Source of the DNA: Peristeroidobacter agariperforans
Lineage (GTDB): Bacteria; Pseudomonadota; Gammaproteobacteria; Steroidobacterales; Steroidobacteraceae
Assembly (NCBI RefSeq): GCF_004138335.1
Contig: NZ_RYFW01000001.1
Location: 434,001 to 498,000 of the forward strand
Reading direction: 5' to 3'
Length of the DNA: 64,000 nt
Numbering within the stretch: the stretch's first letter is position 1; every line of letters begins with the position of its first letter. Positions 1 through 64,000 of the stretch are shown here, one piece after another. The notes under the pieces were generated by a model that was given only the letters and a program-made list of their open reading frames with translations, was not told where the DNA came from and did not search any database. The translations under genes were made by a program, and so were the position numbers.

Positions 1-1455
1 GTCGGGGCGCGTGCCCGCATGTCGCTGGTCATCGACCAACCATTCGCCCCAGCCCGAGTCAGGCGCACTCATCGGCAGGTTCGGTCGCGGCCGGTACGGC
101 ACGGGCTTGGCCGGATCGGAAACATACTCGTCGAAGCCGCCGGAGGGCGCTTCGAATCCCAGGCGTCCGCCCGACAACAGATACAACGATCGCGACTTCT
201 CCACGCACGCAACGGCGCAAGAGCGCGGCCAGTGATCGTACTGACGCCACTCGTCGGCGCCCGTTTCGTACACCAGCACTCTTGGCGTCGCCGGCTTCGG
301 CGCGTCTTTCAAATAATGATCGAGGAACGGCTGCATCACCTTGCTGCGGAACCAGCCGGCGGTGTCGCCGCTGAATTCGAGCGCACCGAGCGAGCGACCT
401 TCGCGGCGTCCCTGGCCATGATTCCACGGGCCCATCACGAGGTGCACGAACTGGCCGGTCGGATCTTTCGGCGCGAGCGCCTTGTAGAGCGCCGGACTGC
501 CGTAGATGTCTTCCTGATCGAACAGACCACCGACGATCATCATCGGCACTTTGATCGGCAGCTGGGCCAGCAGCTTGTCGACCGCCTGCTCCTGCCACCA
601 CGTGTCGTAGCTCGTGTGGTCGGCGAGCGCGCGCCAGAATCCAAGCTGGTCCAAACCGCGCGACTTCGCCAGCGCGCCCGCCGAGCCGGCCCGCAGGAAG
701 GTGTCGTAGATGTCGTACTCGCCCCACCAGAATTTGAACGCGCCGCTGCGCGTGGACTGCTGGCCATAGACGAATTCGAGCGCGGCGCCCTGACGGAACG
801 CACCGTTGTGAAACCAGTCATCGCCCATCCAGCCATCGATCATGGGCGCGAACGGCACCACCACCTTCAACGCCGGATGCGGATTCACCGTGGCCATCAA
901 AGTGGTGTAGCCCTCGTACGAGCCACCCATCGCGCCGACGCGGCCGTTGCTCTCGGGGACGTTCTTCACCAGCCAATCGATGGTGTCGTAGGTGTCGGTG
1001 GCGTGATCGACCTTGGTGGGATTCACCGGACCGCGCAGCGGACGCGTCATCACATAATCGCCCTCGGAGCCGAATTTTCCGCGCACGTCCTGGTAGACGA
1101 CGATGTAACCGGCTTCGACAGTGGTGTCATTCATCTGCGGCACAGCCGCGAGCAGTCGCGGACTGTTGAAGCGCGTGACCCGCCCGCTCGCGTTGTACGG
1201 CGTGCGGGTCATGATGATGGGCGCCTTGGCATCCTTGGTGACGCGCTTGGGAATCAGGATGAAGGTCTTGAGCTTCACGCCGTCGCGCATCGGGATCATC
1301 ACTTCCCGCTTGGTGTAGTCGAAGCTTTCGAGGCTGGGCGTGAACTTCTCCGGCGTCTCGCTCGGCAGCGCCTTGACCAGTTGCGACGCGACCGCCGGCA
1401 AGCCGAGGCTCAAAGCGAGCACGCACGCCAGGCTACGGATGAGTTGCTGGGACAC
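1..1455 (-). CDS. CocE/NonD-family (peptidase S15-like) secreted alpha/beta hydrolase, C-terminus cut by window edge
   Basis: The reading frame is open from a GTG at 1455 to base 1 (485 residues visible), so the C-terminal part lies outside the window. GTG is chosen because GGGAGA lies just upstream and no ATG fits. Residues 1-23 form a hydrophobic signal peptide. The S15/CocE core follows: RTPYNASG near residue 85, QDVRGKFGSEG near 122, and the nucleophile elbow GGSYEG with Ser179. The likely acid (GGLFDQED) and base (GPWNHGQG) are present. The family hydrolyses acyl esters or N-terminal X-Pro or beta-lactam-type amides, and the export signal suggests a periplasmic enzyme. The visible end matches the start of the family's C-terminal jelly-roll domain. 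Substrate unknown. Confidence 0.93.
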   Translation of the reverse strand, partial: MSQQLIRSLACVLALSLGLPAVASQLVKALPSETPEKFTPSLESFDYTKREVMIPMRDGVKLKTFILIPKRVTKDAKAPIIMTRTPYNASGRVTRFNSPRLLAAVPQMNDTTVEAGYIVVYQDVRGKFGSEGDYVMTRPLRGPVNPTKVDHATDTYDTIDWLVKNVPESNGRVGAMGGSYEGYTTLMATVNPHPALKVVVPFAPMIDGWMGDDWFHNGAFRQGAALEFVYGQQSTRSGAFKFWWGEYDIYDTFLRAGSAGALAKSRGLDQLGFWRALADHTSYDTWWQEQAVDKLLAQLPIKVPMMIVGGLFDQEDIYGSPALYKALAPKDPTGQFVHLVMGPWNHGQGRREGRSLGALEFSGDTAGWFRSKVMQPFLDHYLKDAPKPATPRVLVYETGADEWRQYDHWPRSCAVACVEKSRSLYLLSGGRLGFEAPSGGFDEYVSDPAKPVPYRPRPNLPMSAPDSGWGEWLVDDQRHAGTRPD

Positions 1456-1609
1456 CTTGTCTCTCCCTATGCACGAAAACGATGCAGCGCGTGAGCTTAG
1501 TGGTTCGTGTCATACGGGGGCAATGCATGACTGCGCGCGCATGTCGAGGTGGATGCAAATCGCGACACTCGCTATCATCGGAGCGTCTCCCCCCGTACGC
1601 CTAGCCCGG

Positions 1610-1975
1610 ATGCCGCACATCGAACTGCCGCGCGCGCTCGAGGATTACTTTGCGTTCGCTGAAACCGAGCCGACTCGCAACGGCCGTCGGTTCTCGATCA
1701 CGTTGCCGTACATGGATGGCGAACGGCTGGATCGTCTGCAATGGTGGTATCACGTCTCGCCCGCGCAGGAGCAGATGTACGAAGGCACGGGGCTGGTCTT
1801 CCACCGCACCCGCGCCATCGAGCGGTTCTGCCGGCACATCGAGCGCTGGCTGGAGATCACCGCTCAACGCTTTCATGGCGAAGAGCCTATCCCACGCGTT
1901 GGTCAACGAGTTTCCAGCGTCGCGGCGCCGGCGGCGGTGGAGCTCACCGCTGTCGACAAAGTCGTGAACGGCTGA
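1610..1975 (+). CDS. Small hypothetical protein (about 121 aa)
   Basis: I do not recognise this protein. It is rich in aromatic and charged residues (EDYFAFAE, WWYHVSP, ERWLE) with no signal peptide or membrane segment, so it is probably cytosolic. The start is uncertain: the frame stays open further upstream with ATGs near 1523, 1541 and 1553. I prefer 1610 because the protein then begins directly with the structured part, but no good Shine-Dalgarno precedes it. It is convergent with the aminotransferase that ends at 1985. The tail after about residue 95 looks low in information and may be poorly conserved. Confidence 0.5.
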   Translation: MPHIELPRALEDYFAFAETEPTRNGRRFSITLPYMDGERLDRLQWWYHVSPAQEQMYEGTGLVFHRTRAIERFCRHIERWLEITAQRFHGEEPIPRVGQRVSSVAAPAAVELTAVDKVVNG

Positions 1976-1984
1976 GCGCGCGGC

Positions 1985-3115
1985 TCACGCCGAATACACC
2001 TTCAAGAACGCCTGGCGGAAGCGTTGCATGTCGGCGGCACTGCCGATGGTCACGCGCAGCATGGTGTTGAGTGGCGGGAACGGGCGGCCGACTGCCACGC
2101 CTTCGCGAAACATCGCGGCGCTGAACTCACGCACATCGCGCTTCACGTCGATCATGATGAAGTTGGCTTGCGAAGGGATGTAGCGCACCTTGTTCTGATC
2201 CAGCCATTGGCACAGCTCGGTGCGAGTCCGTGCATTGTTCTTGCGGCGTTCCGGCACCAGCGTGGATTTTTCCTGCAAGGCCGCCATGCCCGCACGCACG
2301 CCGAGATAAGGAATGACGTTGTCCATGAAGGGATTCATGGCGGAGATCAGGTCCGGACGCGCGCAGCCGAAGCCGGCGCGCACACCCGCCATCCCGTAGA
2401 TCTTGGAGAACGTGCGCGTGACGACCACGCTCTTGTCCTCGCGCACGTACTTGATCGCGCTCTCGACCTTCGCCGGATCGGCGAATTCCAGATAGGCCTC
2501 GTCGACGAACAGCACCGTGTCCGCCGGCAGATTGCTCACCAGCCAGCGCACGTCCTCCACCGACGTGATCGAGCCGGTCGGGTTGTTGGGATTGCACAGA
2601 TAGATCATCCCGCGGCCCGCCTTCTTCGCCTCCTCCACCAGTTGCTTGACCGGGTAGGACCACTGCGGCGGCGTCAAAGGGATCTCGACGACCGCTTTGC
2701 CCATCGCGCGAGCCAGCTGCACGATGATGTCGTAGGTGGGTGAAGCGGTGATCATGGGCTTCGACTCGCTGGTGAACGCGCCGATCGCCGAGGCAATGAC
2801 CTCGCTCGAACCGACGCCGAACAGCACCTGAGCCGGCGAAACCTGCTCGCTCGCGGCGATCGCTCGCGCGAACTCGCCGAATTCATCGAAGTGATAACGC
2901 CAGGTGTGAGACGCGTTCTGCACCATGGCCTCGATGGCCGAGGCCGGCGGACCGGCGGAATTCTCGTTGGCGTCCAGCCAGACCCTGGATGGCGTCTTGG
3001 GAGACTTCACCCGCACATCGGCCTGCGCAGCGCCGGCGATCAAGGTCTCGCCGAAATAGACACCGGCGGCGCCCGCCACCCCCAACTGCCGCATGAAGGA
3101 ACGACGCGTGACCAT
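1985..3115 (-). CDS. Tat-exported PLP-dependent aminotransferase (histidinol-phosphate aminotransferase-like)
   Basis: A 376-residue fold-type I aminotransferase. The N-terminus is a twin-arginine signal (TRRSFMRQLG, then an Ala/Gly-rich stretch ending near AQA, about residue 31). Core motifs of the HisC-like class I/II family follow: LDANENSAGPP near 48, SPTYD near 125, NPNNPTG at 175-181, VDEAYLEF near 204, and the PLP lysine Lys238 in TFSKIYG. HisC normally works in the cytoplasm without a signal peptide, so the exported form suggests a different role, possibly on periplasmic amino acids or amines; that is inference. It lies downstream of a GNAT gene on the same strand, 88 bp away. Confidence 0.9.
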   Translation of the reverse strand: MVTRRSFMRQLGVAGAAGVYFGETLIAGAAQADVRVKSPKTPSRVWLDANENSAGPPASAIEAMVQNASHTWRYHFDEFGEFARAIAASEQVSPAQVLFGVGSSEVIASAIGAFTSESKPMITASPTYDIIVQLARAMGKAVVEIPLTPPQWSYPVKQLVEEAKKAGRGMIYLCNPNNPTGSITSVEDVRWLVSNLPADTVLFVDEAYLEFADPAKVESAIKYVREDKSVVVTRTFSKIYGMAGVRAGFGCARPDLISAMNPFMDNVIPYLGVRAGMAALQEKSTLVPERRKNNARTRTELCQWLDQNKVRYIPSQANFIMIDVKRDVREFSAAMFREGVAVGRPFPPLNTMLRVTIGSAADMQRFRQAFLKVYSA

Positions 3116-3203
3116 AGCGATGACTCCCGGAGTAACGCGCGGACTGCCCGTTCAGCGACTATGAAACTCGGCGGGGCAGCCGGCAATGGTCAAACGGCGC
3201 CGA

Positions 3204-3635
3204 TCACTCGTCCGCAACCAGCCCCGTGTCGATAGCGCGCTGCTGGTCGCCGAACTTCGCCATCGCGGTCAGCATCCGGCGGAAGCCGAGCTTGCGATAG
3301 AACCCTTCCTTGCCCGGATTCGCGTACAGAATGATCTTGCGATGGCCGGCCGACAGCTCGGTCAGTTTGGCGACCAGCGCCTTGCCAAGCCCGCGGCCTT
3401 GATACTGCGGGTGCACGACGATGTCGCACAAGTAAGAACAATCGCGGCCGTCGGCCAGCGCGCGGCCGGCGCCGATCAGCTTGCCGTCCTCGAGCACGAA
3501 ACATTTGAAGCGGCTGTTGCCGAACACCAGCCGCAGATGCTCGGCACTCTTATCCCCCAATGGCGCGATCCGATACAGGATCGACAACTCCTGCCAGTCG
3601 ATCGAGTCCGGCTCGAACAGCCATTGTTCGCTCAT
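3204..3635 (-). CDS. GNAT-family N-acetyltransferase
   Basis: A 143-residue single-domain GNAT. The acetyl-CoA pyrophosphate-binding loop (motif A) is visible as HPQYQGRGLGKAL around residue 77, preceded by the beta4 strand CDIVVHP and followed by a motif B helix and YRKLGFRRM. It transfers acetyl from acetyl-CoA to an amine; the acceptor cannot be read from sequence. It starts 4 bp after the stop of the beta-barrel-like gene upstream on the same strand, so the two are probably co-transcribed. Confidence 0.88.
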   Translation of the reverse strand: MSEQWLFEPDSIDWQELSILYRIAPLGDKSAEHLRLVFGNSRFKCFVLEDGKLIGAGRALADGRDCSYLCDIVVHPQYQGRGLGKALVAKLTELSAGHRKIILYANPGKEGFYRKLGFRRMLTAMAKFGDQQRAIDTGLVADE

Positions 3636-3639
3636 ATCG

Positions 3640-4452
3640 CTACCGATACTGGCGATCGCGCGTCTTCAGCTCGACCTTGGTGCCGAAGTGGAACACCACG
3701 CTGAAATTGATGGTGCCGATCTCCTGATCGCGATCGATCACCGAATAGCCCAGCGCCACGCCGAGCGAGTTGCCCATGAACTCGGGCTGATGCTCGATCT
3801 CGATGCCGTAGGTGTCCTGCTCGTACAGATCGCCGCCGGACAGCGTGACCTTGAGGCTGTCGAGGGGATACCAGCTGGCGCTGAAGATATCCGACTCCAG
3901 CTTCTCGCCGTCTTCCGGCTCGGTCGAGGTGTGCACCGCGCCGAACGTGAAATCCCACAGATACGCTTCGGCGCCGACTTTGTAGTAGTCGATGCCCATG
4001 CTGTCGTCGCCGGTGGAAACGAACACCGACTCGTCACCGCAATCGGACTTCACGTTGCCCTTGCCATACGACGCCGAGATCCGGCCGAGCGTCGGCTTGC
4101 GGGCAAACACGCTCAACGACCCATCGGCGTTGTTGAAGCGACAGGTCTGGCGCGATGAAGTCTGGGAGGCGACATCGAACAACACGTCGCTGGTGCGCGC
4201 GGTGGTCCGCGAGTAGCTGCCCGCCAAGGATGCGCCGAACAGATTGCCGATCGGCATGTTGGCGCTGCCGCCAAGACCGAAGGTGCCGTTCGAAGTGCTG
4301 TCTTTGGTGTCGCTGTCGCTCGCGATCAGACCTAGCGAATAGTTGGTCGACTGCACTGCGCGCTGCGCAGGTTCCGCCGCCGCCGCGCTGTTACTTGCGA
4401 GCGGCAGGGCCGCCAGCAGAGAAGCGCCGATATGAAGTTTTTGTGAGTTCAT
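3640..4452 (-). CDS. Probable outer-membrane beta-barrel-like protein with signal peptide (hypothetical)
   Basis: About 270 residues. The N-terminus is a Sec signal (hydrophobic LLAALPLASNSAAAA). The body alternates polar and hydrophobic residues (SYSRTTART, VKVTLSGGDLYEQ, NFSVVFHFGT), as in small outer-membrane barrels, but I cannot assign a family. ATG 4452 is the natural start; an in-frame GTG at 4464 overlaps the stop codon of the upstream lipoprotein gene (4461-4463), so translational coupling is possible with either start. Gene order lipoprotein, barrel, GNAT suggests a small envelope operon. Confidence 0.75.
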   Translation of the reverse strand: MNSQKLHIGASLLAALPLASNSAAAAEPAQRAVQSTNYSLGLIASDSDTKDSTSNGTFGLGGSANMPIGNLFGASLAGSYSRTTARTSDVLFDVASQTSSRQTCRFNNADGSLSVFARKPTLGRISASYGKGNVKSDCGDESVFVSTGDDSMGIDYYKVGAEAYLWDFTFGAVHTSTEPEDGEKLESDIFSASWYPLDSLKVTLSGGDLYEQDTYGIEIEHQPEFMGNSLGVALGYSVIDRDQEIGTINFSVVFHFGTKVELKTRDRQYR

Positions 4453-4460
4453 TGGGGTGC

Positions 4461-6086
4461 TCACAGAGCCGGCGTGGGCTGCACGACGATGCGTGTGCCG
4501 CCAGCAACGAACAAGGTCCCGTTATCGGGCGTGATGGCCATCCGCAAACCCGGGCCTGGATCGGCCGCGAGCGGCGTGACCGCACCCAGTGCGGTGTAGG
4601 CTGCTTCATCGCGATCGACACTGACGTCGTAAACGAGGATGCCGCCGGCCGCAGTGTCATAAGCGTACGCGCGGGACCCATCGGATTTGAGAACGACCCC
4701 GGCCGTGGTGTCCGGCAGCGTGCCGAGCAACGCGAAATTGCCGTCGTAAACCTTCGTGCCGTTCAGCACGATGCGGGTGATCGAGCGATTCACCGCGGGC
4801 GGCACGGCGTTCTGCCGCAACGACACCGTACTCGCACTCAGCGCATTGGCGGCGGTCGCGTAGAGATAAACCGGCACATCGCTGGTCAACGTGGAATCGC
4901 CCTGACTCAGGATGGCGCCGGCGCCGCTCGCGGACATGGTGGGCGTCGCATTGTTGAGCGCGGTGCCGTTCAGGCCGAGGATGCCGGTGGGCGGATCGTA
5001 GATATATCCCTGCGTCGAGCCGCTGGTGGTGAGACTGGTCGTGATCAGCGAGCGATTGTCGTAGCCCACGACGATGTTCTTCAAAAACGAATTCGTGGCC
5101 AGCGAGGGCGCCGCAATGTTCGTTCCCACTGCCAGCGTCGCAGCATCGATGGGCCAAAAATGCGCCGGAGTGATTGCAAACAATTGGGTGCCGTCGGCAG
5201 ACAGCGCAGCGTCGAGGAAGCCGCTCCCCACTTGGGTGGGCGCGCCCCAGGCGCCGTTCGCGTATCGATAATGAGCGATGGAGCCGCCGCCAGCGTCGCT
5301 CACCACGATCAATGCCTGCCTTTCCAAGTCATAGCTCAGCGAGCGCACAACAGTAGCCGCCGACGGATGATCCAGCGTCGTCGCCGCAAATGCGACCGGG
5401 TCGACCACTCGCAACGCGACGTTCGAGGGAATCTCGCCGGTGTGGTTGGTCGAGTCGAGATGAATGACGTACGAACCCGCGGCCAGCGCCGGATGCGTGG
5501 CGCTCAGCTCGGTGCCGGCGGTGTTCACGTTGACGTTGGTTGCAGCCGTATCGCCAAACCTCACGCCGCTGATGTTGAAAGCGCGCAGACCCTGGCCGCG
5601 AATGACGACCGTGTCGCTCCTTCCAGCCACTTCCACATAGGGGGCGACGCTCAGCAGCGCCGGCGATATCTGATAGCTGACAGGCAGGGTGGCCGTGCTA
5701 CCCGCGGCCATCCGGCTGCAGGTCGTGTCGGCGCACGTATAGCCGGTCACCGCCACTGCGCCGACGAACGCGCCCGGGCCGACCGCGGTCGGGGCTGCCG
5801 GCACGACAGTAATCTGCGCGCTGCGGCCGTTCAGGACCGAAGTGGTCGAGGCGATCGCATCGCCGCTGTGGATCACGGACAACTGCACGACGTCGTCGCC
5901 GAACGTCGCCGTAAAGCTCTGCGCGGCAGGCACTTCGGCGCTCGGGCCGGCAGCGCTGAACGTAATCGCATTGGTGGAGATTTGGACCGGGGCGACGTCA
6001 TCGCCCCCACCGCCGCCGCCACAGCCGGCCAGCGATCCGAACAACAACAAGCCTGCTACGCGGCGGGCACCGGGTAGATAGTGCAC
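4461..6086 (-). CDS. Secreted lipoprotein with IPT/TIG-like and beta-propeller-like regions
   Basis: A 541-residue protein. I place the start at GTG 6086 because GGGAG lies 5 bases upstream; an ATG at 6110 would add eight residues before a proper signal. The signal ends in lipobox LAGC followed by six consecutive glycines and DD, a flexible tether typical of outer-membrane lipoproteins (Asp at +2 lies beyond the glycines). Residues about 150-230 resemble an IPT/TIG immunoglobulin-like domain (SVAPYVEVAGRSDTVVIRGQGL). Residues 240-540 contain repeating units such as ALSADGTQLFAI, LKSDGSRAYAYD and AITPDNGTLFVA, as in seven-bladed propellers. Ligand unknown. Confidence 0.82.
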   Translation of the reverse strand: MHYLPGARRVAGLLLFGSLAGCGGGGGGDDVAPVQISTNAITFSAAGPSAEVPAAQSFTATFGDDVVQLSVIHSGDAIASTTSVLNGRSAQITVVPAAPTAVGPGAFVGAVAVTGYTCADTTCSRMAAGSTATLPVSYQISPALLSVAPYVEVAGRSDTVVIRGQGLRAFNISGVRFGDTAATNVNVNTAGTELSATHPALAAGSYVIHLDSTNHTGEIPSNVALRVVDPVAFAATTLDHPSAATVVRSLSYDLERQALIVVSDAGGGSIAHYRYANGAWGAPTQVGSGFLDAALSADGTQLFAITPAHFWPIDAATLAVGTNIAAPSLATNSFLKNIVVGYDNRSLITTSLTTSGSTQGYIYDPPTGILGLNGTALNNATPTMSASGAGAILSQGDSTLTSDVPVYLYATAANALSASTVSLRQNAVPPAVNRSITRIVLNGTKVYDGNFALLGTLPDTTAGVVLKSDGSRAYAYDTAAGGILVYDVSVDRDEAAYTALGAVTPLAADPGPGLRMAITPDNGTLFVAGGTRIVVQPTPAL

Positions 6087-6180
6087 TTTTTCTCCCAAAA
6101 ACAGGCGCATCGCGCGCTCTCGAGGAACGCGCGATGCTACCCGATCAAACTGAATACGGGATGTATGTGCAGCTATTGTC

Positions 6181-7854
6181 TCACAAGCCCCGATCCTTGG
6201 TCTCCCTCAGGAACAGCGTGCCGACAATCGCCGTCATCACCGCCACCACGATGGGATACCACAGGCCGTTATAGATGTTGCCGGTGGCCGCCACGATGGC
6301 GAACGAGGTGACCGGCAGGAAGCCGCCGAACCAGCCGTTGCCGATGTGATAAGGCAGCGACATGGAGGTGTAGCGGATGCGGGTCGGGAACAGCTCCACC
6401 AGCCAGGCCGCGATCGGCCCGTACACCATGGTCACCAGGATGACCAGATAGGTGCACAGCGCGATCACCATCGGGTAATTCACTTCCTCCATGTTGGCCT
6501 TGGCCGGATAGCCGGCCTTGGTCAGCGCACTCTTCAGCTGCGCGGTGAAGCTGTCGTTGGCGGTCTTGAATTCAGCCTTGCCCAGCGTGTTGCCGGGGAA
6601 GGAGTCGAGCATGACGGCGCCCTCGCCAGTGCCGATGCGCACGCGAGCCACCGACCCCGCCGGCGCGGCTTCGTTGTCGTACGGCACGCCCGCCCTGGCG
6701 AGCGACGACTTGACCACGTCGCACGACCGCGTGAACGCCGACTTGCCGACTGGATCGAACTGAAACGAACAATCCGCCGGATCGGCGATCACCGTCACCG
6801 GCGCAGTCGCCACCGCGCGCTCCAGCGCCGGGTTGGCGAAGTGCGTCAGCCCCTTGAACACCGGGAAATAAGTCACGGCGGCGAGGACGCAGCCGGCCAT
6901 GATGATGGTCTTGCGGCCGATGCGATCCGACAACGCGCCGAACACCACGAAGAACGGCGTGCCGATCACCAACGCGGCGGCGATGATCAGATTCGCGGCC
7001 TTGGCATCGACCTGCAGGATCTTCTCCAGGAAGAACAGCGCATAGAACTGGCCGCCATACCAGACGACCGCCTGACCGGCCGTCGCACCGAACAGCGCCA
7101 GCAGCACGATCTTCAGATTCTTCCAATTGCCGAACGCTTCGGTGAGCGGCGCGGTCGACAGCTTGCCCTCCTTCTTGATTTCCAGGAACGCCGGCGACTC
7201 CTGCAATTGCAGGCGGATGTACACCGAGATGCCGAGCAGCACGATCGAGATCAGGAAGGGGATCCGCCAGCCCCAGACCTCGAACTGATCGCCGAGCGCG
7301 ACGCGACAGATCAGAATCACCAGCAGCGATAGAAACAAACCCAGCGTCGCCGTGGTTTGAATCCAGCTCGTGTACAAGCCGCGCTTGCCGTCGGGCGCAT
7401 GCTCGGCGACATACGTGGCCGCGCCACCATACTCACCACCGAGCGCGAGGCCTTGTAACAAGCGCAAGCCGATCAGAATGATCGGCGCCGCAACCCCGAT
7501 CGCCGCATAACTGGGCAACATGCCGACGATGGCCGTCGACGCGCCCATGATCACGATGGTGATGAGAAAGGTGTGCTTGCGACCGATCAGGTCGCCCAGC
7601 CGGCCGAACACCAGTGCGCCGAACGGCCGCACGAAGAAGCCCGCGGCGAAGGCCAGCAGCGCGAATATGAAACCGGTGGTTTCATTGACGCCGGAGAAGA
7701 ACTGCTTGGAGATAATGGCCGACAACGAGCCATACAGATAGAAGTCGTACCATTCGAACACGGTGCCGAGCGAGGACGCGAAGATCACGCGCCGGTGCGA
7801 CCGGTCGATGCCTCCCGCAGTGGGGTGCGACAGCGTCTGTGGTGTGGTGGCCAT
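6181..7854 (-). CDS. MFS transporter of the metabolite:H+ symporter (MHS) family with a large extra loop
   Basis: A 557-residue member of the MHS/ProP-ShiA group: FEWYDFYLYG near residue 33, the MFS loop GRLGDLIGRKH at 84-94, GGEYGGAATYVAEHAPDGKRG at 139-159 and a second loop SDRIGRK at 309-315. Family members import organic acids or osmolytes with protons. Unlike typical 430-residue members, residues about 340-458 form a long hydrophilic insert with two cysteines (Cys362, Cys378) between late membrane helices. It starts 44 bp after the stop of the DcaP-like porin gene on the same strand, so the two probably form an operon spanning both membranes. Confidence 0.92.
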   Translation of the reverse strand: MATTPQTLSHPTAGGIDRSHRRVIFASSLGTVFEWYDFYLYGSLSAIISKQFFSGVNETTGFIFALLAFAAGFFVRPFGALVFGRLGDLIGRKHTFLITIVIMGASTAIVGMLPSYAAIGVAAPIILIGLRLLQGLALGGEYGGAATYVAEHAPDGKRGLYTSWIQTTATLGLFLSLLVILICRVALGDQFEVWGWRIPFLISIVLLGISVYIRLQLQESPAFLEIKKEGKLSTAPLTEAFGNWKNLKIVLLALFGATAGQAVVWYGGQFYALFFLEKILQVDAKAANLIIAAALVIGTPFFVVFGALSDRIGRKTIIMAGCVLAAVTYFPVFKGLTHFANPALERAVATAPVTVIADPADCSFQFDPVGKSAFTRSCDVVKSSLARAGVPYDNEAAPAGSVARVRIGTGEGAVMLDSFPGNTLGKAEFKTANDSFTAQLKSALTKAGYPAKANMEEVNYPMVIALCTYLVILVTMVYGPIAAWLVELFPTRIRYTSMSLPYHIGNGWFGGFLPVTSFAIVAATGNIYNGLWYPIVVAVMTAIVGTLFLRETKDRGL

Positions 7855-7898
7855 GATTCTCCCCTGCCAGAACTTGCAGCGTTATCGAATGTTACTTT

Positions 7899-9227
7899 CT
7901 AGAATGAGTACCGGGCGACCGCTTGCAGGCGGCGCATCGAGCCGCTCGCGCCGCTCTGGATCTCCCGCTCGGCGATGCGCAGCTCGACACCGAGATCGAG
8001 CTTCGCCAGCGGCGAATAAAAGGTATTGAAGGCCCAGGACCAGCTCGACTTGTTGGCGTTGCCGCCGGTCAGCCGCGCATCGTTGTCGTAATCCGACGCC
8101 GACACCATCAAGGTGCTGCGCACCCGATCGTTCCAGACCTGGCGCCAGGCCGCGAACGCCGCCCAGCCCGAGATCGTTTCCAATTCGCCCGTGGCGGTCA
8201 ATACGGCATCGTTTGCGAAATTGACGCCGACGTAGCGGCCGAGTCCGGCGCCGCCGGTGATGGCAAAGCGCAGATCGTGCTTGCCAAAGTTGATCTTGCC
8301 GGCCAGCGACAATGCCGCGCCCTGGGTCGAGTCGTTCACGGCGCCGACGCCGGTCGTTTCATATTTCAACTGACGCACCAGCGCCGCCGCACGCAGCGTT
8401 CCAACGCCGAGCTTCCAAGTGTAGGCCGCGGTGAGATCGGGAATATTGTTGTCATCCGAAGCGATGCGCGTGCCGCCGCCGAGCGGCGTAATCGTCGTCT
8501 CGGGATTTTCCGCCGAGAACGACCAGTTGCCGAGCGTGTATCGAACCATCGGCTCGCGCACGAAGATAGTGCCGTCGGTCGGGCCGATGAAGTCCGCCGT
8601 CTCAGGCAACGTGGTCGCATCCATGAAATTACTCCACGTCTGGCCCACCAGCCATCGGCCATATTGAAGGTAGGCGTGCCGGACCTGCACGCCGTACGTG
8701 TTCGTGGCCCGCTCATCGCCGAGCGCCGAACCGTACAAGTCGACTTCCAGGCGCGACGACAACAGTCCGCCGCCGGCCAGGTCCGTGTCGGTGCCGAAGA
8801 TGAAACGCGACTGTTTGATGTGAGAATCGAAATCCACGCCCTCGCCCACGCCCACGCCGCCGACCGGGATGGTCGATGGTAGATAGAAATCGCGGCCAAT
8901 GCTGCCGTCGGCGATCTCGCCATCCTGATAGTCGGACCACAGCGCATCGAGCTTGACGAAGCCGCTGTAGATAAAGCGCGTTCCGGCAACGGCATTGGGC
9001 GTAATCGGCTTGGCCTGGACGGTGGGCGTATCGACCGTGGTCGCAGCGGGCGCCCCCGACGTTTTTTGAGTTAGCTCGCGCAGTTGTCGCTCCAGTTCTT
9101 CGACTCGCGCTTCCAGCTTGCGCTGCTGTTCGTCCGCCCCGGTCTCCGCGGCCCGTGCTGCCAGCGGCGAGCCCGCCATGCCGGTGGCCATGGCCGACAC
9201 GATCACAACCTTCCTTAGCTTGATCAT
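7899..9227 (-). CDS. DcaP-like outer-membrane porin
   Basis: A 442-residue protein. The start is ATG 9227 (MIKLRKV), giving a clean signal peptide ending at ARA; the frame is open further upstream to 9287 but that adds only an arginine-rich stretch. A coiled coil (EQQRKLEARVEELERQLREL) follows the signal, then a barrel typical of DcaP-like porins: FIYSGFVKLDALWSDY, SRLEVDLYG, RHAYLQYGRWLVGQTWSNF, and a terminal ARYSF ending in Phe for BAM recognition. Family members take up dicarboxylates such as phthalate or succinate. Its operon partner is the MHS transporter at 6181-7854, and the divergent response regulator starts 180 bp away. Confidence 0.9.
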   Translation of the reverse strand: MIKLRKVVIVSAMATGMAGSPLAARAAETGADEQQRKLEARVEELERQLRELTQKTSGAPAATTVDTPTVQAKPITPNAVAGTRFIYSGFVKLDALWSDYQDGEIADGSIGRDFYLPSTIPVGGVGVGEGVDFDSHIKQSRFIFGTDTDLAGGGLLSSRLEVDLYGSALGDERATNTYGVQVRHAYLQYGRWLVGQTWSNFMDATTLPETADFIGPTDGTIFVREPMVRYTLGNWSFSAENPETTITPLGGGTRIASDDNNIPDLTAAYTWKLGVGTLRAAALVRQLKYETTGVGAVNDSTQGAALSLAGKINFGKHDLRFAITGGAGLGRYVGVNFANDAVLTATGELETISGWAAFAAWRQVWNDRVRSTLMVSASDYDNDARLTGGNANKSSWSWAFNTFYSPLAKLDLGVELRIAEREIQSGASGSMRRLQAVARYSF

Positions 9228-9317
9228 TGTCCGTCCCCTGATGACGAGTCGGCGCGAGCATGCGCGCACGGCTCGAGCACCGGCCATTCATCTTTGGTCG
9301 AAGCGCAAGGCAGCGCC

Positions 9318-9335
9318 ATTCGACGAAAGTCGAAT
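9318..9335. promoter_or_regulatory. Perfect 7-bp inverted repeat in the porin/response-regulator divergent promoter region
   Basis: ATTCGAC-GAAA-GTCGAAT: both arms are perfect complements with a 4-base spacer. It sits midway between the porin start (9227, minus) and the response regulator start (9408, plus), where an operator would be expected. It could also fold as a GAAA tetraloop hairpin in the transcript. Binding partner not known; the adjacent LuxR-type regulator is an obvious candidate. Confidence 0.4.
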
Positions 9336-9407
9336 AGCCCGCGAGCGCTGCGCCGATGCCTGATCTCTCGCGCGCCGGTCGTCCGAAGGCAAATGGAGTT
9401 GCCGCCA

Positions 9408-10088
9408 ATGACACAAGCATGGAGTATTGCGCGCGCAATGAAGCGCGCCGTTCTGATCGCCGATGACCACCCCCTATTTCGTGATGCACTCAAGCTCGCC
9501 GTCGCCCAGGCCGTGCCGGGCGCTCAGATCATCGAGGCCGATACCGTGCACTCATTGTTCGCGGCGCTCGATGCCCATCCCGATCCCGAGCTGTTGCTGC
9601 TGGATCTGAACATGCCCGGCGCGCAAGGCTTCAATGCCTTGGTGCAGGCGCGAGCGAATTTTCCTACCGTGCCCATCGTGGTGATCTCGGCGCGTGAGGA
9701 TCGACGCATCATGCAGCGAGCGCTGGGTCACGGCGCAGCCGCGTTCGTCCCGAAATCGGCCTCCATCGACGTCATCGTCGAGGCTTTGCGCTCCGTGCTG
9801 AGCGGCGACACGTGGCTACCCGCCTCGGCAACGACGGGCAGCGATCCGACACCGCTGGATCAACAGGAACTCGATGCGACCGCGCGACTCGCAACCCTGA
9901 CCCCGCAGCAGTTCCGCGTGCTCTCGATGCTGTCGTCAGGCTTGTTGAACAAGCAGATCGCGGCGGGGCTGGAGGTCTCCGAAGCGACTGTCAAAGCTCA
10001 CGTCAGCGCGGTGATGCAAAAGCTCGGCGTCAGCAATCGGACGCAAGCCGTGCTGCTGGCGCAGCGACTCTCGCTGGATCAGCAATAA
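9408..10088 (+). CDS. crbR: LuxR/NarL-type response regulator (CrbR/ErdR-like)
   Basis: 226 residues from ATG 9408, preceded by GGAG at a 9-base spacing; the frame also has ATGs at 9393 and 9438. The receiver domain has ADDHPLFRDAL (acidic pocket), phospho-acceptor Asp66 in LLLLDLNMPG, Ser in VVISARED and Lys in FVPKSA. The C-terminal HTH (about 160-226) reads LTPQQFRVLSMLSSGLLNKQIA...VSEATVKAHVSAVMQKL. It is convergent with, and overlaps by 59 bp, a symporter-coupled hybrid kinase. That pairing is the hallmark of CrbS/CrbR (MxtR/ErdR) systems, which control acetate use through acs in Vibrio and Pseudomonas. The specific target here is inference. Confidence 0.88.
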   Translation: MTQAWSIARAMKRAVLIADDHPLFRDALKLAVAQAVPGAQIIEADTVHSLFAALDAHPDPELLLLDLNMPGAQGFNALVQARANFPTVPIVVISAREDRRIMQRALGHGAAAFVPKSASIDVIVEALRSVLSGDTWLPASATTGSDPTPLDQQELDATARLATLTPQQFRVLSMLSSGLLNKQIAAGLEVSEATVKAHVSAVMQKLGVSNRTQAVLLAQRLSLDQQ

Positions 10089-13000
10089 GCGCCACGATCA
10101 GCGCTCGTAAAGCCGCAGGACGCAGCGGCTTGCGCAACACCTGGAATCCCAGCGCACTCGCGCGTTGTGCTAGAGCGGCAGTGCCATCGGCGGTGACCAA
10201 GGCGCCGGCACGCATTCGCGCGGACTCTTTCGGGACCAGCTCATCCAACACATCCAGTCCCATGGGTTCGCCGCCGAGATGATAGTCGGCGAGCACCAGA
10301 TCGATCGACTGAGCCTGCAATGTCTCACGCGCCTGCGCGGCCGTGCCGACACAGACGACGTCGATGCCCCAACGCGTCAACAACTCGCGCATGGCATCGA
10401 GAATGTTCGGATCGTCCTCGATGCACAGCACGCGCAATCCCCGCAGTCCTGCAACGCTATGCACTTGCGCCGGTGTCGTCGCGGGCTCGCGTGCCATGCC
10501 CTTGCCTCGCGCCACCCGCACGCTGAAAGCACTGCCCCGGCCCGGGGTCGAGCGCAAGGTGAGTCGAGTTTGCAGAATGTGAGCGATGCGATCGCAGATC
10601 GACAGGCCCAGGCCGAGACCGCGCTCGCCCCAGGGCGAATGCTGGTCGAGCCGGCGAAACTCTTCGAAGATCACGCTCTGGCTTTCGGCGGCAATGCCGG
10701 GGCCGGTGTCGATGACTTGAAACTCGACCTGATCGCCGGCGCGGCGACGGACTCCCACGACCACGCGTCCACTGCGCGTGTAACGCAAAGCGTTGCCGAT
10801 CAAGTTTTGTAACACTCGACGCAGCATCCGCTGATCGGAGTACACCTGCACACGCGTGGCGTGCACTCGCAGCTCCAGATTGCGTTGCGCGGCTACCGGG
10901 GCGAATTGTTCCTTCAACGAATCCAACAGTGCGCCGGCGGAAAAATCGCCGAGCTCGGGTTGAATCGCACCCGAATCCAGCCGCGAGATGTCGAGCAAGC
11001 CATCGAGCAACTCTTCGGCAGCGTGCAACGAATTCTCCACCCGATCCGCCAACTGCTCGACCTGTGGATGTTGTAGCTGACCGGCGTGACCTCGAAGCGC
11101 CGCATTGAACAACCGCGCCGCATTCAAGGGTTGCAACAAGTCATGACTGGCGGCGGCGAGGAAGCGCGTCTTGCCCAAGTTGGCCTTCTCTGCAACCGCA
11201 GTCGCTTCGACGAGTTGCCGGGTGCGCTCGGCGACGCGTTGCTCCAATGTTTCATTGATTTCGCGCAGCTCAGCTTCGACGTGCTTGTAAGTGGTGACGT
11301 CGTTGAAGGTGCTGACATAGCCACCGTCGGGCAGCGGCTGCCCGCGCACTTCGATCACACGACCATCGCTGCGGCGTCTTTCGGAAAGGTGCGGCGAACC
11401 CGCCCGCATGTGAGCCAGCCGTTTCTCGACATGCGCTTCTGCATCGCCCGGACCGTACCAGCCGCGCCCCGCGTTATATCGCATCAGATCGGCAATGGGC
11501 CGGCCCGCCCGCATCAACTCCGGCGGATAGTCGAGCAGCTCCACGTACCGCCTGTTCCATGCCACCAGGCGCATCTCCGCGTCGACGACACTGATCCCCT
11601 GCGGCATGTTCTCCATCATGGCTTCGAGCATTTCGCGATTGAAGCGCAGCTTCTGCGAGGCCTCATCGAACAGCGTAACCACCTCACTGAACTGCAGACC
11701 GGCGCCTCGCAGCGCGCTGGTCAACACCATTCGTGCCGAGGCCGCACCGAGCGCACCGGCGAGCTCGCGTTCCAAACCCTGTAACAATCCAACGTCGGCG
11801 CGCTGCTGCGGCGAATAGTCGCGTCCATGCTCCTGCTTGTATCGCTCGAACCAGGCTTGCGCCGCGCTCCACCCCAGCAAGCGCTCGGCGAGCAACTGCA
11901 GATCAGCGATCGTCGCCGAGCCCGGCAACAACTTTGCACGGCGCGCATCCGCGCCCCCGATGCGTGGCGCAAGTTGCAATCGCTCGCCGATCGCCGGGGG
12001 CGAATACAGCGACATTCCGACCAGCGCGATCATATTCACCAGCAGCGACCAGAACACGCCGTGCGTCAGCGGATCCGGCCCGGAGATCCCGAGCAGCGAA
12101 TGAGGCGCAAGCACACCGATGCCGAACGGCCCTTCCGTGATCCACGATGGCATCACGCCGTCCGCGCTCGCAAAAGTCGGCAGCAACAGCGTATAGATCC
12201 AGATCAAGAATCCACCGCACAATCCGGCGAGCACGCCGACTCGACTCGCGCCCGACCAATACACCGCACTGACGACCGCCGGTGCGAACTGCGCTACGGC
12301 CGCGAATGCGAGCAGGCCTATCGACGCGAGACTGGAGCCGTTCGGCACCACTCGAAAGAAACAAAACGAGACCAGCAAGATCGTCAGGATGGCGGCGCGT
12401 CGGATCCAGAGAATGCCTCCCGATGCGAGACTGCGATCACCGAGTGCCGGCGGGCGCCAGCGCCAGATCGCAGGCAGGACCAGGTCGTTGCTGACCATGG
12501 TCGCAAGCGCGACGGTCGCAACGATGACCATGCCGGTCGCGGCCGAGAAGCCGCCCAGATAAGCGAGCAACGCCAGCCAGTCGTGCCCTGCGCTGAGCGG
12601 CAGCCACAACACGAACGAGTCCGGCGCAATCGAGCCGCTGCCGGCGCCCGCTGCGACTGCAGCCGCAGCGATGGGCACGACCACCAGACTGATCAGCGCC
12701 AGATACGTCGAGAACCACCAGCGCGCGTGGCGCACATCGCCGACCTCGGCGCACTCCACCACGCCCACCTGGAATTGTCGCGGCAAGCAGAATATTGCCG
12801 TGAGCGACAACAGCGTCTGCGTGAGAAAAGAAATGGAATGATCGACGCCAGCCGGCATCTGGCGCGCCATATCGAGCAATGGTTCGATGCCATCGAGCTG
12901 CGTCAACGCGAACACCGCCACACACAGCAATGCGATCAGCTTGACCAGCGATTCGGCGGCCACCGCCAGCACCATGCCCGGATGATGCTCGGTCGCATCG

Positions 13001-13542
13001 ACCTGCCGCGCACCGAACAGACTCGAGAACAACGCGAGCATCAGCGCGACCAGCAAAGCGCTGTCGCGATACCAGGCCACGGTTTGCGCCGGCGCGCCGG
13101 CCGACAGCACCTCGATACTCATCGAGATCGCTTTCAATTGCAGGGCGATGTATGGAATCGCGGCCGTCAGTGCGATGACGGTAACGGCCACTGCGATCTG
13201 CGGCGAACGGCCGAAGCGGGCCGCGAGCAGATCGGAGATCGAGGTGGCGTTCTGCTGCTTGGCCATCCGCACCAGCCGCTCGAAGAACGGCAGCAGGAAC
13301 ACGAACACCAGCAGCGGCCCCAGATAAATGGGCAGATAGCTCAGCCCATCGCGCACGGCGCTGCCCACCGCGCCGTAGAACGTCCAGCTCGAGCAGTAAA
13401 CCGCCAGCGCCAGACTGTAGATCAGCGGCCGCAGCCGCGTGTGCTCGGGATACAGCCGCCGCCGGTCACCCCACCACGCAATGAAGAACAGGCCACAAAC
13501 ATAGGCCAGCGACGCGACCAGGAGCCCCCATCCCGAGATCAT
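10030..13542 (-). CDS. crbS: SSS-domain hybrid sensor histidine kinase (CrbS/MxtR-like)
   Basis: 1170 residues, close to known CrbS lengths. The N-terminal half (about 1-500) is a sodium/solute symporter-like (SLC5) membrane domain with about a dozen hydrophobic helices and the DLLAARFGRSP motif. A linker, a PAS domain (about 630-740, with QGISVVDAEMRLVAWNRRYVELL) and a coiled coil follow. HisKA has its phospho-acceptor in AASHDLLQPLNAAR (His800), HATPase has N, G1 and G2 boxes (NLIGNALRYT, DTGPGIA, GLGLGLSI), and a C-terminal receiver has Asp1086 in LADYHLGG. CrbS homologues sense or transport acetate-like compounds and phosphorylate CrbR. Its 3' end overlaps the response regulator gene antisense by 59 bp. 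Confidence 0.92.
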   Translation of the reverse strand: MISGWGLLVASLAYVCGLFFIAWWGDRRRLYPEHTRLRPLIYSLALAVYCSSWTFYGAVGSAVRDGLSYLPIYLGPLLVFVFLLPFFERLVRMAKQQNATSISDLLAARFGRSPQIAVAVTVIALTAAIPYIALQLKAISMSIEVLSAGAPAQTVAWYRDSALLVALMLALFSSLFGARQVDATEHHPGMVLAVAAESLVKLIALLCVAVFALTQLDGIEPLLDMARQMPAGVDHSISFLTQTLLSLTAIFCLPRQFQVGVVECAEVGDVRHARWWFSTYLALISLVVVPIAAAAVAAGAGSGSIAPDSFVLWLPLSAGHDWLALLAYLGGFSAATGMVIVATVALATMVSNDLVLPAIWRWRPPALGDRSLASGGILWIRRAAILTILLVSFCFFRVVPNGSSLASIGLLAFAAVAQFAPAVVSAVYWSGASRVGVLAGLCGGFLIWIYTLLLPTFASADGVMPSWITEGPFGIGVLAPHSLLGISGPDPLTHGVFWSLLVNMIALVGMSLYSPPAIGERLQLAPRIGGADARRAKLLPGSATIADLQLLAERLLGWSAAQAWFERYKQEHGRDYSPQQRADVGLLQGLERELAGALGAASARMVLTSALRGAGLQFSEVVTLFDEASQKLRFNREMLEAMMENMPQGISVVDAEMRLVAWNRRYVELLDYPPELMRAGRPIADLMRYNAGRGWYGPGDAEAHVEKRLAHMRAGSPHLSERRRSDGRVIEVRGQPLPDGGYVSTFNDVTTYKHVEAELREINETLEQRVAERTRQLVEATAVAEKANLGKTRFLAAASHDLLQPLNAARLFNAALRGHAGQLQHPQVEQLADRVENSLHAAEELLDGLLDISRLDSGAIQPELGDFSAGALLDSLKEQFAPVAAQRNLELRVHATRVQVYSDQRMLRRVLQNLIGNALRYTRSGRVVVGVRRRAGDQVEFQVIDTGPGIAAESQSVIFEEFRRLDQHSPWGERGLGLGLSICDRIAHILQTRLTLRSTPGRGSAFSVRVARGKGMAREPATTPAQVHSVAGLRGLRVLCIEDDPNILDAMRELLTRWGIDVVCVGTAAQARETLQAQSIDLVLADYHLGGEPMGLDVLDELVPKESARMRAGALVTADGTAALAQRASALGFQVLRKPLRPAALRALIVALIADPARVAAPAARLASDC

Positions 13543-13559
13543 GGCTTCATAATACGCAA

Positions 13560-14087
13560 GTGATCACCTACAACGTATTCCTGGATCGCACCCGCCTGCC
13601 GGCCGCCGCCGACTGGGCCCGCGTGATTCGCGAAGCGGGCTTCGATGTGCAGCTGAATGCCGATTTCGAGCCGGGCTCATTCAGCGGCTATCTGCCCTGC
13701 CCCGACGACCGCACCGGCTTCGAGTATTACCTGGAGTCGTTTACCACGCCGACGCTGGAAATCGGCGATGCCGGCGCCCAAGCCATCGGCCCGCGTAACG
13801 CGGTAGCGAGCCTGCGATTCAGCGGTCGTTCTTCGGATCGTGACGCCGCGAGTGCCGCGGCAGCCACTTTGGCCGCCATGACCGACGGCGTGTTGTTCGA
13901 TACCGAGCCGGGGCATTTCATCGCGGGCGACGAGGCGCTGGCCTGGGCACGCAACGAGCGTTATCAGCCGATCGCCACTTATCACCGGCGCGCGATGCGT
14001 CGCAAAGCGCGCCTGACGCCGCCCATCATCCTGCGGCTGCTGATCATTCTGTTTCTGGTGCTCGCGATCTACTGGCTCAGGAAGTAG
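13560..14087 (+). CDS. Hypothetical protein with a C-terminal membrane anchor
   Basis: 175 residues from GTG 13560; the kinase gene starts 17 bp away on the opposite strand. The soluble part (MITYNVFLDRTRLPAAADWARVI..., then a segment on genomic averages of acidic and aromatic residues) is not a family I can name. The C-terminus has a basic stretch (YHRRAMRRKARL) followed by one transmembrane helix (IILRLLIILFLVLAIYWL) and RK, so it is a tail-anchored inner-membrane protein with its bulk in the cytoplasm. It ends 11 bp inside the 3' end of the convergent diguanylate cyclase gene. Confidence 0.75.
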   Translation: MITYNVFLDRTRLPAAADWARVIREAGFDVQLNADFEPGSFSGYLPCPDDRTGFEYYLESFTTPTLEIGDAGAQAIGPRNAVASLRFSGRSSDRDAASAAAATLAAMTDGVLFDTEPGHFIAGDEALAWARNERYQPIATYHRRAMRRKARLTPPIILRLLIILFLVLAIYWLRK

Positions 14088-15831
14088 CGGCCCGCTGCGC
14101 CGGCGGCTCCTGCTCCTGCGCCGGCTCGATGCGATCGTGAAAGGCCACCACACAATTGCGTCCTTGCTGCTTGGCCCGGTAGAGCGCCGAGTCGGCCGCC
14201 TCGAAGAATTTGTCGGCGTTCTCGAAGTCGCCCCGCGACAGGCACGCATAGCCCACGCTGATGGTGATCGACAGATCGCCATTCAATGTTTCTTCAACCG
14301 TGCGCCGTAACCGTTCGCTCATCACGGACGCGGTCTGGCAATCGATGCCGGGCAGGATCACGGTGAACTCTTCGCCACCGTAACGACAGGCAACCGACGG
14401 CTTACGCGCGAACTTACGCAATGCACTCGCCACGGCTTTGATGGCCTGGTCGCCGCACGCATGGCCGTGCCGATCGTTGTAACCCTTGAAGTGATCGATA
14501 TCGAGGACCAGCAACGACAGCGGCCGCTGTTCCTGGCGAGCGATGACGAATTCCTGCGGCAGCCGGTCGTCGAACATGCGGCGATTGCCGAGCAGTGTGA
14601 GCGGATCGGTTCGGCTCTGGTGCTGCAGCTCGTTCATGCGCGTGCTCAGCGTCATCGACAGCAGGATCATCTCCAGCAACGAGCCGATCTGCCAGCCGTT
14701 CTGAGTAAAGAACGTGTGCGGCAGCACGCCGAAGGTCTTCAGCAGGAAAATCACCGAGCCGCACAGGAACGAGCCCCATGCGATGACGTAGAAACGCGCC
14801 GGCCGCGAGCCCAGCAGCATGGCGGCAATACCCATCACCAACATGAAAATCACGCCGATCAGCACCAGCCCGGCGACCGGCGCGATGATGGTCGCATAAG
14901 GCACGAACGGCGCGGCCAGCAACAGGATGGCTGCAACGGTCTGCAGTCCTCGGGCTGCCAGGTCCAGACGCGGCGTGACTTCCTTCGCCCGCAAAATCAT
15001 CCGCGAGAACTGCAAGCCCGCGAACAACGCGATGTTGATCAGCGCGACCAGACTCGTATTGCCCCAGCGCGGACTGTCCGGCCACAAGTACTGATAGGCC
15101 AGGCCGTTGTGAATCAGCATGTACAAGCCGAAAGTGCCGACATACGCGAAGTACGCCAGGAAGGCTTTGTCGCGCACTGCGATGAACACCAGGCTGCTCC
15201 ACACCAGCAGCATGACCACGCAACCGTAGTAGATGCCATATGCCAGCTGCTCGCGGCTGAGCGACTCCAACAGCTCCGGCGAACTGAACAACGCCAGGCT
15301 GATGTCGATCGGCCCCTGGGATTGATAGCGCAGGTACACCACACGCTCGCCCTGCGAGGGCACATGGATGGGAAACACGAAGTCGCGATGGGCGATGTCG
15401 CGCGCGGCGAACGGCCGACGGTCACCGGTCTTGTGGATGCGCCACTCGTTCGGGGCGGTCTGCTCGTAGACGTCGAGATAGTCGATCAGCGGGTAGGTCT
15501 GGCGAACGAAGATCTCGCGCTCGCGCGACCCTGGATTACGAAATGTGATCCGTGCCCACCAGACCGAGCTGGTGAAGCCGACGTTGGCGGCCGCGAGGCT
15601 GCCCGGGACGAAAGTTGACTGAGCCACCTGGTCGAGCGACAGATCGCCCCTGGCGTCTTCGAGCAGGTCGATGTGACGGCTGAACTCCTCGACGTAGATG
15701 CGATCGGCCGTGGCCAACTCGAACACGGTCGCGCCCGCCTCGGCAGCGGTGACATACACGCTTGCGCACAGAAGCAGCGCCAGCACCAGGCGCCCGGCGA
15801 AAACGGCAATACGAAGCGGCGACATCGGCAC
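14077..15831 (-). CDS. 7TMR-DISM diguanylate cyclase (GGDEF)
   Basis: 584 residues. After a signal peptide comes a periplasmic 7TMR-DISM extracellular domain (about 35-180, VWWARITFRNPGSREREIFVRQTYPLIDYLDVY), then seven transmembrane helices (about 190-395), then a GGDEF domain with active-site GGEEF at 485-489 and DIDHFKGYNDRHGHACGD. It should make cyclic di-GMP from GTP in response to a periplasmic ligand. The autoinhibitory RxxD site just before the active site reads RKPS, so the aspartate is missing and product feedback is probably weak or absent. The start may be GTG 15831 or ATG 15825; a GGAGGAGA run lies upstream. Confidence 0.92.
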   Translation of the reverse strand: MPMSPLRIAVFAGRLVLALLLCASVYVTAAEAGATVFELATADRIYVEEFSRHIDLLEDARGDLSLDQVAQSTFVPGSLAAANVGFTSSVWWARITFRNPGSREREIFVRQTYPLIDYLDVYEQTAPNEWRIHKTGDRRPFAARDIAHRDFVFPIHVPSQGERVVYLRYQSQGPIDISLALFSSPELLESLSREQLAYGIYYGCVVMLLVWSSLVFIAVRDKAFLAYFAYVGTFGLYMLIHNGLAYQYLWPDSPRWGNTSLVALINIALFAGLQFSRMILRAKEVTPRLDLAARGLQTVAAILLLAAPFVPYATIIAPVAGLVLIGVIFMLVMGIAAMLLGSRPARFYVIAWGSFLCGSVIFLLKTFGVLPHTFFTQNGWQIGSLLEMILLSMTLSTRMNELQHQSRTDPLTLLGNRRMFDDRLPQEFVIARQEQRPLSLLVLDIDHFKGYNDRHGHACGDQAIKAVASALRKFARKPSVACRYGGEEFTVILPGIDCQTASVMSERLRRTVEETLNGDLSITISVGYACLSRGDFENADKFFEAADSALYRAKQQGRNCVVAFHDRIEPAQEQEPPAQRAATS

Positions 15832-16018
15832 TCTCTCCTCCCTATCCGCTGTGCCTCTACGAATCGGCGCGAAGTATGCGACACCGCGACCAAAGCCGCG
15901 ACCTTCTCAGTCATGAAATATTGGAATTGTGATGTCGTCTGCGGGCGCTGTGTGAGCCTGTCGGTAACTTGCGCGCCTCGATGTGACTTGAATTCAAAAA
16001 CACAACAGGGAGTGAGCG

Positions 16019-18286
16019 ATGCGGCGCCTCGTTCGATGGCTGCTTGCGCTGGTACTGATTGCCGGCGTGGCACTGGTGGCAGGGTTTCTCTGGTTCGTGC
16101 TGTGGCCGGTCCACACCATTCCCGCGCTCGAGCCGGTCGACGAGTACGTGTGGCTCGATCAGAACTGGGGCGCGGGCCAGAACACCGAGCAGCGCCAGAC
16201 CTACTATTACACCGGCCAGGGCGCCTCGATGCCGCAAGGCGCCTCGGGCGGCGCGCTCAGATACGACTGGTTCGTGCACCTGGAGCTGCCGTTCTCCAGC
16301 GAGCGCTTCGCGAACCCCGATCACATGCGCAAATACCGGTTCCTGGTCGATCCGGCGCCGAGCCCGGCCAATCCGGACCAGCTGCCCATCGGCTTCACCA
16401 GGCACTTCGATCCGGCGATCGGCGAGTACGTGCTCGATATCACTTGCGCCGCCTGTCACACCGGCGAAATCCACTACACCAGGAACGATCGCACCGTCGC
16501 GATGCGCATCGACGGCGGTCAGGCCATGCACGCCTTCACCGACATGACCCGGGGCAGCTTCGCGCCGGTGCTGCTGGCATCGCTGGTCGACACCGCAGTC
16601 AAGCCCTGGAAGTTCGATCGTTTCGCACAGCGGGTGCTCGGTCCCGGCTATCCGGATTCCAAATCGGAATTGAAGTCGGCGCTGTGGGCGACCATCAAGG
16701 CCATGATCGGCAGCGGCCAGAACAATCCGCTGCGCAAGCTGTATCCGGTGCACGAGGGCTTCGGCCGCACCGACGCGCTGGGACGCATCGGCAATACCGC
16801 GTTCGGCGATCACCTGGCCAAGGGCAATTACCAGGTCGGCGATGCGCCGGTCAGCTATCCCTATCTCTGGAACATCTGGAAGTTCGACTGGGTGCAGTAC
16901 AACGGCTCGGTGGCGCAGCCGCTGGCAAGAAACATCGGCGAGGCGCTCGGCGTTGGCGCGATTGCACCAATGCGCAGCGCCATGAACGAGCCACTGCCGA
17001 ACGACCAGCGATTCCGCAGCAGTGTCGACATCGCCGGCCTGCAACGTATCGAACACACTCTGCAACAGCTCACGCCGCCGAGCTGGCCGGAACAGATTCT
17101 CGGCGCCATCGACACCGCGAAGGCGGAACAAGGCGCCAAGCTGTTCGAACAATACTGCCGCGGCTGCCACGGCCCGCATGTATCCGATGCCGCACGTCAG
17201 CAGGCGAGCGCGCCGCTCAAGCCGTTCCCGGAAGTGGAATGGCGCATCGAAGTGATTCCGCTGGAACACATCGGCACGGATCCGAATGCGGCGAAGGGCT
17301 TCATGGAGCGTCGTTACAATCTGTCGACGACGGGCCTGACGAATGCCCAGCTCGCCGATGCTCTGCGCCCGCTGTTAGTTCGCTCGCTGGCGCGCGATGC
17401 GCGGTTCCGCCTACGAGAAGTCGTTCGTCTGCGCGGCGAGCAGCAACTGCCGCTGGGTGAATTGCCCGCCTTGCTCGAGGGCTATCCCGATCCCGACGCG
17501 AATGCCACGCCCAGCTTGCCGCAGGACAGCTTCGACGCGATCGACACGGCATTGGAAACATTGCTGTCGCCCATGCCGGTCCTTCCGACGACGCAGCCCG
17601 ACGATCCGCTCGACTGCGGGCTCGATTGTCACACGCTCAATCTGTTGTGGGATGTGCGCAATGGGCCGGCCAACGTCGAGCAGACTGTCGCTCGGTTGGA
17701 TGTGACCAAACTCAGTGAGGGCCTGGCGCTGAACCTGGTTGGCATTCTGATCAAGAACCGCTTCTATGCGGATTACGGGATCGACTACGCCACTCAGCAA
17801 TGTCTGGAAGGCTTCGGCGCACTGGATTTGCCGCAGCAGATTGCTGGTTATAAACCGCGGCCGCTGCAAGGCGTGTGGGCGACGCCGCCATTCCTGCACA
17901 ACGGCTCAGTGCCGTCGCTGTACCAAATGCTGCTGCCGCCATCGAAGCGTGACCAGAAATTCTTCGTCGGCCGCCGGGAATTCGATCCAGTGCACGTTGG
18001 CTATGTGACGGCGCCGGATGCAGAAGGTGATGAGGACGGGTTCTGGCTGGATACGTCGATCCCGGGCAATAGAAACATCGGTCACGGTTTTGCAGCCGAT
18101 GGAGCGACGTGGAGTAAACATCTGGCTGACCCGGAGGCGAATCCGCTGCCTTCAGGGGTGATTGGACCGGAGTTCACGGATGAGCAACGGTTCGCGCTGG
18201 TCGAATACTTGAAGGTTCATCGGGACCCGCCGACGCCGGAAGGGTTTCAACCGCCGCAATGTCAGCTGTTCGGCCGGTCGCTCTAA
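16019..18286 (+). CDS. RoxA-like multiheme c-type cytochrome, membrane-anchored
   Basis: 755 residues with a good Shine-Dalgarno (GGGAG). An N-terminal membrane anchor (about 7-30) is followed by a periplasmic body. Canonical heme sites are C143-AA-C146-H147 and C380-RG-C383-H384; a third, CX3CH at C533/C537-H538, is non-canonical. The C-terminal motifs RPLQGVWATPPFLHNGSVP and FFVGRREFDPVHVGY are typical of the di-heme RoxA/LoxA-like family, whose studied members cleave rubber or fatty acids oxidatively. Many relatives are uncharacterised, and this protein is longer than RoxA, so the substrate is open. It stands alone, with a repeat-rich spacer downstream. Confidence 0.85.
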   Translation: MRRLVRWLLALVLIAGVALVAGFLWFVLWPVHTIPALEPVDEYVWLDQNWGAGQNTEQRQTYYYTGQGASMPQGASGGALRYDWFVHLELPFSSERFANPDHMRKYRFLVDPAPSPANPDQLPIGFTRHFDPAIGEYVLDITCAACHTGEIHYTRNDRTVAMRIDGGQAMHAFTDMTRGSFAPVLLASLVDTAVKPWKFDRFAQRVLGPGYPDSKSELKSALWATIKAMIGSGQNNPLRKLYPVHEGFGRTDALGRIGNTAFGDHLAKGNYQVGDAPVSYPYLWNIWKFDWVQYNGSVAQPLARNIGEALGVGAIAPMRSAMNEPLPNDQRFRSSVDIAGLQRIEHTLQQLTPPSWPEQILGAIDTAKAEQGAKLFEQYCRGCHGPHVSDAARQQASAPLKPFPEVEWRIEVIPLEHIGTDPNAAKGFMERRYNLSTTGLTNAQLADALRPLLVRSLARDARFRLREVVRLRGEQQLPLGELPALLEGYPDPDANATPSLPQDSFDAIDTALETLLSPMPVLPTTQPDDPLDCGLDCHTLNLLWDVRNGPANVEQTVARLDVTKLSEGLALNLVGILIKNRFYADYGIDYATQQCLEGFGALDLPQQIAGYKPRPLQGVWATPPFLHNGSVPSLYQMLLPPSKRDQKFFVGRREFDPVHVGYVTAPDAEGDEDGFWLDTSIPGNRNIGHGFAADGATWSKHLADPEANPLPSGVIGPEFTDEQRFALVEYLKVHRDPPTPEGFQPPQCQLFGRSL

Positions 18287-18304
18287 GAGAGGCGCGTTGG
18301 TGAT

Positions 18305-18398
18305 CTGCGGCGCGCCGGGAGTGGTCTAGCTCGGCGTTGCTGTCGGTGGTGTGGTGGTCTGCGTCGCCGGGTGCGGTCTAGGTCGGCGTTGCTGTCGG
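18305..18398. repeat. Imperfect tandem repeat, two units of about 40 bp
   Basis: Unit 1 spans 18305-18346 and unit 2 spans 18359-18398. Both begin CTGCG, contain GGTCTAG followed by a shared 16-base core TCGGCGTTGCTGTCGG, and differ by a 2-base indel and a few substitutions. No coding frame is convincing across 18287-18602, so this is the first half of a 316-bp non-coding spacer between the cytochrome and transaldolase genes. Confidence 0.6.
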
Positions 18399-18441
18399 AG
18401 TCAGTGACCTCGCCGCAGTTCGATCGGGCAGCGCTCTGTCG

Positions 18442-18530
18442 CGAGTCGTCGCGAAGACGACTCGTAAGTTTCGCGCGGTAGCAAGAAACGTGAGCGCTCG
18501 TTAGAGCGCGGTAGCGCGACCGCAGGTCGC
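18442..18530. repeat. Cluster of three perfect hairpins
   Basis: Three adjacent inverted repeats with perfect arms: CGAGTCGTC/GACGACTCG at 18442-18464 (5-base loop), GCGCTC/GAGCGC at 18494-18509 (4-base loop), and GCGACC/GGTCGC at 18516-18530 (3-base loop). None is followed by a T-run on either strand, so they do not look like classical Rho-independent terminators. REP-like elements or an RNA structure are possible. The rest of the spacer (18531-18602) shows nothing I can name. Confidence 0.55.
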
Positions 18531-18602
18531 TTCCGGCGACGCGAACCACCGACGCCTCCGGCGACGACCTCAACTCCAGAACGAGCGCACCATCGAGCGC
18601 TA

Positions 18603-19721
18603 TTACTTCCTGAAGCTCTCCGCCCTCTTGCCCAACGTAACAAACAACGCGTCGAACGGCTCCTTGAATTTCTTCACGCCCTCGCGCTCGAGCTGCTCGC
18701 TCACCGCCTTCAGCTCGATGCCCATGTTGCGAAGGATCTGCACCGTCTCCTTCGCCTCAGCCAGATCGTCCTCGATCCTCACACCCGCGTCACCATGATC
18801 GCGAAACGCATCGACCGTCGCAGGCGGTAACGTATTAACAGTGTTCGGCGCGATCAGCGCCTCCACATACATCGTGTCCTTGTACGCCGGATCTTTGCTG
18901 GAAGTGGACGCCCATAACAAACGTTGCGGTTTCGCTCCCTTGTCCGCCAGAGCGCGCCAACGATCACTCCCGGTCCACTGCTTGTAGTACTGATAAGCCA
19001 ATCGCGCGCTCGCGATGGCGGCGCGGCCGCGGCGGGCTTTGGATTCGTACGTGTTCATCGTGTCGAGCTTGGCGTCGATCAGCGTATCGATGCGGCTCAG
19101 GAAGAAGCTCGCAACCGATGCAACTTTATCGATGGGCTGCCCCGCCTTCACCCGCTGCTCCAATCCAGTCAGGTACGCATCGACGACCGCGCGATAGCGA
19201 TCGACGCTGAACAACAGAGTGACATTGATGTTGATGCCCGCCGCGATCAAGTCAGTGATCGCCGGCAGGCCGGCCTCGGTGCCCGGGACTTTGATCATGG
19301 CGTTGGGTCGATTGAACGCCTTCCACAAACGCACCCCTTCGGCAATCGTGCCTTGCGTGTCATCCGCCAGGTGCGGCGAAACCTCCAGGCTCACGAATCC
19401 GTCCCCGCCCCCCGTCGAATCGTAGGTCTGACGAAACAGATCGGCCGCGGCCTGCACATCTTCGAGCGCCAGCGTCTCGTAGATGTCGTTGATGCTCTTG
19501 CCCGCGCGGGCCAGGGCAGCAATAGCGTCGTTGTACTCCGCACCTTCGCCGATCGCCTTGGCAAAGATCGCAGGATTGGAGGTCACGCCGGCGAGTGCAT
19601 CCTCGGAGATGAGGCGAGCCAGGTGCCCGTCGCGCAGCCAGCTGCGGCGGATGTCATCGAGCCAAATGCTCTGACCCAACTGGTGGACCTGGCGTAACCG
19701 ATTCGGGACTCGCTCGTTCAT
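18603..19721 (-). CDS. tal: Transaldolase
   Basis: 372 residues, the longer bacterial/actinobacterial-type transaldolase. Visible motifs: SIWLDDIRRSWL near 19, GVTSNPAIFAKAI near 45, EVSPHLADDT near 113, and the Schiff-base lysine in NAMIKVPGTEAG near 144. The enzyme exchanges dihydroxyacetone units between sedoheptulose 7-phosphate and glyceraldehyde 3-phosphate in the pentose phosphate pathway. The start ATG 19721 has GGAG 7 bases upstream. The gene is not next to other pentose-pathway genes here. Confidence 0.95.
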   Translation of the reverse strand: MNERVPNRLRQVHQLGQSIWLDDIRRSWLRDGHLARLISEDALAGVTSNPAIFAKAIGEGAEYNDAIAALARAGKSINDIYETLALEDVQAAADLFRQTYDSTGGGDGFVSLEVSPHLADDTQGTIAEGVRLWKAFNRPNAMIKVPGTEAGLPAITDLIAAGININVTLLFSVDRYRAVVDAYLTGLEQRVKAGQPIDKVASVASFFLSRIDTLIDAKLDTMNTYESKARRGRAAIASARLAYQYYKQWTGSDRWRALADKGAKPQRLLWASTSSKDPAYKDTMYVEALIAPNTVNTLPPATVDAFRDHGDAGVRIEDDLAEAKETVQILRNMGIELKAVSEQLEREGVKKFKEPFDALFVTLGKRAESFRK

Positions 19722-19894
19722 CTCATGGCTCCAAGTTCAAAAGACTCTGCAATGCATCACGCGCCATTGTATAGGACTGGAGTGCGATTAGAGCTGTAGC
19801 GTCAACACTGCAATTCCCCACAATGGCTTGTTCACAAGCCTTCGGTAGGTATCCTCCGCCCAACACCAGATACTTCACACGGCAGCTCCGCGCA

Positions 19895-20818
19895 ATGCTC
19901 CACTCGCTCATGTCACCCCGGATGCTGATCTTGGTGACGTTTCTGGCCTCCGTCACATTCATCCAGTTCCGCGGCCGGGTTCGGCACAAGTTCTCGCGTC
20001 TGGTCGCAGATCACGCCAATCTGCTCGCGCCCTACAACGCGCTGATGTATTTGTTCTCGGCGGTCAAAGCCAAGCCCTATGCGGACATCCGGGAGTTCCC
20101 GGAACTGAAACAGGTCACCGAACAGTGGCAGATGATCCGTGAGGAGGCACTGAAGCTGTTCGACGAAGGTCATATCCGTGCCGCCTCCGGTTACAACGAC
20201 ATCGGCTTCAACACCTTCTTCAAGCGCGGCTGGAAGCGTTTTTACCTGAAGTGGTACGGCGACTTCCTGCCATCGGCTTCGGCGTTGTGTCCGAAGACGG
20301 CCGAGCTGCTGGGTAAAATTCCTTCCATCAACGCGGCAATGTTTACACTTTTGCCGCCCGGCTCTCGCCTCGGCGCTCACCGCGATCCGTTCGCAGGCTC
20401 GTTGCGTTATCACCTCGGCCTGGTCACGCCCAATTCGCCCGAGTGCTACATCGTGGTCGACGGACAGAAGTATTACTGGAAGGACGGCGAGGCGGTGATG
20501 TTCGATGAGACATACATTCATCAAGCCGAGAACCGTACCGACGTCACCCGCGTGATTCTTTTCTGCGACATCGAGCGGCCGATCTCTAACCCCGTGTTGC
20601 GATGGATTAATCGCACCGTCGGCCACGGCATGATTCGCGCGGCGGCAACACAGAACGTGCCCGGCGAGCACGTCGGCGTGCTGAATCATATATTCGCTTA
20701 CGTGTATCAAATCCGCGCGCTCGGCATTCGTATCAAGGAATGGCACAAGCCGCTCTACTACGTGCTGAAGTGGTGTCTGATCGCCGCCATCGGCTTTGGG
20801 CTCGTTGTCGGATTTTGA
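19895..20818 (+). CDS. lpxO: LpxO-type lipid A hydroxylase (aspartyl/asparaginyl beta-hydroxylase family)
   Basis: About 307 residues. Known LpxO proteins begin with a short membrane helix and FRGRVRHKF, found here after MLILVTFLASVTFIQ, so the start must be 19895, 19910 or 19919; none has a clear Shine-Dalgarno. The Fe(II)/2-oxoglutarate-binding motif reads GAHRDPFAGSLRYHLGL, with the second histidine in DETYIHQAENRT and the 2-oxoglutarate arginine in TRVILFCDIERP. A C-terminal hydrophobic segment (CLIAAIGFGLVVGF) gives a second membrane anchor. LpxO hydroxylates the 2-position of a lipid A secondary acyl chain at the inner membrane. A broader hydroxylase role cannot be excluded. Confidence 0.88.
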   Translation: MLHSLMSPRMLILVTFLASVTFIQFRGRVRHKFSRLVADHANLLAPYNALMYLFSAVKAKPYADIREFPELKQVTEQWQMIREEALKLFDEGHIRAASGYNDIGFNTFFKRGWKRFYLKWYGDFLPSASALCPKTAELLGKIPSINAAMFTLLPPGSRLGAHRDPFAGSLRYHLGLVTPNSPECYIVVDGQKYYWKDGEAVMFDETYIHQAENRTDVTRVILFCDIERPISNPVLRWINRTVGHGMIRAAATQNVPGEHVGVLNHIFAYVYQIRALGIRIKEWHKPLYYVLKWCLIAAIGFGLVVGF

Positions 20819-20827
20819 GACAACGTC

Positions 20828-20908
20828 TCATTCGACTTTGCGTTTGTCCTCGAGCGCAGCCTCGATCGCCGCGGCAATTATTTCCTCCGCGGCGTTAATC
20901 CAAGTCAT
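20828..20908 (-). CDS. Candidate 26-residue small protein
   Basis: A short frame, ATG 20908 to TGA 20828, with GAGA just before the start and an in-frame stop eight codons upstream. It encodes MTWINAAEEIIAAAIEAALE followed by DKRKVE, an Ala/Glu/Ile-rich peptide that would form an amphipathic helix with a basic tail. Codon usage resembles neighbouring genes. It lies in the spacer between lpxO (convergent) and the secreted hypothetical at 21069. An 8-bp inverted repeat (20867-20894) falls inside it. Chance cannot be excluded at this length. Confidence 0.33.
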   Translation of the reverse strand: MTWINAAEEIIAAAIEAALEDKRKVE

Positions 20909-21068
20909 TCTCGCGCGCTGATTTTCTCGTCACGGCGGTTCTCCGCTGGCGCGCCTTTTTCCGCATGGAACTTCCGTGCGTGCGTGTCGTTGCTTGCTTA
21001 TCCTCGGCATGGTTTCTGCAAGTCTGTGGCCAAGCGGACTTGACCAGTGCCGGTGGACGGGGGCTGCA

Positions 21069-21863
21069 ATGATGATGCGTCTCGGACTCGCGTGTATCAC
21101 TCTGCTATTTCCCGTGTTGGGTCTCACCTGCGAGAGCGTCAATCGCGAGCAGTGCAAGCAGCGCTTCGAAGCGCTGGTGAATTACCGGACTGAAGCCATC
21201 ACCAACGCCTTCGGCGATCTGCTCGGCACCTTGCCCACCGAGCTCGATGTGAAATTCGTCGGCAGCAAAGAGCTGAAAGACAGCGACGGCAAAGAAACGT
21301 ACGACGCCGACCATCACGCGCTGGTGTTTCCTCGCCGCCTGCTCAGCGCCAAGGTCCCCAATCCGATCCGCGCTGCCGCTTACTACTGGCCGTTCTACGA
21401 GAACGAGCAATATCGAAATGCATTCCCGGTGGTGGAAACCATCGATCAGCTGATCTGGACCGCTTTCCTGCAGGAAGCGGCCAAGCGCCGCGGCCTGTCC
21501 TGGCCGCACAAGGACTGCGAGTCCAGCGATCTGGGCACGCGCCTGCCCTGCGAGATGCTGGTCGAAGGGATCAACGAGCATCTGAAGGAAGTGCGCACGC
21601 CGATCTTCAATGCCAACCGGCTCGACATGATCTGGCCGGAAGACTTCGCGGGCTTTCGCCGCGGGTTATGGAATAAAGGCGATCAGCTGTATCTGGACGT
21701 GCAGCGCTATGGCGGGATTCTGTTAATTGGCCCGCTGATCGATCAATTCGGCGTCCCGCGCGCACTCGCGTACATCGCGCAGACGCCGTTCCATGTCGAA
21801 GACAACAACATGCGCTTGTCCGCGCAGCGCTATCAGGAACGCGCGCGAAAAGTCCTCGACTGA
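21069..21863 (+). CDS. Secreted hypothetical protein
   Basis: About 264 residues from the first of three tandem ATGs at 21069; the frame extends upstream to 20976 but that addition lacks signal character. MMMRLGLACITLLFPVLG is a signal peptide; LGLTC does not fit a lipobox well. The mature part contains four further cysteines (CESVNREQCKQ, DCESSDLG, LPCEML) that could pair in the periplasm, and an aromatic patch AAYYWPFYENEQYRN. I do not recognise the family. It is convergent with the DUF2058 gene, whose stop is 2 bp away. Confidence 0.75.
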   Translation: MMMRLGLACITLLFPVLGLTCESVNREQCKQRFEALVNYRTEAITNAFGDLLGTLPTELDVKFVGSKELKDSDGKETYDADHHALVFPRRLLSAKVPNPIRAAAYYWPFYENEQYRNAFPVVETIDQLIWTAFLQEAAKRRGLSWPHKDCESSDLGTRLPCEMLVEGINEHLKEVRTPIFNANRLDMIWPEDFAGFRRGLWNKGDQLYLDVQRYGGILLIGPLIDQFGVPRALAYIAQTPFHVEDNNMRLSAQRYQERARKVLD

Positions 21864-21864
21864 G

Positions 21865-22413
21865 CTACCACATCAGATCGTCAGGGACGACATAGTCCTT
21901 GTACGGATCGTCTTCGGCCGGCCTGGCTTCTTCGGCGTTCAGTTTCACGATGGCGCGCTCGTCGCGCTCGCGGATGCGCTCGGCGATTTCCGGAAGCACC
22001 AGGTCGTACTTGCCTTCGCAGCGAGCGATCATGATCGTGCCGGCAATCAGCTTTTCGCGCAAAGCATTGTCGGCAACGATCCGACGCACCTTGCCGCGAT
22101 CGATGAAATTGAAATATTCCTCGCTCTCCGGCTTGGGCAGCCGATGCTGCTCGATGAGCTGCTTGATCTGCGCCCAGCGCTCCTTGCGGTCCTGATTTTC
22201 CTGGCGTTTGCGGTTCAGCTCGGCATCGCGCGCAGCCTTATCCGCCTGCGCTTTGGCGCGCGCCTCGGCAGCCCGCTTCTCCTGCTCTTCACGCAGCTGG
22301 CGATTCTTGGCCTGCTGATGTTGCTGCTGCTTCTGCTGATTTTCGGCCTGGCGCGCCTGCTTCTTGCTGCCGAGGCCGGCGGCCAACAGCTGATCGCGCA
22401 ATGACATGCTCAT
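21865..22413 (-). CDS. DUF2058 (YaiL-like) protein
   Basis: 182 residues from ATG 22413, chosen because GGAG lies 7 bases upstream; the frame runs on to 22461 without an equivalent site. It begins MSMSLRDQLLAAGLGSKKQ, the conserved opening of the DUF2058/YaiL family. A Gln/Lys/Glu-rich coiled coil (about 20-85) and the conserved C-terminal region (EEYFNFIDRGKVRRIVAD, YDLVLPEIAERI) follow. Family members are cytosolic and often described as nucleoprotein or polysaccharide-synthesis associated, without firm function. Confidence 0.9.
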   Translation of the reverse strand: MSMSLRDQLLAAGLGSKKQARQAENQQKQQQHQQAKNRQLREEQEKRAAEARAKAQADKAARDAELNRKRQENQDRKERWAQIKQLIEQHRLPKPESEEYFNFIDRGKVRRIVADNALREKLIAGTIMIARCEGKYDLVLPEIAERIRERDERAIVKLNAEEARPAEDDPYKDYVVPDDLMW

Positions 22414-22498
22414 CGAAAGGCTCCGCACGGACTCCTTGGGGGACGGCGCCATTCTACGCAAACCGCCGCCGCGCGGGAGTGTGACGCTCTTCGAAAAC

Positions 22499-23446
22499 TC
22501 AGGCCGGTTGCAGTCTGCCGCCGCGGACCGTCTCTATTTCCCGTCGCGGCGGAGCGCCGAACAGGCGTCGATACTCGCGGCTGAATTGCGACGGGCTTTC
22601 GTAACCGACGCGATGCGCAGCGGCAGCGGCCTCCAGCCCCTCGGTGAGCATCAGGCGGCGCGCCTCGTGCAAGCGCAGGTGTTTCTGAAACTGCATCGGC
22701 GACATGGCCGTCACTGCTTTGAAACGATGGTGCAACGACGATTCGCTCATGTGCGCGGCCGCCGCCAGGTCTTCGATGCGCAACGACTCGGTGAATCGCT
22801 TGCGCAACAGATCGATGGCGCGCGCCACGCGATTCACCTGGCTGTCGACGATGCACAACTCGCGCAATCGATGCCCCAACTCCCCGGTGAGCACTCGATA
22901 ATGAATTTCCCTCAACACCAGGGGCGCGAGAATCGCGGCATCCCGCGGCTGTTCCAACAAGCGCGTCAGCCGCAGGACGGCGTCGAGCAATTGCGGACTG
23001 GTGCGTGCGACATACAAGCCACGGTCCGTAGACGGCGGCACGGCGCTGCGGCCAACCTGCAACAACAGCTCACCGATCATGCGTGCGTCGAGCTCGAGGC
23101 GCAGACACAGATAGGGCTTCTCGGGCGTCGCTTCGAGGACATGGCCGATCGCGGGCAACGTGACCGACACGGTGAGGTAATTCAACGCATCGTAGTAATA
23201 GATGTCGTCGCCGAGCAGTGCGCGCTTGCGCCCTTGCACGACGATGCAAAGGCTCGGCTCGTACACCGAGGGCGTCGGTACGGACGGCGCGTTGGCGCGA
23301 ATCACCGTCAACGCCGGAATGGCGGACGGATGAATGCCCTCCTGGGGCGTCAACCGGGTGACCAGGGCAGCCAGCTCGGCTTGCTGCTCGTCCAGATTGG
23401 GGAGCTCGATAACGGCGGGATTCGGGATGGAAATGGCGGCGCTCAT
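22499..23446 (-). CDS. AraC-family transcriptional regulator with AraC_N domain
   Basis: About 315 residues from ATG 23446. The N-terminal effector domain reads EPSLCIVVQGRKRALLGDDIYYYDALNYLTVSVTLP, typical of the AraC_N (PF06719) group. The C-terminal part has two helix-turn-helix motifs: IEDLAAAAHMSESSLHHRFKAVTAMSP and AAAAAHRVGYESPSQFSREYRRLFG. Relatives often sit beside, and regulate, oxidoreductase genes, but no such target adjoins here: rsuA lies upstream on the same strand, 162 bp away. The inducer is unknown. Confidence 0.92.
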   Translation of the reverse strand: MSAAISIPNPAVIELPNLDEQQAELAALVTRLTPQEGIHPSAIPALTVIRANAPSVPTPSVYEPSLCIVVQGRKRALLGDDIYYYDALNYLTVSVTLPAIGHVLEATPEKPYLCLRLELDARMIGELLLQVGRSAVPPSTDRGLYVARTSPQLLDAVLRLTRLLEQPRDAAILAPLVLREIHYRVLTGELGHRLRELCIVDSQVNRVARAIDLLRKRFTESLRIEDLAAAAHMSESSLHHRFKAVTAMSPMQFQKHLRLHEARRLMLTEGLEAAAAAHRVGYESPSQFSREYRRLFGAPPRREIETVRGGRLQPA

Positions 23447-23608
23447 AGCTGCAGGCCCTACGATAATCAGGCTATTCGACCGCCTGATTATCAACATAGT
23501 TCAGCGTCGTTGTCCCACGCGGGCAAGCCACCTTTGCAGAATCGGGCAAGAATCGACGAGGAATGGACAGCGGCGGCGGGGCCGGCTGACGGCACTGTCA
23601 GCCCGGCG

Positions 23609-24319
23609 TCAGGCGGCCGTCACCCCGAACAGCTTGTCGCGATCGGCGGCGTCGAGCGGACGCCATCTGCCCTCGGGGAGCGCGCCCAAGTCGAGGTCAC
23701 CGACGCGGCTGCGATGCAGCTTCTCGACGTGGTTGCCGACGGCCGCAAACATCCGGCGCGCCTGATGGTAACGGCCTTCAGTCAGCGTGAGCCTCGCCTG
23801 TCTCGGGCCGAGCACTTCCAGCGTCGCCGGCGCGAGCGGTTCGCGCTCGGATTCGAGCATCAACTTGCCGCTCGCGAATATTTTCACTTCGTCGCCGCGC
23901 AGATCGCGCGCCAGCGTCGCTTCATAAATCTTCGGCAGCTTGGATTTCGGCGAGACGATCTTGTGCAGCAACTTGCCGTCATCCGTCATCAGCAACAACC
24001 CGGTCGTGTCGCGATCGAGCCGCCCGACCGTCGCCACGATGGGATCGCGACGACGAAACCGTTCGGGTAACAAGTCATAAACGATCTGGCCAGGATCGCT
24101 GGTCGAGCACGTATAGCCGACCGGCTTGTTCAGCATCAGCAGCAGACCGGGCGCGGGATCCAGCGGCTCGCCATCGATGAGGACGCGCGAATGATCGACC
24201 TTGTCGTCCGAGTACAGCACTTCGCCGTCGATGTCTGTAATGCGACCCTCGCGAAAGATCGCGAGCACTTCCTTGCGACTGCCATAGCCGAGATTGGCGA
24301 TGAGCTTGAGTAATTTCAT
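23609..24319 (-). CDS. rsuA: 16S rRNA pseudouridine(516) synthase RsuA-like
   Basis: 236 residues from ATG 24319, preceded by AAGG; the frame also continues to 24412 inside the upstream gene. An S4 RNA-binding domain opens the protein (MKLLKLIANLGYGSRKEV). The pseudouridine synthase domain carries the catalytic aspartate in GRLDRDTTGLLLMTDDG, and the KPVGYTCS motif of the RsuA/RluB/E/F family is present. It isomerises uridine to pseudouridine; RsuA and related RluE/F differ in target, so rRNA position 516 is inferred. It follows an rRNA methyltransferase-like gene by 52 bp on the same strand, a sensible ribosome-maturation pairing. Confidence 0.88.
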   Translation of the reverse strand: MKLLKLIANLGYGSRKEVLAIFREGRITDIDGEVLYSDDKVDHSRVLIDGEPLDPAPGLLLMLNKPVGYTCSTSDPGQIVYDLLPERFRRRDPIVATVGRLDRDTTGLLLMTDDGKLLHKIVSPKSKLPKIYEATLARDLRGDEVKIFASGKLMLESEREPLAPATLEVLGPRQARLTLTEGRYHQARRMFAAVGNHVEKLHRSRVGDLDLGALPEGRWRPLDAADRDKLFGVTAA

Positions 24320-24371
24320 CGCGAGCCCTTCGCCAGCCCTGCGCAGGCGCGAACTGCTGAACCTATCTCGT

Positions 24372-25442
24372 TCATCGCGCGGCCCTGCCGGATTTGCGAG
24401 CGGCCTTGGCACGCACCGCTTCGATGATCTTGTAGCCGTGCTGTTGCACGACCGTGCGCACGTTGTCGAAGCTTTCGCTCAACACGTTCTCATAGGGCAA
24501 GTGACGATTCGCCACCAGCCACAATTTGCCGCCGGGACGCAGCGAATCGGCAGCGACTGCGATGAAACGCCGGCCGATGTCTGGTCGATCGATAGCGCGC
24601 TGCGCATGGAACGGCGGATTGGTGACGATAACGTCATAGCTATCGGGCAGCCCTGCCGCCACGTCGTGCCAGCGATAGTCGATGGGCGTGCGCGCTTCGA
24701 AGCTCTTCAGATTCACGCGCGCCAATTCCAACGCGCGGTTCTCCGCCTCGTATGCATCGAGCGCACTGATGCCGGAACAGCGAGTCAACAACTCCGCTGA
24801 CAAGTACCCGAAGCCTGCGCCCAGATCGGCAGCGCGGCCCGTCAAGTTCGATGGCAAATGCTCCGCGAGCAATGCCGACGCCACATCGATGCGATCCCAC
24901 GCGAAGATTCCGGGACGACTCACGAAACGACCGTCCGCGATCGGTCGAGGCGCATCGAGCTCCTGCCAGTGCGCGATCAAAGAAACGTTGAGTCGCGCGA
25001 GCGATGCCGTCCAGAACACACGGCATTTGTTCTTGCTCATGGACTCGACGTCACCGGTGAGCTGCGTGAGATCGGCTTCGCTCGAGCGAGCGCCTTCGTC
25101 ATTGCTCTGGCTGACAATGATGCGACCGCCCGGCTTGGTCATCGCGACGGCGCGCGCCATCAGCGCACGCGCCTCGTCACGCTGCCGAGGCGGCAATATC
25201 AGCACCAGCTCGTATGTTTTTGCCGCGCCGGCGACGTTGACCGCGAAGCCCGCTTGCGCCAATGCGTCTGCTTCGGGCTTGAAGCTTTGCTCACAAGTGA
25301 GCCCGGGCAGCGACCGCTCGCGCAGCGGCCAGCCGTCTCGTGCGCGAAGAAACATCGCGCCACCCGTCGGCCAGGGCAGACGGCCTTCACTGAATGGCAG
25401 GAAGAGCGTTTCGAGCGCCGCGTCGCTGCGATCAGCTGGCAT
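24372..25442 (-). CDS. RsmC/RlmG-like rRNA guanine-N2 methyltransferase
   Basis: 356 residues with the two-domain arrangement of RsmC/RlmG: a degenerate N-terminal methyltransferase-like half and a C-terminal catalytic half. The SAM-binding motif reads AADLGAGFGYLSAELL and the catalytic NPPF loop is VIVTNPPFH. The enzymes methylate a guanine N2 in 16S or 23S rRNA; I cannot tell which. Its start overlaps the last 11 bases of the aminotransferase gene upstream, and rsuA follows, so all three minus-strand genes may be one transcript. Confidence 0.88.
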   Translation of the reverse strand: MPADRSDAALETLFLPFSEGRLPWPTGGAMFLRARDGWPLRERSLPGLTCEQSFKPEADALAQAGFAVNVAGAAKTYELVLILPPRQRDEARALMARAVAMTKPGGRIIVSQSNDEGARSSEADLTQLTGDVESMSKNKCRVFWTASLARLNVSLIAHWQELDAPRPIADGRFVSRPGIFAWDRIDVASALLAEHLPSNLTGRAADLGAGFGYLSAELLTRCSGISALDAYEAENRALELARVNLKSFEARTPIDYRWHDVAAGLPDSYDVIVTNPPFHAQRAIDRPDIGRRFIAVAADSLRPGGKLWLVANRHLPYENVLSESFDNVRTVVQQHGYKIIEAVRAKAARKSGRAAR

Positions 25443-26715
25443 GCGACTGCAACAGCTTCTCGGTGGCGGCGAGCAGCACGCACACGGCCACGCCTTGCAC
25501 CGCTTCCGTCACTTCCGCCAGCTCCGGGAAGCTCGGCGCAATGCGGATGAAACGATCGTGCGGATCCTTGCCGAGCGGATGTGTCGCGCCCGCAGGCGTC
25601 AGCTCCACGCCGGCTTCTTTCGCCAGCTGCACGACACGCTTGGCGCAGCCGTCGAGCACTTCCAGCGAAATGAAATAACCGCCCTTGGGACGCGTCCACT
25701 TCGCAACGCCAGAATCGCCGAGCGCCTGCTCGAATGTATTCAGCACCTGCTCGAACTTGGGCGCGAGGCTGGCGCGATGACGATCCATCAGCGCAGCGAC
25801 GCCGCCGTTGCTGTTGAACAGACGGATGTGACGCAGCTGATTCACCTTGTCGCCGCCGATGGTCCGCATGCTCATGTTCTTCAGATACCAGGCGGCGTTG
25901 TCCTTCGAGCCCGCGAACAACGCAACGCCGGCGCCGGCGAACGTGATCTTGGAGGTCGAGCCGAAGATGAACGCGCGATTCGGATTGCCATGACGCGCGC
26001 ACAGCTCGTCGATGTTGGCAATCTCGACGCGCTCGGCGGTCAGGTGGTGCACGGCGTAGGCGTTATCCCAGAACAAACGAAAATCGCGCGCAGGAGTCTT
26101 CATCTTCGCCAGGCGCTCGACGGTTTCGTTGGAATACACCGTGCCGCACGGGTTGCTGTATTTCGGCACGCACCACATGCCCTTGATCTGCGGATCGGCG
26201 GCCACCAGCTTCTCGACCGCGTCCATGTCCGGACCGGTCTCGAGCATGGGCACCGGAATCATCTCGATGCCGAACTGCGCGCAGATGGAAAAGTGACGGT
26301 CGTAGCCCGGCACCGGGCAGATGAAAGCGACGCGAGATTCGCGCGACCACGGCTTCTCGCTATCGACCGTGCCCTTCAGCATCGAATACACGACCGCATC
26401 GTGCATCAGCGAGAGGCTGGCGTTGTCGCCCAGAATCACGCGGTCCGGGCTGACTCCGAAAATCGGCGCCAGCTGCGCACGCAGCTCCGCCAACCCCTGC
26501 AGCTCGCCGTAGTTGCGAGTGTCCACGCCACCGGCCAGGTAGTCGGCGCCGGGCAGGCTCAGCAGCTCGTTGCACAGGTCCAGCTGTTTCGACGACGGTT
26601 TGCCACGGGTCAGATTCAATTTCAGCTTGCGCTCGGCAAAAGCCTGGTAGCGGCGGCGGATGTCTTCGTGGACGGCGCGCAGGTCGTTGGCGCCTAAAGT
26701 CGTCAAGTTGGGCAT
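25432..26715 (-). CDS. Aspartate aminotransferase-like PLP enzyme (PF12897 type)
   Basis: 427 residues of a fold-type I aminotransferase of the unusual Asp_aminotransf (PF12897) branch. Motifs: LNLTRGKPSSKQLDL near 33, YGELQGLAELR near 69, GDNASLSLMHD near 96, WCVPKYSNPCGTVYS near 181, WDNAYAVHHL near 216, and the PLP lysine in FGSTSKITFAGAGV near 253. It probably interconverts aspartate and oxaloacetate with a 2-oxoglutarate/glutamate pair. It is divergent from panE with 78 bp between the starts, and overlaps the following rRNA methyltransferase by 11 bp. Confidence 0.88.
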   Translation of the reverse strand: MPNLTTLGANDLRAVHEDIRRRYQAFAERKLKLNLTRGKPSSKQLDLCNELLSLPGADYLAGGVDTRNYGELQGLAELRAQLAPIFGVSPDRVILGDNASLSLMHDAVVYSMLKGTVDSEKPWSRESRVAFICPVPGYDRHFSICAQFGIEMIPVPMLETGPDMDAVEKLVAADPQIKGMWCVPKYSNPCGTVYSNETVERLAKMKTPARDFRLFWDNAYAVHHLTAERVEIANIDELCARHGNPNRAFIFGSTSKITFAGAGVALFAGSKDNAAWYLKNMSMRTIGGDKVNQLRHIRLFNSNGGVAALMDRHRASLAPKFEQVLNTFEQALGDSGVAKWTRPKGGYFISLEVLDGCAKRVVQLAKEAGVELTPAGATHPLGKDPHDRFIRIAPSFPELAEVTEAVQGVAVCVLLAATEKLLQSHAS

Positions 26716-26793
26716 GGGTGGGTGAAAGTCAGGCCGGTGTGGCCGGTTGGGGTAAATTTCGCGGCTGCGGATCTTAGCGGCTATTCTCAGCCC

Positions 26794-27720
26794 ATGACAT
26801 CCATCCTCATCGTCGGCGCCGGCGCGGTCGGTGCTCTGTTCGGCTCGGCGCTGGCCCGCCAGGGGGCCCAGGTCTCAGTGGTCTGTCGGTCGGATTACGA
26901 CGTAGTTTCCCGCGAGGGCTACGACATTAGCAGCCCGCTGCTCGGCAACCATCGGTTCTGTCCACACGCAGTGTTCAAGACCGTGGCCGAGTCCAAGACG
27001 CCTCCGGATTACCTGATCCTGACCACCAAAGTGCTGGAAGGCGTGGATCGCGCCGCACTGATCCGCCCGGCCGTCGGACCCAAGACGGTCATTGTGCTGA
27101 TCCAGAACGGGGTGGATATCGAGGCGGAAATCGCCACGGCCTTTCCCGAGAACGAGATCCTCAGCGGCCTCGCCATCGTCGGCGTGGGGCGCAGCGCCCC
27201 CGGCATGGTGAATCACCAGACCATGGGTTCGCTGAACCTGGGTCGCTACCCCAGCGGCGCGTCAGCGGCGGGCGAGCGGCTGGCCGCCTTGCTCAACGGC
27301 GCCGGCATCGGCTGCAAGCTGACCGATGACGTGGTGAGCGCGCGCTGGGTGAAGGCGGTGTGGAACGCGACATTCAATCCGATTTCGATCACCGGCGGCA
27401 TGCTCGACACCGCGGTCATGCTCGGCACCGCCGAGTCGACTGCGTTCATTCGACGAGCGATGGATGAGGTTTGCGCAGTGGCCGCGGCTGCCGGCCACCC
27501 GGTGCACCCGAAGGTGGTCGAGCAGTTCATCAGCACCACCCAGGGCATGCAGCCATACCTCACCAGCATGGCGCTGGATTACAAGTACGGCCGACCGATG
27601 GAGATCGAGGCAATCCTGGGCAACACGGTGCGCGCCGCCCGCAAGCACGGCGTCAGCACGCCGATCCTCGAGACCCTGTACGCGCTGACGAAAATGATCG
27701 AGCGGCGGATCGCGGTTTAG
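26794..27720 (+). CDS. panE: 2-dehydropantoate 2-reductase (ketopantoate reductase)
   Basis: 308 residues from ATG 26794; the frame is open back to 26722 but the Rossmann motif must sit at the N-terminus. ILIVGAGAVGALFGSALA (NADPH binding) opens the protein, TTKVLEG near residue 75 and IQNGVDIE near 97 follow, the catalytic lysine lies in ARWVKAVWNATFNP and the C-terminal domain has GRPMEIEAILG. It reduces 2-dehydropantoate to pantoate in pantothenate and CoA synthesis. Related ApbA-like paralogues act on other 2-keto acids, so the physiological substrate is likely but not proven. Confidence 0.9.
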   Translation: MTSILIVGAGAVGALFGSALARQGAQVSVVCRSDYDVVSREGYDISSPLLGNHRFCPHAVFKTVAESKTPPDYLILTTKVLEGVDRAALIRPAVGPKTVIVLIQNGVDIEAEIATAFPENEILSGLAIVGVGRSAPGMVNHQTMGSLNLGRYPSGASAAGERLAALLNGAGIGCKLTDDVVSARWVKAVWNATFNPISITGGMLDTAVMLGTAESTAFIRRAMDEVCAVAAAAGHPVHPKVVEQFISTTQGMQPYLTSMALDYKYGRPMEIEAILGNTVRAARKHGVSTPILETLYALTKMIERRIAV

Positions 27721-28013
27721 CCAGCAGATTTCTTGCGCGTCTTCGGCGGCTGTTTCACGGCGTGCAGCACGTTGTCCGCGACCCGGGACATCCAGCCGCC
27801 CGAGTACAGCATCATCTTCAAGGTGTGCAGCAGCACCTGGCCCGGGCCTTCCACGGCCAGCCGGCAATCTTCTTCGATCTTGCAATTCTGCATCTCGAAG
27901 AGCCCATTGCCCTCGATGACCAGGTTGGTGTCCTTGAAGTGGCAATCGACGAACGACTTGCCGTCGAGGACCACGCGCTGCCCGTCAAAGGTTTTCCCGG
28001 TGACCTTCTTCAT
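27717..28013 (-). CDS. Small hypothetical protein with short beta-helix-like repeats
   Basis: 98 residues. The N-terminal part has short repeating strands (KTFDGQRVVLDGKSFVDCHF, TNLVIEGNGLFEMQNCKIEE, RLAVEGPGQVLLHTL) reminiscent of a single-stranded right-handed beta-helix; the C-terminus is basic (KQPPKTRKKSAG). No signal peptide. Its stop overlaps the last 4 bases of panE on the opposite strand. I cannot name the family. Confidence 0.65.
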   Translation of the reverse strand: MKKVTGKTFDGQRVVLDGKSFVDCHFKDTNLVIEGNGLFEMQNCKIEEDCRLAVEGPGQVLLHTLKMMLYSGGWMSRVADNVLHAVKQPPKTRKKSAG

Positions 28014-28121
28014 CTTTATGTAACTTCGAAAGTTATCGCCGCCATGTGAGCGAGGCGGTCTTTCTACACGAATGCGCCGGCTCTTGCACGGCCGGACGCC
28101 GTAGGGGAAGCTGCCGGCCGC

Positions 28122-28949
28122 ATGCGTCTATGTAGATTCGATACCGACAGAGTAGGTGTGCTTCGCGGCGACATGGTCGTCGATGTGACCACCGTCCTGG
28201 AATCCATTCCCGCCGAGCGCTGGCCGCTCCCCCCGGGTGACCTGCTGATCGGCAGTTTCGACCGGCTACGCGGCCTGATCGACCAGGCGGCATTGTCCGG
28301 CGTGCCGCGTCATCTGGCCGACTGCGCGCTGAAAAGCCCGGTCGCCAACCCCAGCAAAATCCTCGGCGCGCTGAAGAACTATCACGAGCCCGCCGACGAT
28401 GCGGACTACCCGGTCAGCACGCTGGACCGCGATGGCCTGTTCCTGAAGGCGAGCACCTCGGTCATCGGTCCGTCCGAAGGCATCGAGCTCGCCCTGCCCG
28501 GCCGGCAGCACGATCACGAAGTGGAGCTGGCAGTCGTCATCGGCTCCTGGTGTCGCAACGTCAGTCGCGAGCGCGCCATGGATCACGTCGTCGGATACAC
28601 GGTGGCGCTGGATATGACCGTCAAAGGCACGGAGGAGCGCAGCCTGCGCAAGTCTCCGGACGGCCATACAGTCCTCGGACCCTGGCTGATTACGCGCGAT
28701 GAAATTGCAGATCCAGGGGCGCTCGGCCTGTGGCTGCAGGTGAATCGTCAGCCGCGCCAGCGCGGCAACACTCGTAATCTGCTGAACGACGTGCCGCGCC
28801 TGATCGAATATGCGTCGACATTTTTCACGCTGTATCCGGGCGACATCATTCTCACCGGCACGCCGCCGGGCGCAGGCCCGGTGGTGTCGGGCGACGTCGT
28901 CGACGCCGGCATTGGCGGCATCGGCTCGATGCGAGTGGAAGTCAGATAG
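28122..28949 (+). CDS. Fumarylacetoacetate hydrolase-family protein
   Basis: 275 residues. The metal-binding carboxylates of the FAA fold are visible in HDHEVELAVVIG (two Glu) and in ALDMTVKGTEERSLRKSPDG; DIILTGTPPGAGPV closes the active site. Family members cleave C-C bonds or decarboxylate in aromatic-compound breakdown (FAH, HpcE, MhpD-like), or act as acylpyruvases. There are no ring-cleavage neighbours, so the substrate is unknown. The Shine-Dalgarno is weak (GGGGAAG, 14 bases upstream). A strong hairpin follows the stop. Confidence 0.9.
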   Translation: MRLCRFDTDRVGVLRGDMVVDVTTVLESIPAERWPLPPGDLLIGSFDRLRGLIDQAALSGVPRHLADCALKSPVANPSKILGALKNYHEPADDADYPVSTLDRDGLFLKASTSVIGPSEGIELALPGRQHDHEVELAVVIGSWCRNVSRERAMDHVVGYTVALDMTVKGTEERSLRKSPDGHTVLGPWLITRDEIADPGALGLWLQVNRQPRQRGNTRNLLNDVPRLIEYASTFFTLYPGDIILTGTPPGAGPVVSGDVVDAGIGGIGSMRVEVR

Positions 28950-28953
28950 AAGT

Positions 28954-28983
28954 CGGGGTCGTCGACATCCTTCGACGACCCCG
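28954..28983. terminator. 12-bp perfect hairpin just after the FAA-hydrolase gene
   Basis: CGGGGTCGTCGA pairs perfectly with TCGACGACCCCG around a 6-base loop (CATCCT). It begins 5 bp after the stop at 28949 and lies between two convergent genes, so it could stop transcription from both sides. There is no T-run on either strand, so termination strength is uncertain. Confidence 0.5.
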
Positions 28984-29032
28984 GCGCTAATCGCTAAGGC
29001 TAGTTACTAGTCCCTTCCCTGGGAGTGTTTGA

Positions 29033-30286
29033 TCACTTCCCCTTACGCGGCTTTTTCGCCGCCTTCTTCTTTCCCCCTGAGCGCGTCTTGCTCTTGGCCG
29101 CGGCTTTTTTCTGGGCGCCTTTTTTCGCGCCTTTTTTCGCCGCGGTCTTCTTGCTGCCGGCGGTCTTACCCGCCGACTTCTTGCTCGACTTCTTCTTGCC
29201 ACCCTTCTTCGCGGGTGCCTTGCCCGGCGCTTTCTTGGCGGGTGCCTTCTTCTTGGCAGGCGCCTTCTTCGCCGGAGACTTCTTCGCGGGCGCCCGCTTG
29301 GCCGGAGCTTCCTCAGCCGGGGCCTCTGCGGGCGGAGCTTCCTTCGGCGGAGCCTTCTTCGCAGGCGCTCGCTTCTTGGCGGGCTTCTCAGCCGGAGCGG
29401 CGGGCGGCGTTTCGACCGGCGGCGCCTGCTCTTCAGCCGGCGTTTCCGGATCCTGCACGACCGACGGCGGCGTCTCGGTATCGAGTTTCAACTGTTCAGG
29501 CTTCACCTTCTTCTCCTTCTTTTCTGATTTCTTCATGTTCGCCGCCGTGGCATGGGCCGCGAACATCGCGCCCTGCGGGTCGACGGCTTGTACGATCCAG
29601 TCGCCGCCCGGCACTTCCATCGGGCCATTGATCACCTGACCGCCGGCGGACTTCACTTTCTTGGCGGTCTGGTTCACGTCCTTGACGTGCACATAGCTCA
29701 ACCAGTTCGGGCTCGGCCCGCTCTTCATGGTCATCATGCCGCCGAACGGCACGTCGCCGAAGCCGTAGATCAGATACTTGCCCATCGGCCCCATGTCGTG
29801 CTCGACCATATTCTCCCAGCCGAACAGGGCGGAGTAGAAGTCGAACGCGCCCTCGTGGTCGGTGCTGATGAGCTCGTGCCAGGAATGCTCGCCTGGCTGC
29901 GGTGGCGTGATCTTGCCGTAGTCTTCGGCGGATTCATACAGACCGAACTTCGCGCCATAAGGATCTTGCAGCACCGCGTGGCGGCTGCCGCTGGACATCG
30001 TGTCTACATCCTTCACGACCGAGCCGCCCTTGCTCTTTGCCAGCTCGATGGTCGCGTCGATATCGCCGGTGCCAATGTATGGCAGCCAGTGCGGGGCGGA
30101 ACCGTTGCCTGCAACGGCGGCGCCGATCGGGCCGCGCTGCGCGGCGAACATTACGTAAGCAGCATCCTCTTCCCAGGGCTGGGGCTTCCAGCCGATCGCC
30201 TTCCCATAGAACGCATGGGCGGCATTGGCGTCCGGCGTCACCAGCTCATGCCAGACGAATCGTCCACGGACACTCTGATCTGCCAT
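29033..30286 (-). CDS. Two-domain VOC/glyoxalase-like protein fused to a histone H1-like basic tail
   Basis: 417 residues. Residues 7-120 and 131-245 are two vicinal-oxygen-chelate domains (RFVWHELVTPDANAAHAFYGKA; HSWHELISTDHEGAFDFYSALFGW), the double arrangement seen in CFP-32/hydroxylase-like glyoxalase proteins. After residue 250 an acidic, proline-rich linker leads to a tail (301-417) made almost only of Lys, Ala, Pro, Gly, Ser and Thr with repeats of the KKAPAK type: 42 lysines in 117 residues. Such tails bind DNA in AlgP and bacterial H1-like proteins. A metal-dependent enzyme tethered to nucleic acid is inference; the tail could also bind RNA or another acidic polymer. No signal peptide, so cytosolic. 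Confidence 0.9.
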   Translation of the reverse strand: MADQSVRGRFVWHELVTPDANAAHAFYGKAIGWKPQPWEEDAAYVMFAAQRGPIGAAVAGNGSAPHWLPYIGTGDIDATIELAKSKGGSVVKDVDTMSSGSRHAVLQDPYGAKFGLYESAEDYGKITPPQPGEHSWHELISTDHEGAFDFYSALFGWENMVEHDMGPMGKYLIYGFGDVPFGGMMTMKSGPSPNWLSYVHVKDVNQTAKKVKSAGGQVINGPMEVPGGDWIVQAVDPQGAMFAAHATAANMKKSEKKEKKVKPEQLKLDTETPPSVVQDPETPAEEQAPPVETPPAAPAEKPAKKRAPAKKAPPKEAPPAEAPAEEAPAKRAPAKKSPAKKAPAKKKAPAKKAPGKAPAKKGGKKKSSKKSAGKTAGSKKTAAKKGAKKGAQKKAAAKSKTRSGGKKKAAKKPRKGK

Positions 30287-30527
30287 CGCGATCTCCCTCG
30301 ATGAACTTTGTTAGGTAATCAAGCGGTCGAATCAAGAGACGTTCGTTGGCGGCTGAGCATACTCCGCTCGTTGGCGCAAAAGTAGTCAACACTCGATCGA
30401 CGATCTCACATTGCACATTTGCTTCATGCGATGCGCACGCGAGCCGCCGCAGACTTGCCAAAAAATGGCGATGAGGTACAACAGCACGCCAGGAATTCCA
30501 CCCTCATCGCAGCAAGACACGGATCTC

Positions 30528-31253
30528 ATGATCACCACGCGGCTCAATCGTCGTGCATTCGTGGGCCTCGCCGGCGCAGTTGCGCTCGCCGCTTCACTGC
30601 CGTCGACGGCCGATACGCCATTGCAGATCTGGTTCATCCGCCACGGCGAGAGCGAGATCAATGTTCCCGGCAATCCGCGCACGGTGCCTGACGGCGGGGT
30701 GAGTTATCCATTGACGCGCAAGGGCGTGGAGCAGGCGCGCGCCCTGGCTGAATCGCTGCGTGGCGCGCCCATCACCAAGATCTATAGCAGCACCCATCTG
30801 CGCGCCATTCAGACAGCGGACGCAGTGGCGTTCGATCACACCCTCACGCTGTCGCTCGCGCCCGAAGCGGTCGAAATCGACTTCGGCATGACACCCGAGT
30901 CCACTCAGGATATCCGCGCGGTCTACGCCGAGCTGACCCGTAAGTGGTTCATGGAAAAAGACCTCGACGCGCGCAACGGCGCCGGCGAAAGCTTCGCCGA
31001 CGTGCAGCGCCGCTTCCTGCCGTTTGTGCGGGAACTAATGAACCGTCACGCGCTGGACTCGGGCATCGTCGTGATCGTCGCGCACAGCGCGACCTTGGGC
31101 TTCATGGTGCCGGTGCTGGCGAGCAATGTGCCGGCCGATTTCGCCCTGCGCCATCCGCTGCCGAACACCGGCATCATCAAGACCGAGCTGCGCGACAGCC
31201 GGCTGTTCTGCACCGACTGGGCCGGTATCGCCGCGACCCGGTTCGGCGAATAG
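30528..31253 (+). CDS. Exported histidine phosphatase-family protein
   Basis: About 241 residues from ATG 30528. The N-terminus TTRLNRRAFVGLAGAVALAAS is a Tat-type or Sec signal. The phosphatase signature IWFIRHGESEIN has the catalytic His39; the proton donor region (VEIDFGMTPES) and the second histidine (VIVAHSATLG) are present. Branch-1 histidine phosphatases hydrolyse phosphomonoesters, and the export signal places it in the periplasm. The frame runs upstream to 30411 but contains no signal there. The 240 bp before it, to the VOC gene, shows no other gene. Confidence 0.85.
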   Translation: MITTRLNRRAFVGLAGAVALAASLPSTADTPLQIWFIRHGESEINVPGNPRTVPDGGVSYPLTRKGVEQARALAESLRGAPITKIYSSTHLRAIQTADAVAFDHTLTLSLAPEAVEIDFGMTPESTQDIRAVYAELTRKWFMEKDLDARNGAGESFADVQRRFLPFVRELMNRHALDSGIVVIVAHSATLGFMVPVLASNVPADFALRHPLPNTGIIKTELRDSRLFCTDWAGIAATRFGE

Positions 31254-31342
31254 CCTGCAACTCTTAACTTCGATTGGGGGATGGCTGGCAGCTACCATGC
31301 GGCCCGCGTGCACGCGGTGGGCTGGAGGCTCGGCGAAATAAG

Positions 31343-33406
31343 ATGTTGAGAAAAGCATTCTGGATTCTGGTGGCGCTGGTCGGCGCCTTTGCGGTCGGCG
31401 GCGTCGCACTCCATCGCGGCGAGACCATCAACGCCATGTGGATCGTGGTGGCCGCGCTGTGCATCTACAGCCTCGGTTATCGCTTTTACAGTGCGTGGGT
31501 GGCGGCCAAGGTATTGAGCGTCGATCCGACACGCGCGACACCGGCACTGCGGCTGAACAACGGCCGCGACTTCATGCCGACCCATCGCTGGATCGTGTTC
31601 GGCCATCACTTCGCCGCGATCGCCGGCCCCGGCCCCTTGATCGGCCCGACGCTCGCGGCCCAGTTCGGCTACCTGCCCGGCACCTTGTGGATCCTGGTCG
31701 GCGGCGTGCTCGGCGGCTGCGTTCAGGACATGACCATCCTGTTCCTGTCCACGCGACGCAACGGCCGCAGCCTCGGCCAGATGGCGCGTGACGAGCTCGG
31801 TCCGGTCGGCGGTTTCGCCGCCATCCTCGGCACGCTGACCATCATGATCATCCTGATCGCGGTGCTCGGCCTGGTCGTGGTCAATGCGATGAAGCACAGC
31901 CCGTGGGCCACCTCGACCGTGTTCGCCACCATCCCGATCGCGGTGCTGATCGGTCTGTATCTGCGCAATATCAGACCGGGTCGCGTGCTCGAAGGATCGC
32001 TGCTCGGGCTCGCGTTGTTGCTCCTAGCCGTGGTCGGCGGAGGCTGGGTCGATTCGCACCCGGCGCTGCGCGAGCTGTTCAACCTGCAGGGCAAGCCGCT
32101 CGCTGGGTTCGTGATCGGTTATGGGTTCATCGCCGCCGTGCTGCCGGTGTGGCTGCTGCTCGCGCCGCGCGATTATCTGTCGACCTTCCTCAAGCTCGGC
32201 ACCGTGCTGCTGCTGATCGTGGCCGTCATCCTGATGCGGCCCGAGATCCACATGCCGGCGGTCACGCAGTTCATCGACGGCAGCGGCCCGATCTTCGGCG
32301 GCGCGCTATTCCCGTTCGTGTTCATCACCATTGCCTGTGGAGCAATTTCGGGTTTCCACGCGCTGGTCTCGAGCGGCACGACGCCCAAGCTCATCGGCAA
32401 CGAGAGCGATGTGCGCCTGATCGGCTACGGCAGCATGATGCTGGAATCGGTGGTCGCCGTGATGGCGATGATCGCCGCCACGCTGCTCCAGCCCGGCGTG
32501 TATTTCGCGATCAATAGCGCGCCCGGCATCGTCGGCGCGACCGCCGAGGCGGCGGTCACCACCATTACGAGCTGGGGCTTCCCGGTGACCGTCGATCAGA
32601 TGGCGTTCCTCGCCAAGGAAATGGGCGAGTCGACGTTGTTCGCCCGCACCGGCGGCGCGCCGTCGCTGGCGGTCGGCATGGCGAGTATTTTCTCGAGTGC
32701 GTTCGGCGAGAGCATGCTGGCCATCTGGTATCACTTCGCCATCATGTTCGAGGCGGTGTTCATCCTCACCACGCTCGACGCCGGCACGCGCGTCGGCCGC
32801 TTCATGCTGCAGGATGCGCTCAGCCATGTATGGAAGCCGATGGGCGAGACCTCCTGGTACCCGTCGGTGCTGATCTCCAGCGGCCTGGTGGTCGCCGGCT
32901 GGGGTTACTTCCTGTACATCGGCGTGGTCGATCCGAACGGCGGCATCAACATCCTCTGGCCGTTGTTCGGCATCGCCAATCAGCTGCTGGCCGGCATCGC
33001 CCTGAGCGTCGCGACCGGCATCCTGATCAAGCAGGGCAAGCTGCGCTATAGCTGGGTCACCGGCGTGCCGCTGGCGTGGCTCGCGATCATCACGACCTCG
33101 GCCACTTGGGAAAAAGTGGTTTCCGACGACCCGCGCATCGGCTTCCTATCGGCAGCGAATCAGATGGCGGCCAAGCTGGCCTCCGGCGCGATGACACCTG
33201 AACAAGCGGCGGTCGCGCCTCAGTTGATCTTCAATCAGCGCCTGGACGCGGTACTCGCAGTGTTGTTGTCGGCAATCCTCTGGGTTGTCATCGCCGACAT
33301 GGTGCGTGTTAGCCTGCGCGCTATTCGAGGCCAGCCGGTGCCTCCGAACTCGGAAGCACCGCATGTCCACATCAGCACCATCGAGCTCGGGGTAGAGGCG
33401 ACATAA
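31343..33406 (+). CDS. cstA: CstA/BtsT-family carbon starvation (peptide or pyruvate) transporter
   Basis: 687 residues with about 16 to 18 transmembrane helices. CstA motifs: PTHRWIVFGHHFAAIAGPGPLIGP near 80, GGVLGGCVQDM near 120, CGAISGFHALVSSGTTPK near 345, and GIANQLLAG near 555. CstA and its relative BtsT take up pyruvate, and CstA is also linked to peptide uptake during carbon starvation. ATG 31343 gives a short tail before the first helix; the frame opens at 31274 but that stretch is Arg/Gly-rich. YbdD follows 2 bp downstream, the usual cstA-ybdD operon. Confidence 0.95.
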   Translation: MLRKAFWILVALVGAFAVGGVALHRGETINAMWIVVAALCIYSLGYRFYSAWVAAKVLSVDPTRATPALRLNNGRDFMPTHRWIVFGHHFAAIAGPGPLIGPTLAAQFGYLPGTLWILVGGVLGGCVQDMTILFLSTRRNGRSLGQMARDELGPVGGFAAILGTLTIMIILIAVLGLVVVNAMKHSPWATSTVFATIPIAVLIGLYLRNIRPGRVLEGSLLGLALLLLAVVGGGWVDSHPALRELFNLQGKPLAGFVIGYGFIAAVLPVWLLLAPRDYLSTFLKLGTVLLLIVAVILMRPEIHMPAVTQFIDGSGPIFGGALFPFVFITIACGAISGFHALVSSGTTPKLIGNESDVRLIGYGSMMLESVVAVMAMIAATLLQPGVYFAINSAPGIVGATAEAAVTTITSWGFPVTVDQMAFLAKEMGESTLFARTGGAPSLAVGMASIFSSAFGESMLAIWYHFAIMFEAVFILTTLDAGTRVGRFMLQDALSHVWKPMGETSWYPSVLISSGLVVAGWGYFLYIGVVDPNGGINILWPLFGIANQLLAGIALSVATGILIKQGKLRYSWVTGVPLAWLAIITTSATWEKVVSDDPRIGFLSAANQMAAKLASGAMTPEQAAVAPQLIFNQRLDAVLAVLLSAILWVVIADMVRVSLRAIRGQPVPPNSEAPHVHISTIELGVEAT

Positions 33407-33408
33407 CC

Positions 33409-33597
33409 ATGCAGCGACTGACATCATTCCTGGGCCTGGCCTGGAGCATGATCCGGTCGCTCGCCACCGATGACGCCTACGATAAGTATCTGGCTCATCA
33501 CGCCCACGCGCACGCCGGCTCACCGCCGATGAGCCGACGCGCCTTCTATATGAAACAGCAGCAGAGCAAATGGACCGGAGTATCGCGCTGCTGCTGA
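33409..33597 (+). CDS. ybdD: YbdD/YjiX-family small protein (CstA partner)
   Basis: 62 residues; the DUF466 (YbdD_YjiX) family. The characteristic YDKYLAHHAHAHAGSPPMSRRAFY stretch is seen (H-rich, then Ser-Arg-Arg), and the C-terminus SRCC ends with two cysteines. Homologues are always next to CstA-type transporters and are thought to assist them. It starts 2 bp after the cstA stop and ends 5 bp before the convergent Ior large subunit. Confidence 0.9.
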   Translation: MQRLTSFLGLAWSMIRSLATDDAYDKYLAHHAHAHAGSPPMSRRAFYMKQQQSKWTGVSRCC

Positions 33598-33601
33598 GTG
33601 C

Positions 33602-35767
33602 TCAGACCACGAATCCTTGCTTGACGATCGGCAGCTTGCGCAGCCGCTTCCTGGTCGCCGCGTAGATCGCGTTACAAACCGCAGGCGCCACCAGCGCGAC
33701 GGTCGGTTCGCCCATACCGCCGGGCTTTTCATCGCTGTTGAGCAAGTGAACTTCGATGACCGGCGACTCGTTCATGCGCAGCAGTCGATACGTGTCGAAG
33801 TTCTGTTCCTGCACCTTGCCGTTCGTGACGTTGATCTCGCTGAACAGCGCCGCGGTCAAGCCGAAGATGATGCCGCCTTCGGCCTGGGTCTGAACGATGC
33901 CGGGGTTCACCATCTGGCCGCAGTCGACCGCGCAGACGATGCGATGGACTTTGAGCTTGTCGCCTTCGAGCGAAATCTCCGCGACCTGAGCCAGGTAGGA
34001 GTCGTAGCCCGACATCAGAGCCACGCCTTGATGCCGTCCCGCCGGCGGCTTGCCCCACCCTGCTTTGCGAGCCGCGACATCGAGCACGGCCAGCCAACGC
34101 GGCTGCTTGGTTAACAAGGAGCGGCGGAACTCGACCGGATCGATCTGTGCTTCGGCCGCCAGCTCGTCCATGAAGCTCTCGATGGTGAAGCAGTTGAGCG
34201 CATGGCTCACCGAGCGCCAGTAGCCAACATCCAGTCCGACTTCGTGCTGCACATAGTCGATGTGCAGATTTGGCGCCTCGTACGGAAAGTTGTGAGCTGC
34301 CTCGATCGCGAACGGATCGGGCGTTCCTTGGGGCACGGCGCCCGGCGCCCAGCGTGCAGTCACGGACGGCGCGACCAGGTGCACCTTCACCGTATTCAGC
34401 TTGCCGTTACCGTCAAACGCCGCCGACAGCGTGTTGCGAGCGGGCGGACGATATTTGTCGTGCGTCGTATCGTCTTCACGCGTCCACAACAATTTCACCG
34501 GCTTGTTCATCGCCTTCGCGCACTCGACCGCGGCGGGAACGAAATCGACATCCAGCCGGCGACCGAAGCCGCCACCCAGGAACGTGGTGTGTACGAACAC
34601 TTTCTCTGGCGGCAATCCAGCAGCTTTCGCCGCCGCGGCCTGTGACATCTGCTGAACTTGAGTGGGCGCGTACACGTGACAGCCATCGTCGCGAAACTCG
34701 ACCGTGCAGTTCTGCGGCTCCAACGTCGCATGCGCGAGCATCGGCAGCTCATAAGTCGCCTCGACACGCCGGCTGTTCGATTTCCAACCCGCCTCGACGT
34801 CGCCTTCCTTGCGAACATCCAATCCTTTGCCGCCCGAGGCCGTTTTCAATCCCGCATAGATGGATGCATTGTTGAGCTTCGCCGTCGCGCCCGGGCTCCA
34901 CTGAATATCCAACGCGTCGCGCGCGGTCTTCGCCTGCCACCAGGTGTCTGCAACCACAGCCACACCGGACGATGTTTGCAACACCTCGCGCACGCCGGGC
35001 ATTGCCTTCGCTTTGTCGGCATTGAAGCTCTTCACGGCGCCGCCCAGCTCGGGCGGCTGCGCGAGTGCTGCGTACAACATGCCGGGCAAGCGCATGTCGA
35101 TGCCGAACTGCGCGCTGCCATCGACCTTCGACGGCGTGTCGAGTCTCGGCAATGTTTTGCCGACATATTTGAACTCGTTGCTCCCTTTGACCTGAACGTT
35201 CTGCGGCGCCGGCATCGCGGCGGCCGCTTCGGCCAACTCGCCGAAAGAAGCACGACGGCTAGTGAACAAAACATAGCCATCGGCGACCGTGCACGACTGC
35301 GGTGGCGCGCCCCACTCTTTGGCCGCGGCGGCAATCAAACGAGTGCGCGCTTCGGCGCCCGCCATTCGAATCTTGTCCCACGCTTCGCGAACGCTCGTGC
35401 TGCCGCCGGTCGCTTGCGCGCCGAGCAGCTTGTTCACGTATTCGTTTCCAGGCGGTGCGAATTCAACCTTGATGGCGGTGGGCGCAACGCCCAGCTCTTC
35501 GGCGAGCAGCGTCGGCAGCGCGGTGTACACGCCCTGGCCCATCTCCGATTTGTCACAAAACATCGTGATGGAGCCGTCGGTGCCGATCTGCAGGAAGGCG
35601 TTGGCCTTGACCAGCTTCGGCGGACCGGATTGCTTCGCGACTTCTTCCGGTTTGCTACAGCCGGGCAAGTAACAGGCGATGACCAGACCGCCCGCGGCCG
35701 TCGCGCTCGATTTGAGGAAGCCGCGACGTGACATGTCGTTCATGAATGAGCGAGGTGAGCTTGCCAT
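33602..35767 (-). CDS. iorB: Molybdenum hydroxylase large subunit (isoquinoline 1-oxidoreductase beta-like), Tat-exported
   Basis: 721 residues. The twin-arginine signal MSRRGFLKSSATAAGG with PGC suggests export as a lipid-anchored or periplasmic enzyme. Xanthine-dehydrogenase-family motifs: GGFGRRLDVDFV near 399, QAEGGIIFGLTAALF near 634 and the catalytic glutamate in GGMGEPTVALVAPAVCNAI near 697. The start ATG 35767 is favoured because GGAGG lies 8 bases upstream and the iorA stop codon is only 1 bp away (TGACATG), so translation is probably coupled. Ior-type enzymes hydroxylate N-heterocycles or aldehydes; the substrate is open. Confidence 0.9.
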   Translation of the reverse strand: MASSPRSFMNDMSRRGFLKSSATAAGGLVIACYLPGCSKPEEVAKQSGPPKLVKANAFLQIGTDGSITMFCDKSEMGQGVYTALPTLLAEELGVAPTAIKVEFAPPGNEYVNKLLGAQATGGSTSVREAWDKIRMAGAEARTRLIAAAAKEWGAPPQSCTVADGYVLFTSRRASFGELAEAAAAMPAPQNVQVKGSNEFKYVGKTLPRLDTPSKVDGSAQFGIDMRLPGMLYAALAQPPELGGAVKSFNADKAKAMPGVREVLQTSSGVAVVADTWWQAKTARDALDIQWSPGATAKLNNASIYAGLKTASGGKGLDVRKEGDVEAGWKSNSRRVEATYELPMLAHATLEPQNCTVEFRDDGCHVYAPTQVQQMSQAAAAKAAGLPPEKVFVHTTFLGGGFGRRLDVDFVPAAVECAKAMNKPVKLLWTREDDTTHDKYRPPARNTLSAAFDGNGKLNTVKVHLVAPSVTARWAPGAVPQGTPDPFAIEAAHNFPYEAPNLHIDYVQHEVGLDVGYWRSVSHALNCFTIESFMDELAAEAQIDPVEFRRSLLTKQPRWLAVLDVAARKAGWGKPPAGRHQGVALMSGYDSYLAQVAEISLEGDKLKVHRIVCAVDCGQMVNPGIVQTQAEGGIIFGLTAALFSEINVTNGKVQEQNFDTYRLLRMNESPVIEVHLLNSDEKPGGMGEPTVALVAPAVCNAIYAATRKRLRKLPIVKQGFVV

Positions 35768-35768
35768 G

Positions 35769-36248
35769 TCAGCCGCCCTCCCTGCCCGTCGCGCCCGCCG
35801 CGATCGCCGCGGCTCGATGAATCGCCTTGCGAATGCGCGGATAGGTGCCGCAGCGACAAATGTTTCCGCTCATCGCCGCATCGATGTCGGCATCGGTAGG
35901 TTTCGGGTTCTGCTTTAGCAGCGCCGCGGCAGACATGATCTGTCCGGACTGGCAGTAACCGCACTGAGGGACATCGATCTCCATCCAGGCCTTCTGCACT
36001 GGATGACTGCGATCCGACGACAGCCCCTCGACAGTAGTGATCGCCTTACCGGCGACACTCTCGACGGGCGTGATACAGGCGCGCGTTGGAGCACCCTCGA
36101 CATGCACGGTGCAGGCTCCGCACAGTGACATTCCGCAGCCGTACTTGGTGCCCGTCAGCCCCAATGAATCCCGTAGCACCCAAAGCAGTGGTGTATCCCC
36201 CGACACGTCCACATCGCGTGGCTGGCCATTGACCGTGAGCTTGATCAT
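35769..36248 (-). CDS. iorA: Molybdenum hydroxylase [2Fe-2S] small subunit (isoquinoline 1-oxidoreductase alpha-like)
   Basis: 159 residues with two [2Fe-2S] domains: a plant-ferredoxin-type cluster (Cys38, 43, 46, 58) and a four-helix cluster (Cys96, 99, 131, 133; [14 protein letters not shown]). It passes electrons between the molybdopterin subunit and an acceptor, probably a cytochrome. There is no separate FAD subunit here, consistent with the two-subunit Ior class. No XdhC-type maturation gene is adjacent. Confidence 0.95.
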
Positions 36249-36419
36249 GTAGAAATCCTCACCGGCTTAGAGTTGTGCGGCCTGAATATAGGCCTGCGAG
36301 TGAGCAATTTCACAGTCTGTATTCCTGCATCGCAAAAGCCGCAACTGAACGACGCGACTGCACGAACAGCCTTTCGGCGCGGTGATGTCTCCAGGCCGCG
36401 ACGCTTCGTGTCGGAATGT

Positions 36420-36446
36420 TTGACACGTTTTAACAGCCTGTGTAAT
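36420..36446 (+). promoter_or_regulatory. Probable sigma-70 promoter of the bactofilin operon
   Basis: A perfect -35 TTGACA at 36420-36425 is followed by TGTAAT at 36441-36446 (15-base spacing); an alternative -10 (TAATTA, 36443-36448) has 17-base spacing. Transcription would start about 30 bases before the bactofilin ATG at 36483, which has GAGGAG upstream. Confidence 0.45.
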
Positions 36447-36482
36447 TAACCGCAGCTCGTTCAACTTGAGGAGTGTGCCGAT

Positions 36483-36956
36483 ATGGCGTTGTGGAAAGAT
36501 CAGTACGGCAGGGAACAGAACACCCCCGATCCCGCCCCGGAGAAAGCCGTGGCCACGGTCGCGAGTGTCGAAACAGCCCGTACCCCCGCGCCGGCAGCTC
36601 GCTCGGCTGCCGTTGCTGCGGATGCTAAGGAATCCGTGCTGGCCGCCGGCCTGACCATCGAAGGCAAGATCGAAGGCTCGGGTAACGTCCGCGTCGCCGG
36701 TAATTTCAAGGGCGACGTGCACGTGCAGGGCAACCTGACCATCGAGCAGGGCGCCAAGATCACCGGCAGCGTTCGCGCCAACACGGTCGTCGTCGGCGGC
36801 GAGCTGGAAGGCAACATCGATGCGGCGACTCGCGTCGAGCTGTTGCAGACCGGCGTGCTGAACGGCGACCTGAAGGCTGGCTCGCTCACGGTCGCCGCGG
36901 GCTCGCGCATGCGCGGCCGCGCCGAATTCGGCTGGGATGAGAAGGGCGGCAAGTAA
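36483..36956 (+). CDS. Bactofilin-family (polymer-forming) cytoskeletal protein
   Basis: 157 residues. A variable, Ala/Pro-rich N-terminus (1-45) is followed by a continuous beta-helix built of short repeats (GLTIEGKIEGSGNVRVAGNF, KGDVHVQGNLTIEQGAKITG, VVVGGELEGNIDAATRVELLQT), the bactofilin fold. Bactofilins form filaments at the membrane that position cell-wall enzymes or polar structures. No M23 peptidase neighbour is present; instead a zinc-ribbon gene follows 5 bp downstream. A GAGGAG Shine-Dalgarno precedes the start. Confidence 0.92.
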   Translation: MALWKDQYGREQNTPDPAPEKAVATVASVETARTPAPAARSAAVAADAKESVLAAGLTIEGKIEGSGNVRVAGNFKGDVHVQGNLTIEQGAKITGSVRANTVVVGGELEGNIDAATRVELLQTGVLNGDLKAGSLTVAAGSRMRGRAEFGWDEKGGK

Positions 36957-36961
36957 CCGCA

Positions 36962-37321
36962 ATGGCTTCGATAGGTTCGGGACGCGCGGCTGCCTATGGC
37001 AAGACGCGCGTCTGCCCGCACTGTAAGTCGACCATTCTCGAAAGCGCGAGCATCTGCCCGGCGTGCAAGCACCACTTGCGCTTCGATCCCAAGGCCGTCG
37101 CGGAACAACGAGCGAAAGCCACCTTCTCGGCCTTGCGGGTCGAGGGTGGATTCCGTCATCCGGCGGAAGGCGAGCCGTGGGAATATTCGATCGTCATCTC
37201 GGTCCGCAATGACCGTGGCGAGGAAGTCGAGCGCAAGGTCGTCGGGGTCGGCGCACTCAATGTGAACGAGGGCAGGACCGTGACCCTGTCTGTCGACGTG
37301 TACAAGCCGCCCGAAAAATAA
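36962..37321 (+). CDS. Zinc-ribbon protein co-transcribed with bactofilin
   Basis: 119 residues. The N-terminus has a rubredoxin-like zinc ribbon (VCPHCKSTILE, then ICPACKHHLRF; CxxC at Cys18/21 and Cys33/36). A beta-rich domain (FSALRVEGGFRHP, WEYSIVISVRNDRGEEVERKVVGVGAL) follows. No known family can be named with confidence. The 5-bp spacing after the bactofilin gene suggests a shared transcript and a related, perhaps assembly or regulatory, role. Confidence 0.8.
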   Translation: MASIGSGRAAAYGKTRVCPHCKSTILESASICPACKHHLRFDPKAVAEQRAKATFSALRVEGGFRHPAEGEPWEYSIVISVRNDRGEEVERKVVGVGALNVNEGRTVTLSVDVYKPPEK

Positions 37322-37335
37322 CGCAAACTGGCGGC

Positions 37336-37917
37336 ATGCCACGTTTGTACCTGGTTCGACACGCCAAACCCGCCGCCTCCTGGGGCGAGGACCCCGATCC
37401 GGGCCTCGACCCCACCGGCCTGACCCAAGCGCAAGCCACCGCTGAAGAGCTGGCCCGCTCGTTGTCCCGGCTGCAGCTCTACTGCAGCCCGATGCGCCGT
37501 TGCCGCGAGACCGCGCAGCCGCTCGAGCAAATCTGGTTCTGCAACGCCGAGCCGATGCCTTCGGTGGCTGAAATTCCCTCACCGCCGATCGCCGCCACCG
37601 AACGACGCGACTGGCTGATCGCATCGATGCGCGGCACCTGGCAACAGCTGCACGAGAAAGCTCCGGCAGGATCGATCGATTATCTGCAGTGGCGCCGTCA
37701 GCTGATCGAATCCTTGCTCGCCATCCAGCACGACTGCGTCATCTACACTCACTTCATCGCGATCAACGCCGCGGTCGGCTCCGCTCAGAAAAGCGACGCT
37801 GTCGTGTGTGTCCGTCCGGATCACGCATCGGTCACCGTCATCGGCAACGACCAGGGTCGACTGCGACTGATCGAGCTTGGCCGCGAAGCCGATACGTTGG
37901 TGCTGGCCAGACAGTAG
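37336..37917 (+). CDS. Histidine phosphatase-family protein (cytosolic)
   Basis: 193 residues. The signature begins LYLVRHAKPA (RHA in place of RHG, catalytic His9); LYCSPMRRCRETAQPL is the usual second region, and CVIYTHFIAINAA carries the second histidine. Substrates of this branch include phosphoglycerate, alpha-ribazole phosphate and sixA-type phosphohistidine; none can be chosen here. It begins 14 bp after the zinc-ribbon stop, so it may be the third gene of the bactofilin transcript. Confidence 0.88.
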   Translation: MPRLYLVRHAKPAASWGEDPDPGLDPTGLTQAQATAEELARSLSRLQLYCSPMRRCRETAQPLEQIWFCNAEPMPSVAEIPSPPIAATERRDWLIASMRGTWQQLHEKAPAGSIDYLQWRRQLIESLLAIQHDCVIYTHFIAINAAVGSAQKSDAVVCVRPDHASVTVIGNDQGRLRLIELGREADTLVLARQ

Positions 37918-37999
37918 GTGTCCGACACGCGCGGTATCAGGCAAAAGACTCGTGACCCAGACCGCTGAATATTCCGCTCGCCGACCGGAGACCGGAATG

Positions 38000-38027
38000 T
38001 TACCGCCCACCTATAATCCGCGGCGCT
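38000..38027 (+). promoter_or_regulatory. Probable sigma-70 promoter of the DUF1993 gene
   Basis: A perfect -10 TATAAT lies at 38022-38027 with a weak -35 (TTACCG, 38000-38005) at 16-base spacing. Initiation near 38034 would leave a leader of about 30 bases before the ATG at 38064. Confidence 0.45.
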
Positions 38028-38063
38028 AACCCAATAGAGCCCAGGGGGGCTGGAGACCACGCC

Positions 38064-38579
38064 ATGAGCCTGTCACTGTACGACGTGTCGATTCCCACAT
38101 TCCTGCACTCCTTGCGCAGCCTGAAAGCCATCCTGGAAAAAGCAGTGGCGCATGCCGAGGCGCGCAAGTTCGACGCCAACGTATTCGCTTCCATGCGGCT
38201 GTATCCGGACATGCTGCCGCTCGCCCGTCAAATTCAGATCGCGAGCGACGCCGCCAAGGGCGCAGCTGCGCGTCTGAGCGGCACCGAGCCGCCGAAGTTC
38301 GAAGACACAGAAACCACGATGGCCGAGTTGATCGCGCGCGTGAACAAGACCATCGACTATCTGGAAGGCTTCAAGCCCCAGCAATTCGATGGCGATGACA
38401 ATCGCATCATCACGGTCAAGACGCCGCGGACGTCGCTGAACTTCAAGGCGGTGGATTTCGTGCGCCACTGGGCGCTGCCGAACTTCTTCTTCCACGTCAC
38501 GACCACGTACGCGCTGCTGCGTCATGGCGGTGTGGAGATCGGCAAGCTGGATTACCTGGGCCCGATTCCCCAGACCTGA
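38064..38579 (+). CDS. DUF1993 family protein
   Basis: 171 residues starting MSLSLYDVSIPTFLHSLRSL, the conserved opening of DUF1993. It is a mainly helical protein of the DinB-like four-helix type; the second half (FVRHWALPNFFFHVTTTYALLRHGGVEIGKLDYLG) carries two histidines that could bind metal. Function unknown. A clear Rho-independent terminator follows, so this gene is probably a single transcription unit. Confidence 0.88.
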   Translation: MSLSLYDVSIPTFLHSLRSLKAILEKAVAHAEARKFDANVFASMRLYPDMLPLARQIQIASDAAKGAAARLSGTEPPKFEDTETTMAELIARVNKTIDYLEGFKPQQFDGDDNRIITVKTPRTSLNFKAVDFVRHWALPNFFFHVTTTYALLRHGGVEIGKLDYLGPIPQT

Positions 38580-38593
38580 TCCGCAATTCGAGT

Positions 38594-38623
38594 GGAGGAC
38601 CGACGGACGTCGGCCCTCCTTTT
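38594..38623 (+). terminator. Rho-independent terminator after DUF1993
   Basis: GGAGG-A-CCGAC pairs with GTCGG-C-CCTCC around loop GGAC (one A-C mismatch), followed by TTTTATTT. It begins 14 bp after the stop at 38579. Confidence 0.8.
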
Positions 38624-38659
38624 ATTTACTCGCACTCGATCTGACTTCGTTCGCAAGCG

Positions 38660-39649
38660 TCAGATATGCGTGCGCCCGCCGATCATCAGCGCCAGCGACG
38701 CCTGCACCCGCTGCAACTGCTGGCGCGTGACCATGCCGCTCAGCATCTTCATGAAGTGCGGATGCTGGGCGCCCGACACGATGTACTGCCAGCGATAGGC
38801 TCGCAGCATCGTGTTCCGAATCTGCTGCTGCTCGGCGGGCGAAAAGCTGCGCTCACACAGCCGCATGAAATATCCCGCGTCGGCCGAGGACTGCGCGCTC
38901 ACCACTTCATCCAGAGTGCGCAGCAGGGAAATGAAATCGTCGACGGCAATGTCGCGCTCCGCCGCGGTGAGACTGCGATCCTCACGGCTCCACTCGATCT
39001 CATCCATGACCGCGTGCTGGCACTCTTCCAGCCAATGAAACCGGAAGATGTCGCGATACAGATCCGACAGCTGGTCGTCGCGCTCCAGGCTTTCCCGATA
39101 GTGAGCCTGCGTGAACAGCTCGATGTGAAAGGTGAGCGCCAGCACCGCCCACGTGGATTTGTTCAGCACGCTGCGAGCCACTTCGTTGGCATCGGCGATC
39201 AAGGCGTAACCGCCAGGCATGCGCGCGGCGATTGCCGTTTCGATGCGACGGAACAGTTCCTGATGTTTCAGCTCCTCGTCGCTGAAGCGCACCAGCCCTT
39301 CGAGCGCCACCTGGTCGCCCAGCACCTGCTTGCTGGCGAGCTCGAGCGTCTTGGCGCCGATGAATCGTTCCACCAGCCCGAACAGACACGCATAGCTGCG
39401 CCCCTGCACGTGACTCATCGCCCGCTTCTCGTCCGCAGTGAGGAACTCGAGCTCGTCCACCTTGGTCAGGCCGTCGGGCAGGAACTTGCGGCGAAAGTCG
39501 AACGTCCGGCCGCGGAACACATCGGCGTCGATGTCCCAGCGCACCCGTTTGGACGCCTTGATGCAGCGGGCATAGCGCGCGCGATCGGAATTTTCCTGGA
39601 AAAGCTTTTCGGCGGCGGGCGACACCACCATGGCGGCTGCGGCACTCAT
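38660..39649 (-). CDS. AurF-like ferritin-fold diiron protein
   Basis: 329 residues from ATG 39649; the frame continues to 39742 without structured sequence. The metal-ligand pattern matches AurF-type diiron N-oxygenases: Glu94 (VERFIGAK), Glu126 and His129 (EELKH), a mid-protein Glu177 (HIELF) and His205-xxx-Glu209-xx-His212 (HWLEECQH), with spacings close to those of AurF. AurF oxidises an aromatic amine to a nitro group with O2; relatives act on other substrates or as metal-dependent hydrolases. The gene lies downstream of, and on the same strand as, a hydrolase-LuxR fusion, with a small palindrome between. Confidence 0.78.
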   Translation of the reverse strand: MSAAAAMVVSPAAEKLFQENSDRARYARCIKASKRVRWDIDADVFRGRTFDFRRKFLPDGLTKVDELEFLTADEKRAMSHVQGRSYACLFGLVERFIGAKTLELASKQVLGDQVALEGLVRFSDEELKHQELFRRIETAIAARMPGGYALIADANEVARSVLNKSTWAVLALTFHIELFTQAHYRESLERDDQLSDLYRDIFRFHWLEECQHAVMDEIEWSREDRSLTAAERDIAVDDFISLLRTLDEVVSAQSSADAGYFMRLCERSFSPAEQQQIRNTMLRAYRWQYIVSGAQHPHFMKMLSGMVTRQQLQRVQASLALMIGGRTHI

Positions 39650-39748
39650 ACGTTTGACTCGCGGGCGGTTTTTCAAAGTGCGCGCATGTTGCAGATTTAT
39701 GGCAAGCGGCGCATGAGGCAGAAGACTCATTCGCAGCGCCACACGGCC

Positions 39749-39762
39749 AGGACAAATGTCCT
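39749..39762. promoter_or_regulatory. Perfect palindrome upstream of the AurF-like gene
   Basis: AGGACA-AA-TGTCCT (6-bp arms, 2-base spacer) lies 100 bp upstream of the start at 39649 and 35 bp after the hydrolase-LuxR stop. LuxR-type HTH proteins usually bind short dyads, so this could be the operator of the neighbouring fusion protein. Confidence 0.4.
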
Positions 39763-39796
39763 ACTTGTACCCGGGCTGATTGGATGCCCATTAGGA

Positions 39797-40867
39797 CTAC
39801 GCGACGCCCCGGTCGCGGGCCACGACGATGGCCCGGGCGCGCGAGTCCACGCCCAACTTCTCGAAAATGTTCGTCAGGTGATTGCGCACCGTTTTCTCGC
39901 TGATGAACAAGCGCCGTGCGATTTCCCCGTTCGCAGCACCCTGCGCCACCAGACGCAGGATCGCGTTCTCACGCGCGGTCAATTCGACGAGGTCGACTGG
40001 CGCGATCGCCTGACCGCCGACATCCACCGGCTCCGTCACGCCCATCCAATCGTTGAATGTCTCGCAGAACCGCGCCCAGGCCGGTTCGTTCTCGATGAGT
40101 ATGTGGTTCCGGCTTTCCAACGTCACGAAACTGGCGTTGGGAATCTCAGCCGCCAGCAATCGGCCCTGATCGAAAGGAATGCGCGCGTCATTGCGGGCAT
40201 GCACCACGACGGTTGGCACTTTCACCAGCGGCAACAGCGACCGGACATTGATCTGCCCGAACGATTCGATGATGCGAGCGGCAATCTCCGGTTCGGTCGT
40301 GGTGCGCATCAGATCCGAGAACCAGCGGACCTGCTCGGTGGTCGCATCCGGGATGAATAACGAAGCAAACAACAGGCGGAACGCCGGATTCTCCTGACCC
40401 CAGCCTTGACGAATCAGCTCGACCAGCGCCTCGCCGTGCCGTCGCGAATCTTCGCCCCGTTGCGCCCAGCCCTCCGCATAGCAGCCATATAAGAGCAGCT
40501 TGCTGACTCGCTCGGGGTGGCGCACGGCGTACTCGATGCACGCAGCGCCGCCTTGTGACACGCCGAGCAACGGAAATGTTTCCAGGTCGGAAGCAGCAAC
40601 GATTGCTTCGAGGTCTGCGACCTGAGCGGCGTGCGAGAGATCGGCGACGTCCCAATCCGAGAGCCCGCAACCGCGTGGATCGAAACGAATCAGCTGTCGG
40701 CCCGCCGAGAGAAAGCGAAACCAGTGTCGCCACACCGGGCTTTGCCAGTCGAACTCCAGGTGCGACAGCCAGTTGGCCGCCTTCACCAGCGGCGCTCCCT
40801 GCCCCGATGTGCCGACCGCCAGGCGCGTGCCGTCCGCGGATTTTATGAATCGAATCGTTTGTTGCAT
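39797..40867 (-). CDS. Alpha/beta-hydrolase fused to a LuxR-type DNA-binding domain
   Basis: 356 residues. Residues 1-280 are an alpha/beta-hydrolase: DPRGCGLSDW near 63, nucleophile Ser104 in LGVSQGGAA, acid Asp227 (HARNDARIPF) and base His255 (SRNHILIENEP). Residues 292-356 are a LuxR HTH: LTARENAILRLVAQGAANGEIA, then FISEKTVRNHLTNIFEKLGV. The triad is intact, so the protein may hydrolyse its own signal or act as a ligand-sensing regulator. The start has no upstream alternative. It adjoins the AurF-like gene on the same strand and is followed upstream by an ABC-transporter cluster. Confidence 0.9.
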   Translation of the reverse strand: MQQTIRFIKSADGTRLAVGTSGQGAPLVKAANWLSHLEFDWQSPVWRHWFRFLSAGRQLIRFDPRGCGLSDWDVADLSHAAQVADLEAIVAASDLETFPLLGVSQGGAACIEYAVRHPERVSKLLLYGCYAEGWAQRGEDSRRHGEALVELIRQGWGQENPAFRLLFASLFIPDATTEQVRWFSDLMRTTTEPEIAARIIESFGQINVRSLLPLVKVPTVVVHARNDARIPFDQGRLLAAEIPNASFVTLESRNHILIENEPAWARFCETFNDWMGVTEPVDVGGQAIAPVDLVELTARENAILRLVAQGAANGEIARRLFISEKTVRNHLTNIFEKLGVDSRARAIVVARDRGVA

Positions 40868-40927
40868 GGGGCGCCCCGGTCCGCCCCCAGAATAACAAAA
40901 TGCGTCCCGAAGGGAGGAGGTCGCGAA

Positions 40928-42118
40928 CTAAACCGCCCTTAAGGCCATGGCCACTGGCAAGCGCGCGGCCCGTAACGCAGGGAATAAACCGCCGAGCACG
41001 CCGATGACGCAGGCCCACACGACCCCAAGAATCATCAGCTGTGGACTGACGCTCAGCTCGAACACCAGCTGGCCGAGACCGCCCGCACCGCCCAGCGTGC
41101 TCACGGTATTGCCATTGAAGAATGCCCACGCGAGCAGCGCGCCTATGACACCGCCGATCAACGCCAGAACCAGCGCTTCAGCCAGCACCGACATGACCAT
41201 CGCGGTGGAGCCGAACCCGAGCGCACGCAACGTTGCAATCTCCTGTAAACGAGCACTCACGGCCGAGTACATCGTGTTCAGAGCCGCGAACACCGCACCC
41301 ACCGCCATGATGCCGCCCACCACGTAGGCGATCACCGAGATGATGGTCGTCATGGTCTTCGATTGTTGGCGGTAGTACTCGCGCTCTCGCACCACGTCCA
41401 CCGCAAGCGCCGGGTTGGCGCTCAACGAATCCTTGAACGTTTGAAATGCCGACGGCGACTCGAGCAAGGCAGTGACACTTTGGAACGCGCCGCGCTGATC
41501 GATGGAGTTCAAGGTTTCCGCGTCCGTGATCAACGACGATTCGTGCGCGTCACCGGCGGTCTCGAACACGCCGACGACCGTCCAGTTGGCGCCTCGCGAC
41601 CTGACCACGTCACCGACGTTCAAACCCTTGAACTGCGCGTGCGCCGACTTCCCAACGATCACCTCGGCCACCGCCGGTTGAAACATTCGTCCTTCGACGA
41701 TCTTCAGCTCGGGACGCACTTCGAGCAACCTGGGGCCGACACCGCGCAGGATCACGCTGATTTCCGCGTCGTCCGCCTTCTTGTGCAGCATCAGGATGCG
41801 AAAGTTCTCCGCGCTCAGGATCGGCTCGCCCTTCTCGTCACGCTTGATGCCCGCGCCATCGACGATCAGCCGCACCGAATTGCGATCCAGCGCGCTCGAG
41901 GTCTCGGCGACCGAGCCATTGCGCATGACGATGGCGCGATCCTCGCGCCCCGTGGTTTCCATCGTCCGGATCAACCCTGTCGACATCGCCAACACCGATA
42001 CCAGCACGGCGACCACGCCAGCAATGCCGATGACGACCACCAGTGAAGTGCTCACCCGCTGCGGCAGGCTGCGGAAGTTCATTGCGGTGACCGCGCCGAT
42101 CTGACGGAACATTTTCAT
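40928..42118 (-). CDS. ABC transporter permease (FtsX/MacB-like)
   Basis: 396 residues from ATG 42118 (AGGA 7 bases upstream; the frame also starts at 42151, overlapping the upstream gene). Topology is the FtsX/MacB type: one N-terminal helix (TSLVVVIGIAGVVAVLVSVLAM), a large periplasmic MacB-PCD domain (about 50-260) and three C-terminal helices (about 270-385, including ATLRALGFGS). It is the last gene of a minus-strand cluster with a second permease and an ATPase, and serves export or outer-membrane lipoprotein/peptide transfer. Confidence 0.9.
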   Translation of the reverse strand: MKMFRQIGAVTAMNFRSLPQRVSTSLVVVIGIAGVVAVLVSVLAMSTGLIRTMETTGREDRAIVMRNGSVAETSSALDRNSVRLIVDGAGIKRDEKGEPILSAENFRILMLHKKADDAEISVILRGVGPRLLEVRPELKIVEGRMFQPAVAEVIVGKSAHAQFKGLNVGDVVRSRGANWTVVGVFETAGDAHESSLITDAETLNSIDQRGAFQSVTALLESPSAFQTFKDSLSANPALAVDVVREREYYRQQSKTMTTIISVIAYVVGGIMAVGAVFAALNTMYSAVSARLQEIATLRALGFGSTAMVMSVLAEALVLALIGGVIGALLAWAFFNGNTVSTLGGAGGLGQLVFELSVSPQLMILGVVWACVIGVLGGLFPALRAARLPVAMALRAV

Positions 42119-42131
42119 GAAGCGATCCTGC

Positions 42132-43283
42132 TCAACGCCCGGCAAGAGCATCGACGATGTTCAGCTGACGCGCACGCCAGGCTGGCGGAAAGCCGCTGAT
42201 GAACGCAACCAGCACCGCGATGCCCGCGCCCATGCTCGCAACAAACATCGGCATGGAGAAGTTTCCGAACAGTTTCTGTAGCGCGGGCGCTTCGAACACC
42301 AGCGCGGCCAGAGCAATGCCGAGCGCGGCAGCAAACAAACACAACAGCAGCGACTCGGTCAGCACCAGGAGCAACACCTTGGTGTCCGAATAGCCGAGTG
42401 TCTTCAGCACAGCCAGCTCGGAGGTACGCTCACGCACCGATTGCATCATCGTGTTCGCGGTCAGGAACAACAGCGTGAACAGCACGGCGCCGACGATCGC
42501 ATTGGCGATGAAGTTGATATCGGCAAACTGCTTGAGCTGAGACTGCGCCAGCGCGGACTCGGTCTGCGTGCGCGTTTCCACCGAGGAGTTGGCGAACATC
42601 TCGTCGATCTCACGCGAGATGCGTGTCGCCTGCTTGGGGTCCTCCAGGGAGACGATGTAGTAATGCAACTCGCCCGTGCCGAACTGGCGGGCCTCGTCGA
42701 AGTAGCTGTAGTTCAGATAGAACGACGGAAAGCCCGCGCCATACGCCTGGGCGTCGAACGTGCCGACGATATCGAACTCCCAGGTATTGCTGCCGGCCTT
42801 GTTGGTCCAGATGGACGTGCCGATCGGCACCCGGTCGCCGACCTTCCAGCCGTACTTCGCCGCGAGCGGCTCGCCGATCAGCGCACCGGTGCGAGTCTTG
42901 GCCATGGCCTCGATGTACTCGGGGCGAATCTTGATTTCCTTGTAGACCTTCATCAGCTCGACCGCGTCGGTGGCGAAGGCCGGAACGGGATTGCGCGCCT
43001 CCTGGTAATAGCCGCCGAAATACGCCCACATGGAAACCGCACGCACGCCCGGCACATTGCGAATGCGCGACAGATACGAGATCGGCATGCCGTCGGTCAT
43101 GCCGGTGCGCGCCGAAACATACAGGCGATCCACGTCCAGACGCGCCAGCGCAGTGTTGAACCCCTGGTTGATCCCCTGCAGCAGGCCGAACAGCAGGAAC
43201 GCGATCACGATGGAGATCATCGTGAACACGGTGCGCGTCTTCTTGCGCCACAGCCCGGCCCAGACGAGGCTGAAATATTTCAC
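42132..43283 (-). CDS. ABC transporter permease (FtsX/MacB-like)
   Basis: 383 residues from GTG 43283. The frame is open upstream to 43472, but that extension lies inside the ATPase gene and is Arg-rich shadow sequence; the real protein starts VKYFSLVWAGLWRKKTRTVFTMISIVIAFLLFG. The GTG overlaps the ATPase stop codon (GTGA, 43280-43283), a classic coupling. A MacB periplasmic domain and three C-terminal helices (TSELAVLKTLGYSD is the coupling region) follow. It partners the other permease as a heterodimer. Confidence 0.9.
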   Translation of the reverse strand: MKYFSLVWAGLWRKKTRTVFTMISIVIAFLLFGLLQGINQGFNTALARLDVDRLYVSARTGMTDGMPISYLSRIRNVPGVRAVSMWAYFGGYYQEARNPVPAFATDAVELMKVYKEIKIRPEYIEAMAKTRTGALIGEPLAAKYGWKVGDRVPIGTSIWTNKAGSNTWEFDIVGTFDAQAYGAGFPSFYLNYSYFDEARQFGTGELHYYIVSLEDPKQATRISREIDEMFANSSVETRTQTESALAQSQLKQFADINFIANAIVGAVLFTLLFLTANTMMQSVRERTSELAVLKTLGYSDTKVLLLVLTESLLLCLFAAALGIALAALVFEAPALQKLFGNFSMPMFVASMGAGIAVLVAFISGFPPAWRARQLNIVDALAGR

Positions 43284-43972
43284 GCCGCGCGCCTCGTATC
43301 GTTGGTGAGCAGCCCCTTGTCGAGGTGCAGCTCGCGCGACGCGTACTCGGCGGCTTTCGGGTCGTGCGTCACCATCACGATGGTTTTGTTCTGGCTGCGG
43401 TTCAACGCCTGCAGCAGGTTCATGATCTCTTCGGCGTTCTGCCGGTCGAGGTCGCCGGTGGGCTCGTCGCAAACCAGCAGCGTAGGATCGGACACGATGG
43501 CACGGGCAATGGCAACGCGCTGCTGCTGACCGCCCGACAGTTCGTTGGGTTTGTGCCGGGCGCGCTCGGCGAGGCCGACCAGTTCCAGCGCGACCTGCAC
43601 GCGCCGACGCCGCTCCGCCTTGGAAAGATTGGTCAGCAGCAACGGCACTTCGACGTTGGCCTCGGCGGTCAACACCGGCAGCAGGTTGTAGAACTGGAAG
43701 ATGAAGCCGATGTGCCGGGCGCGCCAGTCCGACAGGCTGCCGCGCGACAGTTGATCGATGCGATCGCCCGCGACCAGCACTTCGCCGCTAGTGGGCTGAT
43801 CCAGGCCGGCGACCAGATTCAGCAACGTGGTTTTGCCCGAGCCCGACGGCCCCATCAACGCCAGGAACTCGCCGGTCTCGATCGTCAGATCGACCCCATG
43901 AAGCACTTCAACCTTCTGCTTACCGCGAACATAGCTCTTGGTGACATTGCGCAGAGTCACGAGTGCAGTCAT
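43280..43972 (-). CDS. ABC transporter ATP-binding protein (LolD/MacB-like)
   Basis: 230 residues with Walker A GPSGSGKTT near 40, signature LSGGQQQRVAIARA near 142, Walker B LLVCDEPTGDLD near 163 and the switch His in VMVTHDPKAAEYA. The MacB/LolD/FtsE subclass is recognised by the FIFQFYNLLPVLTAEANVEVPLLL stretch. It powers the two FtsX-like permeases downstream. There is no adjacent membrane-fusion protein or outer-membrane factor, so the export path is undetermined. Confidence 0.95.
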   Translation of the reverse strand: MTALVTLRNVTKSYVRGKQKVEVLHGVDLTIETGEFLALMGPSGSGKTTLLNLVAGLDQPTSGEVLVAGDRIDQLSRGSLSDWRARHIGFIFQFYNLLPVLTAEANVEVPLLLTNLSKAERRRRVQVALELVGLAERARHKPNELSGGQQQRVAIARAIVSDPTLLVCDEPTGDLDRQNAEEIMNLLQALNRSQNKTIVMVTHDPKAAEYASRELHLDKGLLTNDTRRAA

Positions 43973-44133
43973 GGCACTTGATCCGTGTCGGCTATTGGAG
44001 GCGCGGCAGTGTACCCACTAGAGCAGCAGGGTGTCAGGGGGTGCCGGCAAAATGCGGCTAGCAACCGGACTTGGGCAGGGATGCCCTGATGCAGCGGGCA
44101 CATGGACGTGCAGGAGCTGCCGACGGCGTGGGC

Positions 44134-45378
44134 TCAAGCCGTTGCTGGCTGAGCTTGTAACCTCTGCTCGCGAATCGGCAGATTGATAATTGCCGCCAGC
44201 AGCGCCAGGGCGATGTCGGCGTACCACATCCATTGATATGAATCGGTCTGCGACAGCACCACGCCGCCGAGCCATGCGCCGAGGAAACCGCCGACCTGGT
44301 GCGAGAACAGCGTGAGACCAAACAGCGTGGCCAGATAACGCGTGCCGAACAACTTGCCGACCAGGCCTGCCGTCGGCGGCACGGTCGCGAGCCAGGTCAC
44401 GCCCAGCGCAGCTGCGAACACGTAGATGTTCAGCGCCGTCTTCGGCATCACGAGATAGACGGCAATCATCAGGGCGCGGCTCGCATAGATCCACGCCAGC
44501 AGATATTTCATCCGGTACCGCTGGCCGAGCCAGCCGATGCCGAGACTGCCGACAACATTGAACAATCCGATCAAGGCGAGCGAATTCGCCGCCACGTTCG
44601 GCGTCAATCCGCACAGCTGCAGGTCGCTCGGGAAATGCGTGACCAGGAACGCGATGTGAAATCCGCAAGTGAAGAAGCCGGCGTGCAGATATAAGTAGCT
44701 CGGATTGCGCAGCGCCTCGCGCAACTGATTGCTCAGGCTGATGTGACCAGCCGCGACGGTGCTGGCAGCGCTGCTTGCAGCGCTTGCAGTGGAGCGAATC
44801 AACGGCAGCACCAATGGAATCGTCAGCAACGCCGCGAACGCCGTAGCAAACATTGCGCTCGCCCAGCCCGCCACGCCGATGATGAATTGCACCAGCGGCG
44901 CGAACACGAACTGACCGATCGAGCCCCCGGCATTGATGATGCCCGAGGCCATCGAGCGCTTTTCCGCCGGCAAGCGCTGCGAGGCGATGCCGATCAGTAT
45001 CGAGAAGCTGCCTGCCGCCGCACCAGCCGCTGCGATCACCCCCATCGTCAGCAGCAGGCCGGCACTCGTCGTCATGAGCGGCGTGAGCGCGGCGCCGAGC
45101 GCCAACAACAAAGAGCCCGCGATGATGACTTTCGGCGCGCCATACTTGTCCGCGACGGCGCCGAAGACCGGCTGAGCCGCCCCAAATACAAATTGGCCGA
45201 CGGCGAGCGCGAAGCTCATGGCGACGATGGATACGCCTGTACTCTGAGTGATGGGCAACAGGAACAAACCTGTCGTTTGCCGCACACCCATCGTGATGAG
45301 CAGGATGGCCGCCGCTGCGAGAATGAGTCCAAACGTGCTGGCGGAGACGCTGGACGGAGCTGCGGTGGATGTGCTCAT
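44134..45378 (-). CDS. MFS transporter (monocarboxylate/oxalate-formate antiporter-like)
   Basis: 414 residues, 12 predicted helices. MFS motif FGAVADKYGAPKVI near 77 and GSFSILIGIASQRLPAEKRSMASGI near 126 with GGSIGQFVFAPL near 154 recall the MCT/OFA subfamily that carries small organic acids. The second half has LGIGWLGQRYRMK near 284. The substrate is unknown. A 161-bp spacer separates it from the ABC ATPase and I see nothing defined in it. DoxX is divergent, 156 bp away, with an inverted-repeat region between. Confidence 0.88.
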   Translation of the reverse strand: MSTSTAAPSSVSASTFGLILAAAAILLITMGVRQTTGLFLLPITQSTGVSIVAMSFALAVGQFVFGAAQPVFGAVADKYGAPKVIIAGSLLLALGAALTPLMTTSAGLLLTMGVIAAAGAAAGSFSILIGIASQRLPAEKRSMASGIINAGGSIGQFVFAPLVQFIIGVAGWASAMFATAFAALLTIPLVLPLIRSTASAASSAASTVAAGHISLSNQLREALRNPSYLYLHAGFFTCGFHIAFLVTHFPSDLQLCGLTPNVAANSLALIGLFNVVGSLGIGWLGQRYRMKYLLAWIYASRALMIAVYLVMPKTALNIYVFAAALGVTWLATVPPTAGLVGKLFGTRYLATLFGLTLFSHQVGGFLGAWLGGVVLSQTDSYQWMWYADIALALLAAIINLPIREQRLQAQPATA

Positions 45379-45431
45379 AAGGCGGTGAAGTATTGCGCGT
45401 TACCGCTGCGTCTCACCAGCCGCTTTTAGAC

Positions 45432-45456
45432 GTGATGGGTTCATCACTCTGGTGAT
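45432..45456. promoter_or_regulatory. Overlapping inverted repeats between the MFS and DoxX genes
   Basis: GTGATG-GGTT-CATCAC (45432-45447) overlaps ATCAC-TCTG-GTGAT (45443-45456), so three GTGAT half-sites alternate in orientation with 4-base spacers. It lies about 54 bp upstream of the MFS start and 79 bp upstream of the DoxX start. An operator is plausible; the binding protein is unknown. Confidence 0.4.
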
Positions 45457-45534
45457 CGAAACCCCGGTAATGCTGCAATCACCGACGCGCTCCCTTATGA
45501 TCGCGCGCTTTTATTTAAGGATGCAGCGTAGATC

Positions 45535-45900
45535 ATGAAGATCTCTTCAATCATGGTGGTGCGCGTCGCGGTCGCGGCCATGTTCATCATTCACGGCGTC
45601 ATGCGTGTCGTCGAGAATGCCGTCGGCCCGTTCGGCCCGTTCCTGGAATCGCGGGGCTTGCCGTTCGGCCTGGCATGGGCCTGGGCGGTCACGCTCATCG
45701 AGATCGCCGGCGGTACGTTGCTGGCATTGGGCCGTTACACCGCGCCGCTCGCGGCTTACTTCATCATCCAGACCGCGCTCGGCATCTGGTGGGTGCATTG
45801 GCACGCGGGCTGGTTCGTGGTCGGGCTCGGCCGCAACGGCATGGAATACAGCGTGCTGATCATCGCGTGCCTGATCGCCGTGCTGCTCGGGAAAAAATAA
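45535..45900 (+). CDS. DoxX-family membrane protein
   Basis: 121 residues, four hydrophobic helices: ISSIMVVRVAVAAMFIIHGVMRV, GLAWAWAVTLIEIAGGTLLALG, LAAYFIIQTALGIWWVHW, and SVLIIACLIAVLLGKK. The HG near the first helix and the EIAGG in the second are typical of DoxX-like proteins, which are linked to quinone or thiosulfate oxidation and oxidative-stress complexes. Its stop directly abuts the stop of the convergent WYL regulator. Confidence 0.88.
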   Translation: MKISSIMVVRVAVAAMFIIHGVMRVVENAVGPFGPFLESRGLPFGLAWAWAVTLIEIAGGTLLALGRYTAPLAAYFIIQTALGIWWVHWHAGWFVVGLGRNGMEYSVLIIACLIAVLLGKK

Positions 45901-46866
45901 TCAGGTCGTCGCCGCGACCACTCGCTTGGCTTGATTGCGCAGCTTACGACGCAGCTCGGTAGGTTTGACGATGTCGGCCTCGAACACCAGATCGAACAGA
46001 ATGCGCAGCGCCGCTTCCTCCCGCTCGAAGTCGAGCGTCACCGGTTTGCGGCCTTTGAAGTTCTCGCCGAGCGGCTCGAGCCGGGTGCGAAACCAGTTGC
46101 CGAAGCTGTCGAGCAATTGCTGCTTACCCTTGGCGGAAATATTCAGATCCACCGGGAAGGCGACCGGTGGATTCTTCTCGAACTTCTCGCACCAGGCGTT
46201 CCAGAACTTGTGCAGATCGAAATCGGAATCGCGCGTGAAACTCGTGCCGGTCGTCGCCAGCGACAACATGCGTGAGATGCGGAACACGCGAGTTTCACGC
46301 TTCACGCGGCCGATCAGGTACCAGGTGTCGACCTTGACGACCAGCGCGTAGGGCTCGACCAGATACTCCTTTTCTTCGCCGTTGCTGCGGCGATAGTTGA
46401 TGTTGATGCACTCGTCCTTCCAGATCGCGGCACGCAACGTGTCGAGGTAAGGCGAAACGGAATAAGAACGGAACCAGGGCTTGGTATCGAACAACAATCG
46501 GCCGCGAGCGTGCTGAGCCCGCAACTGGTGCATCGTCGGTACGGCGGCGGCGAGCTTGTCGAGTGCGGTACGAGTTGGAGCCGCGAGATCCTGAACGCCG
46601 ATGCCGGCGGGACTCGCGATGAGCGCCAACGCTTCCGCTTCGCCAGAAGACAGACCCGTCAGATCGGAGGTGTAACCCTCGACCAGGCGAATGCCCCCGC
46701 CCCGCCCTTGCTCGGTGTACACCGGCACGCCCATGGTCGAGAGCGCGTCGATATCGCGAAATATAGTGCGAACCGAAACACTCAGACGCTGAGCAAGCTC
46801 ACCGGCGGTGAGCGCCTGAGCCCTCTGCAGGGCCATGAGAATGGCAATGAGTCGTTCGGCGCGCAT
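45901..46866 (-). CDS. WYL-domain transcriptional regulator (YafY-like)
   Basis: 321 residues. The N-terminal winged HTH (MRAERLIAILMALQRAQALTAGELAQRLSVSVRTIFRDIDALSTMGVPVY) is the HTH_11/DeoR type. The WYL domain (about 150-230) contains the signature in KVDTWYLIGRVKRETRVFRISRM, followed by the WCX extension. Such regulators sense nucleic acids or small ligands and mostly control stress, DNA-damage or efflux genes. A perfect 15-base palindrome lies 24 bp before the start, suggesting autoregulation. Confidence 0.92.
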   Translation of the reverse strand: MRAERLIAILMALQRAQALTAGELAQRLSVSVRTIFRDIDALSTMGVPVYTEQGRGGGIRLVEGYTSDLTGLSSGEAEALALIASPAGIGVQDLAAPTRTALDKLAAAVPTMHQLRAQHARGRLLFDTKPWFRSYSVSPYLDTLRAAIWKDECININYRRSNGEEKEYLVEPYALVVKVDTWYLIGRVKRETRVFRISRMLSLATTGTSFTRDSDFDLHKFWNAWCEKFEKNPPVAFPVDLNISAKGKQQLLDSFGNWFRTRLEPLGENFKGRKPVTLDFEREEAALRILFDLVFEADIVKPTELRRKLRNQAKRVVAATT

Positions 46867-46889
46867 GTCGGGATTACAACTTCAAACGC

Positions 46890-46904
46890 TGACATAGTAT
46901 GTCA
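46890..46904. promoter_or_regulatory. Perfect palindrome upstream of the WYL regulator
   Basis: TGACATA-G-TATGTCA: 7-base arms around one central base, 24 bp before the regulator start codon at 46866. Related half-sites (GACGTCA) lie just beyond. A WYL-regulator operator is the simplest reading. Confidence 0.5.
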
Positions 46905-46996
46905 ACGAAGACGTCAACCAAGACGAAGATTGCCCACATCGCAACCTTCGCCCAAGGATCAGCCGCGCGCGCCAGCGCGCAAATTTATTCTTTTAG

Positions 46997-47022
46997 CCCC
47001 CTCGCCCTTGAGGGCGAGGGGG
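46997..47022. repeat. Dispersed-type intergenic palindromic element
   Basis: CCCCCTCGCCCT pairs perfectly with AGGGCGAGGGGG around a 2-base loop, then TTGGGGTGTGAG. This matches the widespread proteobacterial element of the form CCCTCTCCC-x-GGGAGAGGG-TTGGGGTGAGG, a short MITE/REP-like repeat. No T-run follows. It lies in the 200-bp spacer between the WYL regulator and ppa. Confidence 0.7.
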
Positions 47023-47067
47023 TTGGGGTGTGAGTAATCTTCAGCGCACACCCAAAGAAAAATGCGC

Positions 47068-47700
47068 TTAGCGAACACCCATGAACGCAGACGTATAGTC
47101 TGCCTGGCTGCGGCGAATTGCTTCGTACGCTTCATCGCGGCCATACGCGTGCGTGATCTCTACCGCGTGATCCGGCGAGCCCGGGGCGTGCTTGTACGTC
47201 AGGAAGTAGTGGCGCACGCGCTCGATCACCGACTTCGGGCACTGAGAAATGTCGGTCAGGTGGCCATACAGCGCGTCATCGCGCATCACGGCGATGATTT
47301 TGTCGTCGGCTTCGTTGTCATCGATCATGCGCAGACCGCCGATCGGGATCGCCTGCACCAGCACGTCGCCGTGGCCGATCGATTTTTCGGTTAGCACGCA
47401 GATATCCATCGGGTCGCCGTCGCCCTTGATGCCGGTCTTGCCGGTGCGCTCCTCGCAATAAGCAGCGACGCGCTCGGCGCACAGCGTGCGGGGCAGGAAA
47501 CCGTAGAGCGACGGGCAGATGTTCGAGAAGCGCTGGGGGCGGTCGACCTTGAGCAGGCCGGTGGCCTTGTCGAGCTCATATTTCACCGTGTCGGTGGGCA
47601 CGATCTCGATATAGGCGGTGACGATGGACGGAGCTTCGGCGCCGATTTCGACGCCATGCCAGGGATGGGCACGGAATGCAGAAGGAAACATGGTCGGCAT
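47068..47700 (-). CDS. ppa: Inorganic pyrophosphatase
   Basis: About 210 residues from ATG 47700 (an ATG at 47691 is also possible); the frame continues to 47847. Family-I pyrophosphatase motifs: EIVPTDTVKYELDKATGLLKVDRP near 33, YGFLPRTLC near 66, the metal-binding DGDPMDICVLTE near 93, and KIIAVMRDD near 134. It hydrolyses pyrophosphate to phosphate and drives biosynthesis. It is divergent from apt (130 bp between starts), which produces pyrophosphate, a fitting pair. Confidence 0.95.
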   Translation of the reverse strand: MPTMFPSAFRAHPWHGVEIGAEAPSIVTAYIEIVPTDTVKYELDKATGLLKVDRPQRFSNICPSLYGFLPRTLCAERVAAYCEERTGKTGIKGDGDPMDICVLTEKSIGHGDVLVQAIPIGGLRMIDDNEADDKIIAVMRDDALYGHLTDISQCPKSVIERVRHYFLTYKHAPGSPDHAVEITHAYGRDEAYEAIRRSQADYTSAFMGVR

Positions 47701-47829
47701 GATTACGTAGATGGACTGGGGGATGAAAACGGGGCGAACCTGAACCGGTCCGCAGCGAAACGCGCTGACATGGTCAATAATTGGGGGCGAGAGTCTACCT
47801 GAAGCTTGCCGCCAACCGACCCCGACCTC

Positions 47830-48333
47830 ATGACCGATCTGAAACAATTCATCCGCGATGTCGCCGATTTCCCACGGTCCGGCATTATTTTTCGCGACAT
47901 TGCCCCGTTACTGCGCAGTCATTTCGGGCCGACCATCGAGGCGATGAGCGGCTTGCTGGACGCCGAGGAATGGGGGCGGATCGACGCCGTGGCGGGTATC
48001 GAGTCGCGCGGCTTCATGCTCGGCTCCGCCCTGGCCCTGCGGCATGGCAAAGGCTTCGTCCCGATCCGCAAAAAAGGCAAACTGCCTCCGCCGGTCGTCA
48101 GCATCCCGTATCAGCTCGAGTACGGCGAGGGAGTGCTGGAAATGCAGCAGGGTAACGGCCGGCTGCTGTTGATCGACGACGTGCTCGCCACCGGCGGGAC
48201 CCTGGCTGCAGCCGCCGAGCTGTGCCTGCTCGCGGGCTACCAGGTCGACGCCCTGGCGGTGCTCATCGATCTCAATCTGATCAAGGACTTCCGTTGGGAA
48301 GGGCAGTCGGCGCGGACGGTCATCCGATACTAG
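47830..48333 (+). CDS. apt: Adenine phosphoribosyltransferase
   Basis: 167 residues from ATG 47830; the frame starts at 47806 but the family begins near MTDLKQFIRDVADFPRSGIIFRDIAPLL. The PRPP-binding motif is LLLIDDVLATGGT near 115 and the flexible loop RKKGKLP near 79. It salvages adenine to AMP with PRPP, releasing pyrophosphate. Two bp upstream is only a weak Shine-Dalgarno. Confidence 0.95.
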   Translation: MTDLKQFIRDVADFPRSGIIFRDIAPLLRSHFGPTIEAMSGLLDAEEWGRIDAVAGIESRGFMLGSALALRHGKGFVPIRKKGKLPPPVVSIPYQLEYGEGVLEMQQGNGRLLLIDDVLATGGTLAAAAELCLLAGYQVDALAVLIDLNLIKDFRWEGQSARTVIRY

Positions 48334-48442
48334 TGGGTTACAAGACCTGACAAATCTTCACGCGGGGCCAGAGTGCCCCCCGCCGCGCCCTCGCTGACAA
48401 TGTTGTCCATAGCTGGACCAAGGATGTCTCGTTGGGGGTGCC

Positions 48443-50236
48443 ATGAGAAACGCAGCGAAACGGGCGCTGGCCGCCCTAGCCATGACCATCGGCCTGACCA
48501 CGCAGGCCATGGCCGTCGAGCCGGGCCAGACGGTCGACAACTTCCGCCTGCTCGATCAGCGGGGCAAATCGCACGAGCTCTACTACCTCTCGGACATGAA
48601 GGCCGTGGTGCTGATGGTGCAGGGAAATGGTTGCCCCATCGTGCGCCAGGCGTTGCCGGCGCTGGCCGAAGTGCGCGCCAGATACCAGGCTCGGGGCGTC
48701 GAGTTCCTGTTGCTGAATTCGAACTTGCAGGACACGCGCGATCTGGTCGCCAAGGAAGCGAGCGAGTTCAAGATCGACTTCCCCATCCTGCTCGATGAAT
48801 CGCAGCTCATCGGCGAGGCGCTCGGTGTCGTGCGCACCTCCGAAGTGTTCGTGATCGATCCCAAGGGCTGGAAGCTCAAATATCGCGGCCCAATGGATGA
48901 CCGGCTCTCTTATGAGCGTCAACGCCCGGCGCAGCACCACTATCTCACCGATGCGCTCGACGCCGTGCTCGCCGGCAAGCCCGTGCAGACACCGCAGGCC
49001 GACGGCGTCGGCTGCCTGGTCAATTTTCCCGAGCGCGATCGCAAGGTGAGTCACAACCAGATCTCTTATTCCAAAGAGATCGCGCCGCTGCTCAAAGATC
49101 GTTGCGTCGTGTGTCATCAAGTCGGCGGCGTCGGCCCGTGGGCCATGACGGGCTACGACATGGTGAAAGGCTTCGCGCCGATGATCCGCGAAGTCCTGCG
49201 CACTCAGCGCATGCCGCCGTGGCATGCCGATCCCCATTACGGCACATTCGAGAACGCACGCGGCCTCACCAACGATCAACGCAAACTGCTGGTGCACTGG
49301 ATCGAGGCGGGCGCGCCTCGCGGCACTGGCGATGATCCGCTGTTGGCGGTCAAGCCTGAGATCAAAGAATGGAAACACGGCAAGCCGGATCTGATCGTTG
49401 AAATCCCCGCGTACGACATTCCCGCGACGGGCGTCATCGAATATCAGTATCCGCGCGTGAAGAACCCGCTCGGTCGCGATGTCTGGATCACTGCGGTCGA
49501 GATTCATCCGGGCGCGAAGCAGGCGATTCATCACATCATCGCCAACGATCCCGTCGTCGCCGGCTCCACCGGCGAGCGCAGCGGCGGCAATCTCGCCGGC
49601 TTCGCGCCGGGCATGGAGCCGATCGTTTATCCGCAAGACACCGGCGTGCTGTTCCCGAAGGACGCGGACTTCGTATTCCAGATGCACTACACGCCGAACG
49701 GCAAAGCCGTCACGGATCACAGCAAGGTCGGCTTCTATTTCCGCGAAGCCAGCAACCCGCCGAAGTATCCCTTGCACCTCACGGCGCTGACCGATTTCAA
49801 ATTCGAGATTCCGCCGGGCGCGAAGGAACATACGACCACGGTGACGCGCCCCATTCAGCGCGACATGTTGATCTACAACATCATGCCCCACTCGCATCTG
49901 CGCGGCCGCGCCGGCACGATGACCGCTGTTTATCCGGACGGTCGGGAAGAGATTCTGCTCAACGTGCCCAAATACGACTTCAACTGGCAGACGGTGTACG
50001 AGTACCAGCAGCCGAAGACCATTCCGGCCGGCTCGAAGCTGGTGTGGCGCTTCAGTTGGGACAACTCGACACAGAATCCGGCAAACCCGGATCCCACCAA
50101 GCCGGTGCGCTGGGGCGATCAGACCTTCGAAGAAATGGGCATCGGCTTCGTGCGCTTCCGCTACCTCGACGAGACCACCGATAAAGCGCGCGTCAGTGCA
50201 AGCAAGGCCACGCAGACAGCGGCGCTCGACGATTAA
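48443..50236 (+). CDS. Redoxin-cytochrome c-copper type II monooxygenase fusion, exported
   Basis: 597 residues. After a signal peptide (ends AMA near 24), a peroxiredoxin/thioredoxin-like domain (25-180) has a single Cys64 in QGNGCPIVRQ. A c-type heme site C221-VV-C224-H225 follows, then a copper ascorbate-dependent monooxygenase-like module. Its ligands line up with the peptidylglycine/dopamine monooxygenase pattern: His363-His364 and His415 (first copper), His483-x-His485 and Met565 (second copper). Function is inferred: an electron chain delivering to copper-catalysed hydroxylation in the periplasm. The arrangement appears in few known proteins. GGGGGT lies 6 bases before the ATG. Confidence 0.85.
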   Translation: MRNAAKRALAALAMTIGLTTQAMAVEPGQTVDNFRLLDQRGKSHELYYLSDMKAVVLMVQGNGCPIVRQALPALAEVRARYQARGVEFLLLNSNLQDTRDLVAKEASEFKIDFPILLDESQLIGEALGVVRTSEVFVIDPKGWKLKYRGPMDDRLSYERQRPAQHHYLTDALDAVLAGKPVQTPQADGVGCLVNFPERDRKVSHNQISYSKEIAPLLKDRCVVCHQVGGVGPWAMTGYDMVKGFAPMIREVLRTQRMPPWHADPHYGTFENARGLTNDQRKLLVHWIEAGAPRGTGDDPLLAVKPEIKEWKHGKPDLIVEIPAYDIPATGVIEYQYPRVKNPLGRDVWITAVEIHPGAKQAIHHIIANDPVVAGSTGERSGGNLAGFAPGMEPIVYPQDTGVLFPKDADFVFQMHYTPNGKAVTDHSKVGFYFREASNPPKYPLHLTALTDFKFEIPPGAKEHTTTVTRPIQRDMLIYNIMPHSHLRGRAGTMTAVYPDGREEILLNVPKYDFNWQTVYEYQQPKTIPAGSKLVWRFSWDNSTQNPANPDPTKPVRWGDQTFEEMGIGFVRFRYLDETTDKARVSASKATQTAALDD

Positions 50237-50270
50237 ATTTCCGTCAGCCTGTGGCTGGCAACTCTTACAA

Positions 50271-50296
50271 GGGCGGCTCATCGAGCCGCCCTTTTT
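50271..50296 (+). terminator. Rho-independent terminator after the fusion gene
   Basis: GGGCGGCTC pairs perfectly with GAGCCGCCC around loop ATC, followed by TTTTT, 35 bp after the stop. Confidence 0.9.
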
Positions 50297-50456
50297 ATTC
50301 GTAAGTTCCGTGGTTGGCGCTGGAGAAATACCTACGAGCGTAACTGTCGCCATTTGGCGAACCGGTTCAGATCAGGCCGTTATTACGGTTCAGTTTCGCT
50401 ATAGTTCGCGTCTGCCGACAGATCGGCAGCAACTAGACCTATAAGGATTCGAGCTG

Positions 50457-51116
50457 ATGTTGAGAAAGGTGCTGCTAGCGCTGCTGATGGTGCTAGGACC
50501 GGCGTCCGCCTTCGCCGCGACAATGTATATCTCCGATGAGCTGACTGTTCCTCTGCGTCGCGGCCCATCGAATGGTCACAAGATCATCAACGCCGCGCTG
50601 CCCAGCGGTCTCGCGTTGGATGTGCTCGGCGAAGACAAGGCCGCGGGGTTCACGCAGGTGCGCACACCGAATGGCACCGAGGGATGGTTGCCTACTCAGT
50701 ACCTGGTCAGTCAACCCGTCGCGAAGGACCGACTCGCCGCCGCGACCAAGCGCGTCGAAGCACTCGAGGCGCAGCTGAAATCGACTCGCGAGAATTATCA
50801 GGACGTGCGCGGCGCGCGCAGCGAGATCGAAAGCAAGGCCAACGATCTCTCCAAAGAAAATCAGAAACTGCAAACCGAGCTGGCGGAGATCCGCCGCGTC
50901 TCGGCCACGGCCATCACGCAGTTCGAAGAAAACAAACAGTTGAAGGCCAGCAATGCGTCGCTGACCACACAGGTCACACAGTTGACCGACGAAGTGCAGG
51001 ACCTGAAGCGCAATGTGATGTTGCGCTGGCTGTTATCCGGCGGCGCCCTGGTGCTGATCGGATTGGCGCTCGGCGCGTGGATCAAGTCGCGGCCGAAGCG
51101 CAGCACGTGGGCGTAA
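50457..51116 (+). CDS. SH3-domain protein with coiled coil and C-terminal membrane anchor (TIGR04211-like)
   Basis: 219 residues; AAGGA precedes the ATG. A signal peptide (ends AFA) leads to a bacterial SH3 domain (about 22-90, YISDELTVPLRRGPSNGHKIINALP, ending EGWLPTQYL). A coiled coil (95-180, RLAAATKRVEALEAQLKS) and one helix (LLSGGALVLIGLALGAWI) plus KSRPK follow. This is the YgiM/TIGR04211 pattern: an SH3 domain in the periplasm tethered to the inner membrane. The function is unknown, usually linked to cell-wall or stress processes. Confidence 0.88.
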   Translation: MLRKVLLALLMVLGPASAFAATMYISDELTVPLRRGPSNGHKIINAALPSGLALDVLGEDKAAGFTQVRTPNGTEGWLPTQYLVSQPVAKDRLAAATKRVEALEAQLKSTRENYQDVRGARSEIESKANDLSKENQKLQTELAEIRRVSATAITQFEENKQLKASNASLTTQVTQLTDEVQDLKRNVMLRWLLSGGALVLIGLALGAWIKSRPKRSTWA

Positions 51117-51468
51117 GTAAGAAGCGCTAGGGTGGTGGCGGGCTCTGAAGCACGGAGCCCGAAGAGAAGCCTGTGAACGATCGCGACGTCAGTGTTGAGA
51201 GATCGTTGTGCCTGGGCCTGCAGGAGGACACCGATTAGCCAAGGCAACAACGGGCCAACTCGCAAAACCTTACTCGCCTCGATCGCTCACAGGCAGGCTC
51301 ACAGATTGACATGAGACCAGCACGATCACATCGGACCCGGGAGCAGACTCGCAGTTTCGATTGAGCTGCTTGTTGGTATAGATCCGGTAGGCCTCGGAAA
51401 TGAACCCTGGGGGTGCGAAAAAAATTCTACGAACTAACGGCAACCGCAGCGCAGGCGCTGCGGCCGCA
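51117..51468. other. 352-bp spacer with a weak hairpin
   Basis: No convincing gene. A hairpin CGGGCTC/GAGCCCG (51139-51161, 9-base loop) lacks a T-run. A longer-range pair AACGATC/GATCGTT flanks about 18 bases near 51174-51208. A minus-strand frame at 51270-51506 has no start signal and overlaps the phosphatase 3' end. Confidence 0.5.
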
Positions 51469-52638
51469 TCAAGAGCGCGGCAACATTTCGCTGCTGCCGT
51501 CGACACGCGCTCGAAACATCTGCCCGTCCTTGCGAATCATCAGACCTTCCATTACCGGCGCCTGCGTCTGTTCATCCCGATGCGGATAAACCTGCACCGC
51601 GATCACGCGCCCGCCATATAAAGCAGTGACGGCAGGCACCGTGGTGTGCCCGACCAGAATGGCCTGCACGCCGAAGCGCCCCCGAATCAGCTCGATATCA
51701 CTTTGCTCCGCGACCTTGAAGCCGCCTTTGCGAGCCGCGTCCTGAAAATAGCCGCGATACCACAGCGGCCCGTCCTGGCCCATGACGAATTCGGTTTGCA
51801 CGTCCGCGGATGCCCCGGGCTCCAGCAACGCGGCGCGCACGGTTTGATTCACAGCCGACAAAGACAGCCCGCGATCCACCAGCTCACGCGAGATGCCGCC
51901 GTGCAAGCACAGATATTGGCCGAGCCGGAACACTGCAGCTTTGCTCCGCAACCATTGGCCGAGTAGTGTTTGCTCGCTCCAGAGCAAAGCATATCGGTCG
52001 GCGCCCAGCAGCGCAGCGACGCGTCGATATTTCGGGTTCAGATAGCGATCGTCGCCCGTGAGCACCATCGACTCGTGATTGCCGATCGCCAGGTGCACGC
52101 CTCCACCGATTCGCGCCGCTTCCGCTTCGAGCTTGTAAATCAACCACAGCAGCTCGGTCTGGTTCGGGCCGCGGTCGAACACATCGCCGAGTACAGCGAG
52201 ATGTCCTTTGCCGAACGACCAGCGCAGGCGCTCGTCGATGATTCCGTGCCGCTGCAGAAGCTGCACGGCGATTTCGAATTCGCCGTGCGTATCAGCCATC
52301 ACGAATATCGGCGTGCGTGGGTTGACACGAATTTCATCGCTCGCCGGCTGCGCGGGGCCACGCAACTTTACCTCGAACGCCGGCAGCGAGCCGACGGCCG
52401 CAAGCGTCACGACATCGCCGACCGCGACGGCCTGATCGCGCACTCGTGGCCCCTCGCCAGCATCTTCGACCGAGCGTGAGCGCCAGCTGCCATCGGCGGC
52501 ACGAATGACATAGGGCCCGTCCTGCAGAGATTCGGCTCGAACCAGGCCAGTGCCGAAGGCCAGTAATGCTGCTGCAATCAGCAGCGGCCACAGGCTCGCC
52601 CGTGACTGCGGGTCAGGAAGATGCGACATGGATCGCAT
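51469..52638 (-). CDS. Shewanella-like metallophosphatase (calcineurin-like), exported
   Basis: About 389 residues from ATG 52638 (52629 is an alternative). A signal or anchor helix (LWPLLIAAALLAFGTGLVRA) precedes a beta-rich domain and a metallophosphoesterase. Its metal ligands read FVMADTHGE, LGDVFDRG, GNHES, LHGGI and VGHTTVP, the order of Shewanella-like (Shelph/ALPH) protein phosphatases. The enzyme dephosphorylates phosphoproteins or phosphoesters, here probably in the periplasm. Confidence 0.9.
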   Translation of the reverse strand: MRSMSHLPDPQSRASLWPLLIAAALLAFGTGLVRAESLQDGPYVIRAADGSWRSRSVEDAGEGPRVRDQAVAVGDVVTLAAVGSLPAFEVKLRGPAQPASDEIRVNPRTPIFVMADTHGEFEIAVQLLQRHGIIDERLRWSFGKGHLAVLGDVFDRGPNQTELLWLIYKLEAEAARIGGGVHLAIGNHESMVLTGDDRYLNPKYRRVAALLGADRYALLWSEQTLLGQWLRSKAAVFRLGQYLCLHGGISRELVDRGLSLSAVNQTVRAALLEPGASADVQTEFVMGQDGPLWYRGYFQDAARKGGFKVAEQSDIELIRGRFGVQAILVGHTTVPAVTALYGGRVIAVQVYPHRDEQTQAPVMEGLMIRKDGQMFRARVDGSSEMLPRS

Positions 52639-52785
52639 CATAGAGCAAATATTTCTTTGCCGGCCGCCGGCCGCGTCACGGCGCCGAAACCACATCCCCA
52701 CCTGAACGCGAACAACCTGCAGGAATGCCCAATTGAGAGTCCCGGCCAGTTCCAGCCGCGCCGGATTTGGTTACTATCGACACCG

Positions 52786-53259
52786 ATGAGCACCGTCACT
52801 CTTGGTCCAGCGCGCATGGGAGATGCACCTGCCATAGCCCACCTGTCGCGCGACCTGATCGAAACCGACCTGCCCTGGAGCTGGACGCCCCGGCGCGTGG
52901 CCAGCCTGATGCGCCAGCGCGAAAGCGCTGCAGTGATTGCGCGCGATCAGAATCGTCTCGCCGGATTCATCCTCGCCCAGTACGGCGACGAGTCGGCGCA
53001 CATCGCATTGCTCGGCGTCGCGAACGAATATCGCCGGCAGGGTATCGGCCGGCGCATGGTGCAATGGGTGGAGGAGACCGCAATGGTCGCTGGCCTGTTC
53101 CTGGTGCGGCTGGAAGTGCGCGCCATCAAGCGTGAGGCGCGCCATTTCTACGCAAGGCTGGGCTATCGCGAGACCGATCGCGTCGATGGCTACTACAGCG
53201 GCCTCGAGGACGCGATCAAAATGTCTCGAGACCTGCGCGCCCTGTCTACCTCAAAATAG
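52786..53259 (+). CDS. GNAT-family N-acetyltransferase (RimI-like)
   Basis: 157 residues from ATG 52786. The acetyl-CoA loop is NEYRRQGIGRRMVQWVEETA near 76, preceded by LLGVA and followed by VRLEVRAIKREARHFYARLGYRETD, the RimI-like arrangement. The acceptor is unknown. The 3' end overlaps the convergent DUF885 gene by 9 bp. The frame is open upstream to 52621 without plausible coding sequence. Confidence 0.88.
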   Translation: MSTVTLGPARMGDAPAIAHLSRDLIETDLPWSWTPRRVASLMRQRESAAVIARDQNRLAGFILAQYGDESAHIALLGVANEYRRQGIGRRMVQWVEETAMVAGLFLVRLEVRAIKREARHFYARLGYRETDRVDGYYSGLEDAIKMSRDLRALSTSK

Positions 53260-54990
53260 CTCGCCCGCCGGCCCAGGCATCATCTGCGAGCGCACCAGCG
53301 GAATCGGCGGACCGCCATACGACAGGAATTCGTCGTTGAATAGTTTCCACGCCTCGCGGCCGCCGCGGCTGCCGGCCCAGTCGTCGCGCAGCTTGCGGAT
53401 CATCAGCTTGCCCAGCGTGTAATTCAGATAACCGGGATCATAAGTGCCGCGCGCCGCCTGCTGCCGCGCATTGCCTGCATCCTGAAACGCCTTCTCTTTG
53501 AACATCTGTTCGCACTGAGCAACGGTCATGCCTTGGGTGTGCAGTCCGATTGCGCACATGTAACGCACGTTCCGCAGCAGCGCGTTCAGCAACTGGCCGA
53601 TGTGCAACTCGGGCTCGGTGGCCGCGAGGCCATGCTCGATCATCAGCTCCTCGGCGTAGTGCGCCCAGCCTTCGGCAAAGGCATAGCCGACGAACAACTG
53701 GCCGAAGCGCCACGGCGAACGGTTCGAGTGCAGGAACTGCAGGAAGTGGCCCGGCCACACTTCATGAATCGAAGTGAACAGCAGATCGGCCTTGCCGGGA
53801 ATGTACTCGTCCTGCTCGGCTTTGGACCATTTCGGATCCGGCGGCGCGATGTAGTAGACCGACGGCAGCTCCTTCTCGAAGGGCCCGGGAATGTTGATGT
53901 ACGCGAAGTTCTGGCGCCGATACGCCGGCGCTTCTTCGACCTTCGCTTCCTCGGTGCCCGGAATGCTGACGACGTCATGATCCAGGATGTATTTCTTGAT
54001 GGTCTCGAGCTGGGCTCGCGCGCCCGCGACAGCGCCGCCCTCGGGCTTGTCGGCGTTCACGCGCGCGACGCATTCCTCGATCTTCGCGCCCGGCGCGAAC
54101 GCCTTGCACGCTTCGTTGAGCGCAGACAGGTTGCGCTCCAGATCGGCGCGACCGATGGCCTCGATTTTTTCCAGCGGCACGTCGACGTTCTCAGTCATTC
54201 GCAACATGGCGGCGAAGCGCTCGGGGCCGAGCGCATAATTGTCGTTGGCCGTCGCACGCTGCGCTTCCAGCCACTTGGCGAAATCTTCCATCGCGACCGC
54301 GGCAGGCTCGATCGCTACGCTCAGTTCTTTCTTCAGCTCGTCGGGAATTTCCGCGAATGCCTGCGGCACATCGTTGCGATAAAAATCCACGAAGCCGCCA
54401 AAGCTCGCGACGCCGAAATCGATGAAGGTGCGCGGCAACGGCAGTTGCAGGTTCGCTTTGATCTGTTCCAGCGCATTCGGCACCTGTTTTGCGTACGCGA
54501 TGAATGCGCGGGCCCGCTCGTCCGGCGGCGCATAGGGCGTCGTGACGTAGGTGCTCGGATCCAGACCGGAATCGAAGTACCAGGCCGGGTTGGTGAAAGG
54601 CTGGCGCAGGTCGCGCAGCGCAAACAGATCGTTATCGATACGGCTCACGACGTAGTCGCGCTGAAACCGCTCCTCCGGCATCAGCGAGTCGTCTTTGAAA
54701 CCGACTGCCTTGGCGCGCATCTGCTCGAGCCGCGCAATCTCTTTCTTGATGCCCTCGGCGCTCCAGTCCGGCAGCTGGCCGTCGAACTCGTGCTTGCCCT
54801 GCGCGACCGCGAAACTCGGATGAGCGCGGAAATAGCCGTCGACGAATTCATCGACGTACTTGGTCCACTCGACGTTGACGACCGGCGCCGGCGGCTCGGT
54901 GGCTCGGGCATTCGGCTTGGGCGAGCGGTCGCAACCGGCCAGCGCGACCAGCACCGTGATGACGCACAGGGTGCGACGTAGACCTGACAT
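53251..54990 (-). CDS. DUF885 lipoprotein metallopeptidase-like protein
   Basis: 579 residues. The signal ends in the lipobox LAGC near residue 20 (Cys then Asp at +2, which may affect sorting). The zinc-peptidase motif is HEVWPGH (His409-Glu410-xxx-Gly414-His415), with a downstream glutamate in FAEGWAHYAEE (Glu440). The DUF885 family resembles gluzincin peptidases. A periplasmic or surface peptidase is inferred. It lies downstream of two TonB receptors on the same strand, with two hairpins (55009-55072) in the 128-bp gap. Confidence 0.9.
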   Translation of the reverse strand: MSGLRRTLCVITVLVALAGCDRSPKPNARATEPPAPVVNVEWTKYVDEFVDGYFRAHPSFAVAQGKHEFDGQLPDWSAEGIKKEIARLEQMRAKAVGFKDDSLMPEERFQRDYVVSRIDNDLFALRDLRQPFTNPAWYFDSGLDPSTYVTTPYAPPDERARAFIAYAKQVPNALEQIKANLQLPLPRTFIDFGVASFGGFVDFYRNDVPQAFAEIPDELKKELSVAIEPAAVAMEDFAKWLEAQRATANDNYALGPERFAAMLRMTENVDVPLEKIEAIGRADLERNLSALNEACKAFAPGAKIEECVARVNADKPEGGAVAGARAQLETIKKYILDHDVVSIPGTEEAKVEEAPAYRRQNFAYINIPGPFEKELPSVYYIAPPDPKWSKAEQDEYIPGKADLLFTSIHEVWPGHFLQFLHSNRSPWRFGQLFVGYAFAEGWAHYAEELMIEHGLAATEPELHIGQLLNALLRNVRYMCAIGLHTQGMTVAQCEQMFKEKAFQDAGNARQQAARGTYDPGYLNYTLGKLMIRKLRDDWAGSRGGREAWKLFNDEFLSYGGPPIPLVRSQMMPGPAGELF

Positions 54991-55008
54991 TCACAATCCT
55001 CGGCGAAA

Positions 55009-55072
55009 GTTGAGCGGCGATGATAACCGCTCAACGCCGGCGCTGGGGGACGCCGGCGGGCAGCCGGCGTCC
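55009..55072. repeat. Pair of strong hairpins between TonB receptor and DUF885 genes
   Basis: GTTGAGCGG/CCGCTCAAC (55009-55035, 9-base loop) and GGACGCCGGC/GCCGGCGTCC (55048-55072, 5-base loop) are both perfect. In the transcribed (minus) direction the second is met first and no T-run follows. They could attenuate transcription into the peptidase gene or stabilise the upstream mRNA. Confidence 0.55.
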
Positions 55073-55118
55073 AGCGAAGCGAATGGGTCGATTTTTCTTT
55101 GGCAATTTTTACGTTGGC

Positions 55119-57530
55119 TCAGAAGTTCATCCGCAGCGACACGCCATAAGTCCTCGGCATGTTGGTGAGATACCCGACGCGGGCGCGAAAGCCACGCTCA
55201 CGATCCAACGACAGGAAGGCGCGCTCGTCCCACAAATTGTTCACATACGCCGCCGCCTCCCACACATCCGACCTCACGCCGAAACGCAGATTGCCCAGAT
55301 CGTAGCTGGGCAGCTCCGGATCGAAGGTGAACTGGGAAATCGTCGGGGCGCCGAACGGGAAGAAACCCGGCGCTCCGGCACAACCGACGCAGCCGGTCGG
55401 CGGTTCCTGGTCCGCCAGCTGGGTGTAGGACGAGCCCACGTGCTGCAAAGTGAGGTTCGCAAACCCGTCCAGCGCAGTCGAGAACGCCCAGTTGTATGTC
55501 ACGCTGGCCGCTGCCTGAAACTCCGGCGAGGTGGGCAGCCGGTTGCCGTCTCGAATACCTGCGATCGGCGCGCCGCTCGCATTCAACCGCGACTCGGTGA
55601 TCTCCGCCTGTACATAGGTCGCCGACAATCCGAAGTCCCAGTGCTCATCGGGCCGCGCATACAGCTCGACTTCGGCGCCAAGCGCTTCGGCCTGGGCGTT
55701 GAGCACGATGCGGGACGAGCAGGAGCCGGCGTCCGCGATCACCTGCAGATCGTCGATGTCGGAATAGAACACCGAAGCGTTCAACGTGACGCGCCGATCG
55801 GCGAGCAGCGTCTTCGCGCCCAGCTCGTAGTTCAGCACTTTCTCATCTTCGAACGTCGGCTGACCGCTGTAGGTCGCTCGATCGTCGTCGCTGCACAGCG
55901 TGACGTTCAGCGGATCATTGATGCCGCCCAAACGGAAGCCGCGAGCCACCTGCGCCGTGAGCAACACATCGTCGTCCGGCTCGAAGGACAGAATCACGCG
56001 CGGCGAAAAGCCGTCGGAGCTGGTCGAGCCCGGCTGATTCGTATAACCGACATCGGCGAACACGCCGGCGAAGGTCAGCGTCCGGTCTTCCTTGAAATCG
56101 TAGTAGCGCAGACCGCCGGTCAGGCTCCACTGCTCATTGAAGTGCAACGTGCCTTCGCCGAAGGCCGCGTACTGCCGGAAGCTATACGGAACATTCGAGA
56201 AATACGGCGTATCGGGCGGCGCATTGAAGCCGGCGCTGGTCGGGAAGTCCAGGCGCGTGAGCAAGGCATCGTAGCCCGGCGTCGGCAGGTTCTGACCGTA
56301 GTCGCGATCGATGTCCTGATAGAAGGCGCCGACCAGCCACTCGAACACGCCGCCGCCATCGGAGGCGAGCCGCAGCTCCTGACTGAACGATTTGAGCGAA
56401 GTCACATCGTACAGCGGCGAGTTCAGGCGCACGTCCGCTGAGGTTGCGATTCCCGTATTGCCACTCAATGACAAGGTGACGCTGCCCGTCAGCTGACTAG
56501 CATCGCGCAGCACCGTCAGATCTCGGTCGGTGTAAGAGCTGACTGAAGTCAGCGTGACGCCACCGAGACCGAATTCCATTTTCAGATCGGCGAGTGTGAG
56601 CTCATCGTCGATGCCCTCACGGATCTGCGTGACCTGACCGCGCTCGCCAGGATTCACGGGCGGCTCGGTGGTCGTGTAGGGATTGCCGAGAATGTTATAA
56701 ACGTCGATGCGCGGATAACCATCCGTCTCCAGCTTTTGATAAACGATGCGGGGTGTGATTGCGATCTGCTCGCTCGGCTGAATGAGCAGCGCGACGCGTG
56801 CACCGCTCTTCTCGCCGCTGTTCACATCTTCGCGCACGGCGCGGCCCGGATAGACCGAATCGATAAAGCCGGCCTGCTCGTTGTAGTAGCCGACCAGCCG
56901 CAGCGCCGTGGTCTGTCCCATGGGCGCGTTGATCATGCCTTTGATGCCACCGCCCCAATCGGCATCGGTGCCCGTGTAGCCGCCCACTTCGACCGCACCT
57001 TCGAACTCGCCCAACTGCGGCTGACGAGTGATGTAACGCACCGTGCCCGCCGAAGAGCCTGCACCAAACAATGTTCCCTGCGGGCCGCGCAGCACTTCGA
57101 AGCGCTCCAGATCGAACAAATCCAGATCGGGCGTGAACAGCGCGACCGAGATCGCAGACTCGTCGAGATATACGCCGACGGACTCCTTCACGCCCGGCTG
57201 ATCGCGCACCACCTGCCCGGCGCTGATGCCGCGAATCGCCACCTGGCTCTGGCCGGGGCCCAGATCGGTGATGGTCAAACCGGCGAAGTTGCGCGACAGG
57301 TTGACGATGTTGTCGGATCCGGAATTGCGAATCTGCGCCTCGTTCGCGGCCGCGACGGAGAACGGCACGTCCTGCAAGGCCGTTTCGCGCTTCTGCGCGG
57401 TGACCACGATGGTATCGAGAATGTTGGTTTCGGCTGCTGCGGGCGTCGCTGCTGCCGCGCTTCGTGGCGTCATCGCCAATCCCACTGCAGAAGCAATCGC
57501 GATCAAGATCACGTCATTGTGCTTGCTCAT
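55119..57530 (-). CDS. TonB-dependent outer-membrane receptor
   Basis: 803 residues. A signal peptide (about 1-28) precedes the TonB-box-like DTIVVTAQKRE. The plug domain (ALQDVPFSVAAANEAQI, ...LSRNFAGLTITDLGPGQSQVAIRGI) and the 22-strand barrel follow, ending YGVSLRMNF with a terminal Phe. The LQDVPFSV plug is typical of TonB receptors for siderophores, sugars or complex organics. GGAGG lies upstream of ATG 57530. It starts 31 bp after the stop of another receptor gene, so both are on one transcript. Confidence 0.95.
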   Translation of the reverse strand: MSKHNDVILIAIASAVGLAMTPRSAAAATPAAAETNILDTIVVTAQKRETALQDVPFSVAAANEAQIRNSGSDNIVNLSRNFAGLTITDLGPGQSQVAIRGISAGQVVRDQPGVKESVGVYLDESAISVALFTPDLDLFDLERFEVLRGPQGTLFGAGSSAGTVRYITRQPQLGEFEGAVEVGGYTGTDADWGGGIKGMINAPMGQTTALRLVGYYNEQAGFIDSVYPGRAVREDVNSGEKSGARVALLIQPSEQIAITPRIVYQKLETDGYPRIDVYNILGNPYTTTEPPVNPGERGQVTQIREGIDDELTLADLKMEFGLGGVTLTSVSSYTDRDLTVLRDASQLTGSVTLSLSGNTGIATSADVRLNSPLYDVTSLKSFSQELRLASDGGGVFEWLVGAFYQDIDRDYGQNLPTPGYDALLTRLDFPTSAGFNAPPDTPYFSNVPYSFRQYAAFGEGTLHFNEQWSLTGGLRYYDFKEDRTLTFAGVFADVGYTNQPGSTSSDGFSPRVILSFEPDDDVLLTAQVARGFRLGGINDPLNVTLCSDDDRATYSGQPTFEDEKVLNYELGAKTLLADRRVTLNASVFYSDIDDLQVIADAGSCSSRIVLNAQAEALGAEVELYARPDEHWDFGLSATYVQAEITESRLNASGAPIAGIRDGNRLPTSPEFQAAASVTYNWAFSTALDGFANLTLQHVGSSYTQLADQEPPTGCVGCAGAPGFFPFGAPTISQFTFDPELPSYDLGNLRFGVRSDVWEAAAYVNNLWDERAFLSLDRERGFRARVGYLTNMPRTYGVSLRMNF

Positions 57531-57560
57531 TGGATCCTCCCAGATTGTCGATAGGCCGCC

Positions 57561-60509
57561 TCAGAACTTGAGCGCGGCTCGGGCATGGAAATACCTGCCG
57601 GGCACCGGGTAGAGCGTGCCGTCGTAGTTATTCAAATCGCAGCTCAGGCAGGGCGGAGGATCTTCGTCGAGCACGTTGTTGACGCCGATGGCCACCTGCA
57701 ATTGTTGATCGAAGACCGCTGGCGTCCAGCTCAGCTGCAAGTCGGTGTAGACCTTGCTTTCCATTTCGTTGGTCAGGTTCACCGGGTCGGAACACACCTC
57801 GGGCACACCGGCATCGACCAGCGTACCGGGGCAGATCTCGGTGAGACCGCTCAGATAGCGCAGCGTCAGCGAGGTGATGAAGTCATGGAACAGCCAGTCG
57901 ACGGCAAGTGTGGACTTGTAGCGAACATAGCCACGCGTCGGCGATCCGACTTCGATGCCGGCACGTTCGGTTGCGACCAGTCCGTTGGTGCCGAGCGTGA
58001 ACTCCTTGTAGCCGGCAAGGTAAGTGTTGGACCACTGGAAGCGGAACGAGCCCATGCCGCCCTCGGACGTCGCGAGCAATACCGTCCAGTCGAAGCCGTC
58101 CGTTTCGATTCGACCGATGTTGGTGAGCTGGTTGGCAAACGCGGTGATCGATCCGCCCGGTCCGCGCACGATCCCATCGCAGAACAACGGCGAGAGCGTA
58201 TTCACGCAATTGGTCAGCTGGCTCTGCGCGGACAACGCCTGGATCGCGTCCTCGAGCTTGATGTCGTAGTAGTTGACGTCGAATGTGAGCTGGTCGATCC
58301 AGGCAGCATCCTCGGCCCACGACGGGTTGTACGCGAAACCGATGTTGATGGTTTCCGAGGTCTCGGGCTGCAACTCTTCGTTGCCGCCGGTCTGCACACT
58401 GATCTGCTGATTGATCTGCGTAAACGAGGTCGGCACACCCAGCGCCGCGCAATTCGCCTGCACCGTCGCCGACGCGTTGGTCAGATAGTTGGAACACGGA
58501 TCGTTGATGTTGCTGTCGAAACGCGAGCCGCTATTGAACAACTCACCGATGTTCGGCGCTCGGAAGCCTTCGGAATAGCTGGCGCGCAACGCCAGATCGT
58601 CGACCACGCGCCAGTAGATGCCGCCCTTGAGCACATTGTCGCTGCCGATATTGTCGTAGTCGGAGTAACGCACTGCCGCCGACAACTCCAGCCGCTGGAC
58701 AGCCGGCACTTCCGCGAGCACCGGCGCACGCAACTCGAGATAGGCTTCGCGTACTCGTGTCTGGCCGTCGGTAGGCTGCGCCGGCACGTCAGCAGTTTCT
58801 CCTGCCTGTACCGCCGCGTCCGGCGTGAACGAGCCGGACTCCTTGCGATATTCGAAGCCCACCGCGTACGCGAACGCACCCGCCGGCAGATTGAACAAGT
58901 CGCCACTGACGTTCGCGATGACGTCGTTCAGCTCCTGCTCGCTCTGATCGCTCTGCGTGAACGTTGCCCACTCGAGCATCTCCGGCGTGATGCTGCCCTC
59001 GCCGTTCGCGCCCTGGCCGCCAAAAATGTTGAATGGCACGCAGCCGGGCACCGCCAGACAAGCGGCCTCCGGCCCGAGCGCCAGCGCGGTCTTGCGCGAA
59101 TTGAAGATGTTGTGACCTTGCTGCGAGGCATTGTTGCGGCCCCAGTTCAAACTCACATCCCAGAACAGCGGCTTGCTACCGAACTGCAGCTCGCCGCTCA
59201 ACGTGCCGGACACCATCCAGGTGTCGACAGTTTGATCGAAGATGCGCGGCCCGGCCTCCAGCGGACGCCGGCCGATCGTGATCAGATTGTCGGTGCCGTC
59301 CAGATCGATGCCGAACGGGTTGTAGCGCTGGTCTGCCGGAATGAAAATATTGTCGAAATAGAAGCCGGAGCCCGCGTCGGAGCCGAGGAACAGCGGGTTC
59401 GGCGCCGCCTGGTTGCTCGACTTGCGATTGGTGTACGCCGCCGTGAAGCGAAACAGCACGTTGTCGGAAATATCGTATTCCGCCTTACCAAATAGATTGA
59501 CGCGCCGGTTCGGCGTCACCAGATAGTTGTACGGCCGGAAGTTGAAACGGTCCGACGTGCCGAACGCATGGAAATCGGCGCTGGCCGGATTGTTTGGATC
59601 GTAAGTCGGCAGCATCGTGCCGTCGTTGACCACGCCGGTGTTGAGCGTTACATCGACAGCGTCCAGCTCGCCATCGCCGTCCACATCGCCGCGCGGGTCG
59701 AGGAAGATAAAGCGTCCTTGCGGCGTGCCCGAGCTGCCACCGACGCCCGGAGGCGCTCCATAGATGACCTCGCGCGACAGCTCGCGGTCTTTCGAATACA
59801 CCGCGTCCTGCCGCGAGTAGCTTGCGGCAAAGAAGGCGCGACTGCGCTCGGCGCCCGCGCCAAAGGAGACACTGTAGTCCTGGGTGTAACCGTCGCCCTC
59901 GTCGAACATCCCTTGGTTGGTTTCGAAACCCGCGCCGCTGAAATCGGAGCGCGTAATGATGTTGACCACGCCGGCAATGGCATCCGATCCATAGATCGGC
60001 GACGCGCCGTCTTGTAACACTTCGATGCGCTCGATGGCCGCGGTCGGCACCGTGTTCAGATCGACCGCGCCTGAGACGCCGCTCGCCGACGATCCGCGCA
60101 CCCAACGTTTGCCGTCGACCAGGACCAGCACGCGCTTGGAGCCGAGATAACGCAGATCGATCTCGCTCGAGCCGGCGCCGATGCCGCCGCCGTCCGGCGG
60201 AAAGCCCAGGTTGCCGCTGGAGTTGTTGGAACGATTGATGGCCGAGCCCGAGATGGGCAAGCGCTGTAGATAGTCGGCTACGGAGATTTCACCGCTGCGA
60301 TCGATATCGGCCGCGGTGGCCGTCTGCAGCGGCGCGACGCTTTCCACCGGATTCTGACGAATGCGCGAACCGGTGACGACGACTTCTTCGGGCTGTTCCC
60401 CAGCCCATGCCAAGGTACTGCACAGCATGAGTGTTGCCTGGGCAACACACATTCCAGCAGTTGCAGACAAAGGACGGACGCTCCAACGATCGATCTTTCT
60501 TCTTTCCAT
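57561..60509 (-). CDS. TonB-dependent outer-membrane receptor (large)
   Basis: 982 residues from ATG 60509, preceded by GGAGG at 8 bases; the frame goes on to 60548. The signal peptide ends at [13 protein letters not shown] is the TonB-box region. The plug reads [24 protein letters not shown], and [21 protein letters not shown] with [29 protein letters not shown] is the classic large-family plug of Xanthomonad/Caulobacter-type receptors for peptides or glycans. The barrel ends ARAALKF. Confidence 0.95.
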
Positions 60510-60567
60510 GATCGTGACCTCCGCTGGGAGAAGGTCGGAACGTAGCACCGATCATGGCAACGCCAAT

Positions 60568-60619
60568 ACGTCTATATACTGAACGTCTATAGCGGTATGC
60601 ATCGACTTGGATTGCATAC
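60568..60619. promoter_or_regulatory. Direct and inverted repeats upstream of the TonB receptor operon
   Basis: A 9-base direct repeat ACGTCTATA occurs at 60568-60576 and 60583-60591 (15-base period), followed by GTATGCA-N11-TGCATAC at 60595-60619 with perfect arms. All lie 59 to 110 bp upstream of the receptor start at 60509, the region where an activator or repressor would bind. Confidence 0.45.
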
Positions 60620-60704
60620 TTTTTCGCTGCCGCTTTTTCGCATCACCTCATAGTGCGGCGCAATGATTTGCGCGTATACAACGAAAGGCGCGAGCTCGAA
60701 AACG

Positions 60705-61307
60705 TCAGAATAAATTAGCTAACAAATACCGGTAGGCTTCGGGGGCGACCAGCGCGACGTATACCAAGCCGGTGATCGCACCAGTGAAATGAGCATCGTG
60801 GTTGACGCGACCGTGCGAATTGCGCGAAGCCCACCACGTATAGGCGAGGTATCCGATGCCGAACAACGGCGCCGGAATCGGCACCGGGATGGGAATGATG
60901 TACAGCGAGTTGTCGGGAAACAGGACGATGGCCGCGAACAGGACTGCCAGGATTGCGCCGGACGCGCCGAGGCTGGCGTACTCGGGCTCGCGCTTGTGCT
61001 TGATGTAGGTGCCGACATGACTGATCAGCATGCCGGCGAAATATAACGTCAGGAAGTGAACCGAGCCGATCGCGCGCTCCAGCAGGAAGCCGAACGCCCA
61101 GAACGTCACCATATTGAAGATCAGGTGCATCAGGTCGGCGTGCACCAGGGTGCTGGTCACGATGGTGTGGTACTCACGCCGCCGCAGGAACCAGTACGGC
61201 CGGAACATGCAGCGGTCGATGACCTTGGTATTGCCGAACAGGCCGACCAGACTGGTAGCGATGGTGACGACGAAAATGATCAGCGCGGCGGACAACTGCA
61301 AGCTCAC
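60705..61307 (-). CDS. Rhomboid-family intramembrane serine protease
   Basis: 200 residues from GTG 61307; the longer frame to 61460 has no membrane or signal character at its start. Rhomboid features: HADLMHLIFNM near residue 56 with the conserved His/Asn, the catalytic Ser116 in LGASGAI, and His173 in DAHFTGAITG. It cleaves substrates inside the membrane. Its start is close to the DUF418 gene on the opposite strand (118 bp between starts). Confidence 0.9.
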   Translation of the reverse strand: MSLQLSAALIIFVVTIATSLVGLFGNTKVIDRCMFRPYWFLRRREYHTIVTSTLVHADLMHLIFNMVTFWAFGFLLERAIGSVHFLTLYFAGMLISHVGTYIKHKREPEYASLGASGAILAVLFAAIVLFPDNSLYIIPIPVPIPAPLFGIGYLAYTWWASRNSHGRVNHDAHFTGAITGLVYVALVAPEAYRYLLANLF

Positions 61308-61424
61308 GTGAGGTTCCCGAAAACGGCGACGCGCTATTGTGCCGGAATCGTCCGACGCAGGCGCGCCCGCCGAGTCCAAAAGCCGCTTTATGGCACAGCT
61401 TCGCGGAGGTACCGTAACCGTGCC

Positions 61425-62750
61425 ATGTCGCCCCAAGCCGCAGCGGTAGCCCACGAACATCGTATCGGCATGCTCGATACGATGCGTGGCATCGCCGTGC
61501 TCGGCATCCTGCTGATGAATATCACCGGCTTCGGGCTGCCCTATGCCTATGACAATCCGACCGTCTGGGGCGCCAATTCAGCGACCGATCTCGCCGTATG
61601 GCGCGTCATGGCGCTGTTTTTCGAAGGCACGATGCGCGGCTTGTTCACACTTCTGTTCGGGGCCAGCGCTTTGTTGTTTCTACAGCGCCATGCCTCGCGC
61701 GCCGGCGATCTGCGGCCGGCCGATTTGTATTTCCGACGCACGCTGTGGCTGATCGTGTTCGGGCTGCTCAACGGCTATGTGCTGCTATGGAGCGGCGACG
61801 TGCTGTTCTATTACGGCTTCGCCGGCCTGGTGCTGTTCGTATTTCGCGATCTCTCCCCACGACGCCTGTTGATTCTCGCCGCCGTGCTCATGTGCTTGCA
61901 GACGGCGATCTCGGCGGGTGAGTGGCTGGATTTCCATGAGACACAGGCGCTGGCCCAGGCGGCGAATGAGCGTCGCGCCGCCGGTGAGCCACTCGCCGAC
62001 GGCGATCAGGAAGCCATCGATGCCTATGCCGCTCTGCAGGCCGAGTTCCAGCCGGCGCGCGAGAATCTGGAAGCCTACGTCGCCAAAGTGCGCGAGAGCT
62101 ACGCGTCCGCCTTTGCCGTGCTCCGGGGCGACACGTGGTTCATGCAAAGCGTGTTCTTCTTCCGCCACGGCATCGTCGAGTGCTTCGGCATGATGCTGCT
62201 GGGCATGGCGCTACTGAAATGGGGCGTGCTGACTGGCGGGAGCTCGACTCGCACCTACCTCGCGATGATCGTCGTCGGTTACACGATGGGATTGATCGTC
62301 AATGCTGCCGAGATCCGGGAGCTGGAGGCCGGCGGCTTCTCACCCGAAGCGTTGATGAATGCCCTTCTTACCTACGATCTCGGCCGGATCCCCATGACGC
62401 TCGGACACCTCGGACTGATCGCGATCATTTGCCGGACGCCGTGGCTCGCGAACGCGTCGCGCGTCCTTGCCGACGTCGGCCAGATGGCCCTGACCAACTA
62501 CCTGACGCAAAGTTTGTTGTGCCTGCTGATCTTTACGGGCGCCGGCCTTGCCTGGTACGGCCAGCTCGCGCGACACGAGCTGTACTACATAGTGGTGGCG
62601 ATCTGGGTGGTGCAGCTGATCTGGAGCCCGCTGTGGCTGCGTCACTTCCGTTATGGACCTGCGGAATGGCTGTGGCGCTCGCTCACCTATTGGCGGTTGC
62701 AGCCGATGCGACGGGCCGCGGCGTCAACGGCGCCCGTGTCCGCGACTTAG
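61425..62750 (+). CDS. DUF418-family (YeiB-like) membrane protein
   Basis: 441 residues with about ten helices. The family signature is RIGMLDTMRGIAVLGILLMNITGF at the start and FEGTMRGLFTLLFGASALLFLQR, and the C-terminal DUF418 region has VGQMALTNYLTQSLLCLLIF. YeiB-like proteins are probably lipid or glycan acyl-carrier-type transferases or transporters; the function is unproven. GGAGG lies 14 bases upstream of ATG 61425, rather far. The last 4 bases overlap the convergent ligase gene. Confidence 0.88.
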   Translation: MSPQAAAVAHEHRIGMLDTMRGIAVLGILLMNITGFGLPYAYDNPTVWGANSATDLAVWRVMALFFEGTMRGLFTLLFGASALLFLQRHASRAGDLRPADLYFRRTLWLIVFGLLNGYVLLWSGDVLFYYGFAGLVLFVFRDLSPRRLLILAAVLMCLQTAISAGEWLDFHETQALAQAANERRAAGEPLADGDQEAIDAYAALQAEFQPARENLEAYVAKVRESYASAFAVLRGDTWFMQSVFFFRHGIVECFGMMLLGMALLKWGVLTGGSSTRTYLAMIVVGYTMGLIVNAAEIRELEAGGFSPEALMNALLTYDLGRIPMTLGHLGLIAIICRTPWLANASRVLADVGQMALTNYLTQSLLCLLIFTGAGLAWYGQLARHELYYIVVAIWVVQLIWSPLWLRHFRYGPAEWLWRSLTYWRLQPMRRAAASTAPVSAT

Positions 62751-64000
62751 CCGCTCTGCGCTTCAAAGATCCTGCGCACCGATGTCATCGTGTCGGCTTC
62801 ATCGGGCCGCTTGTCGTCGCGATAACGTTTCACTCGCGCCAGTCGTAACGCCAGGCCACCGGGATAGCGCGGACTCGCCTGCAGATCGCTGAACGCAATC
62901 TCCACCACCAGTTCCGGACGGATATAGACAGTCCAATCGTCACGGTGCGTCTCGCGTGCGAGGAACTCCTTCGTCTGCCATTCGAGCATCGCATCGGTCA
63001 GACCTTTGAAGGTCTTGCCGAGCATGACGTATTCGCCCGTCGCCGCATCGAGCGCACCGAGATGCAGGTTCGACAACTTGCCGGTGCGCCGACCATGGCC
63101 CCACTCGGCGGCGAGCACGATCAGATCGAGCGTATGAGCTCGTTTGATCTTGAGCCAGCTCGCGCCACGATTGCCCGCTTCGTACGGCGCCGACAGCGCT
63201 TTCGCCATGATGCCTTCGTGACCGGCGGCAATCGCTGCGTCGTAGAACGCACTCGCTTCTTCCTCGGACGCGGTCACTAATCGTGGAATGATCAAATCCG
63301 TCGGAACGACCCGTGCCAGCGCTTCGTAGCGCTCGCGCGTGGGCCGATCGGCGAGGCTCGCTTCTCCCAAGCGCAAACAATCGAAGAAGTAAGCACGCAT
63401 CGGCAACTCGGCTCGCAGCTTCTCGACATCGAGCTTGCGCCCGAATCGACGCATGGTGATCTGGAATGGGTGCGGCCGACCCGCCGCAGTGAAGGCAATG
63501 GCCTCGCCGTCGAGAATGACTTCGCGCGCTGGCAGCGCCTTCACCAGCTCCGCGATCTCAGGAACCGCGGCCGTCACATCATTGAGGCTGCGCGTATAGA
63601 TATGAACCGTGTCGCCGCTCTTGTGAACCTGGATGCGCGCGCCATCCATCTTCCACTCGAACACAGTGTCTTCGCCCAACTTCTCCAACGCTTCACCGGC
63701 ATCGGCCGCCGTTTGCGCCAGCATGGGCGCGACCGGCGAAAGCAGCTCCAACTGAAAGTTCGCCAGCGCGTCTTCTCCTTCGACCAGCGCGGCGTGCGCG
63801 ACGGCGCCCAGGCTCTTCGCATACATCGCCGCGCGCCGAACTTTGTCTACTGGAATTTGGCCAGCCGCTGCAATTGCGTCCACCATCACGCCCGCGAGCG
63901 CACCCTGGCGCAGCTCACCGACCAGCAGGCGCATCAGGAAATGTTGTTCTGCTTCAGTCGCGCGAGAAAACAACTCGCGGAGTGCATCGGCGCGGCGCGT
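62747..64000 (-). CDS. ATP-dependent DNA ligase, N-terminus cut by window edge
   Basis: 417 residues are visible and the frame is open to base 64000, so the start is outside. The adenylation lysine is in EWKMDGARIQ, preceded by an N-terminal helical part (FLMRLLVGELRQGALAGVMVDAIA) of the archaeal/mycobacterial LigB type. Later motifs are VILDGEAIAF, PMRAYFFDCL, EGIMAK and SWLKIKR, and the OB fold has VEIAFSD. It seals nicks in DNA using ATP and probably serves repair. Bacteria mostly depend on NAD-dependent LigA for replication, so this is an accessory ligase. Confidence 0.93.
   Translation of the reverse strand, partial: TRRADALRELFSRATEAEQHFLMRLLVGELRQGALAGVMVDAIAAAGQIPVDKVRRAAMYAKSLGAVAHAALVEGEDALANFQLELLSPVAPMLAQTAADAGEALEKLGEDTVFEWKMDGARIQVHKSGDTVHIYTRSLNDVTAAVPEIAELVKALPAREVILDGEAIAFTAAGRPHPFQITMRRFGRKLDVEKLRAELPMRAYFFDCLRLGEASLADRPTRERYEALARVVPTDLIIPRLVTASEEEASAFYDAAIAAGHEGIMAKALSAPYEAGNRGASWLKIKRAHTLDLIVLAAEWGHGRRTGKLSNLHLGALDAATGEYVMLGKTFKGLTDAMLEWQTKEFLARETHRDDWTVYIRPELVVEIAFSDLQASPRYPGGLALRLARVKRYRDDKRPDEADTMTSVRRIFEAQSG

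Follow-up and report, generated by a model that had tools for sequence, protein, structure and literature searches.

Within the window analysed here, a 64,000-nucleotide stretch of the Peristeroidobacter agariperforans genome, one gene joins two VOC (glyoxalase-type) domains to a lysine-rich C-terminal tail resembling that of histone H1. The question raised by this locus is whether the fusion is genuine and, if so, what a tail of this kind does on an enzyme fold. H1-like tails are already known in bacteria on nucleoid proteins, topoisomerase I, Ku and granule organisers; in the open-licence literature we found no report of a VOC protein, or of an adenylate kinase, that carries one.

The gene and its reading frame

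The interval proposed by the sequence-only reading proved right, and the gene lies on the minus strand, with its ATG at 30286 and its stop codon at 29035-29033 (Table 1). Its neighbours are CstA, a histidine-phosphatase gene in divergent orientation and an FAA-hydrolase-family gene in convergent orientation. A promoter scan gave no consensus site, and comparison of 17 loci and the window revealed no operon partner and showed gene neighbours to be common to the near genus only. The host genome (7.65 Mb in 17 contigs, 97.9% complete) holds one tailed VOC copy and one tailless paralogue of 233 aa, 31% identical.

Table 1. Features of the VOC-tail locus, in positions of the window
Feature	Position	Strand	Basis or remark
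Whole gene, VOC-VOC-tail protein, 417 aa	29033..30286	-	Reading frame, Pfam, orthologues
Two VOC domains, residues 1-249	29540..30286	-	Mean AlphaFold pLDDT 94; Rv0577 (3oxh) as best relative with a solved structure
Residues 250-300: short basic start (NMKKSEKKEKK) and Pro/Glu-rich linker, net charge -3	29387..29539	-	
Residues 301-417: H1/AlgP/PhaM-like tail, predicted disordered	29036..29386	-	
Terminator-like hairpin, 12 pairs, 3' of the gene, before the convergent FAA-hydrolase gene	28954..28983	-	
Ribosome-binding-like AGGGAG, 6 nt upstream of the ATG	30287..30300	-	Sequence reading

The two VOC domains previously placed at residues 7-245 were recovered by Pfam as Glyoxalase (PF00903, E 4.5e-14) and Glyoxalase_6 (PF18029, E 9.9e-10), and the count of 42 lysines in a 117-residue tail is exact for residues 301-417. 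The net charge of this segment is +42, and that of the VOC part -11; measured from the end of the VOC part, the tail comprises 168 aa and 50 lysines. Taking the lysine frequency of the VOC part as the expectation, the binomial probability of at least 42 lysines in 117 residues is 3e-24. Three PAKKA motifs can be read in the tail, and inexact tandem repeats occur in its DNA, their periods (15 bp among them) lying in the range of 12-33 bp. In the full-length AlphaFold model the block means of pLDDT are 39-52 from residue 261 onward which, taking low pLDDT as a stand-in for disorder, is in keeping with a disordered tail. Composition and low pLDDT together give the segment the character of H1-like tails of the AlgP, PhaF and PhaM type, that is, of a long disordered C-terminal region rich in lysine, alanine and proline.

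The G+C content at third codon positions is 0.82 in the VOC part and 0.76 in the tail and, when the tail is compared with each of four near relatives, more than half of the base differences fall at codon position 3. The nearest relative, with which the tail alignment has 6 gapped columns, differs 16 times at position 3, once at position 1 and 5 times at position 2; the three that follow show 40, 72 and 70 differences at position 3 beside 14+11, 31+32 and 16+13 at positions 1+2. The third-position G+C content and the position-3 bias of the differences argue that the tail is translated in this frame and is under selection. Together with the presence of the same fusion in relatives, the third-position bias bears out the single frame without frameshift that had been read from the letters, and both a frameshift and the misjoining of two genes can be ruled out. 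Chance low complexity is ruled out by the binomial probability, by the rarity of such tails in the genome and by label shuffles on the tree (see below).

The tail among relatives and on the VOC tree

A search of 150 Steroidobacteraceae-like genomes, host included, yielded a VOC match at E 1e-3 in 76, and we took as close family orthologues those of the 42 genomes with a match at E below 1e-49, our own gene among them. The objection that homologues might end near residue 250, foreseen in the sequence-only reading, fails for this set: 41 of the 42 continue into a K/R/A/P-rich tail, and in the 42nd (L017) the contig ends before any tail. In L019 the K/R-rich tail itself ends at a contig end. Among the close relatives read, no intact tailless orthologue was seen scattered between tailed ones.

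Conservation of the fusion, which that reading had left to be checked, is thus real for the close family orthologues and does not extend to most of the more distant relatives. The best 80 of 538 loci from a genome-collection scan were examined; the nearest named relatives among them are Peristeroidobacter soli (92% identical over the VOC part) and Steroidobacter gossypii (84%). Fifteen of the 80 carry the tail, including loci from Acidobacteria (L042, L058) and Gemmatimonadetes (L047, L059, L086, L098), while the other 65, most of them from rhizobia and allied bacteria, stop no more than a few residues from the end of the VOC part.

Searches around two of these genomes extended the picture. 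Among 298 genomes around that of L059, 92 had a match at E 1e-60; one locus was read from each of 30 of the 92, and 8 of these 30 are tailed (L158, L160, L162, L164, L167, L170, L171, L178; L164 is the same gene as L059). Around the genome of L058 (297 genomes, 26 with a match), the tail is found in 5 of 26 loci (L188, L189, L197, L198, L199; L197 is the same gene as L058). An order search of 196 genomes, with a match at E 1e-40 in 37 and 30 loci read, gave a single tailed copy outside the host family, in G244 (L116, identical in sequence to L036), and in a class-wide sample of 369 genomes, 15 of them with a match at E 1e-30, the tail was present in our own genome and in G003 only. Many tailed copies of other phyla lie on short contigs of metagenome bins, and their phylum labels are less sure than their sequences. 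We speak of a conserved subfamily in which an H1-like tail is joined to a VOC enzyme fold, in genomes labelled as three phyla.

Two further observations concern the C-terminus of this group. One Gemmatimonadota genome (G675) holds both a tailed (L086) and a tailless (L174) VOC copy. Two related VOC proteins from the class-wide sample, L148 and L149, have a C-terminal extension that is membrane-like and not basic, and the VOC group may be prone to C-terminal additions.

The tail was suspected to vary in repeat number, and its length does vary: over 55 tailed rows it measures 34-202 aa, with a K+R content of 17-59% (median 38), two of these rows having been classed as tailed by hand (L160, with 34 aa, and L019, with 17% K+R and running to the contig end). 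Its net charge in the same rows is +15 to +73, and that of the VOC part -21 to +2; F, W, Y, I, L, M and C together make up about 1% of the tail, and at least 5 acidic residues occur in 11 of the 55. Selection appears to keep the charge and composition of the tail, not its sequence. With a folded part of about 250 aa and so many natural length variants, the subfamily offers a compact system for testing tail function.

The history of the tail was followed on trees of the VOC part, all built by short searches and without bootstrap. From 213 loci, 212 gave a profile match and 186 distinct rows had enough coverage. A 121-row tree comprised the 56 tailed or contig-end rows and 65 of the 128 tailless ones, L148 and L149 being left out; a 172-row tree left out the same two together with 12 tailless rows scoring under 200. 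On the 121-row tree the tail changes twice, and 54 tailed rows plus L017 form one clade (SH-aLRT 97), with L199 outside; a constraint holding all 56 rows together reached a likelihood above that of the free search and was not rejected (p-AU 0.686). On the 172-row tree there are 4 changes, when 50 label shuffles gave a minimum of 41 and a mean of 46, and one clade of 53 (52 tailed rows and L017) contains no known tailless row; L020, L086 and L199 are tailed singles outside it. In these two better trees no loss of the tail was seen inside the main clade. This clustering implies that the tail is old, or that it has spread together with its gene.

A FastTree of 192 rows that includes far paralogues gave 5 changes and mixed tailless rows among tailed ones. 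With L078 as the root, all tailed rows except L199 fall into a clade that comprises, at its smallest, 82 rows, of which 21 are tailless or have another extension, besides the contig-end L017. Of those 21, 13 are far paralogues or near that range; others (such as L168, L172 and L177) are near relatives.

The folded part and its ligand positions

Modelled alone, the VOC part reached a pLDDT of 94, and its best Foldseek match was Rv0577 (3oxh; TM 0.83, E 1.4e-21), which also has two VOC domains in one chain and matches by profile at E 1e-61. Together with the two Pfam domains, this makes the protein a member of the two-domain, Rv0577-like VOC superfamily. The next-best Foldseek match was AbxF, an antibiotic-biosynthesis enzyme. 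Thirteen tailed members were scanned, and in all 13 KbpA was the sole NCBIfam hit with an E-value of 1e-5 or lower; nevertheless our protein scores 80.8 bits against the KbpA equivalog model (NF053614), whose cut-off is 250. Neither relative shows such a tail: the KbpA model has 231 positions, and the 3oxh chain has 282 aa with the match running to 281, although this chain may be a trimmed construct.

The glyoxalase I model of NCBIfam (TIGR00068) gives 16.7 bits against a cut-off of 120. The metal ligands of E. coli glyoxalase I, which we take to be H5, E56, H74 and E122, are not kept. When counted without gaps from the ends of the 1f9z alignment (profile 16-127, chain 10-128), the ligand-aligned positions hold W12/W136, L68/L196 and G115/A243 in domains 1 and 2, and the strands that would carry an E56-like residue (52-59 and 179-186) contain no D, E, H or Q. 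The presence of W, L, G and A at the ligand-aligned positions makes a glyoxalase I reaction unlikely. Of the detoxifying or ligand-binding domain suggested by the sequence-only reading, glyoxalase detoxification is thereby weakened, and a ligand-binding domain or metal-free enzyme is the half that stands better. With its mildly acidic charge and without the canonical VOC metal ligands, the VOC part would act as a ligand-binding domain or as a non-classical converter.

Both tryptophans, W12 and W136, are kept throughout the 116 rows compared, and we infer a ligand pocket lined by tryptophan. At residue 13, 89% of 54 tailed rows have His and 81% of 62 tailless rows have Tyr, so that a change at the beginning of domain 1 may have accompanied the acquisition of the tail. 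His245 is likewise commoner in tailed than in tailless rows (87% versus 65%).

Tailed adenylate kinase and the probable partner of the tail

The rarity of such tails was assessed in 357 crudely called genes of at least 100 aa, taken from 20 stretches of 20 kb of the host genome plus the window. Two of the 357 have at least 30% K+R in their last 60 residues: the VOC-tail gene and an adenylate kinase (P0002, Pfam ADK). Querying the host genome with the tail, an insensitive test in which 150 of 405 candidates were scored, gave no second tail at E 0.01. The host adenylate kinase (L230:5879-6946; G000:C10:105879-106946) ends in a 105-aa H1-like, K/A/P-rich C-terminal tail, the same kind as that of the VOC protein.

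An Adk match was obtained in 88 of 100 family genomes, and a K/R-rich tail of 55-227 aa is present in 35 of the 63 copies read. Of the 89 matches listed, 26 were unread: 24 lie in frames of at most 248 aa, which leave no room for a tail longer than 35 aa, and the others are that of G015 (at a contig edge, counted as tailless in the co-occurrence) and a second copy in G042. A tailed Adk occurs in 17 of 24 VOC-tail genomes versus 17 of 64 others (18 of 64 once G084 is added), an odds ratio of 6.7 with a Fisher p of 2e-4 when kinship is ignored. Seven of the 24 VOC-tail genomes are without a tailed Adk; in one of these, G005, the protein ends in a basic stretch of 33 aa. A tree of 63 rows requires 8 changes of the Adk tail, against 2-5 for the VOC tail on larger trees. 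The tail is a module, firm on the VOC subfamily and loose on Adk.

According to the available excerpts of the sources cited in this section, several basic-tail systems bear comparison with ours. AlgP has a disordered, K/A/P-rich KPAA region of 154 aa; KPAA peptides bind DNA in vitro, and the protein is located on polyphosphate granules and required for their spacing (PMC9239181). In PhaM, lysines of the PAKKA motifs serve to fix granules on the nucleoid; the PhaF tail is unfolded until DNA binds (PMC9049629). More generally, lysine-rich low-complexity regions are found in many DNA-binding proteins (PMC6821194), AAKK/AKKA motifs are used as H1-type DNA-binding motifs (PMC10665949), lysine-rich C-terminal extensions have been linked to non-specific DNA binding (PMC6821194, PMC10665949), and the lysine-repeat tail of topoisomerase I to processivity (PMC7398561). 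Our protein shares a K/A/P-rich C-terminal region with AlgP of Pseudomonas aeruginosa, PhaF of Pseudomonas and PhaM of Cupriavidus, and PAKKA motifs with PhaM; it differs in that their N-terminal parts, as far as those excerpts describe them, are helical, phasin-like or membrane-type granule binders, and here the tail follows a VOC pair. It also resembles actinobacterial topoisomerase I, mycobacterial Ku and HupB, in which a folded protein is likewise extended at its C-terminus by a lysine-rich segment. These three have DNA as their own substrate or partner, whereas to our knowledge no DNA role is known for the VOC domain pair of this group.

We propose, with a probability of about 0.55, that the protein is a metal-free, Rv0577/AbxF-like VOC module, ligand-binding or catalytic, which the H1-like tail would hold on the nucleoid. 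It belongs to a distinct and conserved subfamily of two-domain VOC proteins with a polycationic C-terminal tail that is predicted to be disordered. This tail would anchor the folded domains on the nucleoid through non-specific electrostatic contacts, as reported or proposed for AlgP, PhaF and PhaM, and at the DNA the VOC part would most likely bind, or convert without a classical metal centre, a small compound, perhaps reactive or aromatic. That the tail is kept in close relatives while its sequence and length vary suggests that it pins the protein to DNA or another negatively charged polymer. These data establish the joined VOC-tail protein, how it is conserved and composed, the predicted disorder of its tail and the absence of the metal ligands; binding of DNA or of polyphosphate by the tail, DNA as the polyanion, tethering as the purpose and the nature of the ligand are what we infer. 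Several points count against it. DNA, RNA and polyphosphate are all possible partners of a polycation, AlgP has been reported from polyphosphate granules, and the second tailed protein of the genome, adenylate kinase, does not work on DNA. Furthermore, none of the neighbours (CstA, histidine phosphatase, FAA-hydrolase-family) hints at DNA damage or detoxification, and the FastTree mixes tailless among tailed rows.

The strongest of the alternatives, although on balance we doubt it, is that the tail targets polyphosphate or storage granules and not DNA, the VOC protein and the tailed adenylate kinase both being granule-associated enzymes. The greater frequency of tailed Adk in VOC-tail genomes would fit this, but that figure ignores kinship, seven of those genomes do without a tailed Adk, and the Adk tail, unlike the VOC tail, changes repeatedly on its tree; we also know of no link between VOC domains and polyphosphate. 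A granule target is argued for by AlgP, which has an H1-like KPAA tail, is reported to reside on polyphosphate granules and is required for spacing them (PMC9239181), and by the identity of the only other tailed protein among the 357 genes, since adenylate kinase has been coupled to polyphosphate-dependent AMP phosphorylation in vitro (title cited in PMC8776046); the tails of PhaF and PhaM, which are linked to DNA (PMC9049629), argue the other way.

It is improbable, to our mind, that the tail lacks a specific partner and either binds RNA or ribosomes or promotes condensates with whatever polyanion is at hand. Such a role would suit a tail whose sequence and length are unconstrained and whose charge and composition alone are kept, and K/R-rich low-complexity regions also occur in RNA-binding and ribosomal proteins (PMC6821194, excerpt), yet nothing in our analysis favours RNA specifically. 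A classical metal-dependent glyoxalase I that detoxifies methylglyoxal beside the DNA is very improbable. Glycation of DNA would explain why such an enzyme is anchored there, and the VOC fold and distant matches to glyoxalase I chains point the same way; the low score of the NCBIfam model, the residues at the ligand positions and the composition of the E56-like strands are all at odds with it. We give least credence of all to the tail being an almost neutral outcome of slippage at repeats in a gene rich in G+C. The tandem repeats of its DNA and a length that varies, with gapped columns even against the nearest relative, are what slippage would leave, but they are outweighed by the retention of the tail in the close family orthologues save the unreadable 42nd, by the 53-row clade without a known tailless row, by the third-position bias of the differences and by the rarity of such tails among the sampled genes.

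Anchoring at the nucleoid, our preferred reading, would point to protection or sensing carried out locally, at the chromosome. If bacteria with a tailed VOC subfamily also have a tailed adenylate kinase, the implication would be an active placement of metabolic enzymes on DNA or polyphosphate. In a wider and tentative extension, which we would sooner expect to fail than to hold, the H1-like tail would be a portable address label in some bacteria, Steroidobacteraceae above all, holding metabolic enzymes (the VOC protein, adenylate kinase and perhaps others) on nucleoid or polyphosphate as a local enzyme layer; such a layer would be the bacterial counterpart of chromatin-bound metabolic enzymes.

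Other basic proteins of the host genome came to light in pattern searches. A first search returned one short basic protein with an AAKKKTAKKK-type C-terminus (L157:1039-1593). A looser DNA pattern, for KKAxKK, gave 12 matches versus 4 for a reversed-pattern control, leading also to a SET-domain protein with basic ends and to two small basic proteins; the remaining matches are not tails or are out of frame. The SET-domain protein (L241:895-1530; G000:C10 near 714038-714484) has K/R-rich N- and C-terminal ends. It was considered as a writer on the tail, since a lysine tail would suit it well as substrate, and rejected: SET genes occur in 90 of 100 family genomes (1 of 14 control genomes), far more than tailed VOC genes do, and the link is unspecific. 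The two small proteins, L239 (G000:C9 near 1991735) and L242 (G000:C10 near 1662628), are very basic and lysine-rich with KKK-type ends, and one may guess at a nucleoid role for them.
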